From a virus: a stretch of DNA of 64,000 bases. The stretch lies in the IMG/VR virus record IMGVR_UViG_3300021962_000082, positions 1 through 64,000 of that record. One strand, given 5' to 3'. The notes below the pieces were generated by a model. That model ran no database searches and was not told where the DNA came from. It saw only the letters and a program-made list of their open reading frames with translations. Both the position numbers and the translations under genes were made by a program. This document shows positions 1 through 64,000 of this stretch, piece after piece (position 1 is the first letter of the stretch; the number at the start of each line of letters is the position of its first letter).

Positions 1-822
1 GATCGTGATGAAGACTGGGGTAGAAACATGGAAGCGCAGTTGGGCACTGATCGATTCCGCCGTGAGATTGGCTGCGAATTTATCATCAATGATGAAACAC
101 TGATTGCTCCTGCTATACTAATTGAATTAGCCGGCCAGCAAGAACCACTATTTCGTACGGGGCAAGTTCGCTGGTATAAGAATCCCGAGCCCGGTAGAAT
201 TTATGTAGTTGCACTTGATCCTAGTTTAGGCACCGGCGGAGATCCTGCTGCTATACAAGTATTTGAAGCAAACACAACTACCCAAGTGGCCGAATGGCGA
301 CACAATAAAACCACTATTCCAGCGCAAATACGCATCCTAGCCGATATTTGTAAGTTTTTAAATGAAACGGTCAAGGATACCAAAAGCATATATTACAGCG
401 TTGAAAACAATACTATAGGTGAAGCAGCACTTATTTCTATTGCCGAGTTCGGCGAAGAAAACATTGAAGGGTATTTTTTAAGCGACAATTCAATTGCCGG
501 CGGTGCGAGACGCATAAGAAAAGGATTTAATACCACAAACAAAAGCAAACTATCGGCTTGCAATAAATTAAAAATTTTAGTTGAATCCAAAAAAATGGTT
601 ATCAATAGTGCTCCGTTGGTTTCAGAATTAAAAACGTTTGTGGCGCACGGAACCACATATGCTGCTAAACCAGGCGAAACAGATGATTTGATTATGAGCA
701 CTATACTTGTGGTGCGCATGATGCAATTGCTACAAAATTATCACGTTGAAATGGACTCGCAAATGCGTGATTTTGGCGATCCTATAGTGGAACCTATGCC
801 GTTTTTTGCTGCTTTTCGATAA
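1..822 (+). CDS. Terminase large subunit, C-terminal nuclease part (5' truncated)
   Basis: The reading frame is open from base 1, so the gene starts before the window and the ATG at 28 is internal. The visible part matches the RNase-H-fold nuclease of T4 gp17-type terminases, which cuts concatemeric DNA during head filling. Counting from the ATG at 28, the acidic residues are D64 (VALDPSLGTGGDP), E126 (YYSVENN) and D219/D220 (GETDDLIMS), the usual three-site arrangement. The ATPase domain lies upstream and is not in view. A late-type promoter box follows the stop codon and begins the next unit. Confidence 0.88.
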   Translation, partial: DRDEDWGRNMEAQLGTDRFRREIGCEFIINDETLIAPAILIELAGQQEPLFRTGQVRWYKNPEPGRIYVVALDPSLGTGGDPAAIQVFEANTTTQVAEWRHNKTTIPAQIRILADICKFLNETVKDTKSIYYSVENNTIGEAALISIAEFGEENIEGYFLSDNSIAGGARRIRKGFNTTNKSKLSACNKLKILVESKKMVINSAPLVSELKTFVAHGTTYAAKPGETDDLIMSTILVVRMMQLLQNYHVEMDSQMRDFGDPIVEPMPFFAAFR

Positions 823-834
823 TGTTAAAATTTT

Positions 835-842
835 AATAAATA
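835..842 (+). promoter_or_regulatory. T4-like late promoter box AATAAATA
   Basis: One mismatch to the T4 late box TATAAATA. If the last A is -6, transcription starts at 848, two bases before the ATG at 850. No Shine-Dalgarno sequence precedes that ATG. Confidence 0.45.
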
Positions 843-849
843 TACTACT

Positions 850-2652
850 ATGAGTGCAAATACACCCGCAAAACAATTAGCAGATCTTTTGGTTACACAC
901 AACTTTGAGCCCGAAATGTTAGACAGCTCGGGCAAAGCATCGCCCTCCCCCGAAGATGCTGAAATCTTCAGCTTTAATTTTATCACAGACAACGGCACTG
1001 ACCACGGAACAGTAGTTATTATGTTGGGCGATGATAACAATCTAACAGTATTCAGTGGCGACAATGTAGGCCGTGGCATGGACAGCGAAGACAAAAATCA
1101 ATGGTATGAATTTCAGCATCAGTTGAAAAATTTTGCCACACGCAATTTTTTAACATTTGGTAGCCAAAGCATTAACAAACTCAAATACAGCATGCAAGGT
1201 CAAGCAGCACTCAAAGAAGGATTGTTTGAAAGTTGGAATGGCACAAAAAATGTCAGTTGGAACGGCAATCCTGATTCTGTGCGGTTGATGATCAAACACC
1301 GCCGCCCCATTGGAGTCAATGAAGCACGCTTTCGCCAAATTGAAAGTTTGTTTGTGGAAACAGCCGAAGGCGAACGCTACAAACTGCCGTTTCGGAATTT
1401 ATCCGGTGGTCGCGCCATGGTTGAACATGTTCGCCAAGGTGGCAAGCCCTACGACATGCGTGGCGCACACATTGCCAACATGGTAGAGGAACTTAATGTT
1501 TTAAGTCGCTTCCGCCGTGCCAGCAAAGGACAAGTATTTGAAGGTGATACTGCTCAGTTGGTTGATAACACCAACAAGTATTACGAAACAATGAATCGAA
1601 CACTTAAAGGACTGTCGTCTAGCCGTGGATACAGCAAATACTTCGAATCCTGGAATCCTGCAGATATAACTGAGCAGGATGTAATCATTGAAAACATTAA
1701 AACACTATTTGTGCAGGAAACAATTGACTCACGAATTGAACAGGCCTTACCTATTTTGGCCCGCATACAACAAGGAAACGTTATGAAAGAAGCAAACATA
1801 TTTGAAGCATGGGCCGATCGACTGGTAGAAGGAACATGGTCAATTCCAAATACACCTGAGCAACAGCAAGAACTGATTGCGTTGATGTCAAAAGAATTAC
1901 CAGTTGGTGCCGATGCTATCAATGCCACTGAGCAGTTGTATAACTTGTTTGGCGATGATCAATTGTTTGATGACTTACAAGAGCTGGCTGCAACAGATGC
2001 CAATGCCGATGCTCGTCCCTTGATCCTGGATCGGATGCGCGAAGTAGCTGACTTTGATTCTTCAATTAGCGAAATATTAGCTGCTTTGGAAAACGGTTCC
2101 GAAGAGCCTCCATTTGAAGGTCCTTATAGCGACAAGAAAATTGCCACACCCGGCAAGCATGGTTATGGCCCATCGGCTGCCAAGCACTTGGCCAAGCAGG
2201 GTATGCAGTCAGTATCCGAAGAAGAACTGAATGAAGGTAAAGTCAAACAAATGATGATGGATTTGGAAGAGTTATCAGATGAAGAATTTCAAGCCAAATA
2301 TCATATGACCAAAGAAGAAGCTCGAAAAGGTCTCGGTGCCGAAGAACAACTAAATGAATTTTTACCAGCACTTGCTGGTTTAGCTGGACGAGCAATAGTA
2401 GGTAGTGCTGTGCGTAATATGCTTTCCGGCGACGATGACGAGCAAGATATAGCAGAAGGCACTTCTTTGGATAAATTATTGGCGCACTACCCCGAAGAAG
2501 TAGAGCATTTCAAACAAGGCGGCGAGTTAGACTATGATCTCGAAAGCGCATTATGGGATCACTATTTTAACAGCGGCGAGATTAGAAATTATGACGCCGA
2601 CGCCAGTGAATGGATTGCACAGCGACTCGCTGACGAATTAGGAGTAGCATAA
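850..2652 (+). CDS. Virion-type protein of unknown function (600 aa)
   Basis: I do not recognise a named family. The protein is acidic, without signal peptide or membrane segment, and lies directly after the terminase under a late-type promoter box, so a virion or head-assembly role is inferred. It holds repeated short segments of similar composition (EGLFESW, KYFESW, NIFEAW, ELNEG, DIAEG), spaced through the chain. Several carry an (L/I)-x-E triplet, the residue pattern cut by T4-type prohead proteases, though the triplet is common by chance. The C-terminal 60 residues (after about 540) form a compact acidic domain that could be separate. The next gene begins seven bases after the stop. Confidence 0.7.
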   Translation: MSANTPAKQLADLLVTHNFEPEMLDSSGKASPSPEDAEIFSFNFITDNGTDHGTVVIMLGDDNNLTVFSGDNVGRGMDSEDKNQWYEFQHQLKNFATRNFLTFGSQSINKLKYSMQGQAALKEGLFESWNGTKNVSWNGNPDSVRLMIKHRRPIGVNEARFRQIESLFVETAEGERYKLPFRNLSGGRAMVEHVRQGGKPYDMRGAHIANMVEELNVLSRFRRASKGQVFEGDTAQLVDNTNKYYETMNRTLKGLSSSRGYSKYFESWNPADITEQDVIIENIKTLFVQETIDSRIEQALPILARIQQGNVMKEANIFEAWADRLVEGTWSIPNTPEQQQELIALMSKELPVGADAINATEQLYNLFGDDQLFDDLQELAATDANADARPLILDRMREVADFDSSISEILAALENGSEEPPFEGPYSDKKIATPGKHGYGPSAAKHLAKQGMQSVSEEELNEGKVKQMMMDLEELSDEEFQAKYHMTKEEARKGLGAEEQLNEFLPALAGLAGRAIVGSAVRNMLSGDDDEQDIAEGTSLDKLLAHYPEEVEHFKQGGELDYDLESALWDHYFNSGEIRNYDADASEWIAQRLADELGVA

Positions 2653-2658
2653 TGTTTA

Positions 2659-2919
2659 ATGGACAAAATAAAAAGCGGTGCCAAAAAATTAGCCAATGTA
2701 GTAGCACCCGACGACGATACGCTGGTGAAAGATTTGGCACGCCGCGCAGGTGTTCCGGGCAAAGATCCTCGAGTCTTATCCAAAGAGCTACAGAAAAAGC
2801 ATCCCGGTGATCCAGATAACTTTGTAAGAGGCGGAAAAGAATTGGGCATCTTCAAAGAAGCCAACGAGGATAACCATTTGCTGTCTCGACTACAGGAGTT
2901 GTCGGGTTTGAAAAAATAA
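2659..2919 (+). CDS. Small protein of unknown function (86 aa)
   Basis: The protein is Lys/Asp-rich and probably soluble, with no recognised domain. It follows the 600-aa gene by six bases and precedes a hairpin, so it probably ends that late transcription unit. An overlapping ATG at 2652 opens another frame. The frame from 2659 is chosen because it is the long uninterrupted one ending just before the intergenic region. Confidence 0.6.
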   Translation: MDKIKSGAKKLANVVAPDDDTLVKDLARRAGVPGKDPRVLSKELQKKHPGDPDNFVRGGKELGIFKEANEDNHLLSRLQELSGLKK

Positions 2920-2937
2920 CAAATAGAACAACCGCGT

Positions 2938-2945
2938 CATAAATA
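2938..2945 (+). promoter_or_regulatory. Late promoter-like box CATAAATA
   Basis: A single mismatch to TATAAATA, located upstream of the hairpin at 2962-2997 and the gp32-like gene. A transcript from here would have to read through that hairpin, so its use is uncertain. Confidence 0.25.
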
Positions 2946-2948
2946 TCG

Positions 2949-2977
2949 TTGACGCTAAGACAAAAAGCGTGTACACT
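2949..2977 (+). promoter_or_regulatory. Sigma70-like promoter for gp32-like gene
   Basis: TTGACG at 2949-2954, a 17-bp spacer and TACACT at 2972-2977. The predicted start is near 2984, inside the loop of the 2962-2997 hairpin, so a transcript from here lacks the left arm and escapes termination. The leader to the ATG at 3054 is about 70 nt and contains AAAGG. Confidence 0.6.
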
Positions 2978-2997
2978 ACACAGGTGACACGCTTTTT
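2962..2997 (+). terminator. Intrinsic terminator overlapping a promoter
   Basis: Perfect 11-bp inverted repeat AAAAAGCGTGT (2962-2972) and ACACGCTTTTT (2987-2997) with a 14-base loop; the right arm ends in five Ts. It lies after the 86-aa gene and overlaps the -10 region of the gp32 promoter. Confidence 0.7.
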
Positions 2998-3053
2998 CAT
3001 TAGCATCACAGGCAACTTTAAATCATATTACAACTTTAGAAAGGCAACATAAT

Positions 3054-4034
3054 ATGGCATCATTAGCAGAAATCAGAGCAAGGCTCGCAGCAGCAGAAAA
3101 CAACAGCAAAGGTGGAAGTTCCACAGGTGGTGATAACGCAATTTATCCACACTGGAATATGGAAGAAGGCTCATCCACAACACTACGATTCCTCCCAGAC
3201 GGTAACGCCAAAAACACATTCTTTTGGCAAGAACGAGCAATGATTCGTTTACCGTTTTCCGGCGTCAAAGGTGAGATGGATTCTAAACAAACCATTGTAC
3301 AAGTTCCTTGTATGGAAATGTGGAGTGAAACTTGCCCAGTACTAACAGAAGTACGTACCTGGTTCAAGGACAAAAGTCTCGAAGACATGGGTCGTAAGTA
3401 TTGGAAAAAGCGCAGTTATATCTTCCAAGGTTTTGTGCGCGAGAATCCCTTAGCCGACGACAAAACTCCAGCCAATCCTATCCGCAGGTTTATCATTGGC
3501 CCACAATTGTTTACAATTATCAAGGGCGCATTGATGGATCCAGAATTGGAAGAACTGCCCACAGACTATTTCCGTGGCCTGGATTTCCGTATCACTAAAA
3601 CTGCCAAAGGTGGTTATGCTGATTACAACACCAGTAAATGGGCCCGTAAAGAAAGTGCACTTACTGCTGAAGAACAAGCAGCAATCGCAGAACATGGCTT
3701 GTGGGATCTAAGCACATTCATGCCCAAGAAACCCGATGAAGCCACTGTTAAAGTGATCAAAGAAATGTTTGAAGCGTCAGTTGACGGTCAAGCATATGAC
3801 ACCGAACGGTGGGGTTCATACTTCCGCCCAGCAGGTGTATCGGCCCCGGGTGGATCTGACGCTGCTCCAGCAGTTACAGCAGCACCAGCAGCCAAAGCCC
3901 CTGTAGTCGAATCTGACTTTGACGAAGACGAACCAGTAGTCGCAGCCGCTCCAGTGGTTAAACCCGCTGCTGCAGCCGGCACACAAAAGGCCGAAGACAT
4001 CCTAGCGATGATTCGCGCACGTCAGAAGAAGTAA
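3054..4034 (+). CDS. Single-stranded DNA-binding protein, gp32-like
   Basis: This gp32-type protein coats single-stranded DNA during replication, recombination and repair. The 326-residue length is close to T4 gp32 (301). The basic N-terminus (about 1-20, LAEIRARLAAAENN) is the usual self-association segment. The core (about 30-230) has the conserved YPHWNMEEGSSTTLRFLPDG start and a Cys/aromatic-rich centre with VPCMEMW. The C-terminal third is an Ala/Pro/Val linker with acidic patches, as in gp32 tails that recruit other replication proteins. A strong promoter precedes it and a terminator follows, so it is probably monocistronic. Confidence 0.92.
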   Translation: MASLAEIRARLAAAENNSKGGSSTGGDNAIYPHWNMEEGSSTTLRFLPDGNAKNTFFWQERAMIRLPFSGVKGEMDSKQTIVQVPCMEMWSETCPVLTEVRTWFKDKSLEDMGRKYWKKRSYIFQGFVRENPLADDKTPANPIRRFIIGPQLFTIIKGALMDPELEELPTDYFRGLDFRITKTAKGGYADYNTSKWARKESALTAEEQAAIAEHGLWDLSTFMPKKPDEATVKVIKEMFEASVDGQAYDTERWGSYFRPAGVSAPGGSDAAPAVTAAPAAKAPVVESDFDEDEPVVAAAPVVKPAAAAGTQKAEDILAMIRARQKK

Positions 4035-4041
4035 TTTAACA

Positions 4042-4072
4042 ATGAAGCAGGAGGCCCTCCTGCTTCATATTG
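4042..4072 (+). terminator. Intrinsic terminator after gp32-like gene
   Basis: ATGAAGCAGGA (4042-4052) pairs perfectly with TCCTGCTTCAT (4058-4068) around a GGCCC loop. The following ATTGTTATT has only a weak T run, so termination may be partial and feed the next cassette. Confidence 0.65.
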
Positions 4073-4083
4073 TTATTAAATAA

Positions 4084-4692
4084 ATGTTATCATTTTTAGA
4101 CAAGAAATTATTTCCAGAACATATCCAAGTAGTTGAATTATACGACGGAAGACATGTATACCTAATCCATAAAAATGGCAGTACTACATTAAATTCTATC
4201 AAAAAACGTAATCTGTCTACAAACGAAATATCACAGCTAGAAATAATTGATATCTTTGTTAGAGATCCATATCAAAGATTTCTATCTGGGGTCATGACGT
4301 ATGCTAAAAAAATTAATGTACATGTAGCTGAATTGTCAAAGATAATAAATGATGTGCATTTTATCAACAATCATTTTAGTCCACAGCTTTTTTGGGTAAT
4401 TAATTTACAACGATTTACTAAAGCTAATATCCGTATTAATCATTTAGATACGATTACGGAAATAACAAGTATTAACAAAAATGAACAATTAGGGTATGAC
4501 GAGCTTGATGTATACTTTAATAATAACAGTGGTTTAAAATATTATTTAGAGCTCGATTGTGTTTTAGTTGGGAACTTTATGAATCAAACAGTAACTTTTG
4601 CTGACATTCTAACTACATTACAGAGTAATTACACCGAACTTTATAATGACACGTTTGCATACTCAAAATCATTATGGAATGTAATAGACTAA
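4084..4692 (+). CDS. Sulfotransferase family protein
   Basis: Sulfotransferases move sulfate from PAPS to a hydroxyl or amine of sugars, lipids or peptides. Both PAPS-binding signatures are recognisable. A 5'-phosphosulfate loop HKNGSTTL lies at residues 29-36, and a 3'-phosphate segment VRDPYQRFLSG at 59-69, the arrangement of the Sulfotransfer_2 group. At 202 residues it is compact. The gene is AT-richer than gp32 and uvsX on either side and has no visible promoter. Its 3' end overlaps the radical SAM gene by 19 bases, so the two are probably co-expressed. The acceptor is unknown; the glycan genes downstream make a surface sugar a reasonable guess. Confidence 0.72.
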   Translation: MLSFLDKKLFPEHIQVVELYDGRHVYLIHKNGSTTLNSIKKRNLSTNEISQLEIIDIFVRDPYQRFLSGVMTYAKKINVHVAELSKIINDVHFINNHFSPQLFWVINLQRFTKANIRINHLDTITEITSINKNEQLGYDELDVYFNNNSGLKYYLELDCVLVGNFMNQTVTFADILTTLQSNYTELYNDTFAYSKSLWNVID

Positions 4693-5648
4693 AACATTTT
4701 AGACGAGTTGCCGCGAGCGGAAAATTTGGGATATGTGGACACATGGTTAACAGCCCAACATTTTCTACACTTGATGAAACCAATGAATGGACCAATGCAT
4801 TAGAAAAACAATTTGCTAAAAACATTTGGCCTGAAAATTGTGTCAGATGTAAAGATATTGAAGAGGCAGGAAGAAAAAGTATTAGGAATTTTTCACAAGA
4901 TCGACATGTCGAGCTGATTAATCAGCACAGCGAATATCTAACCGTCGGCGGCGTGCTTGATAATTATTGCAATAGTGCATGTCTGACTTGCACATCTAAA
5001 TTAAGCACCAGAATTGGTAAACTCAACAACGAATTAATAGTACATGACAATTACGATTTGTTTAAATCTATCCCACAGGAACGGATTATACAATTAGATA
5101 TAAATGGCGGCGAGCCTGCATACAGCAAAAACTACCAAAAAATTCTTGCCAATCTACCACCTAATTTATCGTATCTACGTATTAACACCAATGGACATCG
5201 TGTAATGCCCAATATCGAAGATGTTCTGAATAAAGGTATACATATTAATGTGACCTTGAGTTTAGACGGTACCGGAGAGGTACACGATTATGTACGATGG
5301 CCGGTGACATGGAAGAATTACACTAACACCGTTGATTCTTATTTAAAGCTCCGGGCCAACTATACAAATCTAACACTGGATTTTTGGACTACATTGTCAG
5401 TATTGAACTTGAATAATTTGTCTGAGATTATTAACTACACTGAAAACAAAGAAATACCTCACAATTATGCATTTTTAGAGGATCCAAAATGTTTGAATAT
5501 AAAGAAAACAAATTGGATAACTAAACAATACACCGGCGATTTGCATGTTGTTGCAACTCAAGAAGATAATGATGACGAGTTAGACAAGTTTCTTATAAGA
5601 CAAGAAACATTGCGCAAGATAACAAGAATTCAGGAATTAGCTCGTTGA
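4674..5648 (+). CDS. Radical SAM protein (twitch-type)
   Basis: Radical SAM enzymes cleave S-adenosylmethionine with a [4Fe-4S] cluster to start radical chemistry. The cluster motif C99-x3-C103-x2-C106 (CNSACLTC) and the GGEP motif (145-148) are intact, followed by a strand rich in INTNG and LSLDG typical of the barrel. Extra cysteines at 21, 56 and 59 may hold an N-terminal cluster or zinc. The 324 residues match phage and bacterial twitch-domain radical SAM proteins, mostly uncharacterised peptide or sugar modifiers. It overlaps the sulfotransferase gene and ends about 50 bases before uvsX, forming a two-gene cargo cassette between gp32 and uvsX. Confidence 0.82.
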   Translation: MECNRLKHFRRVAASGKFGICGHMVNSPTFSTLDETNEWTNALEKQFAKNIWPENCVRCKDIEEAGRKSIRNFSQDRHVELINQHSEYLTVGGVLDNYCNSACLTCTSKLSTRIGKLNNELIVHDNYDLFKSIPQERIIQLDINGGEPAYSKNYQKILANLPPNLSYLRINTNGHRVMPNIEDVLNKGIHINVTLSLDGTGEVHDYVRWPVTWKNYTNTVDSYLKLRANYTNLTLDFWTTLSVLNLNNLSEIINYTENKEIPHNYAFLEDPKCLNIKKTNWITKQYTGDLHVVATQEDNDDELDKFLIRQETLRKITRIQELAR

Positions 5649-5673
5649 CAACAAGATTGTTATACAGTACAAT
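5645..5673 (+). promoter_or_regulatory. Sigma70-like promoter for uvsX
   Basis: TTGACA at 5645-5650, a 17-bp spacer and TACAAT at 5668-5673. The leader of about 20 nt holds AAGGAAG before the ATG at 5700. The -35 box overlaps the stop codon of the radical SAM gene. Confidence 0.75.
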
Positions 5674-5699
5674 AACAATATATTAAGTAAGGAAGTACC

Positions 5700-6755
5700 A
5701 TGGCAAAACCATTTGACATTTCAAAATTTCGCAAAGACATTACCAAGAGCATTCAAGGACTCAGTATTGGATTTAACGATCCTACTGACTGGATTTCAAC
5801 TGGCAACTATGCGCTAAACTATCTTATCAGCGGCGACTTCAATCGAGGTATTCCACTGGGCAAGGTTACTGTGTTTGCCGGAGAGTCAGGAGCCGGCAAG
5901 AGTTATATCTGTTCGGGCAACATTGTAAAGAATGCACAAGATCAAGGCATTTTTGTCATTCTAGTTGATACAGAAAACGCACTCGACGAATCGTGGCTAC
6001 ACGCACTTGGCGTTGATACCGCCCCCGACAAACTCCTCAAACTTAACATGAGCATGATTGATGATGTGGCCAAAGCTATTTCAACATTTATGACAGACTA
6101 CAAAGCCCTGCCCGACGAGGAGCGTATGAAAGTGCTTTGGGTTATTGACTCGTTGGGCATGTTGCTAACACCCACAGATGTTAATCAGTTTGAAGCGGGT
6201 GACATGAAAGGTGACATGGGCCGTAAGCCTAAAGCACTAACAGCACTGGTGCGGAACTCAGTTAACATGTTTGGCAGTTATAATGTTGGACTAGTAGCAA
6301 CCAATCATACATACGCTAGCCAAGACATGTTTGATCCTGATGACAAAATCTCCGGAGGCCAAGGCTTCATTTACGCCAGTTCTATTGTAGTTGCAATGAA
6401 GAAGATGAAACTGAAAGAAGATGAAGATGGCGTTAAGACCACCGAAGTACATGGCATCCGTGCTGGTTGTAAAGTGATGAAAACACGCTATGCCAAGCCG
6501 TTTGAAGGTATGCAAGTTAAGATTCCTTATGAAACAGGTATGAATCCCCATAGTGGACTAGTTGACTTAGCAGAGAAAAAAGGTTTTCTCAAGAAAGAAG
6601 GCAACAGCTTGGTGTTTGTTACTAGTGATGGTGAAATTATTAAAAAGTTTCGCAAAAAGTGGGAATCAAATGAAGACGAATGCTTGGATAAATTAATGGC
6701 TGACTTTGCCAATCAAAAGGGCGAAGGGCAATCAGAACAAACAACGGAGGAATAA
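5700..6755 (+). CDS. uvsX: UvsX-like RecA-family recombinase
   Basis: UvsX forms filaments on single-stranded DNA and catalyses strand exchange for recombination-dependent replication. Walker A GESGAGKS is at residues 61-68, and a Walker B-like strand (VLWVIDSLGML) follows about 90 residues later. Length (351) and the acidic/basic C-terminus fit T4 UvsX (391). A clean promoter and Shine-Dalgarno sequence support the start. The next two genes follow within 2-3 bases and complete a uvsX/uvsY-type operon. Confidence 0.92.
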   Translation: MAKPFDISKFRKDITKSIQGLSIGFNDPTDWISTGNYALNYLISGDFNRGIPLGKVTVFAGESGAGKSYICSGNIVKNAQDQGIFVILVDTENALDESWLHALGVDTAPDKLLKLNMSMIDDVAKAISTFMTDYKALPDEERMKVLWVIDSLGMLLTPTDVNQFEAGDMKGDMGRKPKALTALVRNSVNMFGSYNVGLVATNHTYASQDMFDPDDKISGGQGFIYASSIVVAMKKMKLKEDEDGVKTTEVHGIRAGCKVMKTRYAKPFEGMQVKIPYETGMNPHSGLVDLAEKKGFLKKEGNSLVFVTSDGEIIKKFRKKWESNEDECLDKLMADFANQKGEGQSEQTTEE

Positions 6756-6757
6756 AC

Positions 6758-7009
6758 ATGAGCGTAGAATTGTCTAGCGAAATTTGGAACGAACTCAAAC
6801 GATACATTAATACTGTTGATCGGTCTGAAGCTGCTGAGGTGCTAGTTTCTGTACTAGTTGATCACGACGTTGATCCCGACGATATACACGATGCATTTAA
6901 GGGCGACAAGGATGTTAAGGTAGCACTGGCGGCCTATATCAAAGATCTAGCCGACGAGCCCGAGGAAGACGAAGACGAAGACGACTATGAGTCAGAGTAC
7001 GAAGACTAA
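6758..7009 (+). CDS. Small acidic protein between uvsX and uvsY
   Basis: An 83-residue protein of unknown function. The first 60 residues look helical; the last 20 are almost all Asp and Glu. It starts two bases after the uvsX stop with GGAGG upstream, and uvsY starts two bases after it. The acidic tail suggests an interaction with a DNA-binding partner or DNA mimicry, which is inference only. Confidence 0.75.
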   Translation: MSVELSSEIWNELKRYINTVDRSEAAEVLVSVLVDHDVDPDDIHDAFKGDKDVKVALAAYIKDLADEPEEDEDEDDYESEYED

Positions 7010-7011
7010 CC

Positions 7012-7464
7012 ATGTGGCTTAGCCGTATTACTAACGACTTGGGACAAATTCCTGACTTCATTGCCCATTACGAAAAAGAGCTTGAAGCAGCACGTCGCGA
7101 TTGTAATATTGGCGGCATAGTTGAAAGGAACATTTCAGCATTGCCGGGCATTACTGAGCATCGTTTTAATCAACTACAAGAAATCGAAGCGGTGCTAAAT
7201 CACTTAAATATACAACTTCGTAAAATTCGACGACGACATTTTCAAAAGTATCTTGAGGGCTATGCCCGCGCATTAACCAGCAGAGATGCTGAAAAGTATG
7301 TAGATGGTGAAGACGAAGTTATTGACTTTGAAACCATTATCAACGAAGTGGCATTTCTTCGCAATCGTTATTTGGGAATAATGAAAGCAATGGAAAGTAA
7401 AAACTTCATGCTTGGACATGTGGTGCGATTGCGAGCCGCAGGTATGGAAGATATACAACTATGA
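7012..7464 (+). CDS. UvsY-like recombination mediator
   Basis: UvsY helps UvsX displace gp32 from single-stranded DNA. The 150 residues are close to T4 UvsY (137), the composition is helical and charged, and the position behind uvsX in one operon matches T4-like phages. The segment around residues 85-110 (YARALTSRDAEKYVDGEDE) resembles marine T4-like UvsY as I remember them; no catalytic motif exists to confirm it. The stop overlaps the ATG of the next gene by four bases (ATGA). Confidence 0.68.
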   Translation: MWLSRITNDLGQIPDFIAHYEKELEAARRDCNIGGIVERNISALPGITEHRFNQLQEIEAVLNHLNIQLRKIRRRHFQKYLEGYARALTSRDAEKYVDGEDEVIDFETIINEVAFLRNRYLGIMKAMESKNFMLGHVVRLRAAGMEDIQL

Positions 7465-8222
7465 CAACGTTTCGAAACGACGAAGAGCGGCATCAGCATA
7501 GCTTACAAACGCTGAACACATTGTTTGAGTATGATGATTTTATGGCAAGCATTGCCACCTTAGTTGATTTGGGTTGTGGTACAGGCTTGGACTTAGAGTG
7601 GTGGGCAACACGAACTACTCGGGATGATGTGCCTGAACCATTGAATATTAAATGCACGGGCATTGACATTATTAATGCACCGTCGGTGTTTAGAAAATAC
7701 TCCAACATTACATATCAAAAGTGCGACTTTGAAGATCATGAAAAAACACTACCCGATGCAAAGTTTGATGTGCTTTGGTGTCATGATGCTTTTCAGTACT
7801 GCATCAATCCCATAAAAACACTGGGCAAGTGGTACAATCTTGCCGAAGATGGTGGTATGTTGATACTGTCAGTTCCGCAAACCACTAACATGGACATACG
7901 TCAAATGTCCTTCATACAGCCTGACGGGTGCTATTATCATCATACTGTGGTCAGCTTAATGCACATGTTGGCATTAAATGGTTGGGATTGTAATACTGGA
8001 TTCTTTTTAAAGCGTCCCAATGATGATTTTATACATGCTATTGCTTATAAAAGCTCTCACCCTCCAATGGATCCGCGAACTACCACTTGGCTTGATTTAG
8101 CCAAGAAAGATCTACTGCCCGAGTCTGCTGTAGCCAGCATCCAGCGTCATAACATTGTAATGCAGCAAGAGCTGGTGCTACAATGGATTGATAAGAGTTT
8201 ATCGTGGATGGGACAGCAATAA
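7461..8222 (+). CDS. Class I SAM-dependent methyltransferase
   Basis: The SAM-binding motif I LVDLGCGTGLDLEWW (about residues 32-46) is followed by an acidic motif II strand (CTGIDII) and a motif IV-like DVLWCHDAFQY, the layout of small-molecule or sugar methyltransferases. It is translationally coupled to uvsY by ATGA but functionally looks like the first member of the glycan island. The 3' end overlaps the convergent minus-strand gene by 24 bases. The substrate is unknown. Confidence 0.8.
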   Translation: MTTFRNDEERHQHSLQTLNTLFEYDDFMASIATLVDLGCGTGLDLEWWATRTTRDDVPEPLNIKCTGIDIINAPSVFRKYSNITYQKCDFEDHEKTLPDAKFDVLWCHDAFQYCINPIKTLGKWYNLAEDGGMLILSVPQTTNMDIRQMSFIQPDGCYYHHTVVSLMHMLALNGWDCNTGFFLKRPNDDFIHAIAYKSSHPPMDPRTTTWLDLAKKDLLPESAVASIQRHNIVMQQELVLQWIDKSLSWMGQQ

Positions 8223-9041
8223 TCGCTTGAGTGGCAAGCCGGTGGCAATTTCATCCGCATACCACTCAGTATGTGCTATTTGCTCTAACCATTGACTGCG
8301 ATCGGGACGCAGCGGGTTTTCTATAGCAGCCAAATCTAAATTACCAACTGGTGCTGCTAAACTACTGCCATCCACAAATGCCGGAACACCGCCTAATATT
8401 GCTTGACATCCGGGCCCGCTGTTGTGATTGACCACAGCCCAAGCAGTTGACAAGCAGCGATCATAATCAAAGTTATCATAAGTTCCGGGTATAGGCTGCG
8501 GCATTTCAATAGCACAGCCCGGCACGGAACCTATACGCTGCCGCGGATGTGGCCTTATAGTAATAGGACGGTCGCTGTACTGTCGTATCTTGCGAGCAGT
8601 TTCTGTCAGCCAAGCCACAGTAGGTGGTTGTCCCGCCCATTGTTCACTGTCGGAACGCTGTGCAGCAATAACAATGCGATAGCCGCTGTCGTTCCAAGGC
8701 TGTGCTTCTAATCGTAGATCTTTCCCTCGCCCGGGTATGAGATTTTGACCGTAGTAAGCACCACTGCCGGTTCCGTTTAGGCCCAGTTTCCAAGTGCTCC
8801 CCCGGCGCAGCATGCCCACTTCGACCACCAATACATTCCGACCACTTGATCTAAACGTGTTCCAAACATCGCGATTGGATTGCATGCGACCATGCCACAG
8901 CATGCTCCAGATTACAGCAACGTCTGCTGAACTGTCCATGGTATTGTGCTCAATTCCAATGCTGTCAAGACCCGCTTTGACTGCTTCAAATACAGGGCGG
9001 CTGTTGAGTGCGCCGTATTGATCGAAAATGCTTACTCTCAT
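8199..9041 (-). CDS. KpsC-like polysaccharide/glycosyltransferase family protein (paralogue 1)
   Basis: The C-terminal half carries the pattern of capsule polysaccharide (KpsC/LipB-like) and GT-B-like proteins: ITIRPHPRQ near residue 160, then WAVVNHNSGPGCQAILGGVPAFVD near residues 205-230. Two other genes in this island (9899-10807 and 12873-13781, both minus) share the same blocks and the same ending (R.QW...A...W...EI..G), so the three are paralogues. The start at 9041 lies close to the divergent glycosyltransferase gene. Function as a sugar transferase is inferred from the family and the neighbours. Confidence 0.65.
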   Translation of the reverse strand: MRVSIFDQYGALNSRPVFEAVKAGLDSIGIEHNTMDSSADVAVIWSMLWHGRMQSNRDVWNTFRSSGRNVLVVEVGMLRRGSTWKLGLNGTGSGAYYGQNLIPGRGKDLRLEAQPWNDSGYRIVIAAQRSDSEQWAGQPPTVAWLTETARKIRQYSDRPITIRPHPRQRIGSVPGCAIEMPQPIPGTYDNFDYDRCLSTAWAVVNHNSGPGCQAILGGVPAFVDGSSLAAPVGNLDLAAIENPLRPDRSQWLEQIAHTEWYADEIATGLPLKRLLLSHPR

Positions 9042-9048
9042 TTTTGGT

Positions 9049-9056
9049 GTTAAATA
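9049..9056 (+). promoter_or_regulatory. Late promoter-like box GTTAAATA
   Basis: Located between two divergent genes, 27 bases upstream of the ATG at 9083, which has its own AAGGA Shine-Dalgarno sequence. Two mismatches to TATAAATA. Confidence 0.35.
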
Positions 9057-9082
9057 TGTTATACTTAATTATAAGGAAAACA

Positions 9083-9892
9083 ATGAGCCGGAAATTCTCT
9101 GTGGTCACTACGTTTAATGCCCACGGGTATAAGCAATATGGCAAACGAATGATTGAAACGTTCCTGCAAAACTGGCCAGTTGAAGTTGAGCTGTTAGTTT
9201 ATGCCGAAGATTGTGTGGTACTTGAGTCAGCACCAAACTTAAAAGTATTTGATTTACATAAGGAAAGTCCCCAACTGGTTGCTTTCAAAGAACGCTGGCG
9301 GCATGTGCCCCGCGCCAACGGCACCATAACCGATGACCCAGTTCGAAAACTACGCCGCGACGCTGCTAAAAATTTCAAATGGGATGCTGTGCGGTTTTCC
9401 CATAAAGTATACGCTATTTTTTCAGGAGCAACAGTAAACACCGATTGGTTGATATGGATGGATGCTGATATGGTTTGTCATAGCCCTATTACATTGCCTG
9501 AATTAAATCACTTGTGTCCATCCACTGCGGATCTTTGCTTTTTGGGACGGCGTGGAAAATACAGTGAATGTGGACTGTATGCTATGAATCTGCGTTCAAC
9601 AACAGTTTTAGACTTTTTAAAGCAGTTTCAACAGATGTATGACGATGCTGAACGCGGCATATTCACACTACGCGAATGGCACGATAGTTTTGTGTTTGAT
9701 GAAGTAAGAAAGTCACTGCCCTTGGTTGAGCATGATTGGAGCAGCCACTTGATTAAAGGCGAGGGGCATCCACTAATCAATTCTGAATGGGGTGCTTACT
9801 TAGATCACCTTAAAGGCAATCGTAAAAGCCAGGGCCGTAGTAAAGACAAAGATCTATTAATGCCCCGTGCTGAAGCATATTGGAAACGCTAA
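9083..9892 (+). CDS. Glycosyltransferase with DxD motif
   Basis: An N-terminal nucleotide-sugar fold begins SVVTTFNAHGY. A metal-binding DxD sits in WLIWMDADMVCHSP (about residues 120-135), typical of GT-A enzymes. The frame is open upstream to 9008, but ATG 9083 is chosen because AAGGA lies seven bases ahead and the longer version would overlap the divergent gene. It lies between two minus-strand KpsC-like genes in the glycan island. Acceptor and donor cannot be read from the sequence. Confidence 0.78.
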   Translation: MSRKFSVVTTFNAHGYKQYGKRMIETFLQNWPVEVELLVYAEDCVVLESAPNLKVFDLHKESPQLVAFKERWRHVPRANGTITDDPVRKLRRDAAKNFKWDAVRFSHKVYAIFSGATVNTDWLIWMDADMVCHSPITLPELNHLCPSTADLCFLGRRGKYSECGLYAMNLRSTTVLDFLKQFQQMYDDAERGIFTLREWHDSFVFDEVRKSLPLVEHDWSSHLIKGEGHPLINSEWGAYLDHLKGNRKSQGRSKDKDLLMPRAEAYWKR

Positions 9893-9898
9893 CCTATT

Positions 9899-10807
9899 TT
9901 AAACGTAAATTCGCATGTGAGACCATGCTGCACCCGAAGCAATTTCTTCTTGATTCCAATGAGCCATGGCAATGCGTTCTATCCAGTCTTGCCTTTCGGG
10001 CATAGTAGGATGCTCTATTTGACTTAGATCCGTATTGGCTACGGCTGCTGCTTGGCTTTTTTCGGAGTCAGTGACAAAAACTGGATATCCTTCTATAGCA
10101 GCAGCCACAGTGGGACTGGAATTGTGGTTGACTACTGCCCAACAATTTTTTAAATCATCTAATAGTGTAGAATTGGGCGATGATATTTTAACACCAAGAG
10201 TGTGGGCCAGTTGTTTTATGTGTTGTCTTGCTGTTCGATCTCCAGGATGGGGTCGAAGCAGTATAGGGCGGTTGCTGTATTGCCGTATTCCTCGAACAGT
10301 TTGTTCTGCCCAATCGCGTATGTCATACGTTCCCATACTCCACCCACCATTGCGCTGCAAGCACAGTAATATGTGATTGCCAGTGGAGCGCCAGTCTTTT
10401 AAACTTATACCAGTATTCCGGCTGATTGACGCCCAACGAGCAGGATCCGGATTGTTCCAAAAATATACGCCAGTGCTAGGAAACACACCATCAAAACTGT
10501 ATCGTGAATAGTCGTTTTTGTTCCAATAGTTAAACAAGTTGCTGTCCACAACCAATAGACGATTGCCGTTCTTTTTTTGAAAATCATGTGCTGCTTTTCT
10601 AAACAAGTTATGCCGCCCTTGCTTGCCAGTGGGATGTGGCCAACCTTGTATAAACGCCACATCAGCGGGCACCAAATTTGATTGATCACTTACATATCCA
10701 TCGTCGCCTGCTGCTGTCACTCCGCGAACAAATTTTACCAGCAGGTCCAATTTGTGCTGGCTTTTACTACTAGGTGGCACCGATGCAAGATAAGCTACAA
10801 ATTTCAT
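9899..10807 (-). CDS. KpsC-like polysaccharide/glycosyltransferase family protein (paralogue 2)
   Basis: Shares with its two island paralogues the blocks ILLCLQRNGGWS, RPILLRPHPGDR and CWAVVNHNSSPTVAAAIEGYPVFV, and the tail RQDWIERIA...W. The frame is open to 10846, but ATG 10807 is preferred because it overlaps the stop of the upstream pyruvyltransferase gene by four bases (ATGA), giving translational coupling. The predicted fold is GT-B-like; the activity is inferred. Confidence 0.66.
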   Translation of the reverse strand: MKFVAYLASVPPSSKSQHKLDLLVKFVRGVTAAGDDGYVSDQSNLVPADVAFIQGWPHPTGKQGRHNLFRKAAHDFQKKNGNRLLVVDSNLFNYWNKNDYSRYSFDGVFPSTGVYFWNNPDPARWASISRNTGISLKDWRSTGNHILLCLQRNGGWSMGTYDIRDWAEQTVRGIRQYSNRPILLRPHPGDRTARQHIKQLAHTLGVKISSPNSTLLDDLKNCWAVVNHNSSPTVAAAIEGYPVFVTDSEKSQAAAVANTDLSQIEHPTMPERQDWIERIAMAHWNQEEIASGAAWSHMRIYV

Positions 10808-11715
10808 TGTATGCTTTCCCAGAATTTTACAGTCGCGTCTCGGCACTCATCTAGCGCATTATCATATATTTTTACACTGTCAATTGTGTCTTTCCAGTCT
10901 TGCACTTTTCTTATCATACCCGGAGGGTGTTTCATTGACAAAAATTTAGTACTCCACGGATCAACTACAATAACTTTTTTGCCCAATAGTGCACCCCAGT
11001 AAGCACCGTGATAACTGTTGGTTAAAATTATATTGGCGCTACCAAGTAATTCAATTGTTTGTTCAACATTGCTGCCAGAATTTATAAAGCGTGGTATGCT
11101 GTCGTTTCCAAACTTTTTAATCAGTTGTTTTTTGTGCTCAAAAAATATAACATCGTTTTTGATCCCATACTTTTTGCTCAACGCTGGGTGCATACAACTG
11201 GCACACGGCGCCCACGTTTGCGCTTGATTCCAATCTCGCACACCAACACGAGCGAAGTTTGCAAAATAATCAGGAAATGGTAAATCAACACAGCTAAAAC
11301 TTTCTATTGGGCCATTGTGACCCACGCCCCAAATATACCTTGGTGCTGAAGTTGTTTTAACTTTGCTAATAAAATTGTTTATAAAGTTATTAAAAGCTGG
11401 TTGAAACTCTGCATGTAGTTCCTTGTTAGATATATCTTGAAGAAACCATTGGTGTTTTTGCATGCGCATCAGTTGACTTAAATCTGACATTAGTGGTGCA
11501 ATAGCATCACCAAATAGATCATTGCCCACAAGACCTCCACCGCCAACAACTATAGGAAGACTGCTGTCAAATTTAGTTTCTTTTATTTGTGAAATATCAA
11601 CCACTTGATATTCATCAGGTGGAAGAAAATATTGTAATGGATTGCTAGCAATGTCCCCTACATTGTTATTGTCCACACGATGTACGACTGTAAACTTATG
11701 CTTACTCAAGATCAA
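10804..11715 (-). CDS. Polysaccharide pyruvyl transferase family protein
   Basis: This family adds pyruvate ketals to sugars of surface polysaccharides. Family signatures are visible: NNVGDIASNPLQYF near the N-terminus, the glycine-rich VVGGGGLVG (about 55-64) and the C-terminal NSYHGAYWGALLGKKVIVVD (about 230-250). The 303-residue length is normal. It sits in a minus-strand run with glycosyltransferases and overlaps both neighbours (14 bases with the gene at 11702, four with paralogue 2), so the island is an operon on this strand. Confidence 0.82.
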   Translation of the reverse strand: MILSKHKFTVVHRVDNNNVGDIASNPLQYFLPPDEYQVVDISQIKETKFDSSLPIVVGGGGLVGNDLFGDAIAPLMSDLSQLMRMQKHQWFLQDISNKELHAEFQPAFNNFINNFISKVKTTSAPRYIWGVGHNGPIESFSCVDLPFPDYFANFARVGVRDWNQAQTWAPCASCMHPALSKKYGIKNDVIFFEHKKQLIKKFGNDSIPRFINSGSNVEQTIELLGSANIILTNSYHGAYWGALLGKKVIVVDPWSTKFLSMKHPPGMIRKVQDWKDTIDSVKIYDNALDECRDATVKFWESIQ

Positions 11716-12394
11716 TCCTTTGTTGGCAGTATTCAGTTAGGAGTCGTTCACGATGCCACTCGTTGGCTTGTGGTGTGTTAGCAAACTCATGAAAACAAGG
11801 TGTTCCTAGTGTGTAGTGTAATAATTTAGCGTCGGAGTTTTCACCATATTCATCGGGCAACCAGTTCCACTCGGGCGGCAATTCCCCAATGCGATTGTCC
11901 TCTAACCACGAGAAGCGGTGGAGGAAACCGCCTGTGGATTGTTGTACGAACTCGGGTGTAAGTTTCCTATTAGGAAAATTACTGCAATTCCACAGAATAA
12001 CACTAGACCAATTTTTGCGAGGATAATCTTCATTTTTAACTCCTAAATATTTTATGGGCATCCGTGTTTTGTAGTCGTGCTTGACTACCATAACATCCAT
12101 GTTGTGATTTTTCAAGTCCCACAATTTAACAATGTCATCACGCACAATCATGTCCCCATCAATAAAAATAGCCCAACCTGTATAGTTCATCAAGTACGGC
12201 ACTAGGAATCGTGTATAGATAAAGTGGTTGGACCCATCGTTGTGTGTTTCTTTGTAGTCCTTAAACAAATTTAATGCTACTGGCATAATGGACACTGGTT
12301 GGCTAGCGTGCCGTATAATGCTGTTAACACAAGTGTGATAAGCTATTGCTTCACGTGGGTCGTAGCCAATAAAGATAGGAATGGGATTGATCAT
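11702..12394 (-). CDS. Glycosyltransferase (GT8-like)
   Basis: The start IPIFIGYDPREAIAYHTCVN is characteristic of GT8-like glycosyltransferases, and the metal-binding DxD is in WAIFIDGDMIVRDD (about residues 74-87). A later conserved-looking stretch WSSVILWNCSN fits acceptor-side loops. The 230-residue length is compact but complete. It overlaps the downstream pyruvyltransferase gene by 14 bases. An AT-rich element, ATAAAATTATG, ends in its start codon; the minus-strand gene starting at 13781 has the same one. Confidence 0.8.
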   Translation of the reverse strand: MINPIPIFIGYDPREAIAYHTCVNSIIRHASQPVSIMPVALNLFKDYKETHNDGSNHFIYTRFLVPYLMNYTGWAIFIDGDMIVRDDIVKLWDLKNHNMDVMVVKHDYKTRMPIKYLGVKNEDYPRKNWSSVILWNCSNFPNRKLTPEFVQQSTGGFLHRFSWLEDNRIGELPPEWNWLPDEYGENSDAKLLHYTLGTPCFHEFANTPQANEWHRERLLTEYCQQRIDLE

Positions 12395-12436
12395 AATTTT
12401 ATGCCGATAAGTTATTTAAACATATTCAACTGTTGG

Positions 12437-12880
12437 CTATTTGTTTAAGCACTCGGCAATAATGTAGCTGCCCACACGGGTATAGTTCCTATGAGCCCAA
12501 ACACCGGCTAGCAATGTGTCAAATGTTTTGTAGGTAAATGACTGCCGCCATTCGGGCTTAGGATGATTCTTTGTCAGCGTCATAATAATATATCTATCAG
12601 CAAAAGGGGCTATTTTCTGTACAAAAGATTCAGGATCTTTTACATATTCAAGCACACCCAAAACCAATCCTACATCATAATGTTTCTCTAACACTATAGT
12701 GTCGCTGTCAAAATCAATTTGTATATCAGCAGTGGGGGCACGATCCAATCCCACATAGTCGCGAAACGATTGGTAGTTTAGGATGCTTTTATCGCCACAA
12801 CCAAAGTCTACCACAGTAGAATCTTTTAAGTTGTATTGATCCAGCAATCGATTGCGGCTTGCCCACCGTGGTTCAGTCAT
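12437..12880 (-). CDS. Class I SAM-dependent methyltransferase (short)
   Basis: SAM-binding motif I is VVDFGCGDKS, followed by YVGLDRAPTADI (motif II region) and LGVLEYVKDPESF (motif IV/post). The protein is only about 147 residues, near the lower limit for the fold, and may accept a small sugar. The GTG at 12892 would give four more residues. ATG 12880 is preferred because AAGGGTG lies nine bases upstream. It overlaps the end of the upstream paralogue 3 gene. Confidence 0.75.
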   Translation of the reverse strand: MTEPRWASRNRLLDQYNLKDSTVVDFGCGDKSILNYQSFRDYVGLDRAPTADIQIDFDSDTIVLEKHYDVGLVLGVLEYVKDPESFVQKIAPFADRYIIMTLTKNHPKPEWRQSFTYKTFDTLLAGVWAHRNYTRVGSYIIAECLNK

Positions 12881-13781
12881 CAAAATAAACACCCTTCAAA
12901 TGCTGCCAAGCAGTTCCGTCATTTAACTCGTTCATATTCCAAATCATATAAGCAGCGTTGTGTAGCCATTGAGTGCGATCAATGTTTAATTTTGGATGCG
13001 CTAGGTCTTCTATACGGTTAGCAATGTCCCAAACAACGCTTTCATCACTGAGTGGAAAGGTAGGAATACCTTCACAGGTGCTTTCAACTAGCGTGTTGGT
13101 GTTGTAGCCTACAACGGCACATGCAGCATCAAAATCTTTTTGTAATCCATCGCCACCTTCGTATACGGTGCGTTGGTTCCATGTTGTGCTCAATCTAACA
13201 TTTTTGCTAATAAACTGAGCAAAATTGATTTTTCCTGTTTTCAAATGTGGTCGTATCATTATTGGAGCATCTGTGCGGAGTCGAATCTGTTCAATAGCAT
13301 GTGCTATCCAGTCTTCGTAGGTCTTGTACTGTTCATATAAACTGTTGAGCGTAGAATCGCCGGGTTTTTGCAAGCACAACAGGACATAACCATCACGCAA
13401 GCGCCAGGGCTTGATTTTAATGTCCTGCAATTTTTGTATGTGATTCCAACGGTCGGGTGGGCTGTTGCTATTGTTAAAATTGCCACTTCTCAAAAAATGT
13501 CCCCAGCCTAAGCGATAATAACACTTGTCGGGATGGTGCACGGAATAACTATTTTTTCTAAATAAATTTGATTCACAGACCAACACTGGACGCCCGGAAT
13601 TTTTTATAAAATCATACTCTTTTATATGTCGAGTTTTGTGCTTTTTCACATTGATTTGAAAATAACAATCAGCTTGGCTTTTTTTGGGATCATCAAAATC
13701 TAAAATACTCCAACCTGGTATTTTAAAATCCACTTGAAAAAATTTATTAATCAAACCAGTAAAGGCTACAACTCGAGTCAT
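12873..13781 (-). CDS. KpsC-like polysaccharide/glycosyltransferase family protein (paralogue 3)
   Basis: Third member of the island family: YVLLCLQKPGDS, APIMIRPHLKTG and CAVVGYNTNTLVESTCEGIPTFPLSD line up with the blocks in the other two. Here the VNHNS core is changed to VGYNT, which may alter the active site. The ending, RTQWLHNAAYMIWNMNELNDG, is conserved with paralogue 2. The first 80 residues differ strongly among the three, so that part probably selects the acceptor. It overlaps the methyltransferase gene downstream by eight bases. Confidence 0.63.
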   Translation of the reverse strand: MTRVVAFTGLINKFFQVDFKIPGWSILDFDDPKKSQADCYFQINVKKHKTRHIKEYDFIKNSGRPVLVCESNLFRKNSYSVHHPDKCYYRLGWGHFLRSGNFNNSNSPPDRWNHIQKLQDIKIKPWRLRDGYVLLCLQKPGDSTLNSLYEQYKTYEDWIAHAIEQIRLRTDAPIMIRPHLKTGKINFAQFISKNVRLSTTWNQRTVYEGGDGLQKDFDAACAVVGYNTNTLVESTCEGIPTFPLSDESVVWDIANRIEDLAHPKLNIDRTQWLHNAAYMIWNMNELNDGTAWQHLKGVYFDD

Positions 13782-13814
13782 AATTTTATAAACATATTTA
13801 CCGTTATATACGCA

Positions 13815-13822
13815 TATAAATA
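13815..13822 (+). promoter_or_regulatory. Exact T4 late box TATAAATA
   Basis: Exact match four bases before the ATG at 13827. The predicted transcription start (13828) falls on the start codon, so translation would be leaderless or start at the very 5' end. Confidence 0.5.
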
Positions 13823-13826
13823 TAGA

Positions 13827-14558
13827 ATGAAATCAGCAATCGTGTCCAACGAACCACTTGATTGTGCCTGTGTTATATACGGCGATACTTATGATTGGAC
13901 TTATGTTGAGCGGTTGTACAACATGCTGTGTAGGCATTTGACGCGGCCCATAAGATTTCATGTGTATACTGAAGCAAGCAGGTCCGTGCCTGATCACATG
14001 ATCAAGCACTCTTTAGAAGATTGGGGATTTGCTAATCCCAAAAAACGCTGGTGGTACAAGCTACAACTGTTCAATACAAAACACTATAGTGGCCCGCTGC
14101 TGTACTTTGATTTAGATGTAGTTATAGTCAACAACATTGACTGGATTTGGCAGTTGAATACCCGAAGTTTTTGGTCAGTTCGAGACTTTAAATACCTTTG
14201 GAAACCAAACTGGACCGGATCAAATACCAGCGTCATGTGGTGGGATAACGTGCAGCATCCAGAAATATGGTCCGCTGTAGTTGATCAAGGAATTGATCAT
14301 TTGGCTGCTAAATACCGTGGAGACCAGGATTTAGTCTCAGACTCTATACCTGTAGCACACAGACGTTTTTTTCCCACGGAACAGGTAAAAAGTTGGCGGT
14401 GGGAATGTTTAGATGGGGGCTTTGATTTCAAACTCAGAAAATATAAAAACCCAGGTAGCGGAACTGCTATAGACACAAACACTTGTATTTTAGTGTTTCA
14501 CGGCAGCCCCAAACCACACGAAATAACAGATCCGGTGATTATAAAACACTGGCAATGA
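13827..14558 (+). CDS. Glycosyltransferase with DxD motif
   Basis: A GT-A-like enzyme: ACVIYGDTYDWTYVERLYN near the start and the metal site LLYFDLDVVIVNNI (about residues 90-105). The tail carries ILVFHGSPKPH, common at the end of phage and bacterial glycosyltransferases of this type. The frame extends to 13734, but the ATG at 13827 is chosen because the longer version would overlap the divergent gene and an exact late box ends four bases ahead of it. It closes the glycan island. Confidence 0.77.
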   Translation: MKSAIVSNEPLDCACVIYGDTYDWTYVERLYNMLCRHLTRPIRFHVYTEASRSVPDHMIKHSLEDWGFANPKKRWWYKLQLFNTKHYSGPLLYFDLDVVIVNNIDWIWQLNTRSFWSVRDFKYLWKPNWTGSNTSVMWWDNVQHPEIWSAVVDQGIDHLAAKYRGDQDLVSDSIPVAHRRFFPTEQVKSWRWECLDGGFDFKLRKYKNPGSGTAIDTNTCILVFHGSPKPHEITDPVIIKHWQ

Positions 14559-14564
14559 TAAATA
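14557..14564 (+). promoter_or_regulatory. Late promoter box GATAAATA
   Basis: One mismatch to TATAAATA, overlapping the stop codon of the glycosyltransferase. The leader to the ATG at 14587 contains TAGGAGA, so this is a late box of the leadered class. Confidence 0.5.
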
Positions 14565-14586
14565 ACATTAATAGGAGACCAATAAC

Positions 14587-15276
14587 ATGGCCAATAGAAC
14601 ACTAAACTTTCACGGAGCAGCATTTGGAGAGGTGCCCGTGCAAATGAACGCACACATCAACGGGCAACTGGTTTTTAGCGGAGCAGTTCAGCCACAATCC
14701 GCAGATCACCCGGATCCAGTTACACCCGGTATGTTTGACAATTCGGGAATTCTTTTCAGCGTAGTAGATTCCTCATTATTTCCGACTGGATCAGAGCTGA
14801 CATATCCAATGACTCTTTCGGTTGCTACTGGTGAGTGCGTTTTCCTCACAGTAGTTTACTCTAATTATATGCCAACTAGCGATATTACCCGTTTTTCAGG
14901 ATCAATAAGCGGAACAACTTTAACTGTTAGCTCAGTTACATCCGGCACAATTTCAGTTGGTATGGGCGTTGGTGTACCTGGTACTACTACAGGTTATGGA
15001 AAAATTGTATCCGGTAGTGGTACAACATGGGAATTAGATCAATCACATACAGTACCCGAAGGCTCATTGGGTGCAGGAAAATCAATTCCTGGAACACCCA
15101 CCGACTTTAGTGATTGTTATCCACAAGGTGATGCACGTACTAATGTTCAAATTGACGGTGTTGACCAAACCCCTGATCGCCAGCCCGGTCAAGAAAATGG
15201 CGAGTGGACCTGGTGTATTAACGCCGGCAGTACATTTGAATGCCAGCTACACGTAGCCCCAGGCTTGGCACCTTAA
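14587..15276 (+). CDS. Virion-type protein with a tail beta-repeat
   Basis: The N-terminal part (about 1-95) is an unrecognised beta-rich domain. Residues about 100-160 carry a motif common in phage tail and decoration proteins: FSGSISGTTLTVSSV, SGTISVGMGV, GTTTGYGKIVSGSG. The 229-residue protein has no signal peptide. It is preceded by a late box and a good Shine-Dalgarno sequence and followed by a strong terminator, so it is probably a monocistronic virion gene. The exact place in the particle cannot be read. Confidence 0.65.
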   Translation: MANRTLNFHGAAFGEVPVQMNAHINGQLVFSGAVQPQSADHPDPVTPGMFDNSGILFSVVDSSLFPTGSELTYPMTLSVATGECVFLTVVYSNYMPTSDITRFSGSISGTTLTVSSVTSGTISVGMGVGVPGTTTGYGKIVSGSGTTWELDQSHTVPEGSLGAGKSIPGTPTDFSDCYPQGDARTNVQIDGVDQTPDRQPGQENGEWTWCINAGSTFECQLHVAPGLAP

Positions 15277-15296
15277 TAGGTTAACACTTAACTAAC

Positions 15297-15326
15297 AAAA
15301 CCCCACACAAAGTGGGGTTTTTTTGT
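15297..15326 (+). terminator. Intrinsic terminator
   Basis: AAAACCCCAC (15297-15306) and GTGGGGTTTT (15312-15321) form a perfect stem around ACAAA, followed by a run of Ts. Confidence 0.88.
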
Positions 15327-15328
15327 GG

Positions 15329-15357
15329 TTGACGAATATTCAGCTTTTTGCTATAAT
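15329..15357 (+). promoter_or_regulatory. Sigma70-like promoter (distal) for AAA ATPase gene
   Basis: TTGACG at 15329-15334, 17-bp spacer, TATAAT at 15352-15357. It starts just after the terminator T run and would give a leader of about 115 nt to the GTG at 15480. Confidence 0.75.
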
Positions 15358-15420
15358 ACGCAGCATAAAAACAAGACAAAACTGTTGCTTTTACGCAACA
15401 ATCCAACCCCAAATAAACTA

Positions 15421-15449
15421 TTGACCAATAATGGCTCATTTGCTATAAT
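15421..15449 (+). promoter_or_regulatory. Sigma70-like promoter (proximal), duplicated element
   Basis: TTGACC at 15421-15426, 17-bp spacer, TATAAT at 15444-15449. From the -35 box to the Shine-Dalgarno sequence (15421-15475) it is nearly identical to 47609-47665, with only a few substitutions and a 2-base indel. Confidence 0.82.
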
Positions 15450-15479
15450 AATGGCATAGTAACAAAACAGGAGTTAAAA

Positions 15480-16499
15480 GTGAATGCAGTTCGTATTAAA
15501 AACGGTGTCTATCGCAACCGCCCCGTTAATAACGTCTGTTTCAATTTAGTAAAAGGCTACGCCACTGGTGCAAAAGGCAACTATGTGACTGTAGACTCAG
15601 CCGGCTACTTTGGACCCGAGTTTGGCACCGTGCGTATTCGCGTTGATGCCATTGATGATTTTGAATATGTAAATGCTGAAAATATGACGCAACAGTCCGA
15701 GACACCAGCACCTGTCGTTGAAGAAACTGACGAGGCTGCAATCAATCGCATTCGCGAGCGGTTTGATATCCTTACCGAAATGACCAAGGCCACGGTGTCT
15801 GGTGACATTCGTGCAATGATTGTTTCAGGCCCCCCGGGCGTGGGCAAGTCGTTTGGCGTCGAACAAGAGATTGAAAAATCCACCTTGTTTGATCGTATGG
15901 CAGGTCGCAGGATTCGTGCTGAAGTTGTCAAAGGCTCCGCTACCCCCATTGGACTGTATCAAACGCTGTACAAATTCTCAGACCCCAATTGCGTGGTTGT
16001 GTTTGACGACTGCGACAGCATTCTGATCGATGATGTGGCGCTTAACCTCCTAAAAGGTGCTCTGGACTCAGGCAAAAAACGCACCATTTCCTGGCTGAGT
16101 GAATCCAGTGCCCTGCGCCGTGAAGGCATACCCGATCGTTTCGAATTCAAGGGCTCGGTGATCTTTATCACCAACTTGAAGTTTGACAAGATGAAGTCGC
16201 AAAAACTCAAGGACCACTTGGATGCACTACAATCTCGTTGCCACTATTTGGACTTGACTCTGGACACCATGCGCGACAAAATTCTGCGCATCAAACAAAT
16301 CGCCAAAGACGGTGTGCTGTTTGCGGACTATGATTTTACCACCGAAATGCACGACGAGATCATTGCGTTTATGGACGCCAACCGCAATCGTCTGCGTGAG
16401 ATGAGCTTGCGTATGGCACTGAAAATTGCTGATCTGCGCAAACTGAGCGATACAAATTGGCGCCGACTTGCCGAAACCACTTGTATGAAAGTGGCTTGA
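15480..16499 (+). CDS. AAA-type ATPase
   Basis: A 339-residue protein with a single ATPase domain: Walker A GPPGVGKS at residues 117-124, Walker B CVVVFDDCDS at about 171-180 and a sensor-1-like strand SVIFITN near 225. The N-terminal 80 residues form a separate small domain. The start is GTG at 15480, six bases after CAGGAG; the ATG four bases later is out of frame. Two strong early promoters precede it and a terminator follows, so heavy early expression is expected. The role is unknown; a DNA-metabolism or takeover role fits its place next to uvsW. Confidence 0.82.
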   Translation: MNAVRIKNGVYRNRPVNNVCFNLVKGYATGAKGNYVTVDSAGYFGPEFGTVRIRVDAIDDFEYVNAENMTQQSETPAPVVEETDEAAINRIRERFDILTEMTKATVSGDIRAMIVSGPPGVGKSFGVEQEIEKSTLFDRMAGRRIRAEVVKGSATPIGLYQTLYKFSDPNCVVVFDDCDSILIDDVALNLLKGALDSGKKRTISWLSESSALRREGIPDRFEFKGSVIFITNLKFDKMKSQKLKDHLDALQSRCHYLDLTLDTMRDKILRIKQIAKDGVLFADYDFTTEMHDEIIAFMDANRNRLREMSLRMALKIADLRKLSDTNWRRLAETTCMKVA

Positions 16500-16535
16500 T
16501 AGTTTAACTCCTGAGTAGTAAAACTACTCTTTGGG

Positions 16536-16567
16536 CAGGTACTACTAAAAATAGTACCTGTTTTTTT
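16536..16567 (+). terminator. Intrinsic terminator after AAA ATPase
   Basis: CAGGTACTA (16536-16544) pairs with TAGTACCTG (16552-16560), followed by seven Ts. The T run leads straight into the -35 box of the uvsW promoter. Confidence 0.9.
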
Positions 16568-16594
16568 GACTTTGCTGTTTAAATAGTGTACAAT
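16566..16594 (+). promoter_or_regulatory. Sigma70-like promoter for uvsW
   Basis: TTGACT at 16566-16571, 17-bp spacer, TACAAT at 16589-16594. The predicted start is near 16601, two bases before the ATG at 16603, and no Shine-Dalgarno sequence is present. Confidence 0.7.
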
Positions 16595-16602
16595 TAATCT
16601 GT

Positions 16603-18063
16603 ATGAAAACAGCCACAATCATAATCCGCGACGAAGTTAACATCAAGATCGAAGGGCTTGAGCTTGACGCACGCCGTGCTCTGGTCAATGCTTTCAAGTA
16701 TGATATCCCGGGCGCACGATATCTACCGGCTGTAAGACTCGGTCGGTGGGATGGCAAAGTCAGCTACTTCCAATTAGGTGGTAGTACCTATGTAAATCTA
16801 CTGCCCGAGATTGTGCCCATCCTAGAAAAGTTTAATTACGACATTGAACTTGATGACCAACGGACCTACTCAACCACCTTTGACTTTGATACTGTTAGCG
16901 AAGACTCTTTTGCTCATAAGACTTGGCCAAAGAATCACCCCCAAGCTGGTCAGCCAGTGGTTCTGCGTGATTACCAAGTGGAGATTATAAATAACTTTCT
17001 TGGAAATCCCCAGTGTATTCAGGAAGTAGCCACAGGTGCCGGTAAGACGCTGATAACTGCGGCCCTAAGTTCCAGTGTGGAAAAGTATGGTCGTAGCATT
17101 GTTATTGTGCCCAACAAAAGCCTAGTAACACAAACTGAAGCAGACTATATTAACTTAGGGCTAGATGTTGGTGTGTACTTTGGTGACCGTAAAGAAATTG
17201 GTCGCACACATACCATATGTACTTGGCAAAGTTTGAATATACTATTAAAAAATACCAAGAGCGGAGTAGCGGAATTTTCAATACAGGATTTTATTGAAGA
17301 TGTAGTGTGTGTGATTGTTGACGAAGTACATATGGCTAAGGCCGATGCTCTCAAGACACTACTAACTGGCATCATGTCTCGTATGCCAATTAGATGGGGG
17401 CTGACTGGAACTGTGCCCAAGGAGCCTTATGAATTTCAAGCATTAAAGTGTGGATTAGGTCCTGTGATTAATCAACTTGGCGCAAGTGAATTACAGGATC
17501 GTGGTGTGTTAGCGCAATGTCATGTAAACATTGTACAATTGGTAGACCATGCCGAGTTTACCAATTATCAAAGTGAGTTAAAGTTCTTGTTAGAGGAACC
17601 GGATCGTTTGTCAACTATTGCTAACTTGGTAGCACAAGTTAACCTTACTGGCAATACACTGGTGCTAGTGGATCGAGTGGCAGCCGGTCACGCTTTGATT
17701 GAACGCCTGGGCGATCGAGCGGTTTTTGTTTCGGGCGCAACTAAAGCAGGAGCAAGACAAGATGAGTATGATCAAGTGGCGACGAGTTCTGACAAGATTA
17801 TTGTGGCGACTTACGGTGTGGCCGCTGTGGGTATTAATATCCCTCGTATTTTTAATTTGGTTCTTTTGGAGCCCGGAAAGAGCTTTGTTCGTGTTATCCA
17901 ATCAATTGGACGAGGCATTAGGAAAGCAGAAGACAAAGATCATGTAGAAATTTGGGATGTGACTTCCACTTGTAAGTTTGCCAAGCGGCACTTAACTAAA
18001 CGCAAACAATTTTATAAAGAAGCCAACTATCCTTTTTCGCAGGAGAAATTAGAATGGAAATGA
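16603..18063 (+). CDS. uvsW: UvsW-like superfamily 2 helicase
   Basis: UvsW unwinds branched DNA and R-loops and drives fork regression in T4-like phages. The N-terminal domain (1-110) is the UvsW-specific segment with GARYLPAVRLGRWDGKV. Helicase motifs follow: I ATGAGKT (143-149), II DEVH (240-243), III GLTGT, and motif VI QSIGRGIRK near 440. Length 486 matches T4 UvsW (about 500). The last bases overlap the 2OG oxygenase gene by ten. Confidence 0.92.
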   Translation: MKTATIIIRDEVNIKIEGLELDARRALVNAFKYDIPGARYLPAVRLGRWDGKVSYFQLGGSTYVNLLPEIVPILEKFNYDIELDDQRTYSTTFDFDTVSEDSFAHKTWPKNHPQAGQPVVLRDYQVEIINNFLGNPQCIQEVATGAGKTLITAALSSSVEKYGRSIVIVPNKSLVTQTEADYINLGLDVGVYFGDRKEIGRTHTICTWQSLNILLKNTKSGVAEFSIQDFIEDVVCVIVDEVHMAKADALKTLLTGIMSRMPIRWGLTGTVPKEPYEFQALKCGLGPVINQLGASELQDRGVLAQCHVNIVQLVDHAEFTNYQSELKFLLEEPDRLSTIANLVAQVNLTGNTLVLVDRVAAGHALIERLGDRAVFVSGATKAGARQDEYDQVATSSDKIIVATYGVAAVGINIPRIFNLVLLEPGKSFVRVIQSIGRGIRKAEDKDHVEIWDVTSTCKFAKRHLTKRKQFYKEANYPFSQEKLEWK

Positions 18064-18659
18064 ATAATATTTTATACTTAGATATACCAATCTTGCCTGC
18101 TGAATTAGAGAAAGAGATAATTCAATTTGGTGATCAACTGGTTGCAACGGTTGATCCTTGGGTTGAAAATTTTTATCAACATAAAATTAGAGTAGCAGCT
18201 CATCATTACGGTAAACCCGATACGTTTTTAAATCAAGATATCATGGACAAACTTAAAAAAATTTACGGTCCTTATTTTGGTAATGATTTTGTTGCATTTA
18301 TTGGAAAATTAGAAAACACTTACAAAACTGGATTAGTAGAGAATCCACCGCATTGTGATAAATTTCGGTATATCAGTATAAATTATCTTTTAGGCCTCGG
18401 GGGCGATAATGTACTAACATGTTTTTATAATGAAAGTAGAAAATCAAAATTGATGGAAAAGGGTGAAAATGCCCTACACAAAGATTTAACCCTTAATTAT
18501 AAAATACGTTTACCAAAACATACCTGGCATTCATTCAATGTTCAATGTTTTCATAGCGTGGAAAATATTGAAACATCAAGGCTTATACTTAGTTTGGTGC
18601 TACTTGATAACCCCGAATTTAATACCTTTAAAGAAAAATACAAAAATATAATTAAATGA
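18054..18659 (+). CDS. 2OG-Fe(II) oxygenase-like protein
   Basis: The double-stranded beta-helix iron triad can be assigned as PHCDKFRYISINYLL (HxD) and the distal histidine in CFHSVENIETSRLILSLVL, with the Arg eight residues later binding 2-oxoglutarate. The family hydroxylates peptides, sugars or nucleobases. The 201-residue gene is AT-richer than uvsW, overlaps its 3' end, and has no promoter of its own, so it looks like inserted cargo carried on uvsW transcription. Assignment rests on motif spacing only. Confidence 0.68.
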   Translation: MEMNNILYLDIPILPAELEKEIIQFGDQLVATVDPWVENFYQHKIRVAAHHYGKPDTFLNQDIMDKLKKIYGPYFGNDFVAFIGKLENTYKTGLVENPPHCDKFRYISINYLLGLGGDNVLTCFYNESRKSKLMEKGENALHKDLTLNYKIRLPKHTWHSFNVQCFHSVENIETSRLILSLVLLDNPEFNTFKEKYKNIIK

Positions 18660-18667
18660 AACAAAGG

Positions 18668-18695
18668 TTGCAAAACTAAAAAACTGTGTTATAAT
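18668..18695 (+). promoter_or_regulatory. Sigma70-like promoter, leaderless type
   Basis: TTGCAA at 18668-18673, 16-bp spacer, TATAAT at 18690-18695. If the last T is -7, +1 is 18702, the A of the ATG. Confidence 0.65.
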
Positions 18696-18701
18696 AACCA
18701 C

Positions 18702-19205
18702 ATGCGAATACTGACACTAGATAATAACGAGCCATTTGATCTTGATCATCTACCCGAGGAAGTAGATGACATGCGATTTGCTATTTTTGATAACTCGGAT
18801 CCCAAGGATCCTGACTATCATTATATTCCCTTGATCTTCCTGGAAAGTTTTAACAGTCCCGCACTGGTATTAAAAATTGGTGAAAATACAATTCGCATGC
18901 CCATGGACTGGCAGGTGTTGATCGGCGAACCCGAAATTGGCGATCTTGAAGTGCTGCCCTTAACCAGCATTAACGATCGTGGCTTCCGAGTGTTTGAGTT
19001 CAACCCACTAAGCAGTTTTCGCCCAAGTTTTCCCCACATTGAAATAATTGATGTTTATCACGAAGTGGCGTGGTATGCGCCCAAGTTAAAGAACGGCCAA
19101 CTGCTATGTGTACCCATCACTGACGGGCCCAAGCCGCAATGTGTTTACTTTGTTAAAGACATCAGCCGTAACTGTGAAATTGTTGACTACAATAAGGCCT
19201 GGTAG
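18702..19205 (+). CDS. Conserved-looking phage protein of unknown function
   Basis: A 167-residue soluble protein without a recognised motif. The central stretch, around GDLEVLPLTSINDRGF and FEFNPLSSFRPSFP, is distinctive and resembles hypothetical proteins I remember from marine T4-like phages. It heads a run of three tightly packed genes (stop/start overlaps at 19205 and 19651) that ends with the DnaE-like protein, so a replication-linked role is inferred from context. Confidence 0.72.
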   Translation: MRILTLDNNEPFDLDHLPEEVDDMRFAIFDNSDPKDPDYHYIPLIFLESFNSPALVLKIGENTIRMPMDWQVLIGEPEIGDLEVLPLTSINDRGFRVFEFNPLSSFRPSFPHIEIIDVYHEVAWYAPKLKNGQLLCVPITDGPKPQCVYFVKDISRNCEIVDYNKAW

Positions 19206-19654
19206 TGAGTGAAAAACTAAGCATTGTCAACGAGATGCGACAGTTTGATCGCAAGAATCGCGAATTCTATCGTGAGCTCACAGACGAAGAACGAAAGAAG
19301 TTTTCCAACTATCTAATGATTCGTTGGGGGAGCGCAGTAGAAGGCACTCGTGAGTTACAAGAGTTTTATCTTGTAGCCACCAATGAGCGACTGAACAAAC
19401 ACTTTTTTACTATTAACAAGCATCCCGAACTACAATGGCTATGCGCTACCACTGTTAGTCCCGATATGGGCACACACAGACACAACTGGATTGCGCCTAA
19501 AAAGCGCGAACCTGGTGCTACCAGCATACGGAAGCAGTTGGCTGAACTGTATCCTGATATGAAGGACAGTGATATCGCAACACTGGCATCTATAACTACA
19601 CAGAAAGAAATAGACGAGCAACGTCGGTTAATGGGCCAAGAAACCAAGAAATGA
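19205..19654 (+). CDS. Phage protein of unknown function
   Basis: A charged 149-residue protein. The start is GTG at 19205, one base overlapping the previous stop. Its N-terminal half is helical (LTDEERKKFSNYLMIRWGSAV); the middle has ELQWLCATTVSPDMGTHRHN, with a His-rich turn. I compared it with T4 gp62 and gp59 from memory and see no convincing match. It overlaps the following zinc-finger gene by four bases. Confidence 0.7.
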   Translation: MSEKLSIVNEMRQFDRKNREFYRELTDEERKKFSNYLMIRWGSAVEGTRELQEFYLVATNERLNKHFFTINKHPELQWLCATTVSPDMGTHRHNWIAPKKREPGATSIRKQLAELYPDMKDSDIATLASITTQKEIDEQRRLMGQETKK

Positions 19655-20325
19655 AGTACACTTGCCAGTTTTGTAAAAAAGACTTTGTAAAAGAAACAAG
19701 TCTAACTGTACATAGCTGCGAGCCGCGCCGTCGACGGCAAGAACGTAATGAGCGTGGTGTGGAGTTGGGCTTTCAAGCCTACATCAAGTTTTATGAAATG
19801 ACGCAAGGCAGCGCTCGTTTGAAAACTTATGATGACTTTTGTGACAGTCCTTACTATCGAGCGTTTGTCAAGTTTGGTCGCTATTGTGTGTCTATTCGTG
19901 CAATCAATCCCGAGCGTTTTATGGAGTGGGTGCTTAAACAAAATAAAAAAATTGATCGCTGGTGCACCGACACAGTTTACACTGAATACTTAACACACTA
20001 TCTCCGTGTGGAAAATGTAAACGATGCGCTTGCGCGAGGTCTTGAGTTTGGGCTTGATTGGAGCGAAAAAACTGGGCATCCACCACACGACTGCTTACGC
20101 TATGGTGGAACTAATGCAATGGTGTATGCTGTGACTGCGGGACGTATCAGTCCTTGGATAATTTTTAACTGTGCATCGGGACAACAGTTTTTAAATGAAC
20201 TGAACGCTGAACAAATTGGTTTGGTGTATCCTTATATTGACGCAGATCATTGGCAAAAGCGTTTTCAAGACTATCCCGCAGATCAAGAATATGCCAAAGA
20301 AATTTTAGCACAGGCAGGTTGGTAA
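19651..20325 (+). CDS. Phage protein with N-terminal zinc finger
   Basis: Residues 5-23 form a C2HC zinc finger (C5-x2-C8-x12-H21-x-C23), followed by a very basic stretch RRRRQERNER, so nucleic-acid binding is likely. The remaining 190 residues are helical with YYRAFVKFGRYCVSIRAIN near 72-90, and no family is certain. The position between replication genes and the translational coupling on both sides (ATGA at 19651, TAATG at 20325) suggest a partner of the replication machinery, possibly a loader; this is inference. Confidence 0.72.
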   Translation: MKYTCQFCKKDFVKETSLTVHSCEPRRRRQERNERGVELGFQAYIKFYEMTQGSARLKTYDDFCDSPYYRAFVKFGRYCVSIRAINPERFMEWVLKQNKKIDRWCTDTVYTEYLTHYLRVENVNDALARGLEFGLDWSEKTGHPPHDCLRYGGTNAMVYAVTAGRISPWIIFNCASGQQFLNELNAEQIGLVYPYIDADHWQKRFQDYPADQEYAKEILAQAGW

Positions 20326-20903
20326 TGAGCGCAGATATTGACATTGACTTGGCTAATAGAGATGAGTTACTAACACTCATTAATACAACTCCGGCTATGC
20401 AAAAAGTAAATGGGCAGATTAGAAAACATAACTCCGGTGTGTATGTAACCGACATACCATATGATCCAGTTAATGGTTGTGCAGCCATAGACTATGAAAC
20501 TGCTGAACAGTTAGGCTACTTTAAGATTGATCTGTTGAATATGAGTGTGTATCAACTGATTACTAGTCCCGAACAGTATACCCAAGCACTGGCACAAGAG
20601 CCACAGTGGTCACGCTTGTGGGAAGAGCCTGCTTGGGCACAGCAGTTAGTGCATGTGGGTAACTACACTGATTTACTACGCGAAATGCGCCCCGATTCTA
20701 TTCCGCGTATGGCAGCGTTTATTTCGATTATTCGCCCAGGCAAGGCACACTTACAAAAACAACCGTGGCCTACGGTATTTGAATCAGTGTGGGATGGGGA
20801 TAATTCGCGGGGATTTGTGTTTAAGAAGTCGCATGCAATTTCTTATGCAGCATTGGTTGCGCTACATATGAATCTGCTTACTCCATCTTCCGTACAAGCG
20901 TAA
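20325..20903 (+). CDS. Miniature DnaE-like (C-family polymerase-derived) protein
   Basis: Although only 192 residues, the protein carries landmarks of bacterial DNA polymerase III alpha in order: DIDIDLANRDELL (4-16; DnaE palm DxD), KHNSGVYV (34-41; KHxxG), IDYETAEQLGYFKIDLLN (55-72; DnaE GLVKFDFLG region), FISIIRPGK (132-140; RPG) and FVFKKSHAISYAALVALH (164-181; fingers KSHAxxYA). Large parts of the polymerase, including PHP, most of the palm and the beta-binding regions, are absent. Polymerase activity is therefore doubtful. ATG 20325 overlaps the previous stop (TAATG); a longer frame from 20250 would run into the zinc-finger gene. Confidence 0.7.
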   Translation: MSADIDIDLANRDELLTLINTTPAMQKVNGQIRKHNSGVYVTDIPYDPVNGCAAIDYETAEQLGYFKIDLLNMSVYQLITSPEQYTQALAQEPQWSRLWEEPAWAQQLVHVGNYTDLLREMRPDSIPRMAAFISIIRPGKAHLQKQPWPTVFESVWDGDNSRGFVFKKSHAISYAALVALHMNLLTPSSVQA

Positions 20904-21255
20904 TACTTTTTCGCTTACTCTTTTTAAGAATAATATCGTTTAACGAGCATACAGGACCGTGTAGTATTTCAAGGTCCTTATTGATAAACGTCCGCAAGCA
21001 GGACTTGAATATGTCCCAGTCCTTTTTCAAAAAGATATTGATAGGAATACTGCGGTTACTTTCCCACCACCATACGTTGGCTAACTCTAAAAATCGCCGT
21101 TTAAGTTCGGGATCGTGCAAGCTACCAAAGTCATATATGGTGGTAACAACGCTGTCTTGATTTTGCACAATGCCCACATATTCCGTTGATGCGTATACAC
21201 ATAACGTGATAAAAGGGTATTGTTCGCTTAATTTTGTAAAGATATCGTTGCCCAT
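20878..21255 (-). CDS. Phage protein of unknown function (125 aa)
   Basis: A soluble protein, beta-rich at the N-terminus (FITLCVYASTEYVGIVQNQD) and helical with WWWES in the middle, basic at the end (KKSKRKSITLVRK). It converges on the DnaE-like gene and overlaps it by 26 bases. An exact late box (minus strand) ends five bases before its ATG, which predicts a leaderless late transcript. The high density of aromatic residues and the basic tail fit a nucleic-acid-binding or inhibitor role, but nothing specific can be claimed. Confidence 0.68.
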   Translation of the reverse strand: MGNDIFTKLSEQYPFITLCVYASTEYVGIVQNQDSVVTTIYDFGSLHDPELKRRFLELANVWWWESNRSIPINIFLKKDWDIFKSCLRTFINKDLEILHGPVCSLNDIILKKSKRKSITLVRKME

Positions 21256-21260
21256 CAGGA

Positions 21261-21268
21261 TATTTATA
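21261..21268 (-). promoter_or_regulatory. Exact T4 late box TATAAATA (minus strand)
   Basis: Reads TATTTATA on the plus strand. With the last A as -6, +1 is 21255, the first base of the minus-strand ATG. Confidence 0.5.
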
Positions 21269-21317
21269 TCGTAAGAATTTGGCTGGATTAAAATGGTAAA
21301 AACGGTCTGCTGTTATC

Positions 21318-21325
21318 GCTAAATA
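21318..21325 (+). promoter_or_regulatory. Late promoter box GCTAAATA
   Basis: Two mismatches to TATAAATA (CTAAATA type). Its predicted start is at 21330-21331, the ATG itself, and no Shine-Dalgarno sequence precedes it. Confidence 0.45.
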
Positions 21326-21329
21326 CAAG

Positions 21330-22445
21330 ATGTACTCAACCACTGCCTACCTTTACCAACAAGTAATTAGAGTGTTAACTCCGGACACCAGTGGTGCGTA
21401 CTTTTCATATAGGTACGATCCCGTGTATGCTAAAAAACTAACAATTAACAAAGGTGTTGACAATGTAGTCCTGTTTGAGTTTATTAATCAAGACGAAAAA
21501 CCTGTGAATATCACGGGCAGCACACTAACATTTAGACTGGTCAGTCAAAACGGCGACTCGTTGCTGGTACAAAAGCCCATGGACATTATTAATGCTACAT
21601 ATGGTCGTGCCAAAGTAACACTAACGCCTGCCGATCTTGACATAGTAGAAGCACAGCCCGCAGGCTATAGCATTATGCGAGCCAGTGGCAACTTGGTGGA
21701 AGCGGTGTTTACAGATGCCCAAGCAGGTGCCCGCGCACCAGCAGACATCCTGGACAGCATTTATCCCGAGTTTGTGCCCAGCACTGAGCTGACTATTCCT
21801 ACTACCAACTTGTCAGCACAAACCAGTTATGGGGGAAGCAGCGGTTCTCAATACCCCGATTGGGCACTACAAGCTGGCCAGCCAATTGGATCAAACAATC
21901 CTTACCAATCAACTGAATACTATAGCAGTCAAATTGTGCCCCGCGGTCCGGTGACTACCATACAAATGGACTTGGTTGGTTACACTGGAACTATAAAAGC
22001 ACAAGCTGCTGAAACTTATCAAAGTGTTTGGTATAATGTAACACCTTCTACACAATACCTAAACGAAACAAAAACCATCCACATGAACATTATTGGGTGG
22101 CATCCTTTACTGCGACTGTGCTTTAACAACAGCGTGACTACTACAGGTGTAAATGGACAAACCAATTTTGGTACGGCAGCCACTGCTAATGCTGTGGTTA
22201 CTAATGGAGTGGTTACTAGCATATCTGTAACCAGTCCGGGTTCAGGCTATCAAGCACCTCCTATAATTGAGTTTATTGGTGAAGGTGCGGGTGCTGAGGC
22301 TGTAGCCACAATTGGTGCTGGTGGCGCAGTTACTGATATTACACTTGTATCTGGTGGCTCGGGTTATCGTCCCAATCCATATGGTATGGTATCAGTGGCC
22401 ATTGTGGTATCCACGGGCCATGTGGAAAATATAAAATACCGTTAA
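21330..22445 (+). CDS. Virion protein, BppU-like N-terminus with Gly-rich repeats
   Basis: The N-terminal part (about 30-120) resembles baseplate upper proteins (BppU type): KGVDNVVLFEFINQDEKPV, ITGSTLTFRLVSQNGD and AKVTLTPADLD. The middle is a probable beta-sandwich. Residues about 280-360 contain two copies of a repeat: TSISVTSPGSGYQAPPIIEF with GEGAGAEAVATIG, and ITLVSGGSGYRPNPYG. Such SPGSGY repeats occur in phage tail and fibre proteins. It is probably a tail or receptor-binding accessory under late control. Confidence 0.68.
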   Translation: MYSTTAYLYQQVIRVLTPDTSGAYFSYRYDPVYAKKLTINKGVDNVVLFEFINQDEKPVNITGSTLTFRLVSQNGDSLLVQKPMDIINATYGRAKVTLTPADLDIVEAQPAGYSIMRASGNLVEAVFTDAQAGARAPADILDSIYPEFVPSTELTIPTTNLSAQTSYGGSSGSQYPDWALQAGQPIGSNNPYQSTEYYSSQIVPRGPVTTIQMDLVGYTGTIKAQAAETYQSVWYNVTPSTQYLNETKTIHMNIIGWHPLLRLCFNNSVTTTGVNGQTNFGTAATANAVVTNGVVTSISVTSPGSGYQAPPIIEFIGEGAGAEAVATIGAGGAVTDITLVSGGSGYRPNPYGMVSVAIVVSTGHVENIKYR

Positions 22446-22455
22446 ACCAAAACAG

Positions 22456-22484
22456 TTGTTTTTCGTCGTAAAACATGTTATAAT
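22456..22484 (+). promoter_or_regulatory. Sigma70-like promoter for primase, leaderless type
   Basis: TTGTTT at 22456-22461, 17-bp spacer, TATAAT at 22479-22484. With the last T as -7, +1 is 22491, the A of the primase ATG. Confidence 0.65.
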
Positions 22485-22490
22485 CGTAAC

Positions 22491-23459
22491 ATGATTGATG
22501 TGTTGGCGTTTTTACCTGCTAAGAGAAAACAGTCTAGTTCCGGATGGATTTCTTTCAACGCCCCTTGCTGCATACACAATGGCAACACAGCAGATCGTCG
22601 GGGACGAGGCGGTATTAAACTATCCGACCAAGGTTGGAGTTATCACTGCTTTAACTGTAACTATACTACCAGTTTTATTCTTGGCCGCAACATCAGTTTT
22701 AAAGCACGACGCTTGCTTGAGTGGTTGGGCGTTCCGGAAAATGACATCAACTTAATAAATCTTGAAAGCATGCGCCATCGTAGCATTGAGGGCATGCTGG
22801 AAGATCGTCAGCGAACTTGGAATGCACTGGCACCAATAGAATTTAAAGAAGCAGATCTTCCGGGTTTTGTTAATTTTGTTACACCCGAAACAGTAGACGA
22901 ATGGAACTATCTACGGAGCAGGCATGTACCCGAAGACTATCCTGTAATGGTTGCTGCTACTACGGGCACAAGAAAAGGTGTTATCATCCCATTTACATAT
23001 AATAATCAAGTGGTTGGCAGTACTATACGATTCCTTGACGATCGTAATCCGCGATATATCAATGACACACAGACGGGATATGTGTTTGGCACTGATTTAC
23101 AACAACCAGGGTGGCAGCATGTGATTGTAACAGAAGGCATTTTTGATGCGCTGTGCATCGGTGGCTTGGCTGTTATGCATAATCAAATCAGCGACGAGCA
23201 GGTTCGCATGATACGGAGCCTGGGTCGTGAAGTTACTGTAGTGCCCGACCAAGACACAGCGGGACTGGCACTAGTAGATCGTGCGTTAGAACTGGGTTGG
23301 GCAGTTAGCATACCCAATTGGCCAGACGGAGTTAAAGACATTAACGACGCTGTGAAATTATGGGGAAAGTTGCCAACTTTGCTAACTATACTGCAATCAA
23401 GAGAAACCAGTAGAATAAAAATTGAATTAAGGAAAAAGCAACTTGCAAAAAAATTATAA
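22491..23459 (+). CDS. DNA primase, gp61-like
   Basis: The primase makes RNA primers for lagging-strand synthesis with the gp41 helicase. An N-terminal zinc-binding region has CCIHN (about residues 26-30) and CFNC (about 54-57). The TOPRIM core shows VIVTEGIFDALCIGG (about 205-219) with the catalytic Glu, followed by VVPDQDTAG with the metal-binding DxD. Length 322 is close to T4 gp61 (342). The promoter suggests a leaderless mRNA. The 3' end overlaps the radical SAM gene by 17 bases. Confidence 0.9.
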   Translation: MIDVLAFLPAKRKQSSSGWISFNAPCCIHNGNTADRRGRGGIKLSDQGWSYHCFNCNYTTSFILGRNISFKARRLLEWLGVPENDINLINLESMRHRSIEGMLEDRQRTWNALAPIEFKEADLPGFVNFVTPETVDEWNYLRSRHVPEDYPVMVAATTGTRKGVIIPFTYNNQVVGSTIRFLDDRNPRYINDTQTGYVFGTDLQQPGWQHVIVTEGIFDALCIGGLAVMHNQISDEQVRMIRSLGREVTVVPDQDTAGLALVDRALELGWAVSIPNWPDGVKDINDAVKLWGKLPTLLTILQSRETSRIKIELRKKQLAKKL

Positions 23460-24792
23460 AAATAATAAAGTTGTGATAACTACAGTGCCTTTTGTTGACG
23501 AAAACACACCGTTGGCAGCTCCAGCTGTATTAAAAGCAGCTCTTCAAGAAAATGGAATTCAGTGTATCGGACTCGATCTTAATATTGATATATACAATAA
23601 ATTAAAACATCATCCTGATAAAAATTTATTCATAAATTTTTTTTACAAACAGATTATTGATGAAAAAATTGTTGATGATCTTATTAAGATGTTGCGTTTT
23701 TTTGTTGATGAGATTATGTATCACAAGCCCACAATAGTAGGGCTAAGTTTGTTCAGCAGTGGTTCTCAAGTTTTTGCAATGTGGTTGTGTGCCATGTTAA
23801 AACAACAGGTTCCAGACGTAAAAATAGTTATTGGTGGCCCGGGTTTAGAAACATTAGAAAATTCTTTATTTAAATTTCCAGATCGTTTAAAACGATTAGG
23901 TCTAATAGATGATTACATTACAGGCGATGCAGAAAGATCGATGGTAGAATACGTCAATGGTAATACTAACTATCACGGGATCAATTCCTGGAGCTGGTTG
24001 CCAAATGAAAACTTTAAAACAAACCCGCCTCCTGATTATTCTGACTATACCTTATTAAGGTATGAGTATCCTTTATTACCAATTATTGACAGCCGAGGGT
24101 GTGTTCAGGATTGCGAATTTTGCGATGTAATAGCATTTTGGAAAAAATTTCAATACTTGACTGCAGATGCTATTTTTGAACGTATGCAATTGTATATTGG
24201 TAAGTATCACACACGCAGATTTCAGTTCAGCAGTAGTATTTGTAATGGTAATTTACGAGAATTTAAAAAATTAATTAAATTAATAGCAGAATATAATGAT
24301 GCTGTTAGCGTTGATGAACAAATACACTGGATTGGATCATTCATTATTCGCCCCAAATCACAACACCCGGAATCAATGTGGTACGACATTAAAAAAAGTA
24401 ATGGGTTTTTATTAACTGGTGTTGAAAGTGTTATCGAAAAAGTTAGAATAAATCTTGGAAAAAACTTCACAAATCAAGATTTGGAACATCATTTAATAAT
24501 GGGTCAAAAATATCAAGTACCGATGAATTTATTGATGATTGCTGCATACCACACAGAAACAGACAGTGATCACGAAAATGTAAAAAAATGGTTTATAGAT
24601 CATAAGAACTTTGCTAATAATACTGTTCAACAAGTTCAGATTACATTGCCGGGAATTTTACCAGGAACCGTATTAGAATCTAAATTAAATCCTGACACAT
24701 TTAAATCTGGTGAAACGAATAGAAAAAAGAAAGGGATTGAATTATTAAAGGTAATACAAGAATGCGGATTCAACACTCGCCATTTCTTTTAA
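23443..24792 (+). CDS. B12-binding-domain radical SAM protein
   Basis: The N-terminal half resembles a cobalamin-binding Rossmann domain (TPLAAPAVLKAALQENGI, then VGLSLFSSGSQ near 99-109 and VIGGPGLETLE near 129-139). The radical SAM cluster motif is C220-x3-C224-x2-C227 (RGCVQDCEFC). This class catalyses methylations and other difficult carbon chemistry; the substrate is unknown. The start is TTG at 23443, nine bases after TAAGGA and inside the primase end. The gene is clearly AT-richer than primase and helicase around it, which marks it as cargo. Confidence 0.8.
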   Translation: MQKNYKNNKVVITTVPFVDENTPLAAPAVLKAALQENGIQCIGLDLNIDIYNKLKHHPDKNLFINFFYKQIIDEKIVDDLIKMLRFFVDEIMYHKPTIVGLSLFSSGSQVFAMWLCAMLKQQVPDVKIVIGGPGLETLENSLFKFPDRLKRLGLIDDYITGDAERSMVEYVNGNTNYHGINSWSWLPNENFKTNPPPDYSDYTLLRYEYPLLPIIDSRGCVQDCEFCDVIAFWKKFQYLTADAIFERMQLYIGKYHTRRFQFSSSICNGNLREFKKLIKLIAEYNDAVSVDEQIHWIGSFIIRPKSQHPESMWYDIKKSNGFLLTGVESVIEKVRINLGKNFTNQDLEHHLIMGQKYQVPMNLLMIAAYHTETDSDHENVKKWFIDHKNFANNTVQQVQITLPGILPGTVLESKLNPDTFKSGETNRKKKGIELLKVIQECGFNTRHFF

Positions 24793-25178
24793 ATTTAAAA
24801 ATACTTGATCATGGTGATTCGACTAATCTTAAGTTAGATAGTCAAAATGCTACATTAGTACAACATGATATTGTCAATAATTTGCATATAATTAAATTAT
24901 TGACATGTCTGCCTAATAATGTTATACTAGAATGTAAGGGAATAAAAAATAATGGAATTGAATTAACGGGTATAGATTTTGTAGGAGTTCCTATTAACAA
25001 AGAACTTTTTGAAAAGGTTGTTGAATATAGATTAACAGAATCTTTTGATAATATTTTAAATGCAGACGCTATAAGTAGTCACAAGTGGACTAGTGATGGA
25101 TATGCAATATTTAAATTATTTCACCACGACCCGTTTGCATATCATTTGTTCATTGGTAATAAAATTAAAATCATATAA
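24762..25178 (+). CDS. Small unknown protein linked to the radical SAM gene
   Basis: A 138-residue protein of unknown function, overlapping the radical SAM gene by 31 bases and ending two bases before the helicase start. It is AT-rich like its upstream partner. His-rich segments near the C-terminus (FKLFHHDPFAYH) could bind metal or be incidental. The tight overlap suggests it is the partner or substrate of the radical SAM protein, which is inference. It also contains the probable promoter for the helicase gene (24900-24928). Confidence 0.65.
   Translation: MRIQHSPFLLNLKILDHGDSTNLKLDSQNATLVQHDIVNNLHIIKLLTCLPNNVILECKGIKNNGIELTGIDFVGVPINKELFEKVVEYRLTESFDNILNADAISSHKWTSDGYAIFKLFHHDPFAYHLFIGNKIKII
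24900..24928 (+). promoter_or_regulatory. Internal sigma70-like promoter upstream of helicase
   Basis: TTGACA at 24900-24905, 17-bp spacer, TATACT at 24923-24928, inside the 138-aa gene and about 250 bases ahead of the helicase ATG. It would uncouple helicase expression from the inserted cargo. Confidence 0.5.
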
Positions 25179-25179
25179 T

Positions 25180-26586
25180 ATGCTTAAAGAATACGGATTA
25201 GACGTACAAAAACTTTTTCTAGAAATGATGCTGGAAGATGCATCCAGCTATGTGCGGGTGCAGAACATTTATAACGCTACAAACTTTGACAAGTCGCTAA
25301 GACCCGCAGCAGAGTTTATTAAAGAGCATACCGAAAAGCATAAGACCATGCCCGACCGGACACAAATTTCCGCGGCTACGGGTGTTAAACTACAACCAGT
25401 ACCCGACTTAAACGAAGGACATTTTGAATGGTTCATGACTGAGTTTGAAAGTTTTACACGGCGCCAAGAACTGGAACGTGCTATTTTAAAATCCGCAGAC
25501 TTGTTGGAAAAGGGCGATTATGATCCAGTAGAAAAACTTATCAAGGATGCAGTACAGATCAGCCTGACCAAAGACATGGGCACTGATTACTTTGCGGATC
25601 CCAGTGAGCGCATTAACAGATATTTTAACTCAGGTGGACAAGTTAGCACAGGTTGGCCACAACTAGACAAACTCCTATATGGTGGATTCAGTCGCGGCGA
25701 ACTGAACATTTTTGCTGGTGGCTCGGGTTCAGGCAAAAGTCTTGTGATGATGAATATTGCGCTAAACTGGCTACAGCAAGGACTGAGTGGCGTATACATC
25801 AGTCTTGAACTTAGTGAAGAATTGACCAGTTTACGAACTGATGCTATGTTGACTAACATGAGCACCAAAGAAATACGAAAAGATATTGACACAGCTACAA
25901 TGAAGATTAAAATAACTGGCAAAAAGTTTGGTCAGTATCGTGTTAAAGCATTGCCAGCACAAAGCAACGTCAATGACATTCGCGCATATATTAAAGAAGT
26001 ACAAATACAAACAGGCATTAAAATTGATTTTATCATGGTAGATTACCTGGATCTGCTGATGCCAGTGAGTGCCAAAGTCAGTCCCAATGACTTGTTTGTT
26101 AAAGATAAGTATGTGAGTGAAGAACTGCGTAATTTGGCCAAAGAATTAAATGTGTTGTTTGTGACAGCAAGTCAGTTGAATCGATCAGCGGTTGAAGAAA
26201 TTGAGTTTGACCACTCTCATATTTCAGGTGGTATTAGTAAGATTAATACTGCTGACAATGTGTTTGGTATTTTTACTAGTCGTGCGATGAAGGAGCGGGG
26301 CAAGTATCAACTTCAATGTATGAAGTCGCGTAGTTCAACAGGTGTTGGACAAAAGATTGATTTAGAATATAATATTGACACCATGCGGATTACTGACAAC
26401 GGCGGCGATGATAGTAACAGCAGCAGTTCATTCAAGAAACCCAGCATTTACGATACTATCAAACCACAAAGTCGTGTTAATACAAACGAAAAAATTGATG
26501 CTGATACCGGAGAAGTGAGCAAAATTACAGTAGATGTACAAAGCGCCAAGCTAAAACAGTTGCTGGGACAAATTAAACAAGTTTAA
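25180..26586 (+). CDS. Replicative DNA helicase, gp41-like (DnaB family)
   Basis: The hexameric 5'-3' helicase that moves the replication fork together with the primase. The N-terminal helical domain spans about 1-130. The RecA-like domain has Walker A GGSGSGKS (180-187), ISLELSEE (H1a with Glu), Walker B FIMVDYLDLLMP and VTASQLNRSAV (H3). Length 469 matches T4 gp41 (475). The frame runs back to 25093, but ATG 25180 is chosen because it directly follows the stop of the preceding gene and starts the conserved N-terminus. The C-terminal 60 residues are Ser-rich and probably flexible. Confidence 0.92.
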   Translation: MLKEYGLDVQKLFLEMMLEDASSYVRVQNIYNATNFDKSLRPAAEFIKEHTEKHKTMPDRTQISAATGVKLQPVPDLNEGHFEWFMTEFESFTRRQELERAILKSADLLEKGDYDPVEKLIKDAVQISLTKDMGTDYFADPSERINRYFNSGGQVSTGWPQLDKLLYGGFSRGELNIFAGGSGSGKSLVMMNIALNWLQQGLSGVYISLELSEELTSLRTDAMLTNMSTKEIRKDIDTATMKIKITGKKFGQYRVKALPAQSNVNDIRAYIKEVQIQTGIKIDFIMVDYLDLLMPVSAKVSPNDLFVKDKYVSEELRNLAKELNVLFVTASQLNRSAVEEIEFDHSHISGGISKINTADNVFGIFTSRAMKERGKYQLQCMKSRSSTGVGQKIDLEYNIDTMRITDNGGDDSNSSSSFKKPSIYDTIKPQSRVNTNEKIDADTGEVSKITVDVQSAKLKQLLGQIKQV

Positions 26587-26589
26587 TAT

Positions 26590-27621
26590 ATGGCAAAATT
26601 ATATATTAGTGTTCCTTCTAACAAATTAGTCACATACGAGTTAGATTACTTAGACAACGATGTGTTGTTTATAAGTGATTTTTATGAGCCAAGCAGACTA
26701 GATAGATTAATTAGTTACACACAACCAAAGTATATAATAAACGATTATTATATTCCAACAGACGGTGAGGATAAAGATAACGATTTGCCAATTTATTGTG
26801 TTCCTGCTTGTTTTGTTTTTTTTAACATAACATTTATGTCAGCTGATTTGCCCGAAATTACTGATTATAATACTTTTAATTTTATAATCAATAAAAAACG
26901 AATTCATAGAACGTTATGCATTCGACTAGTTGAAATGTTTAAATTAACTGACTACACCTATACATGGAGCGGGTTAGGACGTGAGTTAGACATGTCCAAC
27001 ACAATTACTGAATTAGATCACTTAGGAACAAGTAGTCCGTTAACAAAAGAGCAACGACAATTTTTATTGGCACCCATTGAAATAGAATCAAAATTTTTCG
27101 AAATGCCCGAGGGCGTAAATTCAACCGACTCGCACATTAAACACAAAGATACTACCTATACCTGGAATAATTTTTTAAAAAATATATTTGCATCAAGTGC
27201 TGTTTCTCTTATTACCGAAAGTCATGGCTATCAAAAAAAAGCAGGGTTCACAGAAAAAACATCTTATGCTATTTTAGGATTAACTTTTCCAATTTGGGTA
27301 GGCGGCTATAATCAAGCGCAGGGGTTGAAACAATTAGGATTTGATGTTTTTGAAGATATAATTGATCACAGCTATCAATCATATCCAACACTAATAGAAA
27401 GATGTTATTATGCTATTGCAAATAACTTAGAAATTTTATCAAACAAATCACTTGCCCACGAATTGCGTACTAAAAATATCAATCGTTTAAAAGCTAATAG
27501 GGATTTATTATTAAGTAGTCGTGTTCTAGAACAATGTGTGAAAATAAGGAAAAATTGGCCCTTGGATTGTCAAAAAGTAATACCTCGATTGAAGGACCGC
27601 TTTCCAGTCAGCACAAGTTAA
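26590..27621 (+). CDS. Glycosyltransferase-like protein
   Basis: No complete family match. The C-terminal part has ITESHGYQKKAGFTEKTSYAI, then LTFPIWVGGYNQAQGLKQLG and FDVFEDIIDHSY. This TEKT / P-I-W-x-G / LKxLGFxxF / D.SY order recurs in fucosyltransferase-like and other GT-B-like proteins of phages and bacteria. The N-terminal 150 residues are unrecognised and AT-rich. It follows the helicase stop by three bases without its own promoter, so it is carried by replication transcription. Confidence 0.55.
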   Translation: MAKLYISVPSNKLVTYELDYLDNDVLFISDFYEPSRLDRLISYTQPKYIINDYYIPTDGEDKDNDLPIYCVPACFVFFNITFMSADLPEITDYNTFNFIINKKRIHRTLCIRLVEMFKLTDYTYTWSGLGRELDMSNTITELDHLGTSSPLTKEQRQFLLAPIEIESKFFEMPEGVNSTDSHIKHKDTTYTWNNFLKNIFASSAVSLITESHGYQKKAGFTEKTSYAILGLTFPIWVGGYNQAQGLKQLGFDVFEDIIDHSYQSYPTLIERCYYAIANNLEILSNKSLAHELRTKNINRLKANRDLLLSSRVLEQCVKIRKNWPLDCQKVIPRLKDRFPVSTS

Positions 27622-27632
27622 CTGAATAGTAC

Positions 27633-27640
27633 GATAAATA
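27633..27640 (+). promoter_or_regulatory. Late promoter box GATAAATA
   Basis: One mismatch to TATAAATA, 23 bases upstream of the ATG at 27663. It marks the switch from replication genes to virion-type genes. Confidence 0.45.
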
Positions 27641-27662
27641 ATAAAAAGGTCCGGGACTTATT

Positions 27663-27911
27663 ATGCAGAAGAAAACTCGTAGTTTATTAGAAGAACTAGA
27701 AAGCATGTACATCGAGCGTGATTCTCGGCATGTAATTGAAACTCGCGCTAGTAACATTATAGCCAGTGCCATCCGCTTATTAGAACAAATTGACGCCAGC
27801 TACGAGCCCGATACGGCTAAGAATTTGCAGCGTAAGTTGATCAACGCTATTAATCTGCGTGATCCCGGCAAATTTACTCGTACTGTGAGAAAAACTGATG
27901 CAAATTCATGA
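27663..27911 (+). CDS. Small helical phage protein (82 aa)
   Basis: A short, mostly helical, charged protein with no known motif (RSLLEELESMYIERDSRHV near the N-terminus). It is first in a late unit with the next two genes and overlaps the following start by 14 bases. A structural or assembly role is inferred only from its company. Confidence 0.65.
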   Translation: MQKKTRSLLEELESMYIERDSRHVIETRASNIIASAIRLLEQIDASYEPDTAKNLQRKLINAINLRDPGKFTRTVRKTDANS

Positions 27912-28740
27912 GTTAACGCAACGCCAACCTGTAAAAGAAGGTTTATTGGGTGCAGTTGGGTCGCTTGCTAAAAATGCAATGTTTGGTAAATCCACCAGCG
28001 CGGCAGGAATTATCGATCCTAAGAAAAAGTTAGCGGCTGTTAAAGCTCAACCTGAATTAGTTAAAATGGCACAAGGCTGGGCCGATGAGTGGATTAAACA
28101 GCAAAAGACCCCGCAAACAGAAGCAGTTACAGCTCGCGGTGGTGCAACTCCAGCAGAAATCGCCAATCTTGAAAAACAAATAGCAGCACAACAAGCTGCG
28201 CTTCAAGAACCCGCACAACCACAGACAACTGCCCAGCCTGCTGCTGACCCAAAAAAGGAATATTTAAATAGTTTTTTAGCATTTGCCAATAACAAAATTG
28301 CCATGCGTGATCCAACTACCTATGAGATGATTGCCTTACAAGCAGTCGAAGACTCGGGACTTTTAAAGGACCAACTCGAAAAGGCCGAAGGTGCAATTGG
28401 AGCTGCTCAAGGCAACGAAGCGGCAACTAAAGCAGCAGTTGTCGATTATATGCTCACCGCACTAGCTGGTGCGCAACTGTTGATCACTAACAATAAGATG
28501 AATCGAAGTAAACTATCAGTACCTGCTTATGGTAGTAAACCAGATACAGCACCAACTAGAGCCACTCAACCAGTTGACCAGGATATGAATGCTTTGTTTA
28601 CCGATGTAGGGTTGCCACCGGCATTATTGGGGCAAGCTGGTAAAAAATTTCAACAACTGAGCAGGAATACTCAATTAAGCACTACTGGTGACCGTGTTGC
28701 TGACTCATTACTAAGGTCCATGGGATATCGTATATCATGA
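27898..28740 (+). CDS. Virion/head-associated protein of unknown function
   Basis: A 280-residue protein. It begins MQIHELTQ, an (I/L)-x-E N-terminus also seen in the genes at 32531 (MKLQEL) and 33412 (MRLYEV) and similar to T4 internal head proteins that are trimmed by the prohead protease. The middle (about 75-120) is an Ala/Gln/Pro-rich linker; the rest looks helical. It overlaps both neighbours (14 and four bases). Confidence 0.65.
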   Translation: MQIHELTQRQPVKEGLLGAVGSLAKNAMFGKSTSAAGIIDPKKKLAAVKAQPELVKMAQGWADEWIKQQKTPQTEAVTARGGATPAEIANLEKQIAAQQAALQEPAQPQTTAQPAADPKKEYLNSFLAFANNKIAMRDPTTYEMIALQAVEDSGLLKDQLEKAEGAIGAAQGNEAATKAAVVDYMLTALAGAQLLITNNKMNRSKLSVPAYGSKPDTAPTRATQPVDQDMNALFTDVGLPPALLGQAGKKFQQLSRNTQLSTTGDRVADSLLRSMGYRIS

Positions 28741-30605
28741 TTATTAAAGAAGGCGGCAATGTTTTTAAAGACAGCTCGGGCCGCGCCCTAACGCAGCGCA
28801 TTAACCAAACGGACATTCCAACGACGCTGGCTTGGTTGGATCAGATGTTGCCAGGACTTGATCTACAAAATAACACACTGGGATCCACAGGCAAAAAGCC
28901 TACATCCGGTGACTTAGATTTGGCTGTAGATGCCAATCAAGTGACCAAGGAGCAGTTGATTGCTCGCTTGTCACAATGGGCTACCAGTCATGGCCTCAAG
29001 CCCGAAGAGTATATTAAGAAGTCGGGCATTTCTGTGCATTTTAAAACACCCATCGGTGGCAATGTTAACTCGGGTTATGTGCAAACTGATTTTATGTTTG
29101 TTACAAATGTGCCGTTTTCAAAGTTTATACTCAGCGCACCCTCAGACAGCAACTATCGTGGCGTTGATCGCAATGTGCTATTGAACAGCATTGCCAAAAG
29201 CCTGGGCTATAAACTAAATCAAAACGCTGGTATTGCTGATCGTGCTACTAATCAAATCATCAGTGATGATCCTGACAAAATTGCCAAACTGCTACTAAAT
29301 CCCCGCGCCAGTCGCGACGATTTAAACAGCGTGGAAACAGTTGTAGCAGCACTTGAACGTGATCCCAAGCGGGACGAAAAACTAAAAGACGCTCGCGAAT
29401 ACTTTGCTCGTGAAGGTGTGCCCTTTATGGAAAACGATCAAGCAGTATACAAAGAATACAGCGATGTGGATTTTCTATCTCGGCTTCGTGATCGTATTGT
29501 TAACCAAGGCATGCAAGTGATTGTTGAAGGCGCCAAGGATGTACGCATTGAGCACCTAGAAGACTTGGTGTTTGAAAAAGGCACTCGTGGCATTCGTGAT
29601 GCAGTGGCAATTATGACGCATGCTGCTGAAAACACCCGCGGAACTACCACTGTCAAGTGGGACGGCAAACCTGCTATTGTATTTGGTCGTAAGTCCGATG
29701 GAACATTTGTGCTCACAGATAAAAGTGGTTTTGGAGCCAAGGGCTATGATGGGTTAGCAACTTCGCCCGAGCATATTGGTCGAATGATGGCCATGCGAAA
29801 GGGTGATCGCACTGAGTTAGTGGCTATCTATCAAAAGTTATTTCCTTTACTACGTGCTGCTACGCCGGAAAATATGCGGGGCTACATTCAAGGTGACCTG
29901 TTGTATGTTAACCGCCCGCCAGAAGTGTCCGGTGCTTATGTGTTCAAGCCCAATTTTATTGAATACAAAATTCCCGTTAAAAGCCGTCTCGGACAGCGCA
30001 TTGGCGACAGTGAAGTAGGTGTAGCTATACACACAAGATACAAAGATCCTGACAGTCCTGCTGAAGCAATTAAACACGTTACACTTGAATCAGTTCCGGG
30101 ACTCCTACTAATTGAGCCCAGCGTTAAAGAAATACAAAATGTTGAGCTTGATAACAACTTGGTCAAACAGTTGAATCAAATTGTTTCTGCTCACGGTGCT
30201 CACATTGATGGTTTGTTTAATCCTGCTGAGCTTCGTGCTTCGGGTATTACGGATTTGCCACAACTGTGCAAACGCTATATTAACTCCCGCATCACCAGCG
30301 ACTACAGCAATTTGTTAAATGGGTTTGGTGAGTGGTTGCGGTCAAATGTAACACCCCGCAAGTTTAACAATATTGTAGAATACCTGCAAAGCCCCCGTTC
30401 AAACATGGACGGTATTACAGCAGCGTTTACAGCTTTCTTGCTGCTACACGATGTTAAAACTGACATGCTGCGCCAGCTGGATGTGCAGCAACCCGGGCAA
30501 GAAGGTTGGGTGTTAGCTACCCCCGCTGGCCGTGCTAAATTAGTTAATAGATTCGGCTTTAGTGCTGGAAATCGAGCCCTAAACAACCCCGAACTGGCCG
30601 CGTAA
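28737..30605 (+). CDS. Nucleotidyltransferase / ligase-like two-domain protein
   Basis: The 622-residue protein appears to join two nucleotide-using domains. Residues about 45-125 match the Pol-beta nucleotidyltransferase fold: LGSTGKKPTSGDLDLAVD with D59 and D61, and the third acidic residue in YVQTDFMFV (D118). Residues about 295-450 match the adenylating domain of DNA/RNA ligases: VKWDGKPAIVFGR with candidate nucleotidyl lysine K307 in KxDG, then RGYIQGDLLY, and FIEYKIPVKSR as a possible distal lysine motif. The remainder is helical. It lies among virion-type late genes and overlaps the preceding gene by four bases. Whether both sites are active is unknown. Confidence 0.72.
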   Translation: MIIKEGGNVFKDSSGRALTQRINQTDIPTTLAWLDQMLPGLDLQNNTLGSTGKKPTSGDLDLAVDANQVTKEQLIARLSQWATSHGLKPEEYIKKSGISVHFKTPIGGNVNSGYVQTDFMFVTNVPFSKFILSAPSDSNYRGVDRNVLLNSIAKSLGYKLNQNAGIADRATNQIISDDPDKIAKLLLNPRASRDDLNSVETVVAALERDPKRDEKLKDAREYFAREGVPFMENDQAVYKEYSDVDFLSRLRDRIVNQGMQVIVEGAKDVRIEHLEDLVFEKGTRGIRDAVAIMTHAAENTRGTTTVKWDGKPAIVFGRKSDGTFVLTDKSGFGAKGYDGLATSPEHIGRMMAMRKGDRTELVAIYQKLFPLLRAATPENMRGYIQGDLLYVNRPPEVSGAYVFKPNFIEYKIPVKSRLGQRIGDSEVGVAIHTRYKDPDSPAEAIKHVTLESVPGLLLIEPSVKEIQNVELDNNLVKQLNQIVSAHGAHIDGLFNPAELRASGITDLPQLCKRYINSRITSDYSNLLNGFGEWLRSNVTPRKFNNIVEYLQSPRSNMDGITAAFTAFLLLHDVKTDMLRQLDVQQPGQEGWVLATPAGRAKLVNRFGFSAGNRALNNPELAA

Positions 30606-30626
30606 CGGACATTTTTTCTCCAAAAG

Positions 30627-30634
30627 CATAAATA
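30627..30634 (+). promoter_or_regulatory. Late promoter box CATAAATA
   Basis: One mismatch to TATAAATA. The leader to the ATG at 30674 is about 35 nt and carries AAGGAGA, so this is a leadered late promoter. Confidence 0.5.
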
Positions 30635-30673
30635 AAAGTAGGTCTTCGGACCACATACTAAGGAGAATTTAAA

Positions 30674-31051
30674 ATGGCTAACATCACAACACCAACAAAT
30701 GGTACATATCAACCAGTATCCAACATGGATGCTGGTACAACAGCAGCTTCCCCCGGCGCCGGCTGGCCCACACCTTTAAACAGTGTAACAAGCGCCGCTA
30801 CAGTTAACTTGGCTGGTCCCAAGTTAGACTTCTTCACTATCGCTTTAGCTGGTGTAGCATCGACAGGCAGCGTAACAAACGCTACTATGCTTGCTATTCA
30901 AACCAAAGCTACTATCGCTATGTATGAAGCTACAACTGGCGCCCCTGATACATTGGCTATCGCTGTGTATCCCACAGGTGCTTGGACTACAGCTGATCTA
31001 AATGCTGCCACTGGTGGTACTACAACAGCTTCGGCTACATTCACAAACTAA
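30674..31051 (+). CDS. Small Ala/Thr-rich virion-type protein
   Basis: A 125-residue protein very rich in Ala, Thr and Gly, with few charged residues, typical of phage decoration or fibre-like proteins. It has a strong Shine-Dalgarno sequence (AAGGAG), a late box and a downstream terminator, so it is probably made in quantity as a single-gene late transcript. No family is recognised. Confidence 0.65.
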   Translation: MANITTPTNGTYQPVSNMDAGTTAASPGAGWPTPLNSVTSAATVNLAGPKLDFFTIALAGVASTGSVTNATMLAIQTKATIAMYEATTGAPDTLAIAVYPTGAWTTADLNAATGGTTTASATFTN

Positions 31052-31069
31052 TCATTAGTTTCTGATACA

Positions 31070-31100
31070 AAAACCTCGGATTTAAACCCGAGGTTTTCTT
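31070..31100 (+). terminator. Intrinsic terminator
   Basis: AAAACCTCGG (31070-31079) pairs perfectly with CCGAGGTTTT (31088-31097), followed by CTTTT. Confidence 0.85.
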
Positions 31101-31105
31101 TTGGC

Positions 31106-31113
31106 GTTAAATA
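31106..31113 (+). promoter_or_regulatory. Late promoter box GTTAAATA
   Basis: TTAAATA-type box. Predicted +1 is 31119, two bases before the ATG at 31121, with no Shine-Dalgarno sequence. Confidence 0.42.
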
Positions 31114-31120
31114 CTACACT

Positions 31121-31384
31121 ATGACGTCGAGCAATATTGCCAAGGTAACCGAGTTAACTGTATTCGAGACAGCCGACGGTGGCCGCACAATTTACTCTCG
31201 TAAACATCATAGCGAAACACGCACACTACACTACAAAGACCCCACACTACAGCGTGAGCTTGAGCAGTTGGAAAACAAAAAAAGGTGGGGTGAAATATTT
31301 GAATCAAGGCATAACAATACAGCACTTAACGATTTGTGTAATCAAGTTGAAGTGTTGTATGAATTAAGCAAAAAACACACATGA
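31121..31384 (+). CDS. Small phage protein (87 aa)
   Basis: No recognised domain. The N-terminal half is beta-like (LTVFETADGGRTIYSRKH) and the C-terminal half helical and charged. The predicted transcript is leaderless. The stop overlaps the next ATG by four bases, so it starts a coupled series of short late genes. Confidence 0.65.
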   Translation: MTSSNIAKVTELTVFETADGGRTIYSRKHHSETRTLHYKDPTLQRELEQLENKKRWGEIFESRHNNTALNDLCNQVEVLYELSKKHT

Positions 31385-31821
31385 AGTATGCAGTACAAAC
31401 GTTTTTTGACATAACAGCCACAGGTATTACTGGACACTACAAGCCGGCAAAAATACCATTTCGCGACGATAGTGGAAATATGATCCAGGATCTTGAGTCA
31501 TGGACTCGTGCTCGCAATCAGCAACGAAACTGGGAAACTATAACACAAGTGCTCAGTTTAAGAACGCAATTGTTTCGCCTGCAAACGCCTATTACAGATA
31601 CAAAAAATCGTGCTTGGATGTTTGAGTTTGAAACTGAAACAGAGCACATATACGGTGATGATTCAGACCCAACACGCATATTAAAAGACGACGCCGACGG
31701 TGTGCCCATGATCACAGGATTAGACGAACAAGGTGAATTACTCCCATTATTGGTAACTTCGGGTCCCAATCAGAACATATGGTTTACTCTAATTTCCATA
31801 AATACAGCAACGGGGATTTGA
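31381..31821 (+). CDS. Phage protein of unknown function (146 aa)
   Basis: A soluble protein with a ferredoxin-like start (MKYAVQTFFDITATGIT) and an acidic middle (EFETETEHIYGDDSD). Its end is separated from the next ATG by one base, but a separate late box inside it (31797-31804) may also drive the following gene. A virion role is inferred from context only. Confidence 0.65.
   Translation: MKYAVQTFFDITATGITGHYKPAKIPFRDDSGNMIQDLESWTRARNQQRNWETITQVLSLRTQLFRLQTPITDTKNRAWMFEFETETEHIYGDDSDPTRILKDDADGVPMITGLDEQGELLPLLVTSGPNQNIWFTLISINTATGI
31797..31804 (+). promoter_or_regulatory. Late promoter box CATAAATA
   Basis: One mismatch to TATAAATA, inside the end of the 146-aa gene and 19 bases before the ATG at 31823; GGGGA lies in the short leader. 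Confidence 0.38.
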
Positions 31822-31822
31822 A

Positions 31823-32086
31823 ATGGCCGATGCTACTAACATTGAGAAAAAAAGTTTAGAAGCGCACGTAGAGTTGTGCGCAGAACGTTACAACGCATTA
31901 GAAGTAAGATTAGACCATGTTGATGGCAAAATTTCTAAACTTGAAACAATTATCTGCGAAGTTCGTGATTTAGTAGTAAAAATGAACGCAAAACGTAGCA
32001 GTCAAATAATCAACTGGGGATTTAGCATCATTGGTGTGCTACTCACTGTTATTGCATTTTTTATCGTACGCTATATTCTTCCATGA
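31823..32086 (+). CDS. Small coiled-coil membrane protein (XhlA/holin-like layout)
   Basis: Residues about 10-55 form a coiled coil (LEVRLDHVDGKISKLETIIC). A single membrane helix follows near the C-terminus (INWGFSIIGVLLTVIAFFIV), with basic residues just before it. This layout is that of XhlA-type lysis accessory proteins and some tail-associated membrane anchors. It is not next to the lysis cluster at 58-63 kb, so the function is open. Confidence 0.6.
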   Translation: MADATNIEKKSLEAHVELCAERYNALEVRLDHVDGKISKLETIICEVRDLVVKMNAKRSSQIINWGFSIIGVLLTVIAFFIVRYILP

Positions 32087-32580
32087 TATCAACTAAAAAG
32101 TTTACAGAATTATTTAAAAACGAATTTGCCGCACTTGAGCCCAACAGCATTTTTAAAAATGATCAAGGCGAGTATGAAGTGTTTGGACGTTATCGCATTA
32201 TTAAAGAAAGCGATGGGTATAGAGTTTACTGTTCAGCCACTGATGTGGGGCTTTTTTACAAATCAAAAGCTGCATTAAGCTGGTGTGTAGCCGACAAATT
32301 TGCTCAATTTAACAAAGCACGGGACATATTAAAATTAGACAATCGTTTACATTTTTTAACAGTAGATATTAATTCAAGAGCAACAATAGGAGATCGTGTA
32401 AAAACTGCTGATCAACACGAAATTATACTGACCAAGCTGGAAAGTAAATTGCTTCAGAAAAAAGAGATAGAAAATAGGTTAGCCGATTGTGTCAACTGGG
32501 CTAAATACTACCAACAACAAGGATTCGACAATGAAACTGCAAGAATTGGCCATATTGCCACAAACAAAGCAAATCGCTAA
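32083..32580 (+). CDS. Phage protein of unknown function (165 aa)
   Basis: Overlaps its neighbours by four and 50 bases. The N-terminal half has NDQGEYEVFGRYRIIKES and the second half is helical with many Lys and Glu. No motif is recognised. It probably forms part of the late assembly series from 31121 to 33753. Confidence 0.65.
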   Translation: MISTKKFTELFKNEFAALEPNSIFKNDQGEYEVFGRYRIIKESDGYRVYCSATDVGLFYKSKAALSWCVADKFAQFNKARDILKLDNRLHFLTVDINSRATIGDRVKTADQHEIILTKLESKLLQKKEIENRLADCVNWAKYYQQQGFDNETARIGHIATNKANR

Positions 32581-33412
32581 AGTATTTGAAAGTTACTTTG
32601 GCAAAAGTATTACCTTTGAATCAATTTCAAAGCGTCAAGCAAATGTCATGCTAGGTCGAGTTCGGGGACTGTTGAAAGAACACCGTAGAACAGCTGACTA
32701 TCACGCTAGTGAGAAAAATTCTGCTTACTTAAAATTAGTAATGTTAGAACAAGTGTTGACTAAGAAAATTCGCGAAGAATTTCCGGCCACTTCCACAGGC
32801 GGCGTTAGTACTGGCTCCGCTGATGCTAAAAAGACACAAGACGGAATCAATAAGATTTCTGACCCCAAGCTCAAAACCGCTATGGATAAAAGCTCTAAAG
32901 GTCAAACACTTACTCCTGACGAAGACAAGATGGTCAAGGCCGCAGCATTACAAGCAGTTGCAGCCGAAAGTCGTCACCGCAAAGGTCGCCGTCTAAGTGA
33001 AAGTGAAGTACAACAGGCTCAAGTGATCCTGGCCAGCCAAGACATGGTTGATCAAGTTCAGAAAATGATTGAGCAAATTACTGCCTTACAGTTTAAAGAC
33101 TTGCCAGCATTGGTTGATCAGATCCGCAATGAAATTGGTTACGAGCAAGCTACAAAGTTTAATGCTGATGCTACAGCCGCTCTTGGTGGCATGGTTCAAA
33201 ATCTACAAGGTTCCAAGTCACAGTTAGAAGCTGCTATGGGCACAGTAACTGGACAAGCACCTGTAGTACCTGGTGTCACTGATGTTGGTGCTGAGTTACC
33301 TGCCGAGCCTATGCCCGATGCCGGTGACGAGTTAGATTTAGATGCCGAAACCGACATTGAAGTTGACGCCGAAGAACCAGCCAAATCCAGTTTAGGTCGT
33401 GAGCGCAGATAA
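32531..33412 (+). CDS. Head-assembly or internal head type protein
   Basis: ATG 32531 starts MKLQELAILPQTKQ; the frame is open to 32489, but that version would lie deeper in the preceding gene. The protein (293 aa) is helical, with an acidic, Pro/Val-rich C-terminal tail (LDLDAETDIEVDAEE), the composition of prohead core or scaffold proteins. The L-x-E at residues 3-5 fits the prohead-protease cleavage pattern of T4 internal proteins. It ends one base into the next gene. Confidence 0.62.
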   Translation: MKLQELAILPQTKQIAKVFESYFGKSITFESISKRQANVMLGRVRGLLKEHRRTADYHASEKNSAYLKLVMLEQVLTKKIREEFPATSTGGVSTGSADAKKTQDGINKISDPKLKTAMDKSSKGQTLTPDEDKMVKAAALQAVAAESRHRKGRRLSESEVQQAQVILASQDMVDQVQKMIEQITALQFKDLPALVDQIRNEIGYEQATKFNADATAALGGMVQNLQGSKSQLEAAMGTVTGQAPVVPGVTDVGAELPAEPMPDAGDELDLDAETDIEVDAEEPAKSSLGRERR

Positions 33413-33753
33413 TGCGTTTATACGAGGTTTTTGAATCGCGGCCCGACGCTCAGAAGTTAGCAGCACTGGCCACTTTTCTATCTGACCGCGCCGATGACGA
33501 AAACGCATCAAAACAAATTAGTAAACGTGCATTTATTGATCTTGCCCAAACCATGGGCGTTAATGTAACGGATCAAAATCTTTCTGACTTGGTCAGTGCC
33601 GAACCACTAAAAAATATTCTCAATCCAATTGACCCCGGCTCGGACGTGGTCAGTTTTAGAGGCGACACCGAAGCCGCTACTGGCATGAGCGTTGACCAAG
33701 CACAAGCGGTAGTCAACAGCAACGCCAAGGCCGCAATGAAACGCCGTCAATAG
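33412..33753 (+). CDS. Small internal-head type protein (113 aa)
   Basis: It begins MRLYEVFESRPDAQKL, again with an N-terminal L-x-E. The rest is helical with a small acidic middle and an Ala/Val-rich end. It shares a base with the preceding stop, giving tight coupling. An internal head protein or capsid-targeted factor is inferred from the N-terminus and from its neighbour. Confidence 0.62.
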   Translation: MRLYEVFESRPDAQKLAALATFLSDRADDENASKQISKRAFIDLAQTMGVNVTDQNLSDLVSAEPLKNILNPIDPGSDVVSFRGDTEAATGMSVDQAQAVVNSNAKAAMKRRQ

Positions 33754-33773
33754 GCTCAGTAAACAAAAACCCA

Positions 33774-33781
33774 AATAAATA
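33774..33781 (+). promoter_or_regulatory. Late promoter box AATAAATA before csp
   Basis: One mismatch to TATAAATA, within an A-rich run. It would give a leader of about 50 nt containing the hairpin at 33788-33809. Confidence 0.4.
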
Positions 33782-33787
33782 AACGAT

Positions 33788-33809
33788 TAGCAATATAAAA
33801 CTATTGCTA
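33788..33809 (+). promoter_or_regulatory. Hairpin in cold-shock gene leader
   Basis: TAGCAAT (33788-33794) pairs with ATTGCTA (33803-33809). No T run follows, so it is not a terminator. It lies 30 bases before the csp ATG in the predicted leader and may act as an mRNA stability or translation element. Confidence 0.4.
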
Positions 33810-33839
33810 AAAAATAATTTTAAGAAAGAAACGGTTATT

Positions 33840-34052
33840 ATGGCATCAGGTAAAGTAAAATGGTTTAATGAAACCAAAGGCTTTGGATTTATTATTCCAG
33901 ACGACGGCGGGGAAGAATTATTTGCTCACTATTCAGCAATTCAATCAGAAGGTTTTAAGACACTAAAAGAAAATCAACGTGTCACTTATGATGTCGTAAA
34001 AGGCCAAAAAGGTTTACAGGCTGCAAATATTGCAGCCGAAGGTAAAGCATAA
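33840..34052 (+). CDS. Cold-shock (CspA-like) RNA-binding protein
   Basis: A 70-residue single cold-shock domain: [15 protein letters not shown] contains the RNP1 motif KGFGFI, and ELFAHYSAI stands for RNP2 (commonly VFVHFS). Such proteins melt RNA secondary structure. The frame is open to 33804, but ATG 33840 gives the normal domain length and follows GAAACGG. It is a separate unit with its own leader and converges with the EF-hand gene. Confidence 0.9.
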
Positions 34053-34068
34053 AACAACTGCATTAAGT

Positions 34069-34413
34069 TTATTTTCTGCTTGCGTATGCGTTTGCGCCAA
34101 AAAACGCAGCAACCAAAGCAGATATTGCCACAAAGTAAGTGGGGGCAATATCGCCTATGATTTTGGCAGCATCATCAACATCTAACCATGATGCAATCAC
34201 AATGGTCACTGGATATAATAACATACCCCACAAAGCAAACCATGTCATTTTTCGCATGGCATCGCGCTGCGCATCTTGATCTTCTAGTTCTTTTCGTTTA
34301 AATTCTAGATGTATATCCAACTCGCTTTTTGATAACCGTCTATCTCCGTTGGAATCTGCTGCGTCTAAACCAACATCCTTGTCAACAACTAGTTCTTTTT
34401 GTTCTGCGTCCAT
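34069..34413 (-). CDS. EF-hand protein with two membrane helices
   Basis: Residues 20-31 (DSNGDRRLSKSE) are a canonical 12-residue EF-hand calcium loop: D, N, D at positions 1, 3, 5, Leu at 8, Glu at 12. A charged helix follows, then two probable membrane helices, TWFALWGMLLYPVTIVIASW (about 56-75) and YFVAISALVAAFFGANAY (about 92-109). Small two-helix proteins of this size are often holins, but a calcium loop ahead of them is unusual. It is transcribed against its neighbours and not near the lysis genes. Confidence 0.72.
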   Translation of the reverse strand: MDAEQKELVVDKDVGLDAADSNGDRRLSKSELDIHLEFKRKELEDQDAQRDAMRKMTWFALWGMLLYPVTIVIASWLDVDDAAKIIGDIAPTYFVAISALVAAFFGANAYASRK

Positions 34414-34479
34414 GATAGACCTTTCTACATATAGTTTGTGTATTTAATCTATAGATAAGTATTAGTATAGGGGTATATT

Positions 34480-34866
34480 ATGTTTGGACCAATAACAATA
34501 CCACAAAATGCAGTAATGCTATTCAACGAAGTGCACCTCAAACCGGGTGTAACTGTTGATGACGTTGAAGAAGCATTAGCAGAAATGTGCAATGTAGTTA
34601 AAGAAAACTACACAGCGTTCGTTGCTGGACAAGTGTTTGAGTTTGCTGGATTTATTTCCGATGAAGGCAGCATTGGCGGGCAATCACCACAAGGGTTTAC
34701 AAATGATAGCGTTAGAATTGCCATTGTCACTTACTGGGCAAGTTTTGATGAGCATGAAAAAAGCCATGCTGATGCGTTATTTAGAAGTAAGTTTGATAAA
34801 CTGCTAGAGTTTAGCAGTGGATCAGTAGAGTATGGTTACAAAAATTTATGGCAAGGACAGAGGTAA
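34480..34866 (+). CDS. Small alpha/beta protein upstream of iscU
   Basis: A 128-residue protein with a beta-alpha-beta pattern: VMLFNEVHLKPGVTVDDVEEAL and IAIVTYWASFDEHEKSHAD suggest a dimeric alpha/beta-barrel (antibiotic-monooxygenase-like) fold. This is a weak fold guess from pattern only. It lies three bases before the iscU start on the same strand, so a link with Fe-S or redox functions is possible. Confidence 0.5.
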   Translation: MFGPITIPQNAVMLFNEVHLKPGVTVDDVEEALAEMCNVVKENYTAFVAGQVFEFAGFISDEGSIGGQSPQGFTNDSVRIAIVTYWASFDEHEKSHADALFRSKFDKLLEFSSGSVEYGYKNLWQGQR

Positions 34867-34869
34867 AAT

Positions 34870-35250
34870 ATGGCTTATTCACCACAGTTAATTGATCATT
34901 ATGAAAATCCACGCAATGTGGGATCATTTGATAAAAATGATCCAAGTGTTGGAACAGGGCTCACCGGAAGTCCGGCGTGCGGAGATGTAATGAAGCTTCA
35001 AATTAAGGTAGATGAAAATGGTATTATTAGAGATGCTCGTTTCAAAACATATGGCTGCGGTTCAGCAATTGCCAGCTCGTCGTTGGTCACTGAAATGGTT
35101 AAAGGAATGCATATTGATCGAGCTCAAACTATTCGTAATAGCCAAATTGCTGAAGAATTAGCACTACCGCCAGTTAAGATACATTGTTCAATTTTGGCCG
35201 AGGATTCAATTAAAGCGGCTGTTGCTGATTACAAGCAAAAGCACCAATGA
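34870..35250 (+). CDS. iscU: IscU-like Fe-S cluster scaffold
   Basis: IscU assembles [2Fe-2S] and [4Fe-4S] clusters for transfer to apoproteins. All ligands are present at the positions known from the bacterial protein: C37 and D39 (GSPACGDVM), C63 (YGCGSAIASS) and C106 (KIHCSILAED). The HscA-recognition motif LPPVK is intact at residues 99-103. The 126-residue length is full. These features argue for a functional scaffold that can use the host HscA/HscB. A downstream A-type carrier (36165-36491) in the same direction is separated from it by one opposite-strand gene. Confidence 0.92.
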   Translation: MAYSPQLIDHYENPRNVGSFDKNDPSVGTGLTGSPACGDVMKLQIKVDENGIIRDARFKTYGCGSAIASSSLVTEMVKGMHIDRAQTIRNSQIAEELALPPVKIHCSILAEDSIKAAVADYKQKHQ

Positions 35251-35262
35251 CCATATTTTACA

Positions 35263-36105
35263 TTATTCAATGATACTTTTTAACTCTATGGTGTTTGTTG
35301 GGAAATCATTTACTCCGTAACACCTTAGTTGTTTATTATTTTTTCTTATTTTGTATTGCAGCAAGGCTTCGCCGTAAAGCGATAGTTTGTTCCATTCTAA
35401 AAATTCATTATTGTTTAAGTGCTCCATGATATTGTTGGCAAGATCAATTTCATTTAAAACATATGTTTGTTTGTTGGCCCAAATATCATAAAAACTTTTT
35501 ATGTTATTGTTGTTAAAAGTTAAATTTAAAAAATCAAAGATTTTAATTAACGTATCTTCTAAATAATACAAAACATCGTCAAATGAAATTGTTAACCATT
35601 CAGTGGGAATATTTTCATTTGGAAAAATATTTTTTTGCCATTGTGCTAAATGATAGCTTATCATTTCTCTTTTTTGCCATACTTCAAGCTCGCTAGTAGA
35701 ACTAACATTATAAAACCTTAATTTTGATTTATATACAATTGGTAATATTTTATCACCGGCTCTATATAGTTGAAACATTGTACATTTTTCAGCTTCGACT
35801 AAATTTCCTAAAACAATCAAAACTGTTTTTGAATGGCTTGGGAACTTCTGTTTATATGTAAGAACAGTTTCAACTGCTGGTTTGTTATTAAAATCTGGAT
35901 AAATCAATGAAGCAACAGTATATTCGGGGCGGTAATCATTGAAATTGCCTGTATGAAACTCTTTTTTAAAAGCATGCATTGCACCATCACTGGTAAAAGA
36001 ATTTTCAACAATAAGTGAATCGTCAAAATGCTCGTTACTGAAATAACGTATGCAGAACTCTAAGGTGCTGCCAAATGCACCAGGAGGAAATAGTATGTTT
36101 ATCAT
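35263..36105 (-). CDS. Unknown protein with P-loop-like start, inserted between iscU and iscA
   Basis: A 280-residue, very AT-rich gene on the strand opposite to its flanks. It starts MINILFPPGAFGSTLEF, reminiscent of the phosphosulfate-binding loop of sulfotransferase-fold proteins, but no second PAPS motif is evident. ATG 36105 is preferred; the GTG at 36129 would add eight residues. Composition and orientation suggest insertion into an iscU-iscA pair. Function unknown. Confidence 0.6.
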   Translation of the reverse strand: MINILFPPGAFGSTLEFCIRYFSNEHFDDSLIVENSFTSDGAMHAFKKEFHTGNFNDYRPEYTVASLIYPDFNNKPAVETVLTYKQKFPSHSKTVLIVLGNLVEAEKCTMFQLYRAGDKILPIVYKSKLRFYNVSSTSELEVWQKREMISYHLAQWQKNIFPNENIPTEWLTISFDDVLYYLEDTLIKIFDFLNLTFNNNNIKSFYDIWANKQTYVLNEIDLANNIMEHLNNNEFLEWNKLSLYGEALLQYKIRKNNKQLRCYGVNDFPTNTIELKSIIE

Positions 36106-36164
36106 TACAGTTGATAAGGCTAAGTACACGTAGTTATAAGTTTTTAACGTTCCAAAATTATTTA

Positions 36165-36491
36165 ATGATCACAGTTACCGAATTAGCTTCCCGAAAAATT
36201 ACGGGATTACTCAAAAAACGGGGTAAAGGTGCGGGCATTCGTATAGGTGTCAAAACAACCGGTTGCTCTGGACTAGCTTATGTGTTAGAATACATAGATG
36301 AAATCACAGCCGACGCTGGTACTATAGCATATCCACAAAAAGATTTTGTGGTTGTTGTTGATAAAAAATCAGAAGTGTATCTTGACAACATGACTATAGA
36401 CTGGACTCGTAGCGGGCTCAACGAAGGATTTGAGTTTAAGAATCCCAATGAGCGTGACCGCTGCGGTTGTGGTGAGAGCTTTAGAGTTTAA
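36165..36491 (+). CDS. iscA: A-type Fe-S carrier (IscA/ErpA-like)
   Basis: A 108-residue A-type carrier with the three cysteines of the family: C34 (TTGCSGLAY) and C100/C102 (RCGCGESF). These proteins accept Fe-S clusters from IscU and deliver them to targets. The frame is open to 36075, but ATG 36165 fits the normal N-terminus MITVTELASRKITGLLK. Phage enzymes in this window that need clusters include two radical SAM proteins, so a supply role is plausible. Confidence 0.9.
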   Translation: MITVTELASRKITGLLKKRGKGAGIRIGVKTTGCSGLAYVLEYIDEITADAGTIAYPQKDFVVVVDKKSEVYLDNMTIDWTRSGLNEGFEFKNPNERDRCGCGESFRV

Positions 36492-36528
36492 CATTAAAAT
36501 TATGTCTATAAAAGTAAGGTAAATTATT

Positions 36529-37131
36529 ATGAAAAATAACCTTATAATTATGTTTTTTCCGGGTCTTGGGGGTAATCATTTAGCCAACATAATATCAATT
36601 AGCAAGGAATATAAAAATTTCAAAGTTGATCGTAGTCAATATTTTAACCCAAGTAAAAAAAGCAATGCCCATTACAATAATGCCAATAGCATTAGTTCGA
36701 ACATCAATACAGACAATTATATATTTTTATACCATTTCGGCACTGCCGACGAAGATAATATTAAAAAAATAATCGACACATCTACCAATTACCAATTCCT
36801 GGTCATTGGTTTCCCGCAAAAAAATCAATTGGCCTTTAAAAGAATGGAACGCAAAAATGAGGTAGATCTTAGAAAATATTTTATCCGTTATGACTTAGAG
36901 AGACTATACAAGCAACAATTTTTAGAAAAATATTACCCTGGCAAGTGGTGTACAATATTTGCCGATGATCTGTTTAGCAATCAAAATATCGAACAATTTT
37001 TAACTGATTTAGAAAATAAGTTAGAGATTAATATTTTAGACAGGGAGTTAGCTATTTCTATTCATAATCGCTGGATATTAAATCTTGAAGAAACATTATT
37101 AAAAGCAAAATCAAACGATCATCCTAACTAG
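36529..37131 (+). CDS. P-loop-like protein of unknown function
   Basis: A 200-residue, AT-rich protein beginning with IIMFFPGLGGNHLANII, a nucleotide- or PAPS-loop-like turn similar in place to the one in the gene at 35263. The later stretch GKWCTIFADDLFSNQNIEQFL resembles the end segment of small sulfotransferase-fold proteins of phages. AAGGTAA lies before the ATG. Function unknown. Confidence 0.58.
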   Translation: MKNNLIIMFFPGLGGNHLANIISISKEYKNFKVDRSQYFNPSKKSNAHYNNANSISSNINTDNYIFLYHFGTADEDNIKKIIDTSTNYQFLVIGFPQKNQLAFKRMERKNEVDLRKYFIRYDLERLYKQQFLEKYYPGKWCTIFADDLFSNQNIEQFLTDLENKLEINILDRELAISIHNRWILNLEETLLKAKSNDHPN

Positions 37132-37171
37132 CGTGATTATCTATTTCCAGAATTTAAACAATATTTTTAAC

Positions 37172-37882
37172 ATGTACAATCCCAAATACAACTATCATTC
37201 GCTTGAGCGCGAAAGTGTCAACGGCCGTCGCCTGTATGCCACACCAGACGGTAGCCGCGTACCTTCCGTTACAACGATCCTGGACGCAACAAAACCACAA
37301 GAAAAGCGTGAAGCACTACAGCGTTGGCGAAGCAGCGTAGGCGAAGAGCGAGCACAACAGATCACCACTGAAGCTGCTGCTCGTGGCACACGGATGCACA
37401 CTTATCTTGAAAACTATGTAAAGACTGGTGCAATTAAAGAACGTGGCACTAATCCATTTAGTTGGGCTAGCCACGCTATGGCAGAAGTTGTTATTGAAAA
37501 CGGACTTAAAAATGTTGATGAGTTTTGGGGTGTAGAAGTTCCATTGTATTTCCCGGGGATTTACGCAGGCACCACTGACTGCTGTGGAATACACAATAAC
37601 CAAGAAAGCATACTGGACTTTAAACAAAGTAACAAGCCCAAGCGAGTTGAATGGATTGAAGATTACTTTCTGCAACTTTGCGCCTACGCTGAAGCACACA
37701 ATGAAATATACGGGACAAAAATACAAAAAGGCGTTATTTTAATGTGCGTTAAACCTGTTACTGATGACATGGGCAATATTATTAGCGAACCACAATATCA
37801 AGAGTTTGTTATTGAAGGTGAAGAATTTGAATACTGGCGGAACCGCTGGTGGGCGCGAGTGGAGCAATACTATACATTATGA
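37172..37882 (+). CDS. PD-(D/E)XK exonuclease-like protein
   Basis: The restriction-endonuclease-like core is visible: RGTRMH (71-76, the RecB/Cas4-type G-x-x-x-H), a Glu in VEVPL (122), D136 in GTTDCCG, ILDFKQS (D149-x-K151) and the QxxxY-type segment FLQLCAYAEAH (167-177). These Cas4/RecB-like nucleases trim DNA ends. The frame extends to a GTG at 37133; ATG 37172 gives the more usual start MYNPKYNYHSLER. It overlaps the next gene by four bases. Confidence 0.82.
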   Translation: MYNPKYNYHSLERESVNGRRLYATPDGSRVPSVTTILDATKPQEKREALQRWRSSVGEERAQQITTEAAARGTRMHTYLENYVKTGAIKERGTNPFSWASHAMAEVVIENGLKNVDEFWGVEVPLYFPGIYAGTTDCCGIHNNQESILDFKQSNKPKRVEWIEDYFLQLCAYAEAHNEIYGTKIQKGVILMCVKPVTDDMGNIISEPQYQEFVIEGEEFEYWRNRWWARVEQYYTL

Positions 37883-38610
37883 AAACAATTTTAATTGCTG
37901 GTGATAGCTGGGGGTCTGGTGAGTTTGACCAGTTCCGTATTTCCCACCCGGGGTTAGCAGCATACTTTATGGCAGAGGATAACTCCACAACAGTAATTAA
38001 TTTGAGTAAACCGGGTGGTGATAATATTACAAGTTGTAGTCGAATTCAAAATTTTTTAGCCACCAATAAGAATTTAAATATATCTCATATTTTAGTGTTC
38101 CAAACCGAATGGTTACGAGATTGTAAATATTTTATTGGAATGGAAGAAGAAATTTTTATACAGAATATAGCAGACGGGTATATTGCATTAAGAAACAGAA
38201 CAATAAGTAGATTTTATTATGATTTATCGAGTACCAGCACAACTTTCAATGTTCCAATTTATGTTATAGGCGGATGCAGTGATACAATATGGATTGATAA
38301 ATTTGAAACAGAATACCCAGGGGTACATATAGTATGTCAAAGTCAAACATCTTTGGTATTAGAAAATAATCACAAAACTTTGGATCCAGTTTATTCATTA
38401 TTTACTTCGGGATACGAAAAAGTAATTCAACATATTAAATCTTATTTAAACAATGAGGATTTAGATATATTACTGCAGGATATAGACAAAGGACATAAAC
38501 GCTTGGCTTTATGGAAAAATAATCCTACTTTTTTCTGGCCAGACGGTAGGCATGCCAACAGAAAATCACATGAAATATTGTACCAACATATCAAAAAAAT
38601 AGTTTTTTGA
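37879..38610 (+). CDS. SGNH-hydrolase-like protein
   Basis: The family cleaves acyl or acetyl esters on sugars and lipids. Block I is ILIAGDSWGSGEF with the nucleophile S10; NLSKPGGDNI supplies the block II Gly; and the C-terminal WPDGRHANRKSHEIL contains the D-x-x-H pair of block V. No signal peptide. The gene is AT-rich, overlaps the nuclease stop by ATGA and ends shortly before a late box. A deacetylase or esterase acting on glycans fits the other surface-modifying genes. Confidence 0.72.
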   Translation: MKTILIAGDSWGSGEFDQFRISHPGLAAYFMAEDNSTTVINLSKPGGDNITSCSRIQNFLATNKNLNISHILVFQTEWLRDCKYFIGMEEEIFIQNIADGYIALRNRTISRFYYDLSSTSTTFNVPIYVIGGCSDTIWIDKFETEYPGVHIVCQSQTSLVLENNHKTLDPVYSLFTSGYEKVIQHIKSYLNNEDLDILLQDIDKGHKRLALWKNNPTFFWPDGRHANRKSHEILYQHIKKIVF

Positions 38611-38615
38611 TATAC

Positions 38616-38623
38616 GCTAAATA
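38616..38623 (+). promoter_or_regulatory. Late promoter box GCTAAATA before tailspike
   Basis: CTAAATA-type box. The leader of about 18 nt has GAGGA before the TTG start at 38647. Confidence 0.5.
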
Positions 38624-38646
38624 GTTAATCACAGAGGACAACTAAA

Positions 38647-40230
38647 TTGGCTATTGTACAAATTTCGCGCATTACCCAGCGTAAAGGGTTACAAGAAGAT
38701 CTACCCCAATTAGCCGGTGCTGAATTTGGCTGGAGCGTGGATGAGCGCCGACTGTTTATTGGTAATGGCACACTTGAAGAAGGTGCTCCAGTAATTGGCA
38801 ATACTGAAATTCTCACTGAATTTTCGGACTTAATGTACCTGGTCCGGGACTATACATACTCGGGCGAAGCAGCCACAGGCTATAGCGTACAAACTGGCGT
38901 TACACCAGGAACACCAGTTCAGTTGACGCTGCAAAACTGGATGGACCAGTTTGCTACAATTAAAGACTTTGGTGCAGTCGGCGATGGTGTTACTGACGAT
39001 ACAGATGCTATTAACCGCGCACTTTATCAACTTTACTGTAGAGAAGTTAATCCTGCAATTCGCCGTAGTTTATTCTTTCCTGCAGGTGTTTATCGTGTAT
39101 CGGGCACAATTGTTGTTCCTCCTTACGCTACGCTTAAAGGTGAAGGCCCCGAGAATAGTGTTATTGAACTAACAGCCACTTCCACTGCCACTTGCGTTAT
39201 GCGCACAGGTGACAGCTTGCAGCAAACTGGTGTTAACATTGGTACCAATGGCGCCACTCCTCCGATTAGTATCACTATTGAAAACATGGGATTTAGCAGT
39301 TTGAAAATAACTGACATTGTTTGCATCGATCAAGCAAGCGAAATAGTTTTTAATCAGGTAGAATTCAATGGACCTTTAACAACAGCTGAACTAACAACAG
39401 CAGTCGATGATATTGCATCTATTAGATTTAGCAGTACTCCAGCAAACGACACACACCAAATTAAATTTGATAACTGCGTATTTTCAGGTTGTACCTACGG
39501 TATGAAAACCGACGAACAGGTCCGTGGCATTGATTTTTCAGGATCGCACTTTCAAGTGTTGTACGAAGGTGTTGTAGTTGAACCAAACCCACTGGGCACA
39601 GCGTATGATCCGCGGGGCATAGGCGTACACAGTTGTGATTTTGATTCAATTTATGGCCGCGGCATTGTTTTTGAAGTTGAACGTAATGCTACTGCGCAAA
39701 ATACTTTTGGCGATGTGGGCAATCACTTTGGTGGCATTTCGCAACCGTATACTTCTATTATTGATTTTGTTTCTCCAAATAATATCAGCGTCGGTGACAT
39801 TTTTGATCGTACTGATCAATTTGCCACTGTACATCAACGAGTCAACGTAAACGGCACAGCCAGTATCGCCTTTACTAATGGTCAGCAGTTGGCCATGGGC
39901 CCATATGTTCGCGAATCAGGACTAACTGTAACACTCAATAATAATGTAACTTCGCCTGCTACTGCTTTTTCCTACAGTGAGTTAGGAATTTGGTCGCTTA
40001 ACATTGATTATAACATAGCACGGGACACCAACTATCGACTTGGACGGCTGTCTATTGTGTTGGAAAATGGTACTGGCGCACTAACTTATACTGATGACTA
40101 CTCGGAAAATGCCCCAACAGGCATTACACTAACTGTTACACAATCGGGCAGTGAAATTTTTGTCAAATACATCAGCACCAATACTGGTGTTACTGGAACA
40201 TTAACTTATAGTATAAATCATATTTGGTGA
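38647..40230 (+). CDS. Tail fibre/tailspike with pectate-lyase-like beta helix
   Basis: The N-terminal about 65 residues (LPQLAGAEFGWSVDERRLFIGNGT) resemble the head-binding or MTD-N module of phage receptor-binding proteins. After a linker, FGAVGDGVTDDTDAINRAL (about 110-128) marks the start of a pectate_lyase_3 right-handed beta helix, followed by PAGVYRVSGTIVVPPYATLKG and further turns. The 527-residue protein probably degrades or binds host surface polysaccharide. The start is TTG at 38647, seven bases after GAGGA; no in-frame ATG precedes the conserved segment. Confidence 0.82.
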   Translation: MAIVQISRITQRKGLQEDLPQLAGAEFGWSVDERRLFIGNGTLEEGAPVIGNTEILTEFSDLMYLVRDYTYSGEAATGYSVQTGVTPGTPVQLTLQNWMDQFATIKDFGAVGDGVTDDTDAINRALYQLYCREVNPAIRRSLFFPAGVYRVSGTIVVPPYATLKGEGPENSVIELTATSTATCVMRTGDSLQQTGVNIGTNGATPPISITIENMGFSSLKITDIVCIDQASEIVFNQVEFNGPLTTAELTTAVDDIASIRFSSTPANDTHQIKFDNCVFSGCTYGMKTDEQVRGIDFSGSHFQVLYEGVVVEPNPLGTAYDPRGIGVHSCDFDSIYGRGIVFEVERNATAQNTFGDVGNHFGGISQPYTSIIDFVSPNNISVGDIFDRTDQFATVHQRVNVNGTASIAFTNGQQLAMGPYVRESGLTVTLNNNVTSPATAFSYSELGIWSLNIDYNIARDTNYRLGRLSIVLENGTGALTYTDDYSENAPTGITLTVTQSGSEIFVKYISTNTGVTGTLTYSINHIW

Positions 40231-40649
40231 AGTGGCCTGTAACCTTTGAAGCACGCCTTACCAGTTGGCATCAACTTCGTAAACAAGCTGGTGAATTACC
40301 TATTGAGTCGGCGCTCCAAACCATTAACTCTTGGTGGTTTGACTCTCCGTGGACAGCATACCATTTGCACTGGGATGACCGATCCACTTGGCCCGATCCT
40401 TGGCAATTATTGAGCGATAATATTTTTTGCGAGGTTGCTCGCGGGCTTGGAATCCTGTATACTATAACTTTACTAAACCGTGCGGATATGGCGTCAACAG
40501 AGCTGGTTTTAACTGATGACGGGCGTAATTTAGTCCTAGTGGACAAATCTAAATATATACTGAATTGGAATAGGTCAATCCTGTTAAATATCAAGTCTGA
40601 AATAAAAATTAAAAAAAGTTTGCACCAATCACAGGTAGTACAGAAGTAA
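40227..40649 (+). CDS. Small phage protein, tail-associated by context
   Basis: A 140-residue, Trp-rich protein (WPVTFEARLTSWHQLRKQAG, HLHWDDRSTWPDPWQLL) with no known family. GTG 40227 overlaps the tailspike stop by four bases (GTGA) and is preferred over TTG 40224. It may assist fibre assembly or attachment, inferred from coupling with the spike. The frame ends just ahead of nrdA. Confidence 0.6.
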   Translation: MKWPVTFEARLTSWHQLRKQAGELPIESALQTINSWWFDSPWTAYHLHWDDRSTWPDPWQLLSDNIFCEVARGLGILYTITLLNRADMASTELVLTDDGRNLVLVDKSKYILNWNRSILLNIKSEIKIKKSLHQSQVVQK

Positions 40650-40670
40650 CAAAAACAACAAGAGAAGTAG

Positions 40671-43001
40671 ATGTCACTAATTAATGTAGTAAAACGCAGC
40701 GGAACACGCGAGCCCATGGCCATTGAAAAATGGCAAAATCAAGTAGCAAAAGTATGTCAAGGAATAGCAGATGTCAGTCAGTCAATGATTGAAATCAAAG
40801 CACAGTTGCATTTTTACGATGGTATCAGCACACGAGAAATTGATGGTATTACACTTCGTGCTATTGTAGATCTTATTGACGTTGAATCCAATCCTGATGT
40901 TGGGCACACCAACTACCAATACGTTGCTGGGAAGCAGCGTCTTTCAATGCTGCGAAAGGATGTTTACGGCGACTACGAGCCTCCACGCTTGTATGAAATT
41001 GTCAAGCGTAATGTTGAAACTGGTTTGTACACACCCGAGCTGTTAGAGTGGTATAGTGAAGCAGACTGGGACCGCATGGATGATATGATCGATCATGAAA
41101 AAGATGAGCAATACAGCTATGCTGCCATTGAACAACTGATTGAAAAATATCTTGTTCGCAATCGTTCAACAAAAGAAATTTACGAAACACCGCAAGTTCG
41201 CTACATGGTTGCCGCTGCCACCGTGTTTCATCGTGAAGAGCCTAACTCGGCTCGCATGCGTTATATTAAGGAATACTACAATGCTGCTTCTGATGGCCTC
41301 TTTACTCTTGCCACTCCTGTTCTTGCTGGCCTTGGAACTCCGACCAAGCAGTTTAGCTCTTGCGTTCTTATCCGTAGTGATGATAATCTTGACAGTATAT
41401 TTGCCTCTGGCGAAATGATGGCCAAGTATGCCAGTAAACGTGCTGGCATTGGTTTAGAGATTGGACGACTACGACCATTAGGTTCGCCTATCCGTGGCGG
41501 TGAAATTATGCACACGGGTATGATCCCATTCCTAAAGAAATGGTTTGGTGATTTGCGTTCATGCAGCCAAGGCGGCATTCGTAATGCCAGTGCTACTGTG
41601 TTTTATCCTATTTGGCATCATCAGTTTGATGATCTTATTGTTCTCAAGAACAATCAAGGAACAGAAGAGACCCGCGTTAGACACATGGACTATGGCGTTG
41701 TGCTATCTGCCTTCTTTTGGCGTCGCTTTAAGAACAAAGAAAACATAACCTTCTTTGATCCCAATGAAGTGCCCGACTTATATGAAGCGTTTTATTCAAA
41801 TACCAAAAAGTTTGAAGAACTATATGTAAAATACGAACGCAGCACAACCGTTCGCAAAAAGACCATGAGCGCCGAGGAAGTTTTCAAAAGCGGCATACTC
41901 AAAGAGCGCACTGATACTGGACGCATATATCTTGTGTTCATTGACAATGTAATGAATCAAGGTCCGTTTGATCCAGAGTATCATACGGTTTATCAAAGCA
42001 ACTTGTGTTGCGAAATATTGCTGCCCACAAAATCATTTAGGAGGCTTGATGATGATGAAGGTCGTATCGCACTTTGTACACTTGGTTCAATCAACTGGGG
42101 TGCGTTTAGGAATCCTGAGGACATGCGCCGTGCTTGCCGCATACTGCACCGCAGTCTTAATAATATTCTTGATTATCAGGACTTTTTGAGTATTCAGAGC
42201 AAGTTAAGCAATGATGAAATTCGCCCCTTAGGCATTGGCATCACTAACTTGGCATACTGGCACGCCAAGCGTAGTTTACAATATGGTGACAAAGAAGCAC
42301 TACATGAAGTAAAATCCTGGATGGAACATCAAGCATTTTACTTGACTGAAGCAAGCGTTGAATTGGCCAAGGAGCGCGGTGCTTGCTTGCATAGCGATCG
42401 CACACGCTATGGGCAAGGAACTTTTCCGTGGGAACTTCGTGCTAAGGGAGTTAACGAGCTGGCAGACTTTACACCTGAGTTGGATTGGGAAACACTACGA
42501 ACACAAATGAAGGAACACGGAGTACGCAATGCCACGCAAATGGCAGTGGCTCCAGTGGAATCAAGTTCAGTTGTTATTAACAGCACCAACGGTATTGAAA
42601 TGCCAATGAGCCTGATCAGTGTAAAAGAAAGCAAAGCTGGCAGTTTAACACAGGTGGTTCCCGAGTATCATAAATTAAAAAACAAATATCAATTGATGTG
42701 GGATCAAAAAGATTGTGATGGGTATTTGAAAACAGCAGCGGTGATTGCTGCTTATGTGGATCAAAGCCTAAGCACCAATACTTTTTACAATCCAGCGCAC
42801 TATGAAAATCATAAAGTGCCAACTACATTAATTGTGAAAAATCTAATGCAAGCACATCGTTGGGGAATTAAGACCTTCTATTATAGTCTCGTGAATAAAC
42901 AAGGCGCTAAGTCATATATCGAAGCAACTCCTTTGGAACAGCCGATACTTATTACTGATAGTTACGAAAACGAAGATGACTGCGAAGCCTGCAAGTTATA
43001 A
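40671..43001 (+). CDS. nrdA: Ribonucleoside-diphosphate reductase alpha subunit
   Basis: Class Ia NrdA reduces ribonucleotides to deoxyribonucleotides. Visible landmarks: an N-terminal ATP-cone-like segment (VVKRSGTREP), the active-site region TKQFSSCVLIRSDDN, NLCCEILLPT with the second redox Cys, and a C-terminal CEAC (774 region) that relays electrons from glutaredoxin. The 776-residue length is normal for the family. It forms an operon with nrdB nine bases downstream; a glutaredoxin gene lies 700 bases further on. Confidence 0.94.
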   Translation: MSLINVVKRSGTREPMAIEKWQNQVAKVCQGIADVSQSMIEIKAQLHFYDGISTREIDGITLRAIVDLIDVESNPDVGHTNYQYVAGKQRLSMLRKDVYGDYEPPRLYEIVKRNVETGLYTPELLEWYSEADWDRMDDMIDHEKDEQYSYAAIEQLIEKYLVRNRSTKEIYETPQVRYMVAAATVFHREEPNSARMRYIKEYYNAASDGLFTLATPVLAGLGTPTKQFSSCVLIRSDDNLDSIFASGEMMAKYASKRAGIGLEIGRLRPLGSPIRGGEIMHTGMIPFLKKWFGDLRSCSQGGIRNASATVFYPIWHHQFDDLIVLKNNQGTEETRVRHMDYGVVLSAFFWRRFKNKENITFFDPNEVPDLYEAFYSNTKKFEELYVKYERSTTVRKKTMSAEEVFKSGILKERTDTGRIYLVFIDNVMNQGPFDPEYHTVYQSNLCCEILLPTKSFRRLDDDEGRIALCTLGSINWGAFRNPEDMRRACRILHRSLNNILDYQDFLSIQSKLSNDEIRPLGIGITNLAYWHAKRSLQYGDKEALHEVKSWMEHQAFYLTEASVELAKERGACLHSDRTRYGQGTFPWELRAKGVNELADFTPELDWETLRTQMKEHGVRNATQMAVAPVESSSVVINSTNGIEMPMSLISVKESKAGSLTQVVPEYHKLKNKYQLMWDQKDCDGYLKTAAVIAAYVDQSLSTNTFYNPAHYENHKVPTTLIVKNLMQAHRWGIKTFYYSLVNKQGAKSYIEATPLEQPILITDSYENEDDCEACKL

Positions 43002-43010
43002 AACACTACA

Positions 43011-44111
43011 ATGTCAAAAGCACAATATAATTTAAAAACTAAAACCGACTATCTCAATCGCAAGATGTTTTTGGATCCTGCGGGCCCAGTCACGATTCAA
43101 CGATTTGAGGAAGTCAAATACAACAAGCTGGTTAAGTTTGAGCAAGAAGCTCGCGGCTTCTTTTGGATACCCGAAGAAATCACACTTACCAAAGACGCTA
43201 ATGACTTCAAAGAAGCCAGCGACACCGTTAAACATATTTTTACTTCTAATCTACTACGTCAAACCGCACTTGATAGCTTACAAGGTCGCGGCCCCACTCA
43301 AGTATTCACACCAGTTTGCAGTATTCCCGAGCTGGAAGCACTGATGTACAACTGGGGATTTTTTGAAACCAATATTCACAGCCGTAGTTATAGTCACATT
43401 ATTCGGAACATCTACAACGTACCCAAGCAAGTGTTTAACACCGTTCATGACACGCAAGAAATTATTGACATGGCATCCAGTGTGGGCTTGTATTATGATC
43501 GTCTACACATGATCAACTGCCGCAAAGAGTTGTTGGAGCAGTTTCCCGAACAAGAACATGTCAAAGCCATTTGGTTAGCATTAAATGCATCTTATGCATT
43601 AGAAGCATTCCGCTTTATGGTATCATTTGCTACCAGCTTGGCCATGGTGGAAAACCGTATCTTCATTGGCAACGGCAACATTATCAGTTTGATTCTACAG
43701 GATGAGATTTTACACAAGGAGTGGACTGCTTGGATAATTAATCAAGTAGTCAAAGAAGATCCGCGTTTTGCTCAAGCCCGTGTTGACTGTGAATCAGAAG
43801 TTTATGCCATGTTTGCTGATGTTATCCGTGAAGAAAAAGCCTGGGCCGATTACTTGTTTAAATTCGGACCAGTTATTGGATTGAACGCACCTATTCTCAA
43901 AGATTTTGTTGATTTTACTGCTGCCGCTGCACTCAAAGACATTGGCATTAGATATCAAGGTGCTGCTCCTAAGACTACACCAATACCGTGGTTTATGAAG
44001 CACGTGGATACCAGCAAAAAGCAAGCGGCACTACAAGAAAACGAAAGCACTAACTATGTTATTGGCGCCCTTGACGGGGAAGTTGATTATGACCAACTTC
44101 CGGACCTTTAA
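43011..44111 (+). CDS. nrdB: Ribonucleoside-diphosphate reductase beta subunit
   Basis: NrdB carries the di-iron-tyrosyl radical cofactor. The iron ligands lie in [22 protein letters not shown] (Glu and His) and in the [13 protein letters not shown] region (E/H). The C-terminal YDQLPDL is the usual tail that docks into NrdA. Length 366 is normal. The last 53 bases overlap a convergent GIY-YIG gene on the other strand. Confidence 0.93.
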
Positions 44112-44628
44112 CTAAAGACCAACCTTTAACTGATTTTTGGCGAGGATTGGCACCAAATAATGAATGAACATTAACTTTACAAAGATTATATTTTGTGTAT
44201 AATTCAACTTTGGTGCAATATTCAACGATGCCAGTGATGTGTTGAAACCCGTAAATCGTAAGGTCTGCCATTCCGTTTTTGATGCCTTTTGTTTTACTAG
44301 GCCTACCGGTCATTTTAGATCGTTGTAATTCTTTTTGTTTTTCTGTTCTAATAATGCCATCAGAACCTTCGCCGCCGTCAGTTAAATTTCTTAATATACC
44401 GGTTCCGTTGTCTTTACGACCATACCAACGGATTAGCTGGCGTTCGATTGCTAACGCACCAATATTGGTTAAATTCTGTTCGACTAGAATAATACGAGAT
44501 TTATCAGTCGGAACTGCAATAACTTTTTGGGTAGACCAGGCTCGTAGACCCTTGCCTTTACCTATATAATAAGGAGTTCCGTCCTTGCGCAAATAAGCGT
44601 AGACGTAAAAATTATTAGTTAAATACAT
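44059..44628 (-). CDS. GIY-YIG endonuclease (homing-type)
   Basis: The N-terminal catalytic domain has [20 protein letters not shown] (Y-V-Y and Y-Y-I-G of the GIY-YIG fold), an Arg in GLRAW and the catalytic Glu in [12 protein letters not shown]. The C-terminal part with KGIKNG and VKGWSLVKG resembles NUMOD-type DNA-binding repeats. The 3' end is encoded antisense to the last 53 bases of nrdB, so the final residues are shaped by nrdB codons. T4-like phages often carry such endonucleases near nrd genes. An exact minus-strand late box lies upstream. Confidence 0.85.
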
Positions 44629-44655
44629 GTGCTGATGCTCCTTTCAAGCATTAGA

Positions 44656-44685
44656 GTAGTTGGGAACGCCAATTCCGCGAACTAC
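44656..44685. promoter_or_regulatory. Hairpin in GIY-YIG/grx intergenic region
   Basis: GTAGTT (44656-44661) pairs with AACTAC (44680-44685), with an inner GGAA/TTCC stem. It has no T run on either strand, so it is not a terminator; it may lie at the 5' end of the divergent transcripts. Confidence 0.35.
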
Positions 44686-44690
44686 ACTTA

Positions 44691-44698
44691 TATTTATA
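44691..44698 (-). promoter_or_regulatory. Exact T4 late box TATAAATA (minus strand) for GIY-YIG gene
   Basis: TATTTATA on the plus strand, about 60 bases upstream of the minus-strand ATG at 44628. An AAAGGAGC Shine-Dalgarno sequence precedes that ATG. Confidence 0.45.
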
Positions 44699-44713
44699 AA
44701 GGAAACTAAAATT

Positions 44714-44965
44714 ATGACAGAAGTTGTAATTTGGAGCAAATATCATTGCCCCTACTGCGATCAGGCCAAGGCGTTATTAAATCAAAGAAACATTCAGTTT
44801 CGCGAAAAGAAAATTGGTGACGGTTATTCTAAAGAAGAATTGTTAGAAGAAATTCCCACAGCACGATCAGTGCCACAAGTGATTATCAATGGTCAGGCCA
44901 TTGGTGGATTCACTGAGCTAAGAAAATACATTGACGAAACTGGGTTTACTGGCCAAGGGTACTAA
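44714..44965 (+). CDS. Glutaredoxin
   Basis: An 83-residue glutaredoxin with the dithiol site CPYC (C12, C15), the cis-Pro segment SVPQVIING (about 56-64) and GGFTELRKY for glutathione binding. It supplies electrons to the NrdA C-terminal cysteines. The frame is open to 44660; ATG 44714 is chosen because AAGGAA lies 11 bases before it and the domain starts directly. Confidence 0.93.
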   Translation: MTEVVIWSKYHCPYCDQAKALLNQRNIQFREKKIGDGYSKEELLEEIPTARSVPQVIINGQAIGGFTELRKYIDETGFTGQGY

Positions 44966-44976
44966 AAAGGAACAAT

Positions 44977-45267
44977 ATGCTAATTGACAAAGGCGTAACA
45001 GCAGGTGAAGTTGTTACTTTTAAACTTACCAGCGGTGAAGAACTGGTTGCTAAGTTAATTGAAGAAAAAGACACATACTATAAAGTAGGTCGTCCAATGG
45101 TAATTGCAATGGGGCAACATGGTCCCGGGCTTATGCCATATCTGTTTACGGTTAATCCCGGAAAAGAAATCAAACTGTCAAAAACCACAGTAACAGTATG
45201 CGAAGCTACTGACAAGGCTTTTGCTGATCAATTTATACAATCTACCACTGGCATTGCATTGGCTTAA
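44977..45267 (+). CDS. Small beta-rich phage protein (96 aa)
   Basis: Unknown function. The order of strands (VVTFKLTSGEELVAKLIEE, then YYKVGRPMVIA) suggests a small beta barrel of the Sm-like type; this is a fold guess. It starts 11 bases after the glutaredoxin stop with AAGGAACA upstream, so the two are probably co-transcribed. A late box follows it. Confidence 0.62.
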   Translation: MLIDKGVTAGEVVTFKLTSGEELVAKLIEEKDTYYKVGRPMVIAMGQHGPGLMPYLFTVNPGKEIKLSKTTVTVCEATDKAFADQFIQSTTGIALA

Positions 45268-45283
45268 TCAACTGTTTTTGTGC

Positions 45284-45291
45284 GATAAATA
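45284..45291 (+). promoter_or_regulatory. Late promoter box GATAAATA
   Basis: One mismatch to TATAAATA, 21 bases before the PAAR gene ATG at 45313. It begins the spike/virion pair. Confidence 0.5.
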
Positions 45292-45312
45292 TAACACACA
45301 AAACAAAATACG

Positions 45313-45594
45313 ATGCCAGCAGTACAAAGACAAGGTGACTCAAATTCAGCAGGTGGCGCAGCAACAAGCGGCGTTGCTTCTGTGCGTGTAAATGGTCGCC
45401 CCGTTGTAGTTCCAGGTATTTTAGTAACTCCGCACGCACCTTGGGGTAAACCTCACCCACCACATGCTGCTGCAAGAACCACCGGCGGAAGTCCCACAGT
45501 ACGTGCCGGGGGCAAACCAATTGTTAGAACTGGTGATAAAGACACTTGTGGCCACCCTCGCGCTGGTGGTAGTTCTGATGTAAGGGTACCATAA
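45313..45594 (+). CDS. PAAR-repeat spike-tip protein
   Basis: PAAR proteins cap the membrane-piercing spike of contractile tails (T4 gp5.4 type). The repeat pattern is clear: VQRQGDSNSAGG, SVRVNGRPVVVPG, SPTVRAGGKPIVRTGDK and CGHPRAGGSSDVRV, with His/Cys residues that can bind the tip metal. The 93-residue length is typical. It overlaps the next virion gene by one base (TAATG). Confidence 0.88.
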   Translation: MPAVQRQGDSNSAGGAATSGVASVRVNGRPVVVPGILVTPHAPWGKPHPPHAAARTTGGSPTVRAGGKPIVRTGDKDTCGHPRAGGSSDVRVP

Positions 45595-47546
45595 TGGCTG
45601 CCTTGCTGTCTCCACTGCAACTACAAGCAGGCGCTACACTATTTCAAAATCAAGGAATAGGCGTTGCACCTGGTGTAACCACAGCAGTAGCTAACTATAC
45701 AGCATTGCCGTTGTTGGGTAACTTACTGGCAACAATCAATGACGCTGGTTCATTGCCAGAAAGTACGCAAACACTACTGCAAACATTTGCTGGCAACATT
45801 GCTAACAGTTGCCCCGCACTGGCCGATTCCATTGTGCTAGGCACCAACGCAACTGTATCCACAACACTGACTGATCCGGGCATGAGTGGTGTTATTACAC
45901 TAACTGCTGACGCTTATCTTGGCAATGGTGATGTTAGTAAGTTTTCACAAATTTTTACAAGCGCAGTCGGCTATGCTGATTCGACTAATGCCTTCATTAA
46001 TAGTGCTGTAAATGCAGGAACATACTTAGCAGATACATTCACTAACATGAACAGCCTAACTACCGGCGGATTAACAGATGTAAATCTTGCCACACAAGCT
46101 ATGGGCGATGATTTGGCCAATGCTGGTTATTGGATTGACTTGTCCAATCTTGAAAATTATGGCACACCCTTAGCACTGGCACAACAAATTTCGCGCCGCG
46201 CAGGTACGATATCTCCACTATTTGGTCTGTTGGCTGGTGTTGGTATGAGCGAAAACGATATACTAAATCTCAACGATAACACTTTGATTGTTACTGATGA
46301 CGTACAAAAAGCTATGTATCAGGCATTCACCAAAGTAACAGGCACTGAGTTAGAGCAAATACTACAAATATTAGAAATATGGACACCTAATATTAATACA
46401 TTAGCAGATTTGCTAAATCCAGCGGCGATGTTACCCAACAGTTATCCATCACTAACCACAACAACAGTTGAAGGACTACGGGGCATTTACATAACACCCG
46501 AACCACAACCACCATTTAGAACCTTAGAGCAAGAAGCGACTGACCGCGTAGTTGAACGCCCACTGGCATGTGAAATACGACAAAGTGAAAACTTGACAAC
46601 ACCGTCTACCAATACCCGGTCTGGGGTTTATTACACAGTAAACACTAGTATAGAGCCAATTCTTCCTATAGTTGGTATTAGCATTGAACGGCTAGCCATT
46701 ATCACAGATCCAGGACTGGCACTGGCCAATAAAGCATTTGCTACATCACTAATGCAAATTACCAATGTTAGTAGAATGACATTGCCGCAACTGGCCGCTG
46801 CATTTTTGGCCGCTGAAACAAACACTGACTTGCCTGATATTGAATCTCAAACTCAAGCAGTTCCACAAGCAGATTTAGATTACTATAAAAATACATTTGC
46901 CAATGGTACAGGCGAAAACGGAACCATACTGATAACAGACATTCTTGGCACAGCGGTTGGCACTAACATTGTTGAAAACTTAAATAATTCAGTTACCGTT
47001 ATCAACTCATTATACAACGCCGGTGAGTTAAACGACTTGATTGTTATCTATAATGACATGTATGGCAACGTAACTAATAATGCAGTTATACTGACATTAA
47101 TTGGTGACGCACAAACAGAGATTGACAACATTATCACAGCCAATCCAACAGAAACTACTAATCTCAACACTTACTTCTCGGCTATTAGTCAACAGATCAC
47201 TCGTGAAACAGGATTTCAAAATACAGCCGCAATAGAAGTTGGCAATGTGTTGGCCAGCCAAACATCTACACAAAGCCTGGTGTTCTCATTACCCTCATAT
47301 GGCACAGACACCAAAGAAGGCGGCACAGCACAATACCTTGAAAGCATTGCTGATATTTCAACAGCAGGTGGCCAAGCAATTGTTGCTACACTAAGAGAAG
47401 GACGAAGCGGTGTAGGATTGGCTGGCACAGGCGTAGGTACACAAGCAAATGCAGTACCTGACGAGCCTCCAGAGTTACCACCACAAGCTAATTTATTGCC
47501 ATCAATTGTGAGCGAAAGCGCCGCAAGATCGCGTGTAGTTTACTAA
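45594..47546 (+). CDS. Large virion protein, baseplate/tail-associated by context
   Basis: A 650-residue, Ala/Thr/Asn-rich protein with long helical stretches and few basic residues. No family can be named. Translational coupling with the PAAR spike protein and a strong terminator behind it suggest a baseplate or hub component. The segment LADLLNPAAMLPNSYPSLT (about 275-293) resembles sequences I recall in marine T4-like baseplate proteins. The C-terminus is Pro-rich. Confidence 0.65.
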   Translation: MAALLSPLQLQAGATLFQNQGIGVAPGVTTAVANYTALPLLGNLLATINDAGSLPESTQTLLQTFAGNIANSCPALADSIVLGTNATVSTTLTDPGMSGVITLTADAYLGNGDVSKFSQIFTSAVGYADSTNAFINSAVNAGTYLADTFTNMNSLTTGGLTDVNLATQAMGDDLANAGYWIDLSNLENYGTPLALAQQISRRAGTISPLFGLLAGVGMSENDILNLNDNTLIVTDDVQKAMYQAFTKVTGTELEQILQILEIWTPNINTLADLLNPAAMLPNSYPSLTTTTVEGLRGIYITPEPQPPFRTLEQEATDRVVERPLACEIRQSENLTTPSTNTRSGVYYTVNTSIEPILPIVGISIERLAIITDPGLALANKAFATSLMQITNVSRMTLPQLAAAFLAAETNTDLPDIESQTQAVPQADLDYYKNTFANGTGENGTILITDILGTAVGTNIVENLNNSVTVINSLYNAGELNDLIVIYNDMYGNVTNNAVILTLIGDAQTEIDNIITANPTETTNLNTYFSAISQQITRETGFQNTAAIEVGNVLASQTSTQSLVFSLPSYGTDTKEGGTAQYLESIADISTAGGQAIVATLREGRSGVGLAGTGVGTQANAVPDEPPELPPQANLLPSIVSESAARSRVVY

Positions 47547-47564
47547 TTGTTGCTAAAAAACAAC

Positions 47565-47597
47565 AAAAAATGCCCCAATTTTTGGGGTGTTTTTTTG
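47565..47597 (+). terminator. Intrinsic terminator (potentially bidirectional)
   Basis: AAAAAATGCCCCAA and TTGGGGTGTTTTTTT form a stem over a short T loop, with A and T runs on both sides. It closes the virion unit and isolates the next early unit. Confidence 0.85.
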
Positions 47598-47608
47598 GCG
47601 AAAAACGG

Positions 47609-47637
47609 TTGACCCAAAATGGCTCATTTGCTATAAT
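47609..47637 (+). promoter_or_regulatory. Strong sigma70-like promoter, copy of the 15421 element
   Basis: TTGACC at 47609-47614, 17-bp spacer, TATAAT at 47632-47637. It shares ATGGCTCATTTGCTATAATA and the following leader up to CAGGAGTT with the promoter at 15421. Confidence 0.82.
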
Positions 47638-47669
47638 AATGGCATAGGGTAACAAAACAGGAGTTCTAA

Positions 47670-48023
47670 ATGGCTTATGTATCCCAGGAAATGAAAGCAA
47701 AGTTGGCACCCACTATCAAATCTGTGCTGAAAAAGTACAAGATGAAGGGTAGCATCAGTGTTCGCAATCACTCTACCCTTGTTGTCAATGTGTCCCAAGG
47801 TCCCATTGACTTTGGTAAGGATGACTACATCCAAGTCAACACCTATTGGATTCATGACCACTACGAAGGCAAAGCCAAGAAGTTTCTCACCGAATTGGTT
47901 GATGCTATGAAGGGTCCTGACTTCTTTGACCACAGTGATCCGCAAACGGATTATTTCCACCGTAGCCATTACGTTGACGTCAACATTGGCAAGTGGAACA
48001 AACCCTACGCACTGGTGAAATAA
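47670..48023 (+). CDS. LPD29-type small early protein
   Basis: A 117-residue protein resembling the 'large polyvalent protein associated domain 29' as I remember it: SVLKKYKMKGSISVRNHSTLVVNVSQG, IQVNTYWIHDHYEGKAKKF and DYFHRSHYVDVNIGKW. The biochemical role of the domain is not known. It is the first gene of an early operon with a strong promoter and the leader CAGGAGTTCTAA. Confidence 0.72.
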   Translation: MAYVSQEMKAKLAPTIKSVLKKYKMKGSISVRNHSTLVVNVSQGPIDFGKDDYIQVNTYWIHDHYEGKAKKFLTELVDAMKGPDFFDHSDPQTDYFHRSHYVDVNIGKWNKPYALVK

Positions 48024-48025
48024 TT

Positions 48026-48217
48026 ATGAACTTTGAAATTATCGCTCTTAGACACGCTGAAGCTTGTGCCGTTGAAGGTGCTTACTTTTACGAAGGCAGC
48101 ATGTTTTTCAACAAGGAGTTGACGGAGGCGGATGCAGTTGATGAGTTCCGTCTGCTGTATCCCAACACCATAGTAAGCCCGGTAGGTCGGGAAGCTGTTT
48201 TTGATTTTGTGGATTAA
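48026..48217 (+). CDS. Small early protein (63 aa)
   Basis: Unknown. An acidic, alpha/beta-looking protein (FEIIALRHAEACAVEGAYFY). ATG 48026 follows the preceding stop by two bases; a longer frame to 47993 would overlap it. Its place behind the strongest promoter type fits a host-takeover or anti-host function, which is inference. Confidence 0.62.
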   Translation: MNFEIIALRHAEACAVEGAYFYEGSMFFNKELTEADAVDEFRLLYPNTIVSPVGREAVFDFVD

Positions 48218-48228
48218 AGGAAAGCATT

Positions 48229-48507
48229 ATGGGCAAGTCTATTAAAATTCAAATGTTTTCAGATCCCGGGCACGGTTGGGCTCGTTTTCCTAAAGAGCGC
48301 CTGGCTAAGTTGGGCATCGTTGACAAAATCAGCTCTTACAGTTATGAACGCAATGGTATGGCATATCTTGAAGAGGACTGTGATCTTACCATCCTGATTA
48401 ATGCGCTCAAAGGTGCAGGCTATACTGACATCAAGTTCAACGAGTCTGTTACCAACAAATCGAGCAAGATTCGGAGTTATTTCCGTTATGTCCAATATGT
48501 CGCGTAA
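48229..48507 (+). CDS. Small early protein (92 aa)
   Basis: Unknown. It begins KSIKIQMFSDPGHGWARFPK and ends basic (KSSKIRSYFRYVQYV). The Shine-Dalgarno sequence AAAGGAAAG precedes the ATG. The composition suggests a compact alpha/beta domain; similar small proteins accompany LPD29 genes in other phages as far as I recall. Confidence 0.65.
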   Translation: MGKSIKIQMFSDPGHGWARFPKERLAKLGIVDKISSYSYERNGMAYLEEDCDLTILINALKGAGYTDIKFNESVTNKSSKIRSYFRYVQYVA

Positions 48508-48736
48508 GCACTATTTCCTCGAAGTTATGCAATGGGGTGGTGCCACCAATATTATTTTGGGGCATGTATTGAACGCCGTTGGACCCAGTGTTTATCCTTA
48601 CAACATAATTGCATTTTTCATTGGTACCATTATGTTTTTGACTTGGGCAGTGATCATTGCTAACAAGCCGCAAATTACGGTAAATTTTGTGTCCATAGTA
48701 ATTGGCACAATTGGTTTGGTCAAAGCATTTGCCTAA
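48488..48736 (+). CDS. Small membrane protein
   Basis: An 82-residue protein with two to three probable membrane helices (IILGHVLNAVGPSVYPYNII, AFFIGTIMFLTWAVIIA, VNFVSIVIGTIGLVKAF). ATG 48488 overlaps the preceding gene by 20 bases; ATG 48497 is possible. It is an early gene by position, so an inner-membrane takeover or superinfection-exclusion role is more likely than lysis. Confidence 0.58.
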   Translation: MSNMSRKHYFLEVMQWGGATNIILGHVLNAVGPSVYPYNIIAFFIGTIMFLTWAVIIANKPQITVNFVSIVIGTIGLVKAFA

Positions 48737-48742
48737 ATAACT

Positions 48743-48771
48743 TTGACAATAATTTATAAATTTGTTATAAT
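48743..48771 (+). promoter_or_regulatory. Consensus sigma70 promoter
   Basis: Perfect TTGACA (48743-48748) and TATAAT (48766-48771) with a 17-bp spacer. Its leader ends GCATAACAGGAGTGGAAA, similar to the leader ends of the 15421 and 47609 promoters. Confidence 0.88.
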
Positions 48772-48802
48772 AGACACATGCATAGCATAACAGGAGTGGA
48801 AA

Positions 48803-48973
48803 ATGTCGCGTTTTAAAGATCTTATTATGGACATTCAGGAACATCTTGAATCTGGTGAGTTGACTTACAAGCAAATTGCTGAAAAGTTTGATGTCACTGT
48901 TGACTTTGTTAGTCAAGTTAATCTTGATCTAATGAGTCCAAACGAAAATTCTGGTTATTGGATCGAGGAGTAA
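48803..48973 (+). CDS. Tiny helix-turn-helix protein (56 aa)
   Basis: A short gene with a clear Shine-Dalgarno sequence (CAGGAG, seven bases before the ATG) behind a consensus promoter. The product is mostly one helix-turn-helix: LTYKQIAEKFDVTVDFVSQV at about residues 20-39, with the Ala/Glu turn pattern of DNA-binding HTH domains, and an acidic C-terminus. It may be an early transcription regulator or host RNA-polymerase modulator, which is inference. Confidence 0.65.
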   Translation: MSRFKDLIMDIQEHLESGELTYKQIAEKFDVTVDFVSQVNLDLMSPNENSGYWIEE

Positions 48974-48976
48974 TAG

Positions 48977-49210
48977 ATGATGAGTAAACTAACGCTATTT
49001 GGTCGTCCGTATGTGGTTTTTGATGCTGCCAATAAACAGCATCGTCAATGGTTTGCAGATTTTAATCGTCGTAGAAGCTGGGGCGATTGCCCAGTAAGGT
49101 TTTATGTTAACGACGATGTCGGCGACCTTGTAACACAAATTCAACGTGAGCTCATTGAGTATTATGTTGGAAGCGAGTTTACCAAGCCAAGTAAACGCAA
49201 AGCCGCATAA
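48977..49210 (+). CDS. Small early protein (77 aa)
   Basis: Unknown function. A basic protein with many aromatic residues (RQWFADFNRRRSWGDCPVRF). Two adjacent starts exist (48977 and 48980); the first follows the HTH stop by three bases. It is part of the tiny-gene operon. Confidence 0.62.
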   Translation: MMSKLTLFGRPYVVFDAANKQHRQWFADFNRRRSWGDCPVRFYVNDDVGDLVTQIQRELIEYYVGSEFTKPSKRKAA

Positions 49211-49232
49211 TTTTGTTTCATTGGAGTAGTCA

Positions 49233-49403
49233 ATGAAGCGCACATGGAAAATCACTCTTGGTCCCGAGGAGATGGCAACGTTTGTTGCTGGCATGCAAAA
49301 AATACAAGAGCAAATGATCGAGTTGTTGGTTAAAGCACGAGCACGTGATGGATATCCCGAAGCGCGGGCAGTTATCAAACGCATCCAAAAAAAGGAGCAG
49401 TAA
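49233..49403 (+). CDS. Tiny basic protein (56 aa)
   Basis: ATG 49233 follows TTGGAGTAG; the frame ends with TAA at 49401-49403, one base before the next start. The product is helical and basic (VKARARDGYPEARAVIKRIQ), starting KRTWKITLGPEE. No family is recognised. Its tight packing between two small genes supports it as real. Confidence 0.55.
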   Translation: MKRTWKITLGPEEMATFVAGMQKIQEQMIELLVKARARDGYPEARAVIKRIQKKEQ

Positions 49404-49404
49404 C

Positions 49405-49557
49405 ATGACCTTTCGGCAGTTTGTAAATAATCTGTGGTATCAGCACATAGACGAAATTGAATATTTTGAAAAACATTTACCAAACTATAATCGGTCCGAA
49501 TGGTTTGCGCGAGTGCGTTGGTGGCTGCGTCAAGAATACAGAAAATCTAAACAGTAA
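49405..49557 (+). CDS. Tiny aromatic-rich protein (50 aa)
   Basis: ATG 49405 follows AAAGGAGCAG. The product is rich in Trp, Tyr and Arg (WFARVRWWLRQEYRKSKQ) and could bind nucleic acid or membrane. It is the last of the tiny early genes, ending five bases before the DNA ligase start. Confidence 0.55.
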   Translation: MTFRQFVNNLWYQHIDEIEYFEKHLPNYNRSEWFARVRWWLRQEYRKSKQ

Positions 49558-49562
49558 ATAAT

Positions 49563-50945
49563 ATGGCTAACTTAGATTTTAGCGCCGACAAATATGAAGG
49601 GATTAAAGTGGCCGCGGATTGGATTCGAGATCTCGAGTCAAGCGACAGTCGATTACACAAAGAATCAGTAATTGAAAAAGCCTACATGGCCGCACAACTA
49701 GGCAGCTCTAGTGCCCAATGTTTTTTGTTCAACTGCTATCAAGCATACAATCCTTACTATGTGTTTGGTGTTCGCCAAGTGCCCGAAACAGAAGGGCTAG
49801 AACATCGCCCCAATCCGTGGCCTAAGTTCTGGGCCATGTGCGAAGCACTACGCACTCGAAGCTTAACAGGTCATGCTGCCCGCGATCGCATTCTTGCGGT
49901 GGCCAATGAGTTTGACAGCGAGCAATGGAATAACATGTGCCGCCGTGTACTGATCAAAGATCTACGATGCGGTATTAGTGAAAAAACGCTGAACAAGGTA
50001 CTGGGCAAAACAGAATGGCGTATTCCTGTTTTCACTTGCCAGTTGGCCACTGATAGCGACAAACATGTGAGCAAACTTAGGGGAAAGATGCGCATTGAAC
50101 GGAAACTAGATGGCGTGCGTGTGTTAGCATTAGTTTCTCCTACTGGTGTGACCTTGTATAGTCGCAATGGCAAGCAGTTTGATAACTTTCCTGACGTGGC
50201 TAGTACACTATTTCAGTATCGTGATTACTTTGCTTTTCGCCCCAGCCAGTCTTTTGTGCTAGATGGCGAAATCATGGGAGAAAGTTTCCAAGCACTGATG
50301 AAACAAGCACAACGCAAAAACGATATTGAAACCAAAGATATGGTTTACAATATTTTTGACGTTATTCCTTTAGAAGATTTTGAACGTGGATTTTGGAATG
50401 CACCGCTGAAGAAACGATTGCCACTCCTTGAAGCGGCACGTTCCCGTATAGAGAAGCATGCGGATTCTTTGGTTAACATACGATTTACTGATGGTATTGA
50501 AGTTGATTTGGATACTGCCGAAGGGCACGACATCATGCGTAGGTATGCAAATGATGCTGTAAATGCTGGGTATGAAGGCATTATGATCAAAGCATTGTCT
50601 GCACCTTATGAGTGCAAGCGTGGTAGTTTTTGGATGAAATGGAAACCAGTAATCACAGTAGATTTAACTATTGTGGGTTTTGAAGAAGGCACTGGTCGTA
50701 ATGCTGGGCGGTTAGGTGCTATAATATGTGAAGGGGAAGATGATGGACGTAAAATTCATGTTAATGTTGGCAGTGGTTTGTCTGATAGCAATCGTGATGA
50801 GTATTGGCTCAACCGGGATAGCTTACATGGCAACTTGGTCGAAGTCGAAGCTGATGCAGTTACTCAAAATCAAGACGGATCATACAGTTTAAGATTTCCC
50901 AGATTTGTTCGATTCCGAAGTTTCGAAGCTGGAGAAAAACTATAA
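49563..50945 (+). CDS. ATP-dependent DNA ligase (gp30-like)
   Basis: The ligase seals nicks in phage DNA. An N-terminal helical domain (about 1-165) is followed by the adenylation domain with the nucleotidyl lysine in ERKLDGVR (K181), motif III FVLDGEIMG, motif IIIa MVYNIFDVIP, motif IV YEGIMIKA and motif V WMKWKP. An OB domain follows. Length 460 matches T4 gp30 (487). It lies downstream of the early small genes on the same strand. Confidence 0.94.
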   Translation: MANLDFSADKYEGIKVAADWIRDLESSDSRLHKESVIEKAYMAAQLGSSSAQCFLFNCYQAYNPYYVFGVRQVPETEGLEHRPNPWPKFWAMCEALRTRSLTGHAARDRILAVANEFDSEQWNNMCRRVLIKDLRCGISEKTLNKVLGKTEWRIPVFTCQLATDSDKHVSKLRGKMRIERKLDGVRVLALVSPTGVTLYSRNGKQFDNFPDVASTLFQYRDYFAFRPSQSFVLDGEIMGESFQALMKQAQRKNDIETKDMVYNIFDVIPLEDFERGFWNAPLKKRLPLLEAARSRIEKHADSLVNIRFTDGIEVDLDTAEGHDIMRRYANDAVNAGYEGIMIKALSAPYECKRGSFWMKWKPVITVDLTIVGFEEGTGRNAGRLGAIICEGEDDGRKIHVNVGSGLSDSNRDEYWLNRDSLHGNLVEVEADAVTQNQDGSYSLRFPRFVRFRSFEAGEKL

Positions 50946-50957
50946 TCAAGGACAGTT

Positions 50958-51416
50958 GTGATAAAAAATGTAAAGTCTGACTATTACTTAAACTTTATTA
51001 AGGACGACCCAGTGCGTCCTCACCTGCCTACGTTTTGGCGGGTGGAACCCAACCGCGAAGTGTATGTGCTCGAGGACGACGAAACTAACGAAGTGTGCGC
51101 AATAATCTGTGTGGCATTTTGCGATCAAGTGCCCACTGACGAAGGTGAGTTAGAAAAGTTTTCCACGCCGGCGGAAGGTCAAGCCAAAGGGTCAATCGCT
51201 GTATTTTATACAGTATGGAGTTATCGTGGGGGCTCAGGGCGAGACATTGTGCTCGGTGTTGCTGACTTGATTAGAAACACTATGCCCGAAGTCAATCGCT
51301 TTGTGACACTTAGTCCAATGACTGAAATGGCACGCCGATTCCATCTTAAAAATGGTGCTGTTGTGTTGCAGGTTAATTCGACGTCGGTTAATTACGAATA
51401 CAAGTTTGACCAATGA
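50958..51416 (+). CDS. GNAT-like protein (tentative)
   Basis: A 152-residue protein that may have an acetyltransferase fold: VYVLEDDETNEVCAIICVAF as central strands, then YRGGSGRDIVLGVADLI in place of the acyl-CoA loop/helix, and FVTLSPMTEMARRFHLKNGA. The usual Q/RxxGxG/A motif is only approximate (YRGGSG). The start is GTG 50958. It overlaps the next gene by four bases. Confidence 0.55.
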   Translation: MIKNVKSDYYLNFIKDDPVRPHLPTFWRVEPNREVYVLEDDETNEVCAIICVAFCDQVPTDEGELEKFSTPAEGQAKGSIAVFYTVWSYRGGSGRDIVLGVADLIRNTMPEVNRFVTLSPMTEMARRFHLKNGAVVLQVNSTSVNYEYKFDQ

Positions 51417-51805
51417 ATGATCAGCACGACGAATTGATACAACACCTTAAAGGCATACGAGAAATAGTAATTAACAAATGTTATGGTGGGTTTGGAATAA
51501 GTCACGAAGCCGAATTGTTGTATCTTAAACGTGCTAGGATTGACTACACAACAAAAGATCGTACCAGCCGCGACGAAACACAACGTTACGGACCAATAAT
51601 ATTTGTTGATGACAAAGAGTGGAGCGGTTACGAAATATCTCGTGACGATCCGGTGTTGATATCCGTGATCAAAGAACTAGGCCAAGACTCTTGGGGTAAT
51701 TTTTCAGAATTGAAAATTATAAAAATCCCCGCCGATGTTGATTGGGACATTGAGCAGTATGATGGAGTCGAATGGGTGGTTGAAGTTCATAGAAAGTGGT
51801 ACTAA
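51413..51805 (+). CDS. Phage protein of unknown function (130 aa)
   Basis: A conserved-looking alpha/beta protein with NKCYGGFGISHEAELLYLK near residues 20-38 and IKIPADVDWDIEQYDGVEWV near the end. I recall similar hypothetical proteins in T4-like phages, without a function. It is translationally coupled to the GNAT-like gene by ATGA. Confidence 0.7.
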   Translation: MNDQHDELIQHLKGIREIVINKCYGGFGISHEAELLYLKRARIDYTTKDRTSRDETQRYGPIIFVDDKEWSGYEISRDDPVLISVIKELGQDSWGNFSELKIIKIPADVDWDIEQYDGVEWVVEVHRKWY

Positions 51806-51809
51806 AAAC

Positions 51810-51817
51810 GATAAATA
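51810..51817 (+). promoter_or_regulatory. Late promoter box GATAAATA
   Basis: One mismatch to TATAAATA. Predicted +1 is 51823, two bases before the ATG at 51825; no Shine-Dalgarno sequence is present. Confidence 0.5.
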
Positions 51818-51824
51818 TTAAACT

Positions 51825-53618
51825 ATGTTTCTAAGTCTTGTAACATTACTAGTGGCATTGGGTTTGTCGGTTATCGCAGCCTATTACTCAATTGCTGGTC
51901 TAGCGGCCATATTTGCGGCTGCTGTAGTGCCTATTATTATAATGGGTTCGGTATTAGAAGCGGCAAAAATTGTAGCAACACTATGGCTACATGAGTATTG
52001 GCGGCAAGCTCGATTCTTAATGAAGTTATACCTAGTGCCAGCAGTGGTTATGCTAATGCTGATCACTTCAATGGGCATATTTGGTTTCTTATCTAAGGCA
52101 CACTCTGATCAAACACTTTCAACTGGCGACATTGGCGCCAATATTTCTTTGTATGATGAACAAATCAAAGTTGAGCGAGATAACATTGAAAATGCGCGAG
52201 CATTAATTGCGCAACTAGACGGTGTGGTTAATGCTCTTACTACTGGCCAGGATAGAACAGGCCGTCGCGCAGATGGGTCGGAGTTTACAATTTCAAGTGC
52301 TGAACGTGCACTGACTACACGACGCAGTCAACAAAAAGATCGCGACGCATTAACTAAGAAAATTGAAGAAGCACAAAATCGCATACTAGAATTTCAAAAG
52401 AAGAAAGCGCCTATTGCTGCTGAACAGCGGAAAGTCGAAGCCGAAGTCGGTCCCATCAAATACATTGCTGCACTTATCTACGGTGACAACCCTGATACAA
52501 ATGTTTTAGAAAGGGCTGTGCGTTGGGTAATAATATTATTAGTATGTGTGTTTGATCCACTGGCTATTATGATGCTGTTAGCCGCTACTGAAAGTTTATC
52601 TTGGACTCGGCAAAAAAAACAAGCATTACTAAATTCACTGGCTCCTGCAACTGAAGCAGCGCCTAAATCTGAAATTTATGTGGATGAGCCGCCTAATTTT
52701 GATGATGAAGAAATAGAAGAACCCAACCTTGATCACGGTACTTGCCATAAATGTGGAACTGCATTAGAGCTCGCCCCGGGCATTGGTCCTTTTTGTCCCA
52801 ATCGCAATTGCGATGTTGCAGACGGCCCGTTTTTTGATGAACCCCAGCCCCACCGCCCCGAAACGCACCCATACCTAAGAAAAGGTTTTGCTGGATTCCC
52901 CAATCATATAAAACCAATTGTTGCACCAACATCTAAGTATGAACCAGACAATGGCCTACTGACTGATGAACAGATTAAACAAATAGCCGAAACGGCCGAA
53001 GTACCTACAACAATAAAAAAAGTAACATCAACAATACTTGATGTTCCGGAGGAGGAAAAACCCCATGATGAAGAAATTGTTAACGTTAGGCTTGCCGAAC
53101 CTGAAGAAATTGAACCAGCGGTACCAGAAGTTAGTGCCCCTGCCGAAGATGAATTGGTTGACGACGATGATAGTGAATTTGACGGCATGGATGTTAACGA
53201 AAAAGCAGCAGCCCGGCGCTGGAAAGCAGTCCACCCAAATCAAACATTAAAATTTCAACGACGGTTAGTTGATCTTGGAAAAATACTCCAAGTTCCTTGG
53301 ATGTCGCCCGAATACTATTACAAACTGTCCCCCGACGCTGACATGGGCAACGAAACCAACTCGGGTTTTGGTATTGCGTTCCCACCTAATCCCAAAAAAG
53401 GTGACAGCTTCTTGCGTGTAGATCGCCTGCCCAGCTTGTTATTCAAATACAATGGTAAAATTTGGATTGAAGTTGACAAAGCACTAAATGATCGTTATGC
53501 TCACGATCAAGCATACATTGATCATCTTATTGCTAAAATTGATTCAGGTGAATATGATCCAGACTTGTTAAGTGATGCTGAAAGAATTCAAATTGAACAA
53601 CGACTAACTGGAAAATAA
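51825..53618 (+). CDS. Membrane protein with coiled coil and zinc ribbon
   Basis: A 597-residue protein with at least three membrane helices: about 5-30, 32-52 and 65-90 (LYLVPAVVMLMLITSMGIFG). A periplasmic or cytosolic coiled coil covers about 105-210, and another membrane segment about 225-255. After it a C4 zinc ribbon (CHKCG ... CPNRNC, about 307-330), a long acidic Pro/Glu-rich linker, and a C-terminal domain starting near RWKAVHPNQTLKF. Related multi-helix 'coil-containing' proteins occur in aquatic T4-like phages. The late leaderless promoter and the size suggest a virion or envelope-interacting role. Confidence 0.68.
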   Translation: MFLSLVTLLVALGLSVIAAYYSIAGLAAIFAAAVVPIIIMGSVLEAAKIVATLWLHEYWRQARFLMKLYLVPAVVMLMLITSMGIFGFLSKAHSDQTLSTGDIGANISLYDEQIKVERDNIENARALIAQLDGVVNALTTGQDRTGRRADGSEFTISSAERALTTRRSQQKDRDALTKKIEEAQNRILEFQKKKAPIAAEQRKVEAEVGPIKYIAALIYGDNPDTNVLERAVRWVIILLVCVFDPLAIMMLLAATESLSWTRQKKQALLNSLAPATEAAPKSEIYVDEPPNFDDEEIEEPNLDHGTCHKCGTALELAPGIGPFCPNRNCDVADGPFFDEPQPHRPETHPYLRKGFAGFPNHIKPIVAPTSKYEPDNGLLTDEQIKQIAETAEVPTTIKKVTSTILDVPEEEKPHDEEIVNVRLAEPEEIEPAVPEVSAPAEDELVDDDDSEFDGMDVNEKAAARRWKAVHPNQTLKFQRRLVDLGKILQVPWMSPEYYYKLSPDADMGNETNSGFGIAFPPNPKKGDSFLRVDRLPSLLFKYNGKIWIEVDKALNDRYAHDQAYIDHLIAKIDSGEYDPDLLSDAERIQIEQRLTGK

Positions 53619-53619
53619 C

Positions 53620-54825
53620 ATGGCCATATTAACCACGCCCACGCATTGTAATTTTTGTGATAAACACAAAGATCAAGTGGTTAAACTAATAGTAGGCAAC
53701 CACGTGGGCATTTGTAATGAGTGCGTGGAATTTTGTCATGAACTGTTGAGCAAAGCAGAAAAGAACGCAAAAAAATTAACCAACGTTTCGCTAGATCCTC
53801 GCGAAATTCATCAATTCCTTGATCAGTATGTTATAGGTCAAGATGTAGCAAAAATGATATTAAGTGTATCAATTGCCAATCATTATAAACGTATTGGCAA
53901 CACTGATCCCAACAACGAAATACAAAAAGCAAACATTCTAATTACTGGTCCTACTGGTACTGGCAAAACACTGATGGCTCGCACGGTAGCCAAGTATTTA
54001 GATGTACCGTTTGTTATTGCTGATGCTACCACGTTAACTGAAGCTGGTTATGTAGGCGATGATGTAGACAGCGTGATACAACGTTTATATCACGCAAGTG
54101 GCAATGATATAGAACGAGCACAGCGTGGCATTATTTTTCTAGATGAAGTAGATAAAATTGCTCGCAAAGGTGAAAGTTCCACGGTATCAAGAGATGTGTC
54201 AGGTGAAGGTGTACAGCAGGCTTTGCTTAAATTAATTGAAGGCACTAAATGTAAAATTCCATATCAAGGTGGCCGCAAAGGAGCCAATGGGGAAACATTT
54301 GAAATTGACACTTCAAACATGCTGTTTATTGCTGGTGGTGCTTTTGTGGGATTGGATCAAATTGTTAAAACAAGAACACAAGGAACTACTATTGGTTTTA
54401 GTTCAAAAACTACTGCACAAAAAAATGAAACAGCCGAAGCAATCTCTCCTGATGATTTAGTGCGATATGGCATGATACCCGAGTTTGTGGGACGTTTCCC
54501 CACAGTTGTGGAATTACAAGAGCTTACTAAACCACAGTTGATTTCTGTTTTAACACAAACAAAAAATAATCTAGTGGGACAGTATAGATGGCTATTTGAC
54601 CAAGACGGTGTAGCATTGGACTTTGACACTGACAGTTTAGATCTAATTGCTGAACGCACTATGATTAAAAAAACTGGTGCACGGGGACTACACACTGAAC
54701 TGGAACGCATTCTTATGCCGCACATGTACAACCTTAAAGATTATCGCTCACGCAATATCCTAAAAATAGCCATTGACAAAACGCAAGTAGTCAATCCAGT
54801 TAAATTAGAACAACAAAATTCTTAA
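53620..54825 (+). CDS. clpX: ClpX-like AAA+ unfoldase
   Basis: ClpX unfolds proteins and feeds them to ClpP. The N-terminal zinc domain is complete (C10, C13, C32, C35). Walker A GPTGTGKT is at 110-117, Walker B IIFLDEVD at 171-178, the GYVG pore loop at 143-146, and sensor 2 GARGLH near the end. The IGF tripeptide that docks on ClpP is present at 258-260 ([10 protein letters not shown]). At 401 residues it is near full length (E. coli 424). No ClpP is in the window, so it would pair with host ClpP. It follows the membrane protein by one base and lies before hsp20 and clpS. Confidence 0.93.
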
Positions 54826-54866
54826 CAAATTTTACCAATTATCTTTTAATTTAATGATAATTTGTG

Positions 54867-54872
54867 TATAAT
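54867..54872 (+). promoter_or_regulatory. -10 box TATAAT upstream of hsp20
   Basis: Good -10 hexamer; the region 17 bp upstream is TTTTAA-like, so the -35 is weak. The hexamer merges into a late-like AATAAATA (54870-54877), so early and late use are both possible. Confidence 0.45.
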
Positions 54873-54877
54873 AAATA
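54870..54877 (+). promoter_or_regulatory. Late promoter box AATAAATA overlapping -10 of hsp20
   Basis: One mismatch to TATAAATA. The predicted start near 54883 falls in the left arm of the leader hairpin, whereas start from TATAAT (about 54879) keeps the hairpin whole. Confidence 0.38.
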
Positions 54878-54879
54878 GT

Positions 54880-54907
54880 ATTGTAGCGCCGATGGCCGGG
54901 CTACAAT
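54880..54907 (+). promoter_or_regulatory. Stable leader hairpin of hsp20 mRNA
   Basis: ATTGTAGC (54880-54887) pairs perfectly with GCTACAAT (54900-54907), with an inner CCG/CGG stem. No T run follows. It occupies the 5' part of the leader, as the stable first hairpins of heat-shock RNA thermometers do. Confidence 0.6.
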
Positions 54908-54916
54908 TATAGTCAT

Positions 54917-54934
54917 CTTGCTTATGAAAGGAGA
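54917..54934 (+). promoter_or_regulatory. ROSE-like RNA thermometer hairpin (hsp20 Shine-Dalgarno)
   Basis: TTGCTT (54918-54923) can pair with AAGGAG (54928-54933) over an ATGA loop: T-A, T-A, C-G, a G-G opposition, T-A and a T-G pair. The UUGCU anti-Shine-Dalgarno with a G-G mismatch is the hallmark of ROSE elements of small heat-shock genes. It would hide the ribosome site at low temperature. Confidence 0.55.
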
Positions 54935-54940
54935 AAACAA

Positions 54941-55399
54941 ATGACAAAAACTCTCGCACTTCGTAGTTTCGACATTCCCGCACTCACCAAATTTGGTATC
55001 GGTTTTGATAACATGTTTGATGAGCTTATGCGTGTGACTGCTCAGCAATCTTCCACTAACTACCCACCCTATGATATTGTACAAATCAATGAGGATGAGT
55101 ACATGATCAGCTTGGCTGTGGCTGGTTTTGGTTCCGATAACTTGACGGTTACCAAGGAGAAAAAATTCTTGGTTATCGAAGGCAAGCACACTCGTGAGAC
55201 TGTGGAGCAGGAAGATACTAAAACAAAGTATCTACACAAAGGCATTAGCGAACGCAGCTTCCGTCGTGAATTTCAGTTAGCCGATCACGTGGACATTGTT
55301 AACGCTCACCTAGAGCTTGGCATTTTAAATGTTCACCTGAAGCGTGAAATTCCTGAAGAAGCCAAGCCAAAGTCTATTGCTATCACTTACGCAAAGTAG
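54941..55399 (+). CDS. Small heat-shock protein (Hsp20/IbpA-like)
   Basis: Hsp20 chaperones hold unfolding proteins. The alpha-crystallin domain spans about 35-140: NYPPYDIVQINEDEYMISLAVAGF, LTVTKEKKFLVIEGKH, ISERSFRREFQLADHV and LELGILNVHLKREIP. The start FDIPALTKFGIGFDNMFDEL matches IbpA-like N-termini. Length 152 is normal. The leader carries a probable ROSE-type thermometer. It lies between clpX and clpS. Confidence 0.93.
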   Translation: MTKTLALRSFDIPALTKFGIGFDNMFDELMRVTAQQSSTNYPPYDIVQINEDEYMISLAVAGFGSDNLTVTKEKKFLVIEGKHTRETVEQEDTKTKYLHKGISERSFRREFQLADHVDIVNAHLELGILNVHLKREIPEEAKPKSIAITYAK

Positions 55400-55417
55400 T
55401 ATAATTGTCATAAGTAC

Positions 55418-55442
55418 AGTGGCAGCAGGTGCTGCCACTTTA
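55418..55442 (+). terminator. Hairpin between hsp20 and clpS (weak terminator)
   Basis: AGTGGCAGC (55418-55426) and GCTGCCACT (55431-55439) pair perfectly around AGGT; only three to four Ts follow. It may attenuate rather than stop transcription into clpS. Confidence 0.55.
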
Positions 55443-55457
55443 AAATAAGGACATAAC

Positions 55458-55775
55458 ATGGCGTCTCAAGATACTAAAGTAATAACAAAAACACAAATTG
55501 AATTACGCGAGCCACCGTTGTTTAAAATAATTTACTTAAATGACAATAAAACATCTGTAGATTTTGTAGTTGAAAGTTTAATTAAACACTTTGACTACAA
55601 TGCAGATACTGCTGTTGCCATTACCAACGACATTCATAACAGCGGTTCAGCAGTTGTGGCTGTTTTGCCCTATGAAATTGCTGAACAAAAAGGCATCGAA
55701 GTTACAGTTGAAGCTCGAAATAACGACTTTCCGTTACAAGTTAGACTAGAGCCCGATACAGTCACTAGTAGTTAA
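55458..55775 (+). CDS. clpS: ClpS-like N-degron adaptor
   Basis: ClpS delivers proteins with destabilising N-terminal residues to Clp unfoldases. The fold is clear: LFKIIYLNDNKTSVDFVVES with N28/D29 of the substrate pocket, DIHNSGSAVVAVLPYEIAEQ with H60 of the pocket, and the last strand FPLQVRLEPD. The 105-residue length is normal, with a flexible N-terminus. It comes after hsp20 and has AAGGA upstream. Host ClpA would normally be its partner, since the phage has only ClpX. The 3' end overlaps a convergent gene by 11 bases. Confidence 0.88.
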   Translation: MASQDTKVITKTQIELREPPLFKIIYLNDNKTSVDFVVESLIKHFDYNADTAVAITNDIHNSGSAVVAVLPYEIAEQKGIEVTVEARNNDFPLQVRLEPDTVTSS

Positions 55776-56553
55776 TGGTAATGCGTTTGGGGTAAAAAGC
55801 GGGCTGCCAGTCAGCATCATCAGCCCGCCCTCTACAGTTGTTAACATAGCGTATGCCTGAGAATTTTTGATCCACGCTGTCGTGATAATGCCCAAAGCAC
55901 CAGGTGTCAATTTTGTTTTCAGAATCTTCATCCAACGCCAGCATCATTAACCTGTTGCCCATTTTGTTAAATTCATAAGTGTCAGTAATACGCAAATCGT
56001 GGCTGATAAGATCTTTAAAAGGTACAGTATGAGTAACAACCACAATGCGTTTAACATCAGGATGCTTTTGCAATCGTCTTATGCTGTTAATCATATAAAG
56101 TGCGTCTTGTTCCGCTAATGCGTGAATTCTTTCGGCACTAGCACGACGAGTTTTCATAACATCAGTCCACCACAGCTTGCATTGTACTGGGTCAATATTG
56201 TCATCTAAGTCCCAAGTCCACCAACCATTGGTTCCAATAATAGCAACACCGCTGATGATCACACAGTTGTTTTGTAGAAATACCACATTTGGAATGTTGG
56301 CAATAGCCTTTTCCAACATGAGATAACTATGGTCAAGTGTATCTAAATGATGACGATGTTCGTTGTTGCCGTCAATATAAAAAACTGCGTTATAGCATTG
56401 ACCCAAGTGCGTCAGCGTTTGCTTAACCACTTCAAGGTCGCGAGAAATGTCACCGGCAACTACACAAATCGTGCTAGTTGCTTGTCCAGTCCAATCTAGT
56501 GTTTCGTGAGAATCCAGGTGAAGGTCGGAAATTAAATCAAATGATAAATGCAT
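55765..56553 (-). CDS. Calcineurin-like metallophosphoesterase
   Basis: The five metal-binding blocks are in order: ISDLHLD (D-x-H), VVAGDIS (GD), YIDGNNEH (GNxEH), VVVTHTVP (H) and CFGHYHDS (GHxH). The family cleaves phosphoesters of nucleotides, nucleic acids or proteins; the substrate cannot be read. The 262-residue length is usual. It is convergent with clpS (11-base overlap) and divergent from the 120-aa gene at 56580. Confidence 0.9.
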   Translation of the reverse strand: MHLSFDLISDLHLDSHETLDWTGQATSTICVVAGDISRDLEVVKQTLTHLGQCYNAVFYIDGNNEHRHHLDTLDHSYLMLEKAIANIPNVVFLQNNCVIISGVAIIGTNGWWTWDLDDNIDPVQCKLWWTDVMKTRRASAERIHALAEQDALYMINSIRRLQKHPDVKRIVVVTHTVPFKDLISHDLRITDTYEFNKMGNRLMMLALDEDSENKIDTWCFGHYHDSVDQKFSGIRYVNNCRGRADDADWQPAFYPKRITINY

Positions 56554-56579
56554 GATACATATTTAAAAGGATTTGCAGT

Positions 56580-56942
56580 ATGAATATTATTATTGACCCA
56601 AAAGACTTGAAATCTTATCAAGAAAAATATACGGTGCTGGAATTAGATACTTTTCGCCTACTGCCCGAAAATCGCGAAGTCAAGGCCTACTGCGTCATTG
56701 AAGCAATACCTATTATGGAATTGCAATTAATTGAAAGCAGAAGGAATTTGCACAACGGTTTGTTGGAAAACTATCGCAAACGAAATTGGGATTACTGCAA
56801 TCAAGCACTTGATCATTTGGTTGGCAGCTGGAACAATGAATTAGACTCGTTTTATCAAGACATGCGTAATAGGATCGATCGCTATATGGAAAACGATCCC
56901 GGTGAGTCCTGGGATGGCGTTATAGAAAAACAAGCAGCATGA
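56580..56942 (+). CDS. Phage protein of unknown function (120 aa)
   Basis: A charged helical protein with LESRRNLHNGLLENYRKRNWDY-like composition in the middle and DSFYQDMRNRIDRYMEN near the end. No family is recognised. Its stop overlaps the next ATG by four bases, so it is coupled to the UDP-sugar dehydrogenase gene. Confidence 0.65.
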   Translation: MNIIIDPKDLKSYQEKYTVLELDTFRLLPENREVKAYCVIEAIPIMELQLIESRRNLHNGLLENYRKRNWDYCNQALDHLVGSWNNELDSFYQDMRNRIDRYMENDPGESWDGVIEKQAA

Positions 56943-57739
56943 ACATAGGAATCGTTGGCTTTGGTTATGTGGGTTCGGCTGTAGCGGCCAGTTACGCCGA
57001 CAATCAAGTGTTGGTCTATGATCCTAAATATCCTGAGATATCCAGGTCCCTAAACGATATCAAACGAGAGTGTGAATTTGTTTTTGTATGTGTGCCAACA
57101 CCTAGCGGCCCAGGGGGATGTGATACCAGTATGCTGGATAACGTTATTGGTCAGTTGAAAGGCTATACAGGCGTTGTAATTGTAAAATCAACTGCCCCGC
57201 CTCAATGGTATGCAGTAGCCGAAGCGGCAGCCGGATTGAAAATTGCACATGTTCCGGAATTTTTAACGCAAGCACGAGCCAAGTATGACTATGTTAATCC
57301 CCATAAAATTGTTGTTGGCTGTAAAACAGAATTAAGAAACGAAGTTAAACGAGCATTGATGGCAAGTGCAATCAACTTTGATCGCATTGCTAACATTGAG
57401 TTTTGTTCTATAGCAGAAGCTAGTTTTTTCAAGTATATGGCCAATAATTTTCTAGCAATGAAAGTTGTAATCAACAATGAGTTTGCACAACTGGCACAGG
57501 CTATGGGACTGGATTGGGAAACACTGGCTTCAATGGCACGCACTGACACCAGATTGGGCAACACACACTGGGCAGTACCCGGACCTGACGGCGACTATGG
57601 ATTTGGTGGTGCTTGCTTTCCCAAGGATACAGAAGCATTACAAGTTATGGCTCAAGACTTAGATGTTGAAACAACCATGCTTGACACAGCCGTAAGCACT
57701 AACAAAAATCTAAGATTTAGTTTTAACAAACACCATTAA
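56939..57739 (+). CDS. UDP-glucose/GDP-mannose dehydrogenase-like, short form
   Basis: The family oxidises nucleotide sugars to uronic acids. The NAD-binding motif is GFGYVG (7-12), then FVCVPTPSG; the central domain has K165 and the catalytic C226 in GFGGACFPKD. The protein ends at 266 residues, shortly after the central domain, whereas usual members have about 390-450. The C-terminal UDP-sugar-binding domain is missing. It may use another donor or a partner. A link with the glycan island is plausible. Confidence 0.82.
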   Translation: MNIGIVGFGYVGSAVAASYADNQVLVYDPKYPEISRSLNDIKRECEFVFVCVPTPSGPGGCDTSMLDNVIGQLKGYTGVVIVKSTAPPQWYAVAEAAAGLKIAHVPEFLTQARAKYDYVNPHKIVVGCKTELRNEVKRALMASAINFDRIANIEFCSIAEASFFKYMANNFLAMKVVINNEFAQLAQAMGLDWETLASMARTDTRLGNTHWAVPGPDGDYGFGGACFPKDTEALQVMAQDLDVETTMLDTAVSTNKNLRFSFNKHH

Positions 57740-58367
57740 ATTTTATAGTAATCAAGCCACCTTGATTATTATTTGCTGGTCTTTGAACATTGCATATTGG
57801 CTCTTTATTTGCATATTCATTATGACGCCCCACACAATCAGGAGGGCTGTCACTAGAAGTGCAATTATCGCAACTGTAAGGAAATACACCCGGAATTCCG
57901 GTGTTATTATTCCAGCTATTATTTTTAATATTTTTTACTTTAATGGCGCCAAAGTTACTGGTCCAGTCATCGGCACTTAAATCAAATTCAATTAGTGCAT
58001 TCGCACCAGCAACACAAGAATTATCTATTGTTTCCTGCCCCATAGGTTGAAATCCATTGTTGATGATAACTTCGGCTAAATTGACTCCGTGTGGAAATTC
58101 ATTAGTTGGGCAATTCATTGGGGGTGTATTAAATGAAAAATTACCATTGAATCCTTGCGAGCCTGGCGCCCCTACAGGAGTTGATTGCTGTTTTTCCAAT
58201 ATAAAATATCCCTGTAAGAAACGTTTTTCATCAGTAACCACCATCGAAATACCTTTGGCCATTTGTACTTGTTTCACATTTTGTACGCAACCTGGGGTTA
58301 CACCTAGTGTAACATAAACTTTTACTGGAGAGTTTGTTGTATTTTGGACTTCTAATTGTGTTGGCAT
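57723..58367 (-). CDS. Cysteine-rich protein of unknown function (thaumatin-like pattern)
   Basis: A 214-residue protein with at least ten cysteines, most in the second half (DNSCVAGANALIEFDLSADD, YSCDNCTSSDSPPDC, EPICNVQ). The DLSADDWTSNFGAIKVKN segment and paired cysteines recall thaumatin-like or disulfide-stabilised beta proteins, but no signal peptide is visible. It could be a virion surface protein. It converges on the dehydrogenase gene with a 17-base overlap and lies 9 bases after the secreted-protein gene on the minus strand. Confidence 0.58.
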   Translation of the reverse strand: MPTQLEVQNTTNSPVKVYVTLGVTPGCVQNVKQVQMAKGISMVVTDEKRFLQGYFILEKQQSTPVGAPGSQGFNGNFSFNTPPMNCPTNEFPHGVNLAEVIINNGFQPMGQETIDNSCVAGANALIEFDLSADDWTSNFGAIKVKNIKNNSWNNNTGIPGVFPYSCDNCTSSDSPPDCVGRHNEYANKEPICNVQRPANNNQGGLITIKFNGVC

Positions 58368-58376
58368 ATAGTTTTA

Positions 58377-58724
58377 TTAGTAATTATTTTTTGGTGGTTT
58401 TGAAGGGTTAACTTCTGCGCCGCCCATATAAACCATAACATTCTTGCCTGATCCTGTAACACAATATACTTTGTCATTAACTTGTTCGACAATAGTATAT
58501 GTTAGTGTTTTTGGATTAACAAACATAATTGTAACTAATTCTTCTTTATCCCGTGTGCTAACCATTTGAAGCATTGGCCGCTCATCATATTCTTTTAATA
58601 CTTCAACAACTTTTGCCTGCGTAGCGCAAGGAACAGTTAATTTAATAGCATCGGGTGTTGGTGATTGCTGTGCATGCACAGCAGATGACGCTAATAGCAG
58701 AATACTTAATACAAGTTTTTTCAT
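58377..58724 (-). CDS. Small secreted protein
   Basis: Residues 1-19 are a typical signal peptide (KKLVLSILLLASSAVHAQQ) with an A-x-A cleavage site before QQ. The mature part of about 95 residues is unrecognised. A clear Shine-Dalgarno sequence (AAAGGA) and an exact minus-strand late box 29 bases upstream support late expression. It is placed just before the lysis/envelope cluster, so a periplasmic role is likely. Confidence 0.7.
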   Translation of the reverse strand: MKKLVLSILLLASSAVHAQQSPTPDAIKLTVPCATQAKVVEVLKEYDERPMLQMVSTRDKEELVTIMFVNPKTLTYTIVEQVNDKVYCVTGSGKNVMVYMGGAEVNPSKPPKNNY

Positions 58725-58752
58725 AGGTCATCCTTTGTTTAACCATGTTAGA

Positions 58753-58760
58753 TATTTATA
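58753..58760 (-). promoter_or_regulatory. Exact T4 late box TATAAATA (minus strand)
   Basis: TATTTATA on the plus strand. It lies 29 bases ahead of the secreted-protein ATG at 58724, between it and the endolysin gene. Confidence 0.6.
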
Positions 58761-59225
58761 CTATGCTTGTAATCCGGGCAGGTAGACAGTTTTCTTGTCT
58801 TTTGACACCGCTGTTAGCATTTCTTTTTTAAGATTTGCTGGATTATATGACACATGTACCCATCCTGAGCTTGGTACGCCTGGAGTATAAAACTCTAATA
58901 TCAATTGTGTAAAATCTAAATTATCAGCAATCCAATGAGCCAAGTCAGCATTGCTAATGCCAGGAATTTCGATATCAGCAGCCATTCCCTTAACATGCTC
59001 GCTGCTGGCAGAACCTCGAGCTGCACTATTAACCGCTGGTGATCTGTAGCCGCTGTTAACATGCACACCACGGCCGTAGTGATCGCGAACTGGTTGTAAA
59101 ACATTTTCGGCCAGTGCCACCATGTTTTTAATTTCTGTGTCTCCGGGTGTATTGTCCAAGTGATTGCGTAGTGCAACATCACTTTTTGTCATTTCATCTA
59201 ATGTAAAGTTTTCTGATAATTTCAT
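58761..59225 (-). CDS. M15-type peptidase, probable endolysin
   Basis: Peptidoglycan-cleaving M15 (VanY/D-Ala-D-Ala carboxypeptidase-like) enzymes bind zinc through H-x6-D and H-x-H-type residues. Here SEHVKGMAADIEI gives H77 and D84, GWVHVSY gives H124, and SGYRSPAVN is the usual preceding motif. The 154-residue length is typical of phage endolysins. There is no signal peptide, so it needs the holin. The ATG at 59225 follows AAAGGA, part of the 27-bp repeat discussed under findings. Confidence 0.88.
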   Translation of the reverse strand: MKLSENFTLDEMTKSDVALRNHLDNTPGDTEIKNMVALAENVLQPVRDHYGRGVHVNSGYRSPAVNSAARGSASSEHVKGMAADIEIPGISNADLAHWIADNLDFTQLILEFYTPGVPSSGWVHVSYNPANLKKEMLTAVSKDKKTVYLPGLQA

Positions 59226-59226
59226 T

Positions 59227-59253
59227 TAATCCTTTGGCATTGCCGTTTGTGCA
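59227..59253. repeat. 27-bp direct repeat, copy A
   Basis: Exact copy of 60080-60106 (starts TAATCCTTTGGCATTGCC). On the minus strand it contains the endolysin Shine-Dalgarno sequence and what looks like the last codons of the gene at 60079-60519 plus a TAA stop. Confidence 0.95.
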
Positions 59254-59271
59254 AAATAAACACATTAATAA

Positions 59272-59279
59272 TATTTATT
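59272..59279 (-). promoter_or_regulatory. Late promoter-like box AATAAATA (minus) for endolysin
   Basis: TATTTATT on the plus strand, inside the inserted segment and about 47 bases before the endolysin ATG. It could restore endolysin transcription cut off by the insertion. Confidence 0.35.
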
Positions 59280-59294
59280 TTGTTCTAATTCTAT

Positions 59295-59302
59295 AGTAAA
59301 TA
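59295..59302 (+). promoter_or_regulatory. Late promoter-like box AGTAAATA for desaturase
   Basis: Two mismatches to TATAAATA. Predicted +1 is 59308, the A of the desaturase ATG, so the transcript would be leaderless. Confidence 0.4.
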
Positions 59303-59307
59303 GTGTT

Positions 59308-60039
59308 ATGTTAACGTTTATAATTTCTTATATTTTTTTTGTCCTATGGGCTTGGTTACAAAATACGTACCTTCACCGATCTTTATCCCATAAACAACTT
59401 GAGTTTCATCCAATAATGGTACAAATTATTAAAATAGTAGCTTGGATGAGTCAACGACGATACTACACAGACTGGGGCAAAGTATGGGTAGCAGTACATA
59501 GAATGCATCACGCATATACGGACACAGATAAAGATCCGCACTCACCACACCACAAGAGTTTTACAGATATTTTGTTTCTGAAACGTCGTCGATTGACCAA
59601 CGAAGAAATTGAATCTTGGACCAAAGATGTTAAAATAACAGTTACTAAATTGGATAAATTAATGGAAAAATTACCAATTGGGCCGGTTGTATTTCTAGTA
59701 ATTATGGTATCTTTATTTTCTTGGATCGGATTTTTAATTTGGTTGGCCTGTATTAATTCACATTACCTTATTACATCCTTTAACTACGTAACCCATGGTA
59801 AAATACCAGGTTACACTAACAGTCCTAATGCAAAATCTGACAAATCAAAAAACATACCTTATTTAGTATTTGCTTATTTAGGTGAAGACTTACATGCAAA
59901 CCATCACAAATGGCCAACTTCGGCTAATATGGCTGTAAGGTGGTGGGAAGTTGATTTTGGTTATTGGATTTTGAAATTTCTTTCACTGTTTGGTTTAGTA
60001 ACATTTAATAAAACTGCGCTGCTGGAAAAGACAATTTAA
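59308..60039 (+). CDS. Acyl-lipid/acyl-CoA desaturase (membrane di-iron)
   Basis: Membrane fatty-acid desaturases insert a double bond using a di-iron centre. All three histidine boxes are intact: HRSLSH (23-28), HRMHH (64-68) and HANHH (196-200), with the preceding TYLHR and DPHSPHH contexts of the stearoyl-CoA desaturase group. Membrane helices lie at about 1-17 and 125-150. The 243 residues are short but hold all boxes. It is the only plus-strand gene between minus-strand lysis genes and is bounded by the 27-bp repeats. Confidence 0.88.
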   Translation: MLTFIISYIFFVLWAWLQNTYLHRSLSHKQLEFHPIMVQIIKIVAWMSQRRYYTDWGKVWVAVHRMHHAYTDTDKDPHSPHHKSFTDILFLKRRRLTNEEIESWTKDVKITVTKLDKLMEKLPIGPVVFLVIMVSLFSWIGFLIWLACINSHYLITSFNYVTHGKIPGYTNSPNAKSDKSKNIPYLVFAYLGEDLHANHHKWPTSANMAVRWWEVDFGYWILKFLSLFGLVTFNKTALLEKTI

Positions 60040-60059
60040 GTTTATTCTGATATAGTGAT

Positions 60060-60087
60060 AAGGATTAGGACTTCAATCCTAATCCTT
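60060..60087. terminator. Bidirectional terminator between desaturase and minus-strand gene
   Basis: AAGGATTAGG (60060-60069) and CCTAATCCTT (60078-60087) pair perfectly around ACTTCAAT. The right arm is made largely from the first bases of repeat copy B. Confidence 0.7.
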
Positions 60088-60519
60088 TGGCATTGCCGTT
60101 TGTGCATCCCATTCATACAACTCGATTTGCGTATCTGCGTCGGTTGGTGTTTTGCTCTTTTTAGCTACCATGCGCTTGCCTTCTTTTTGCGCCTTGGTAC
60201 CTTTTTCCAGTTGTTCTTGCGACTGCTTGGTCCAGGGAATACGACGGAACACTGGATAATCAACATCGGGTTCTATAGTTAGTAGATAAATCCAGGGCTT
60301 GGCATTTTTAGCATACACAACTCGAAAAGAGTCGTCTTCGGGCAAACCATCTTTGGGTTGTCCCCACAAGTCATTTACCGTATGCCAACTAAACGCAACA
60401 TTGAATAACAAGAACGGAACCAGGATGGACATTAGTATTGGGTTCCATTTTTCTTTGATCATAACAACTAACACAATTATGGTCAACAGCATTAAACTAA
60501 AAATTGCAAGTGCTAACAT
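60079..60519 (-). CDS. Small membrane-anchored protein downstream of ExbD-like gene
   Basis: ATG 60519 gives a 146-residue protein with two N-terminal membrane helices (LALAIFSLMLLTIIVLVVMI and LMSILVPFLLFNVAFSW), then a soluble domain ending TQIELYEWDAQTAMPKD. The frame extends to 60576 without a better start. It is the third gene of the ExbB/ExbD-like set and probably works in that complex. Its 3' end contains copy B of the 27-bp repeat. Confidence 0.65.
   Translation of the reverse strand: MLALAIFSLMLLTIIVLVVMIKEKWNPILMSILVPFLLFNVAFSWHTVNDLWGQPKDGLPEDDSFRVVYAKNAKPWIYLLTIEPDVDYPVFRRIPWTKQSQEQLEKGTKAQKEGKRMVAKKSKTPTDADTQIELYEWDAQTAMPKD
60080..60106. repeat. 27-bp direct repeat, copy B
   Basis: Exact copy of 59227-59253. 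It encodes the last eight residues (AQTAMPKD region) of the minus-strand gene ending at 60079; identity stops at once on both sides. Confidence 0.95.
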
Positions 60520-60523
60520 ATTT

Positions 60524-61231
60524 TTATATTCCTTCTGGGGCAGGCAAAGATGAATTAGTTGGCTCTGGAGCAGCATAAGGACGCACCAACCGTCCTGAGT
60601 ATTTCTTTGTTAATACTGGAACAATGTCCTCATCTGTTTCAGTAACATTAGAAACGTTCCCGTCGGCATTTACTGTAAATTTATAGTAATTGCGTGCCTC
60701 ACCTTCGTCAGTAAAATTCTTTGTTTGCTTGTAAATTATTGAGTAAGGATTAATCTTCTGTACCTCAACAGTAACTGGCAAACTGTCGTACATTTTAAAA
60801 TCTTTTTCGTGATCCTTAAACACTGGTTTTCTATACCAGTGTACAGAAATATAATATTCACCAGGCATCTTGCCGCGGACGGTTACTACTTCTCTATTGA
60901 CTTTTATAATCACTTCCTTACCGTCAATCTCCATTTTGTCTTCAAGAACACCACGATCGTCTCGATCTAAGTGTATTAGTGGTGAGTCTTTTCTTGTGAA
61001 TCCCACAACGTTCATATCGGGACCACGAACCCAAATGTCGATATCGTCAGCCGAATCTTCAGGCCACGTTAGTGCAATAATAAATTCAGCAGGAGTAATA
61101 ATGTCACCCTTTTTAGCAACGGGGTTGATCATTAAGAACGCAATTAAGAATAAAAATACGAATCCAACAAGAATGTTGAATAACAAGTCTGTAAATGCTA
61201 CAGTACTTTTAAACTTTTGTGGCGAGTCCAT
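60524..61231 (-). CDS. ExbD/TolR-like protein
   Basis: Residues 11-36 form one membrane helix with the pore aspartate near its start, AFTDLLFNILVGFVFLFLIA (D15), as in ExbD/TolR/MotB-type stator subunits. The rest is a beta-rich domain of about 195 residues (LTWPEDSADDIDIWVRGPD), on the outer side of the membrane by analogy. It overlaps the MotA/ExbB-like gene by 23 bases, so the two subunits are co-translated. The 235-residue length exceeds usual ExbD (about 140). Confidence 0.72.
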   Translation of the reverse strand: MDSPQKFKSTVAFTDLLFNILVGFVFLFLIAFLMINPVAKKGDIITPAEFIIALTWPEDSADDIDIWVRGPDMNVVGFTRKDSPLIHLDRDDRGVLEDKMEIDGKEVIIKVNREVVTVRGKMPGEYYISVHWYRKPVFKDHEKDFKMYDSLPVTVEVQKINPYSIIYKQTKNFTDEGEARNYYKFTVNADGNVSNVTETDEDIVPVLTKKYSGRLVRPYAAPEPTNSSLPAPEGI

Positions 61232-61730
61232 CAGCGTAATGCTCCAAGTTCACCAGCTGACTCTTTAAGAATATACTTGCAACTAAACCAACCAGTGTGG
61301 TATACAATGCTGTACTCATTCCCAACGCCATGCTGGCCAGTGCTGTTTGTAAACTTTGTGTATTGGAAACGTCGATGTGACTAAATGCAGTCCCGAGCAT
61401 TAATAAGAAGCCAGCCACCGTTCCAACCATACCCAATGCTAGGCAAGTTTCTGCCAAATACCATCCAATTTTAGAATTGTTTTGTATGTCGGACGCAGTG
61501 GTTTTTCTGTGCCATAATCCAATTAATACAGATCCTAATACCCACATTAAAACAATAACAAAACTAAGTTTAGTTTGGTCATGTTGCCAAATTAAACGAT
61601 GTGCATCAAAATATACTGCAATAGAAATTAAAACTGTTTGAATGCACACCATTAGATACCAAGTCATAAATGCTTGTTGTGGTGTTACTGTTGTTATTTT
61701 TGCTAACCATCGCACTAAATTTTTAATCAT
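61209..61730 (-). CDS. MotA/TolQ/ExbB-family proton channel protein
   Basis: The family builds proton-driven stators. Signature region: ETCLALGMVGTVAGFLLMLG (94-113) and ALASMALGMSTALYTTLVGL (130-149), the two conserved helices of MotA/ExbB. N-terminal helices lie at about 20-40 and 55-75. At 173 residues it is short but has the full core. It is followed by the ExbD-like partner, which supports the assignment. Confidence 0.8.
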   Translation of the reverse strand: MIKNLVRWLAKITTVTPQQAFMTWYLMVCIQTVLISIAVYFDAHRLIWQHDQTKLSFVIVLMWVLGSVLIGLWHRKTTASDIQNNSKIGWYLAETCLALGMVGTVAGFLLMLGTAFSHIDVSNTQSLQTALASMALGMSTALYTTLVGLVASIFLKSQLVNLEHYADGLATKV

Positions 61731-61974
61731 TTTTATCCGCTTGCATATATTTTTTTAATTGTTCTAGCAAATCAAGCAACGCTTGCTTAACTTCAGCGGC
61801 CGCATCAATGCTGTCCAACTCGTTGCGTAGTACAGCTATAAACTCGCTAGGAGTTGCCGTTCTAGTGTGCTCATCGAACGTATAGTTATTTATTTGGTCA
61901 ACTAGCGAAATTACCCGCGGATTTGTGGTTTTGTGCGCTTCAATAATACCATTAGCGAGCCGTAATAACGACAT
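61723..61974 (-). CDS. Small acidic helical protein (83 aa)
   Basis: Unknown. It is helical and acidic (EFIAVLRNELDSIDAAAEVK, LLDLLEQLKKYMQ). It overlaps the MotA/ExbB-like gene by eight bases and begins one base after the holin stop, so it belongs to the operon. A regulator or adaptor of the membrane complex is possible. Confidence 0.65.
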   Translation of the reverse strand: MSLLRLANGIIEAHKTTNPRVISLVDQINNYTFDEHTRTATPSEFIAVLRNELDSIDAAAEVKQALLDLLEQLKKYMQADKND

Positions 61975-61975
61975 T

Positions 61976-62302
61976 TTATTTGGCAGCGTCTTCGTTTTCT
62001 GAAATTTCTCTTCTTCTGCTTAGTGCGCTACCTGTTAGTAATGCGCCAAACGCAAGATGAAACATTCCCCCACCTCGTAGGGTATACGGATCGTGCTGAT
62101 TGAAGTTTGCTTTTATTAATTCTACTTGAACTTGCTGACTTACATTGCCAGCAAGAAATATACTTTTATCTAAATCTTTTCGCATAATACCAATCCAAGT
62201 TGGCACTACAACAAAGTCAAATAAACAAATGATTGCATAAACAGAAGCCATAACGGATTTCCACCCATCATGCTTCTGCATCCATACAAAAAATTGTCTC
62301 AT
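61976..62302 (-). CDS. Holin (3TM type)
   Basis: Residues 14-45 (SVMASVYAIICLFDFVVVP) and the C-terminal GGGMFHLAFGALLTGSA match the 'holin of 3TMs' family as I remember it. Holins permeabilise the inner membrane and let the endolysin out. The 108-residue length fits. It is placed between the lipase and the ExbB-like genes on the minus strand. Confidence 0.75.
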   Translation of the reverse strand: MRQFFVWMQKHDGWKSVMASVYAIICLFDFVVVPTWIGIMRKDLDKSIFLAGNVSQQVQVELIKANFNQHDPYTLRGGGMFHLAFGALLTGSALSRRREISENEDAAK

Positions 62303-62308
62303 GATATT

Positions 62309-63049
62309 TTACATGCTGGCTAGCTTTAATTTATGCACATAGTTGTCCATAAAGTGATCATAGACGCTGCTAAAGTACTGTCTTTTTTCTAGTGCACGTT
62401 TTCTTGCAAGAATCTGATCCCATAACAATCTCCATCCAGCAGAATGGCGGGCGTTTCCGTGGTAATCTAAGTACAGTATTGTACCATGATGACGGAATTT
62501 CATAATATAAAGTGGGACTCTGGTAACAGCATCACAGCAATTGATAACTCGTGTGTGGGGTACTTTTAATGCCGAAACAAAGGCTTTAGTGCCAACTCTT
62601 GGAGAGCCAAATGTAACTAATGCGTTAACATTAATTAAGCCGCGAAACGACAGTCTAGAAGCCATAATGGTTGCCATTGCAGCACCAAGGCTGTGTCCTG
62701 TTATTACTAGTGGTAAATTATTTCCGTCTTTGTTTAAGTTAAGTAATATGTCATCCCATAATTTATTAACTTCTTTTCGAAAGCCAACATGTACATGGGA
62801 ACCGTTTTCTTCTTTGTTTTTACCCGAAGTTAAATCAGCAAGTATGTCGCTTTTTTGTTTAACTTCAGTACCGCGAAACGACAGTACTCGTTCTTTTCCG
62901 TTAGTTAACAAATATGCTTGGGCGCCCTTTTTGTCAAAAAAGTTAAGAATAGAATAACCGTATTCTTTAAACGCCCCTGTTGCTTTGTCTGGATTAAGGT
63001 AAGTGTCCCTGGCTATCTTAGCATACGGTAGTATTTCTTTTGGTGTCAT
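62309..63049 (-). CDS. Class 3 lipase-like esterase
   Basis: An alpha/beta-hydrolase of the lipase_3 family: SFRGTE (about 57-62) for the oxyanion hole, GHSLG with S120 (118-122), TFGSPRVGTKAF, NCCDAVTRVP with the likely catalytic Asp and FRHHGTILYL with the His. No signal peptide is seen, so it would act inside the cell or after membrane opening. The gene precedes the holin by six bases. It probably attacks membrane lipids during lysis or remodelling. Confidence 0.87.
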   Translation of the reverse strand: MTPKEILPYAKIARDTYLNPDKATGAFKEYGYSILNFFDKKGAQAYLLTNGKERVLSFRGTEVKQKSDILADLTSGKNKEENGSHVHVGFRKEVNKLWDDILLNLNKDGNNLPLVITGHSLGAAMATIMASRLSFRGLINVNALVTFGSPRVGTKAFVSALKVPHTRVINCCDAVTRVPLYIMKFRHHGTILYLDYHGNARHSAGWRLLWDQILARKRALEKRQYFSSVYDHFMDNYVHKLKLASM

Positions 63050-63074
63050 TTTTATTCTCCGGAAAATATCAAAA

Positions 63075-63082
63075 TATTTACC
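63075..63082 (-). promoter_or_regulatory. Late promoter-like box GGTAAATA (minus) for lysis operon
   Basis: TATTTACC on the plus strand. It lies 26 bases ahead of the lipase ATG at 63049, which has a CGGAG Shine-Dalgarno sequence. It could drive the lipase-holin-ExbBD-endolysin run. Confidence 0.4.
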
Positions 63083-63124
63083 GAATAAATTTTTTAATTA
63101 AGTGGCTATTGATACACCAATATT

Positions 63125-64000
63125 TTAGTCCGGAGCACCACCCTTTTTAATTATATCATTGATCAAGTAGTTAACTTGGTCATTAGTTTCCCAAACACCA
63201 CCTAGCGTAGCAGTATCAATGTCAAATCCAATACTGGTGTTTGTGCCAACTAACCCGTCATCACCAACTTTAAACTCAACATCGACAGGATTGCCCTGCA
63301 AGTTCTGATCTTTGCCCGAAGTATTGGTTAACAATATTTCAAGTTCATCATCATTTAGTTCCCAAGTTGCACTAAAGCCTTTTGCAGCCTTAACATCAAG
63401 TATATCAAGCAGCGCAAGTGCTTCTTGATCGCCGGTTACTTTGATGTTTAGTGTTACTGATTCACCATCAGCAATTTTACCCAACTGCTCTCCGGAACGA
63501 TCTTGGAACTGTACATTAAACGATATTGGCTCTTCCTCTTCCAATGTGTATGCTTGATCGCTGTTGTTTCCGCCTTGAGACATAAACCAATTTTCACCAG
63601 TTTCCTCTACAGGCCAGGGCGTGTAATCGATGTCAGTATCAGTTAACACTTCCTGATCAGTTTCTACGGTTGTGTTAGTATTGGGTTGCTCACTGCTATC
63701 AACACCATCAACAACAGGATCGCTTCTAACAACACTTGATGTTCCGTCTGGATAGGTTGTTGTAGTTACAGTAACTTGATATGTTGTTGTAGTTGTTACT
63801 ACAAGTTCACCAGTGGTAACATCTCTGGAGTAATCAACAGTTGTAGTTGTAGTTGTGGTGATAATATCACGTTCATTTTCTTCATCAGCGGTTGTTGTGG
63901 TTTCTGTAGTTGTATTACGACCAGTTTCTGCCCACTCACCATATACTGTTTCCAGCGGTGTTCTTTCAGTTGTGGTTTCTGTGTAGTACTCGTATGTTAC
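63125..64000 (-). CDS. Thr-rich surface-type protein, C-terminal part (5' truncated)
   Basis: The frame is open to the window edge; the GTG at 63649 is internal, since reading continues without a stop to 64000. The upstream part is Thr-rich with stretches of repeated Thr (DIITTTTTTTVDYSRD and VVTTTTTYQVTV), a linker or adhesin-like repeat region. The C-terminal 130 residues are an acidic beta domain (VQFQDRSGEQLGKIADGESV) resembling calcium-dependent or adhesin C-terminal domains in composition. Identity and full length are unknown. Confidence 0.68.
   Translation of the reverse strand, partial: VTYEYYTETTTERTPLETVYGEWAETGRNTTTETTTTADEENERDIITTTTTTTVDYSRDVTTGELVVTTTTTYQVTVTTTTYPDGTSSVVRSDPVVDGVDSSEQPNTNTTVETDQEVLTDTDIDYTPWPVEETGENWFMSQGGNNSDQAYTLEEEEPISFNVQFQDRSGEQLGKIADGESVTLNIKVTGDQEALALLDILDVKAAKGFSATWELNDDELEILLTNTSGKDQNLQGNPVDVEFKVGDDGLVGTNTSIGFDIDTATLGGVWETNDQVNYLINDIIKKGGAPD

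Follow-up and report, generated by a model that had tools for sequence, protein, structure and literature searches.

Exact 27-bp copies of a gene end flank a desaturase gene apparently inserted into a large phage genome

How virulent phages insert foreign genes without the help of transposons is an old question, because the junctions are usually too worn to read, and a review of T4 phages describes such junctions as typically lacking mobile-element signatures (PMC2993671). We investigated a locus that raises this question in a 64,000-nucleotide stretch of the virus record IMGVR_UViG_3300021962_000082 (hereafter the window), where a fatty-acid desaturase gene lies antisense to its neighbors and between two identical 27-bp sequences. 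Here the junction is fresh enough to be read, and its tolerance by the phage can be explained by duplication of a segment that two abutting genes share. The window covers part of the genome of a large, uncultured aquatic phage: the best relatives of a 600-aa gene at 850-2649 lie in contigs as long as 344 kb, Pseudomonas and Escherichia phages with genomes of about 285-375 kb give weak matches, and no DNA-level phage match was found in the annotated collection.

The two sequences, copy A (59227-59253) and copy B (60080-60106), form a direct repeat with 27 of 27 bases identical and the copies 853 bp apart. When the whole 64-kb window was simulated with a Markov-1 model, direct repeats arising by chance reached at most 14-19 bp in 50 of 50 runs, and a chance origin of the 27-bp repeat is rejected. 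Copy B, read on the minus strand, forms the authentic 3' end of a 146-aa gene (g146, 60079-60519); it consists of the last 27 bases ahead of the final base of the TAG stop and encodes AQTAMPKD together with the first two stop-codon bases. Copy A, on the same strand, ends GGATTA and is followed directly by AATG, which holds the start codon of an endolysin gene; it contains the Shine-Dalgarno sequence AAGGA, now serves as untranslated endolysin leader, and when read in the g146 frame encodes the same tail followed by a different stop (AQTAMPKD-TAA). The initial annotation of this DNA, which had reported the identity, the place of copy B at the end of g146, the position of copy A before the endolysin and the shared reading of the tail, was confirmed in each of these particulars. 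An in-frame stop lies 12 codons ahead of the TAA of copy A, which therefore stands outside any longer translated gene. No third copy of the 27-mer with up to three mismatches is present in the 70,474-base record, a second contig or five large relatives (0 expected), so that the count is two copies in everything searched. The second contig, 46 kb of metagenomic sequence that is 99.99% identical to the window over 9.7 kb, has the same repeat-desaturase structure and probably belongs to the same phage; as the two contigs agree on the structure, an assembly slip is unlikely. Some two thirds of copy A has no known function today, and in view of this the perfect identity suggests either a recent event or conversion between the copies.

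The origin of the repeat can be read from its coding content. The membrane protein gene g146 is the third gene of an exbB-exbD-g146 series on the minus strand, preceded by genes for an ExbB/TolQ/MotA-like proton channel subunit (61209-61730; PF01618, E 4.1e-8) and an ExbD-like protein (60524-61231), the latter recognized by alignment and through its 70 viral loci; neither the ExbD-like nor the g146 protein of the window has a Pfam or NCBIfam match. With the ExbD-like neighbor as query we recovered 70 viral loci and retained 80 bacterial loci, and in nearly all of those examined the order is exbB, exbD, g146 homologue, with the last gene directly after exbD. The g146 protein of the window ends in AMPKD before its stop. 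An [IVMWL]-P-K motif occurs within the last 18 residues of 18 of the 54 distinct viral homologues (including AIPKD, IIPKN, VPKG, and EWMPKK), and MPKN or WPKD stands just ahead of a fused lysozyme domain in eight more, while a PK ending is absent from 28 of the 54; most of the 79 distinct bacterial homologues end in PEK. Since the 27 bp encode a C-terminal motif common to distant homologues, the repeat originates from the end of g146, with copy A as its displaced duplicate. Similarly, in three viral loci (L100, L103, and L105) AAAGGA lies within the codons of a PKG tail, and the next gene begins at the stop codon; this is the same dual use, as coding end and as ribosome-binding site, that is made of the g146 tail in the window.

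The initial annotation had further proposed that g146 and the endolysin gene were adjacent before the insertion. The endolysin is an M15 peptidase (58761-59225, minus strand; PF08291, E 1.4e-18; phrog_894 endolysin, E 1.9e-40), and joining the two flanks at the repeat yields two intact genes 0 nt apart, namely a 146-aa g146 ending in TAA and then the endolysin ATG. In other phages, eight distinct g146 homologues are fused in frame to a GH24 lysozyme (PF00959; three were tested and gave E 1e-42 to 1e-50), which makes an endolysin beside g146 a recurrent arrangement. An M15 endolysin also lies just upstream of exbB in L100, L105, L111, L113, L114, L126, and L133, and in most phages the next gene after g146 is not an endolysin. 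The tail motif, the joining of the flanks and the GH24 fusions all support the proposed adjacency, and insertion between once-adjacent g146 and endolysin genes is well supported.

Apart from the near-identical contig, neither the desaturase nor the repeat is found at the g146 site in the other 54 distinct viral homologues, and in no relative does the desaturase occur there unaccompanied by the repeat. Searches of viral contigs with g146, with ExbD, with an ExbD alignment and with a degenerate junction pattern returned no empty-site relative: the only relative matched by g146 peptide patterns was the near-identical contig, the junction pattern returned that contig and chance matches only, and the nearest ExbD among the viral loci is 48% identical to that of the window. 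The large relatives identified through the 600-aa structural gene gave no ExbD or M15 match in runs that lacked a positive control, although a desaturase query did work on these records. The search for an intact junction in relatives, suggested by the initial annotation, thus gave g146 relatives without a desaturase at this site and no empty site. With no empty junction at hand, logic and the distant homologues are the grounds on which we infer the direction of change and the order of events.

The exbB-exbD-g146 unit (60079-61730 in the window) is itself conserved in many phages (L086-L154) and in bacterial chromosomes (L155-L234). The fusions of g146 to GH24 lysozyme and the M15 genes beside exbB suggest that a proton-driven motor may be tied to lysis or to opening of the envelope; a literature search returned no paper on exbB-exbD-g146 as a lysis-linked unit. 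In bacteria the unit can lie near quinoprotein-dehydrogenase genes (L166, 2009-6786; neighbors in L176 and L226), and a SoxYZ-like carrier (TIGR04557, E 1.9e-62) is encoded near it in L166. A gene for an SbmA/BacA-like transporter lies just downstream of the unit in L092 (6258-7226; PF05992, E 1e-137), and similar ORFs were recognized by eye in L089, L091, L097, L146, and L149.

The unique piece between the repeat copies (59254-60079, plus strand) is 826 bp long and has a G+C content of 32.7%, compared with 36-43% in the neighboring genes. Its sole long ORF is the desaturase, and it encodes no transposase, as had been noted at the outset, and no endonuclease (in Pfam and PHROGs its ORF matched desaturase and a family of unknown function and nothing else); no inverted pair that could represent terminal inverted repeats is present at the two insert junctions. 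Between the convergent desaturase and g146 genes, fold energies and a hairpin scan identify a hairpin with a perfect 11-bp stem and a 6-nt loop (60060-60087), the right arm of which is made of the first 8 bp of copy B and 3 bp of the insert. Its fold energy in context is -18 to -21 kcal/mol, perfect stems of at least 10 bp occur at four distinct loci in the 64 kb as against 0.6 hits expected, and the hairpin is absent from every other viral contig searched. Two features of the piece fared less evenly under closer analysis. The hairpin described as a terminator built partly from the repeat does use copy B for its stem; the case for a terminator is weak, with no T-tract after it on either strand. 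Of the late-type promoter boxes described on both strands, the minus-strand box AATAAATA (59272-59279), which lies inside the insert 54 nt upstream of the endolysin ATG, fits a motif of this phage: 13 of the 17 ATAAATA sites in the window precede a predicted gene start by no more than 80 nt, where about 2.9 would be expected, and ATAAATA is a credible candidate for its late-type box. The plus-strand box AGTAAATA (59295-59302) is doubtful as a late box, being only 5 bases from the desaturase ATG. Sigma-70-like sites are no commoner than in shuffled sequence.

The desaturase itself (59308-60039, plus strand; 243 aa) has all three of the His boxes ascribed to it, HRSLSH, HRMHH, and HANHH, and matches PF00487 above the cut-off (E 1.3e-9; 38.7 bits against 29.7); the NCBIfam DesA family matches with E 2e-34, below that family's cut-off, and the acyl-CoA desaturase 4ymk with E 1.3e-4. 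No close homologue was found in viral contigs or in annotated phages, the matches in the latter being a 26%-identical desaturase of Pelagibacter phage Mosig and one further match, weak and partial. Five large (jumbo) relatives (L324-L328) encode desaturases that are 26-29% identical to that of the window, at another locus and mostly in one shared neighborhood. A first tree groups these five in one clade (99/100) and leaves the window sequence outside it, in a tree with fewer rows the clade was not resolved, and an AU test rejected a single clade of the five plus the window sequence (p 0.022), the window desaturase being a long branch whose place in the tree is therefore unsure. With the same reservation about the long branch, the trees and the AU test disfavor vertical inheritance of the jumbo-phage desaturase with movement within the genome. 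The simplest reading of these sequences is a separate acquisition, probably a second and independent desaturase gain in a phage group that already carried one. Desaturases seem to be a stable trait of this phage group, and the shared neighborhood in most of L324-L328 contains a small ORF that looks phasin-like by eye.

As a whole explanation, we consider an illegitimate, microhomology-guided insertion with duplication of the shared segment to be probable. The minus strand of the ancestor would have carried exbB-exbD-g146-endolysin, the end of g146 doubling as the endolysin ribosome-binding site, and a foreign piece with the desaturase would have entered exactly at the g146/endolysin junction, leaving the 27 bp on both sides, with copy B keeping g146 whole and copy A keeping the endolysin start signal. 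The duplication could be the product of a template switch, a component that on its own stands about evenly between right and wrong: a growing 3' end would leave the recipient after copying the 27 bp, copy the donor cassette, and resume on the recipient at a point 27 bp upstream, its return guided by an 8-bp match, TAATCCTT. This match is present at the right junction, between the insert hairpin arm and the recipient target, and may be a coincidence or a later change; at the left junction there is no testable microhomology. The cassette would bring with it the hairpin between the convergent genes and an outward-facing late-type box, a putative promoter able to drive the endolysin gene that is now cut off from its operon. 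Because coding tail and ribosome-binding site are the same 27 bp, only insertions that duplicate this segment would be tolerated; selection would have kept the outcome since a split or loss of the 27 bp would break one of the genes, and the insertion would be viable since the insert has a full copy of the shared segment on either side and itself supplies the outward late-type promoter box. In T4-type phages, illegitimate junctions at microhomology and 3'-end invasion have been proposed for gene additions (PMC2988022, PMC2993671).

An exact direct repeat of the target flanking an insert is also the expected trace of a target-site duplication, in which a transposase or staggered-cutting nuclease acting in trans would cut with a 27-nt stagger, the cassette would be ligated and the gaps filled, and the window does contain an ORF with a GIY-YIG look by eye (44059-44628, minus strand) as a possible source of double-strand breaks. 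We regard this origin as unlikely given that the 826 bp hold no transposase and no terminal inverted repeats, that no second such insertion was noticed in 233 viral loci (1.68 Mb), and that 27 bp is long in comparison with known target-site duplications. A single Campbell-style crossover with a circle or other phage DNA in which the 27-bp g146 tail already lay beside a desaturase would yield the same final structure, and such homology-based capture is favored by the action of phage recombinases on short or diverged homology (PMC2327257, PMC3945230). It requires, however, a donor with a g146 tail joined to a desaturase, and with junction and hairpin in no other contig and no close desaturase homologue known, we judge it quite improbable.

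The repeat might instead have nothing to do with insertion and be a regulatory element, that is, a leader or promoter cassette comparable to the repeated early promoters found elsewhere in such phages. The Shine-Dalgarno sequence does sit in copy A, and several other repeats in these phages resemble promoter leaders, but the two copies are the only ones in all searched sequence at up to three mismatches, no promoter box lies within them, and what they contain is the coding end of g146, including a motif present in distant homologues; this reading has very little to commend it, and a dispersed regulatory repeat is rejected for want of a third copy. A survey of the 233 viral loci showed that the other repeats of at least 20 bp that were examined are promoter leaders, internal gene repeats or paralogues, and among them the repeat-bounded arrangement that the initial annotation had thought might surround other cargo genes was not seen.

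Insertion with a duplicated shared segment belongs to a known process, the moron-like gain of cargo by phages without a transposon, and what is new is its unusual and readable scar. With phage morons the insert has in common that one additional gene stands between two genes linked in function and is absent from relatives (here, from the viral g146 loci, which are distant relatives), and it shares with them a hairpin, a promoter-like signal and lower G+C; it differs in the exact 27-bp gene-end duplication at its flanks and in a hairpin without a T-tract. To our knowledge, usual morons show no scar of flanking duplication. Insertion-sequence target-site duplications likewise place a direct repeat of the target around the insert, whereas here transposase and inverted termini are lacking and the duplication is unusually long. 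Illegitimate double-strand-break repair and ectopic insertion in T4 are similar in their microhomology junctions and lack of transposon signatures (PMC2988022, PMC2993671); in the present case, by contrast, the junctions are readable, the duplicated segment explains the survival of both neighbors, and no homing endonuclease is tied to the insert or, as in a homing element, encoded within it. The PeSL promoter-terminator cassettes of T4-type phages (Arbiol 2010 and Comeau 2014, as cited in PMC4503421) resemble the locus, as far as that citing account describes them, in linking gene shuffling to a stem-loop and a promoter beside the moved gene. Set against the same account, the repeat here is a coding end and not a dispersed early promoter with stem-loop, the promoter-like box is late-type and outward-facing, and the hairpin and the 27-mer occur nowhere else in the searched records.

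The scar provides a signature for searches, in which the tail of an upstream gene is copied ahead of the downstream gene with cargo between them. It also leads to the prediction that recombination between the 27-bp repeats would excise the insert precisely. The empty site, whether as ancestor or as excision product, would read GGATGCACAAACGGCAATGCCAAAGGATTAAATGAAATT on the minus strand, preceded by the coding sequence of g146. It is in our view a long shot that large phages regularly gain cargo through template switches that step back at overlapping gene junctions, where an insertion into a stop codon that overlaps a ribosome-binding site would survive by duplication of the shared segment. If true, shared-segment scars would mark recent gene acquisitions genome-wide, and repeats of 20-30 bp would also permit precise loss of cargo, making genes switchable in the population.

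Elsewhere in the window, an early promoter with a ribosome-binding leader occurs twice (15297-15479 and 47570-47669), with 30 and 17 bp exactly repeated. Both copies have a terminator hairpin with a T-run before them and different genes after them, and are PeSL-like cassettes in appearance.
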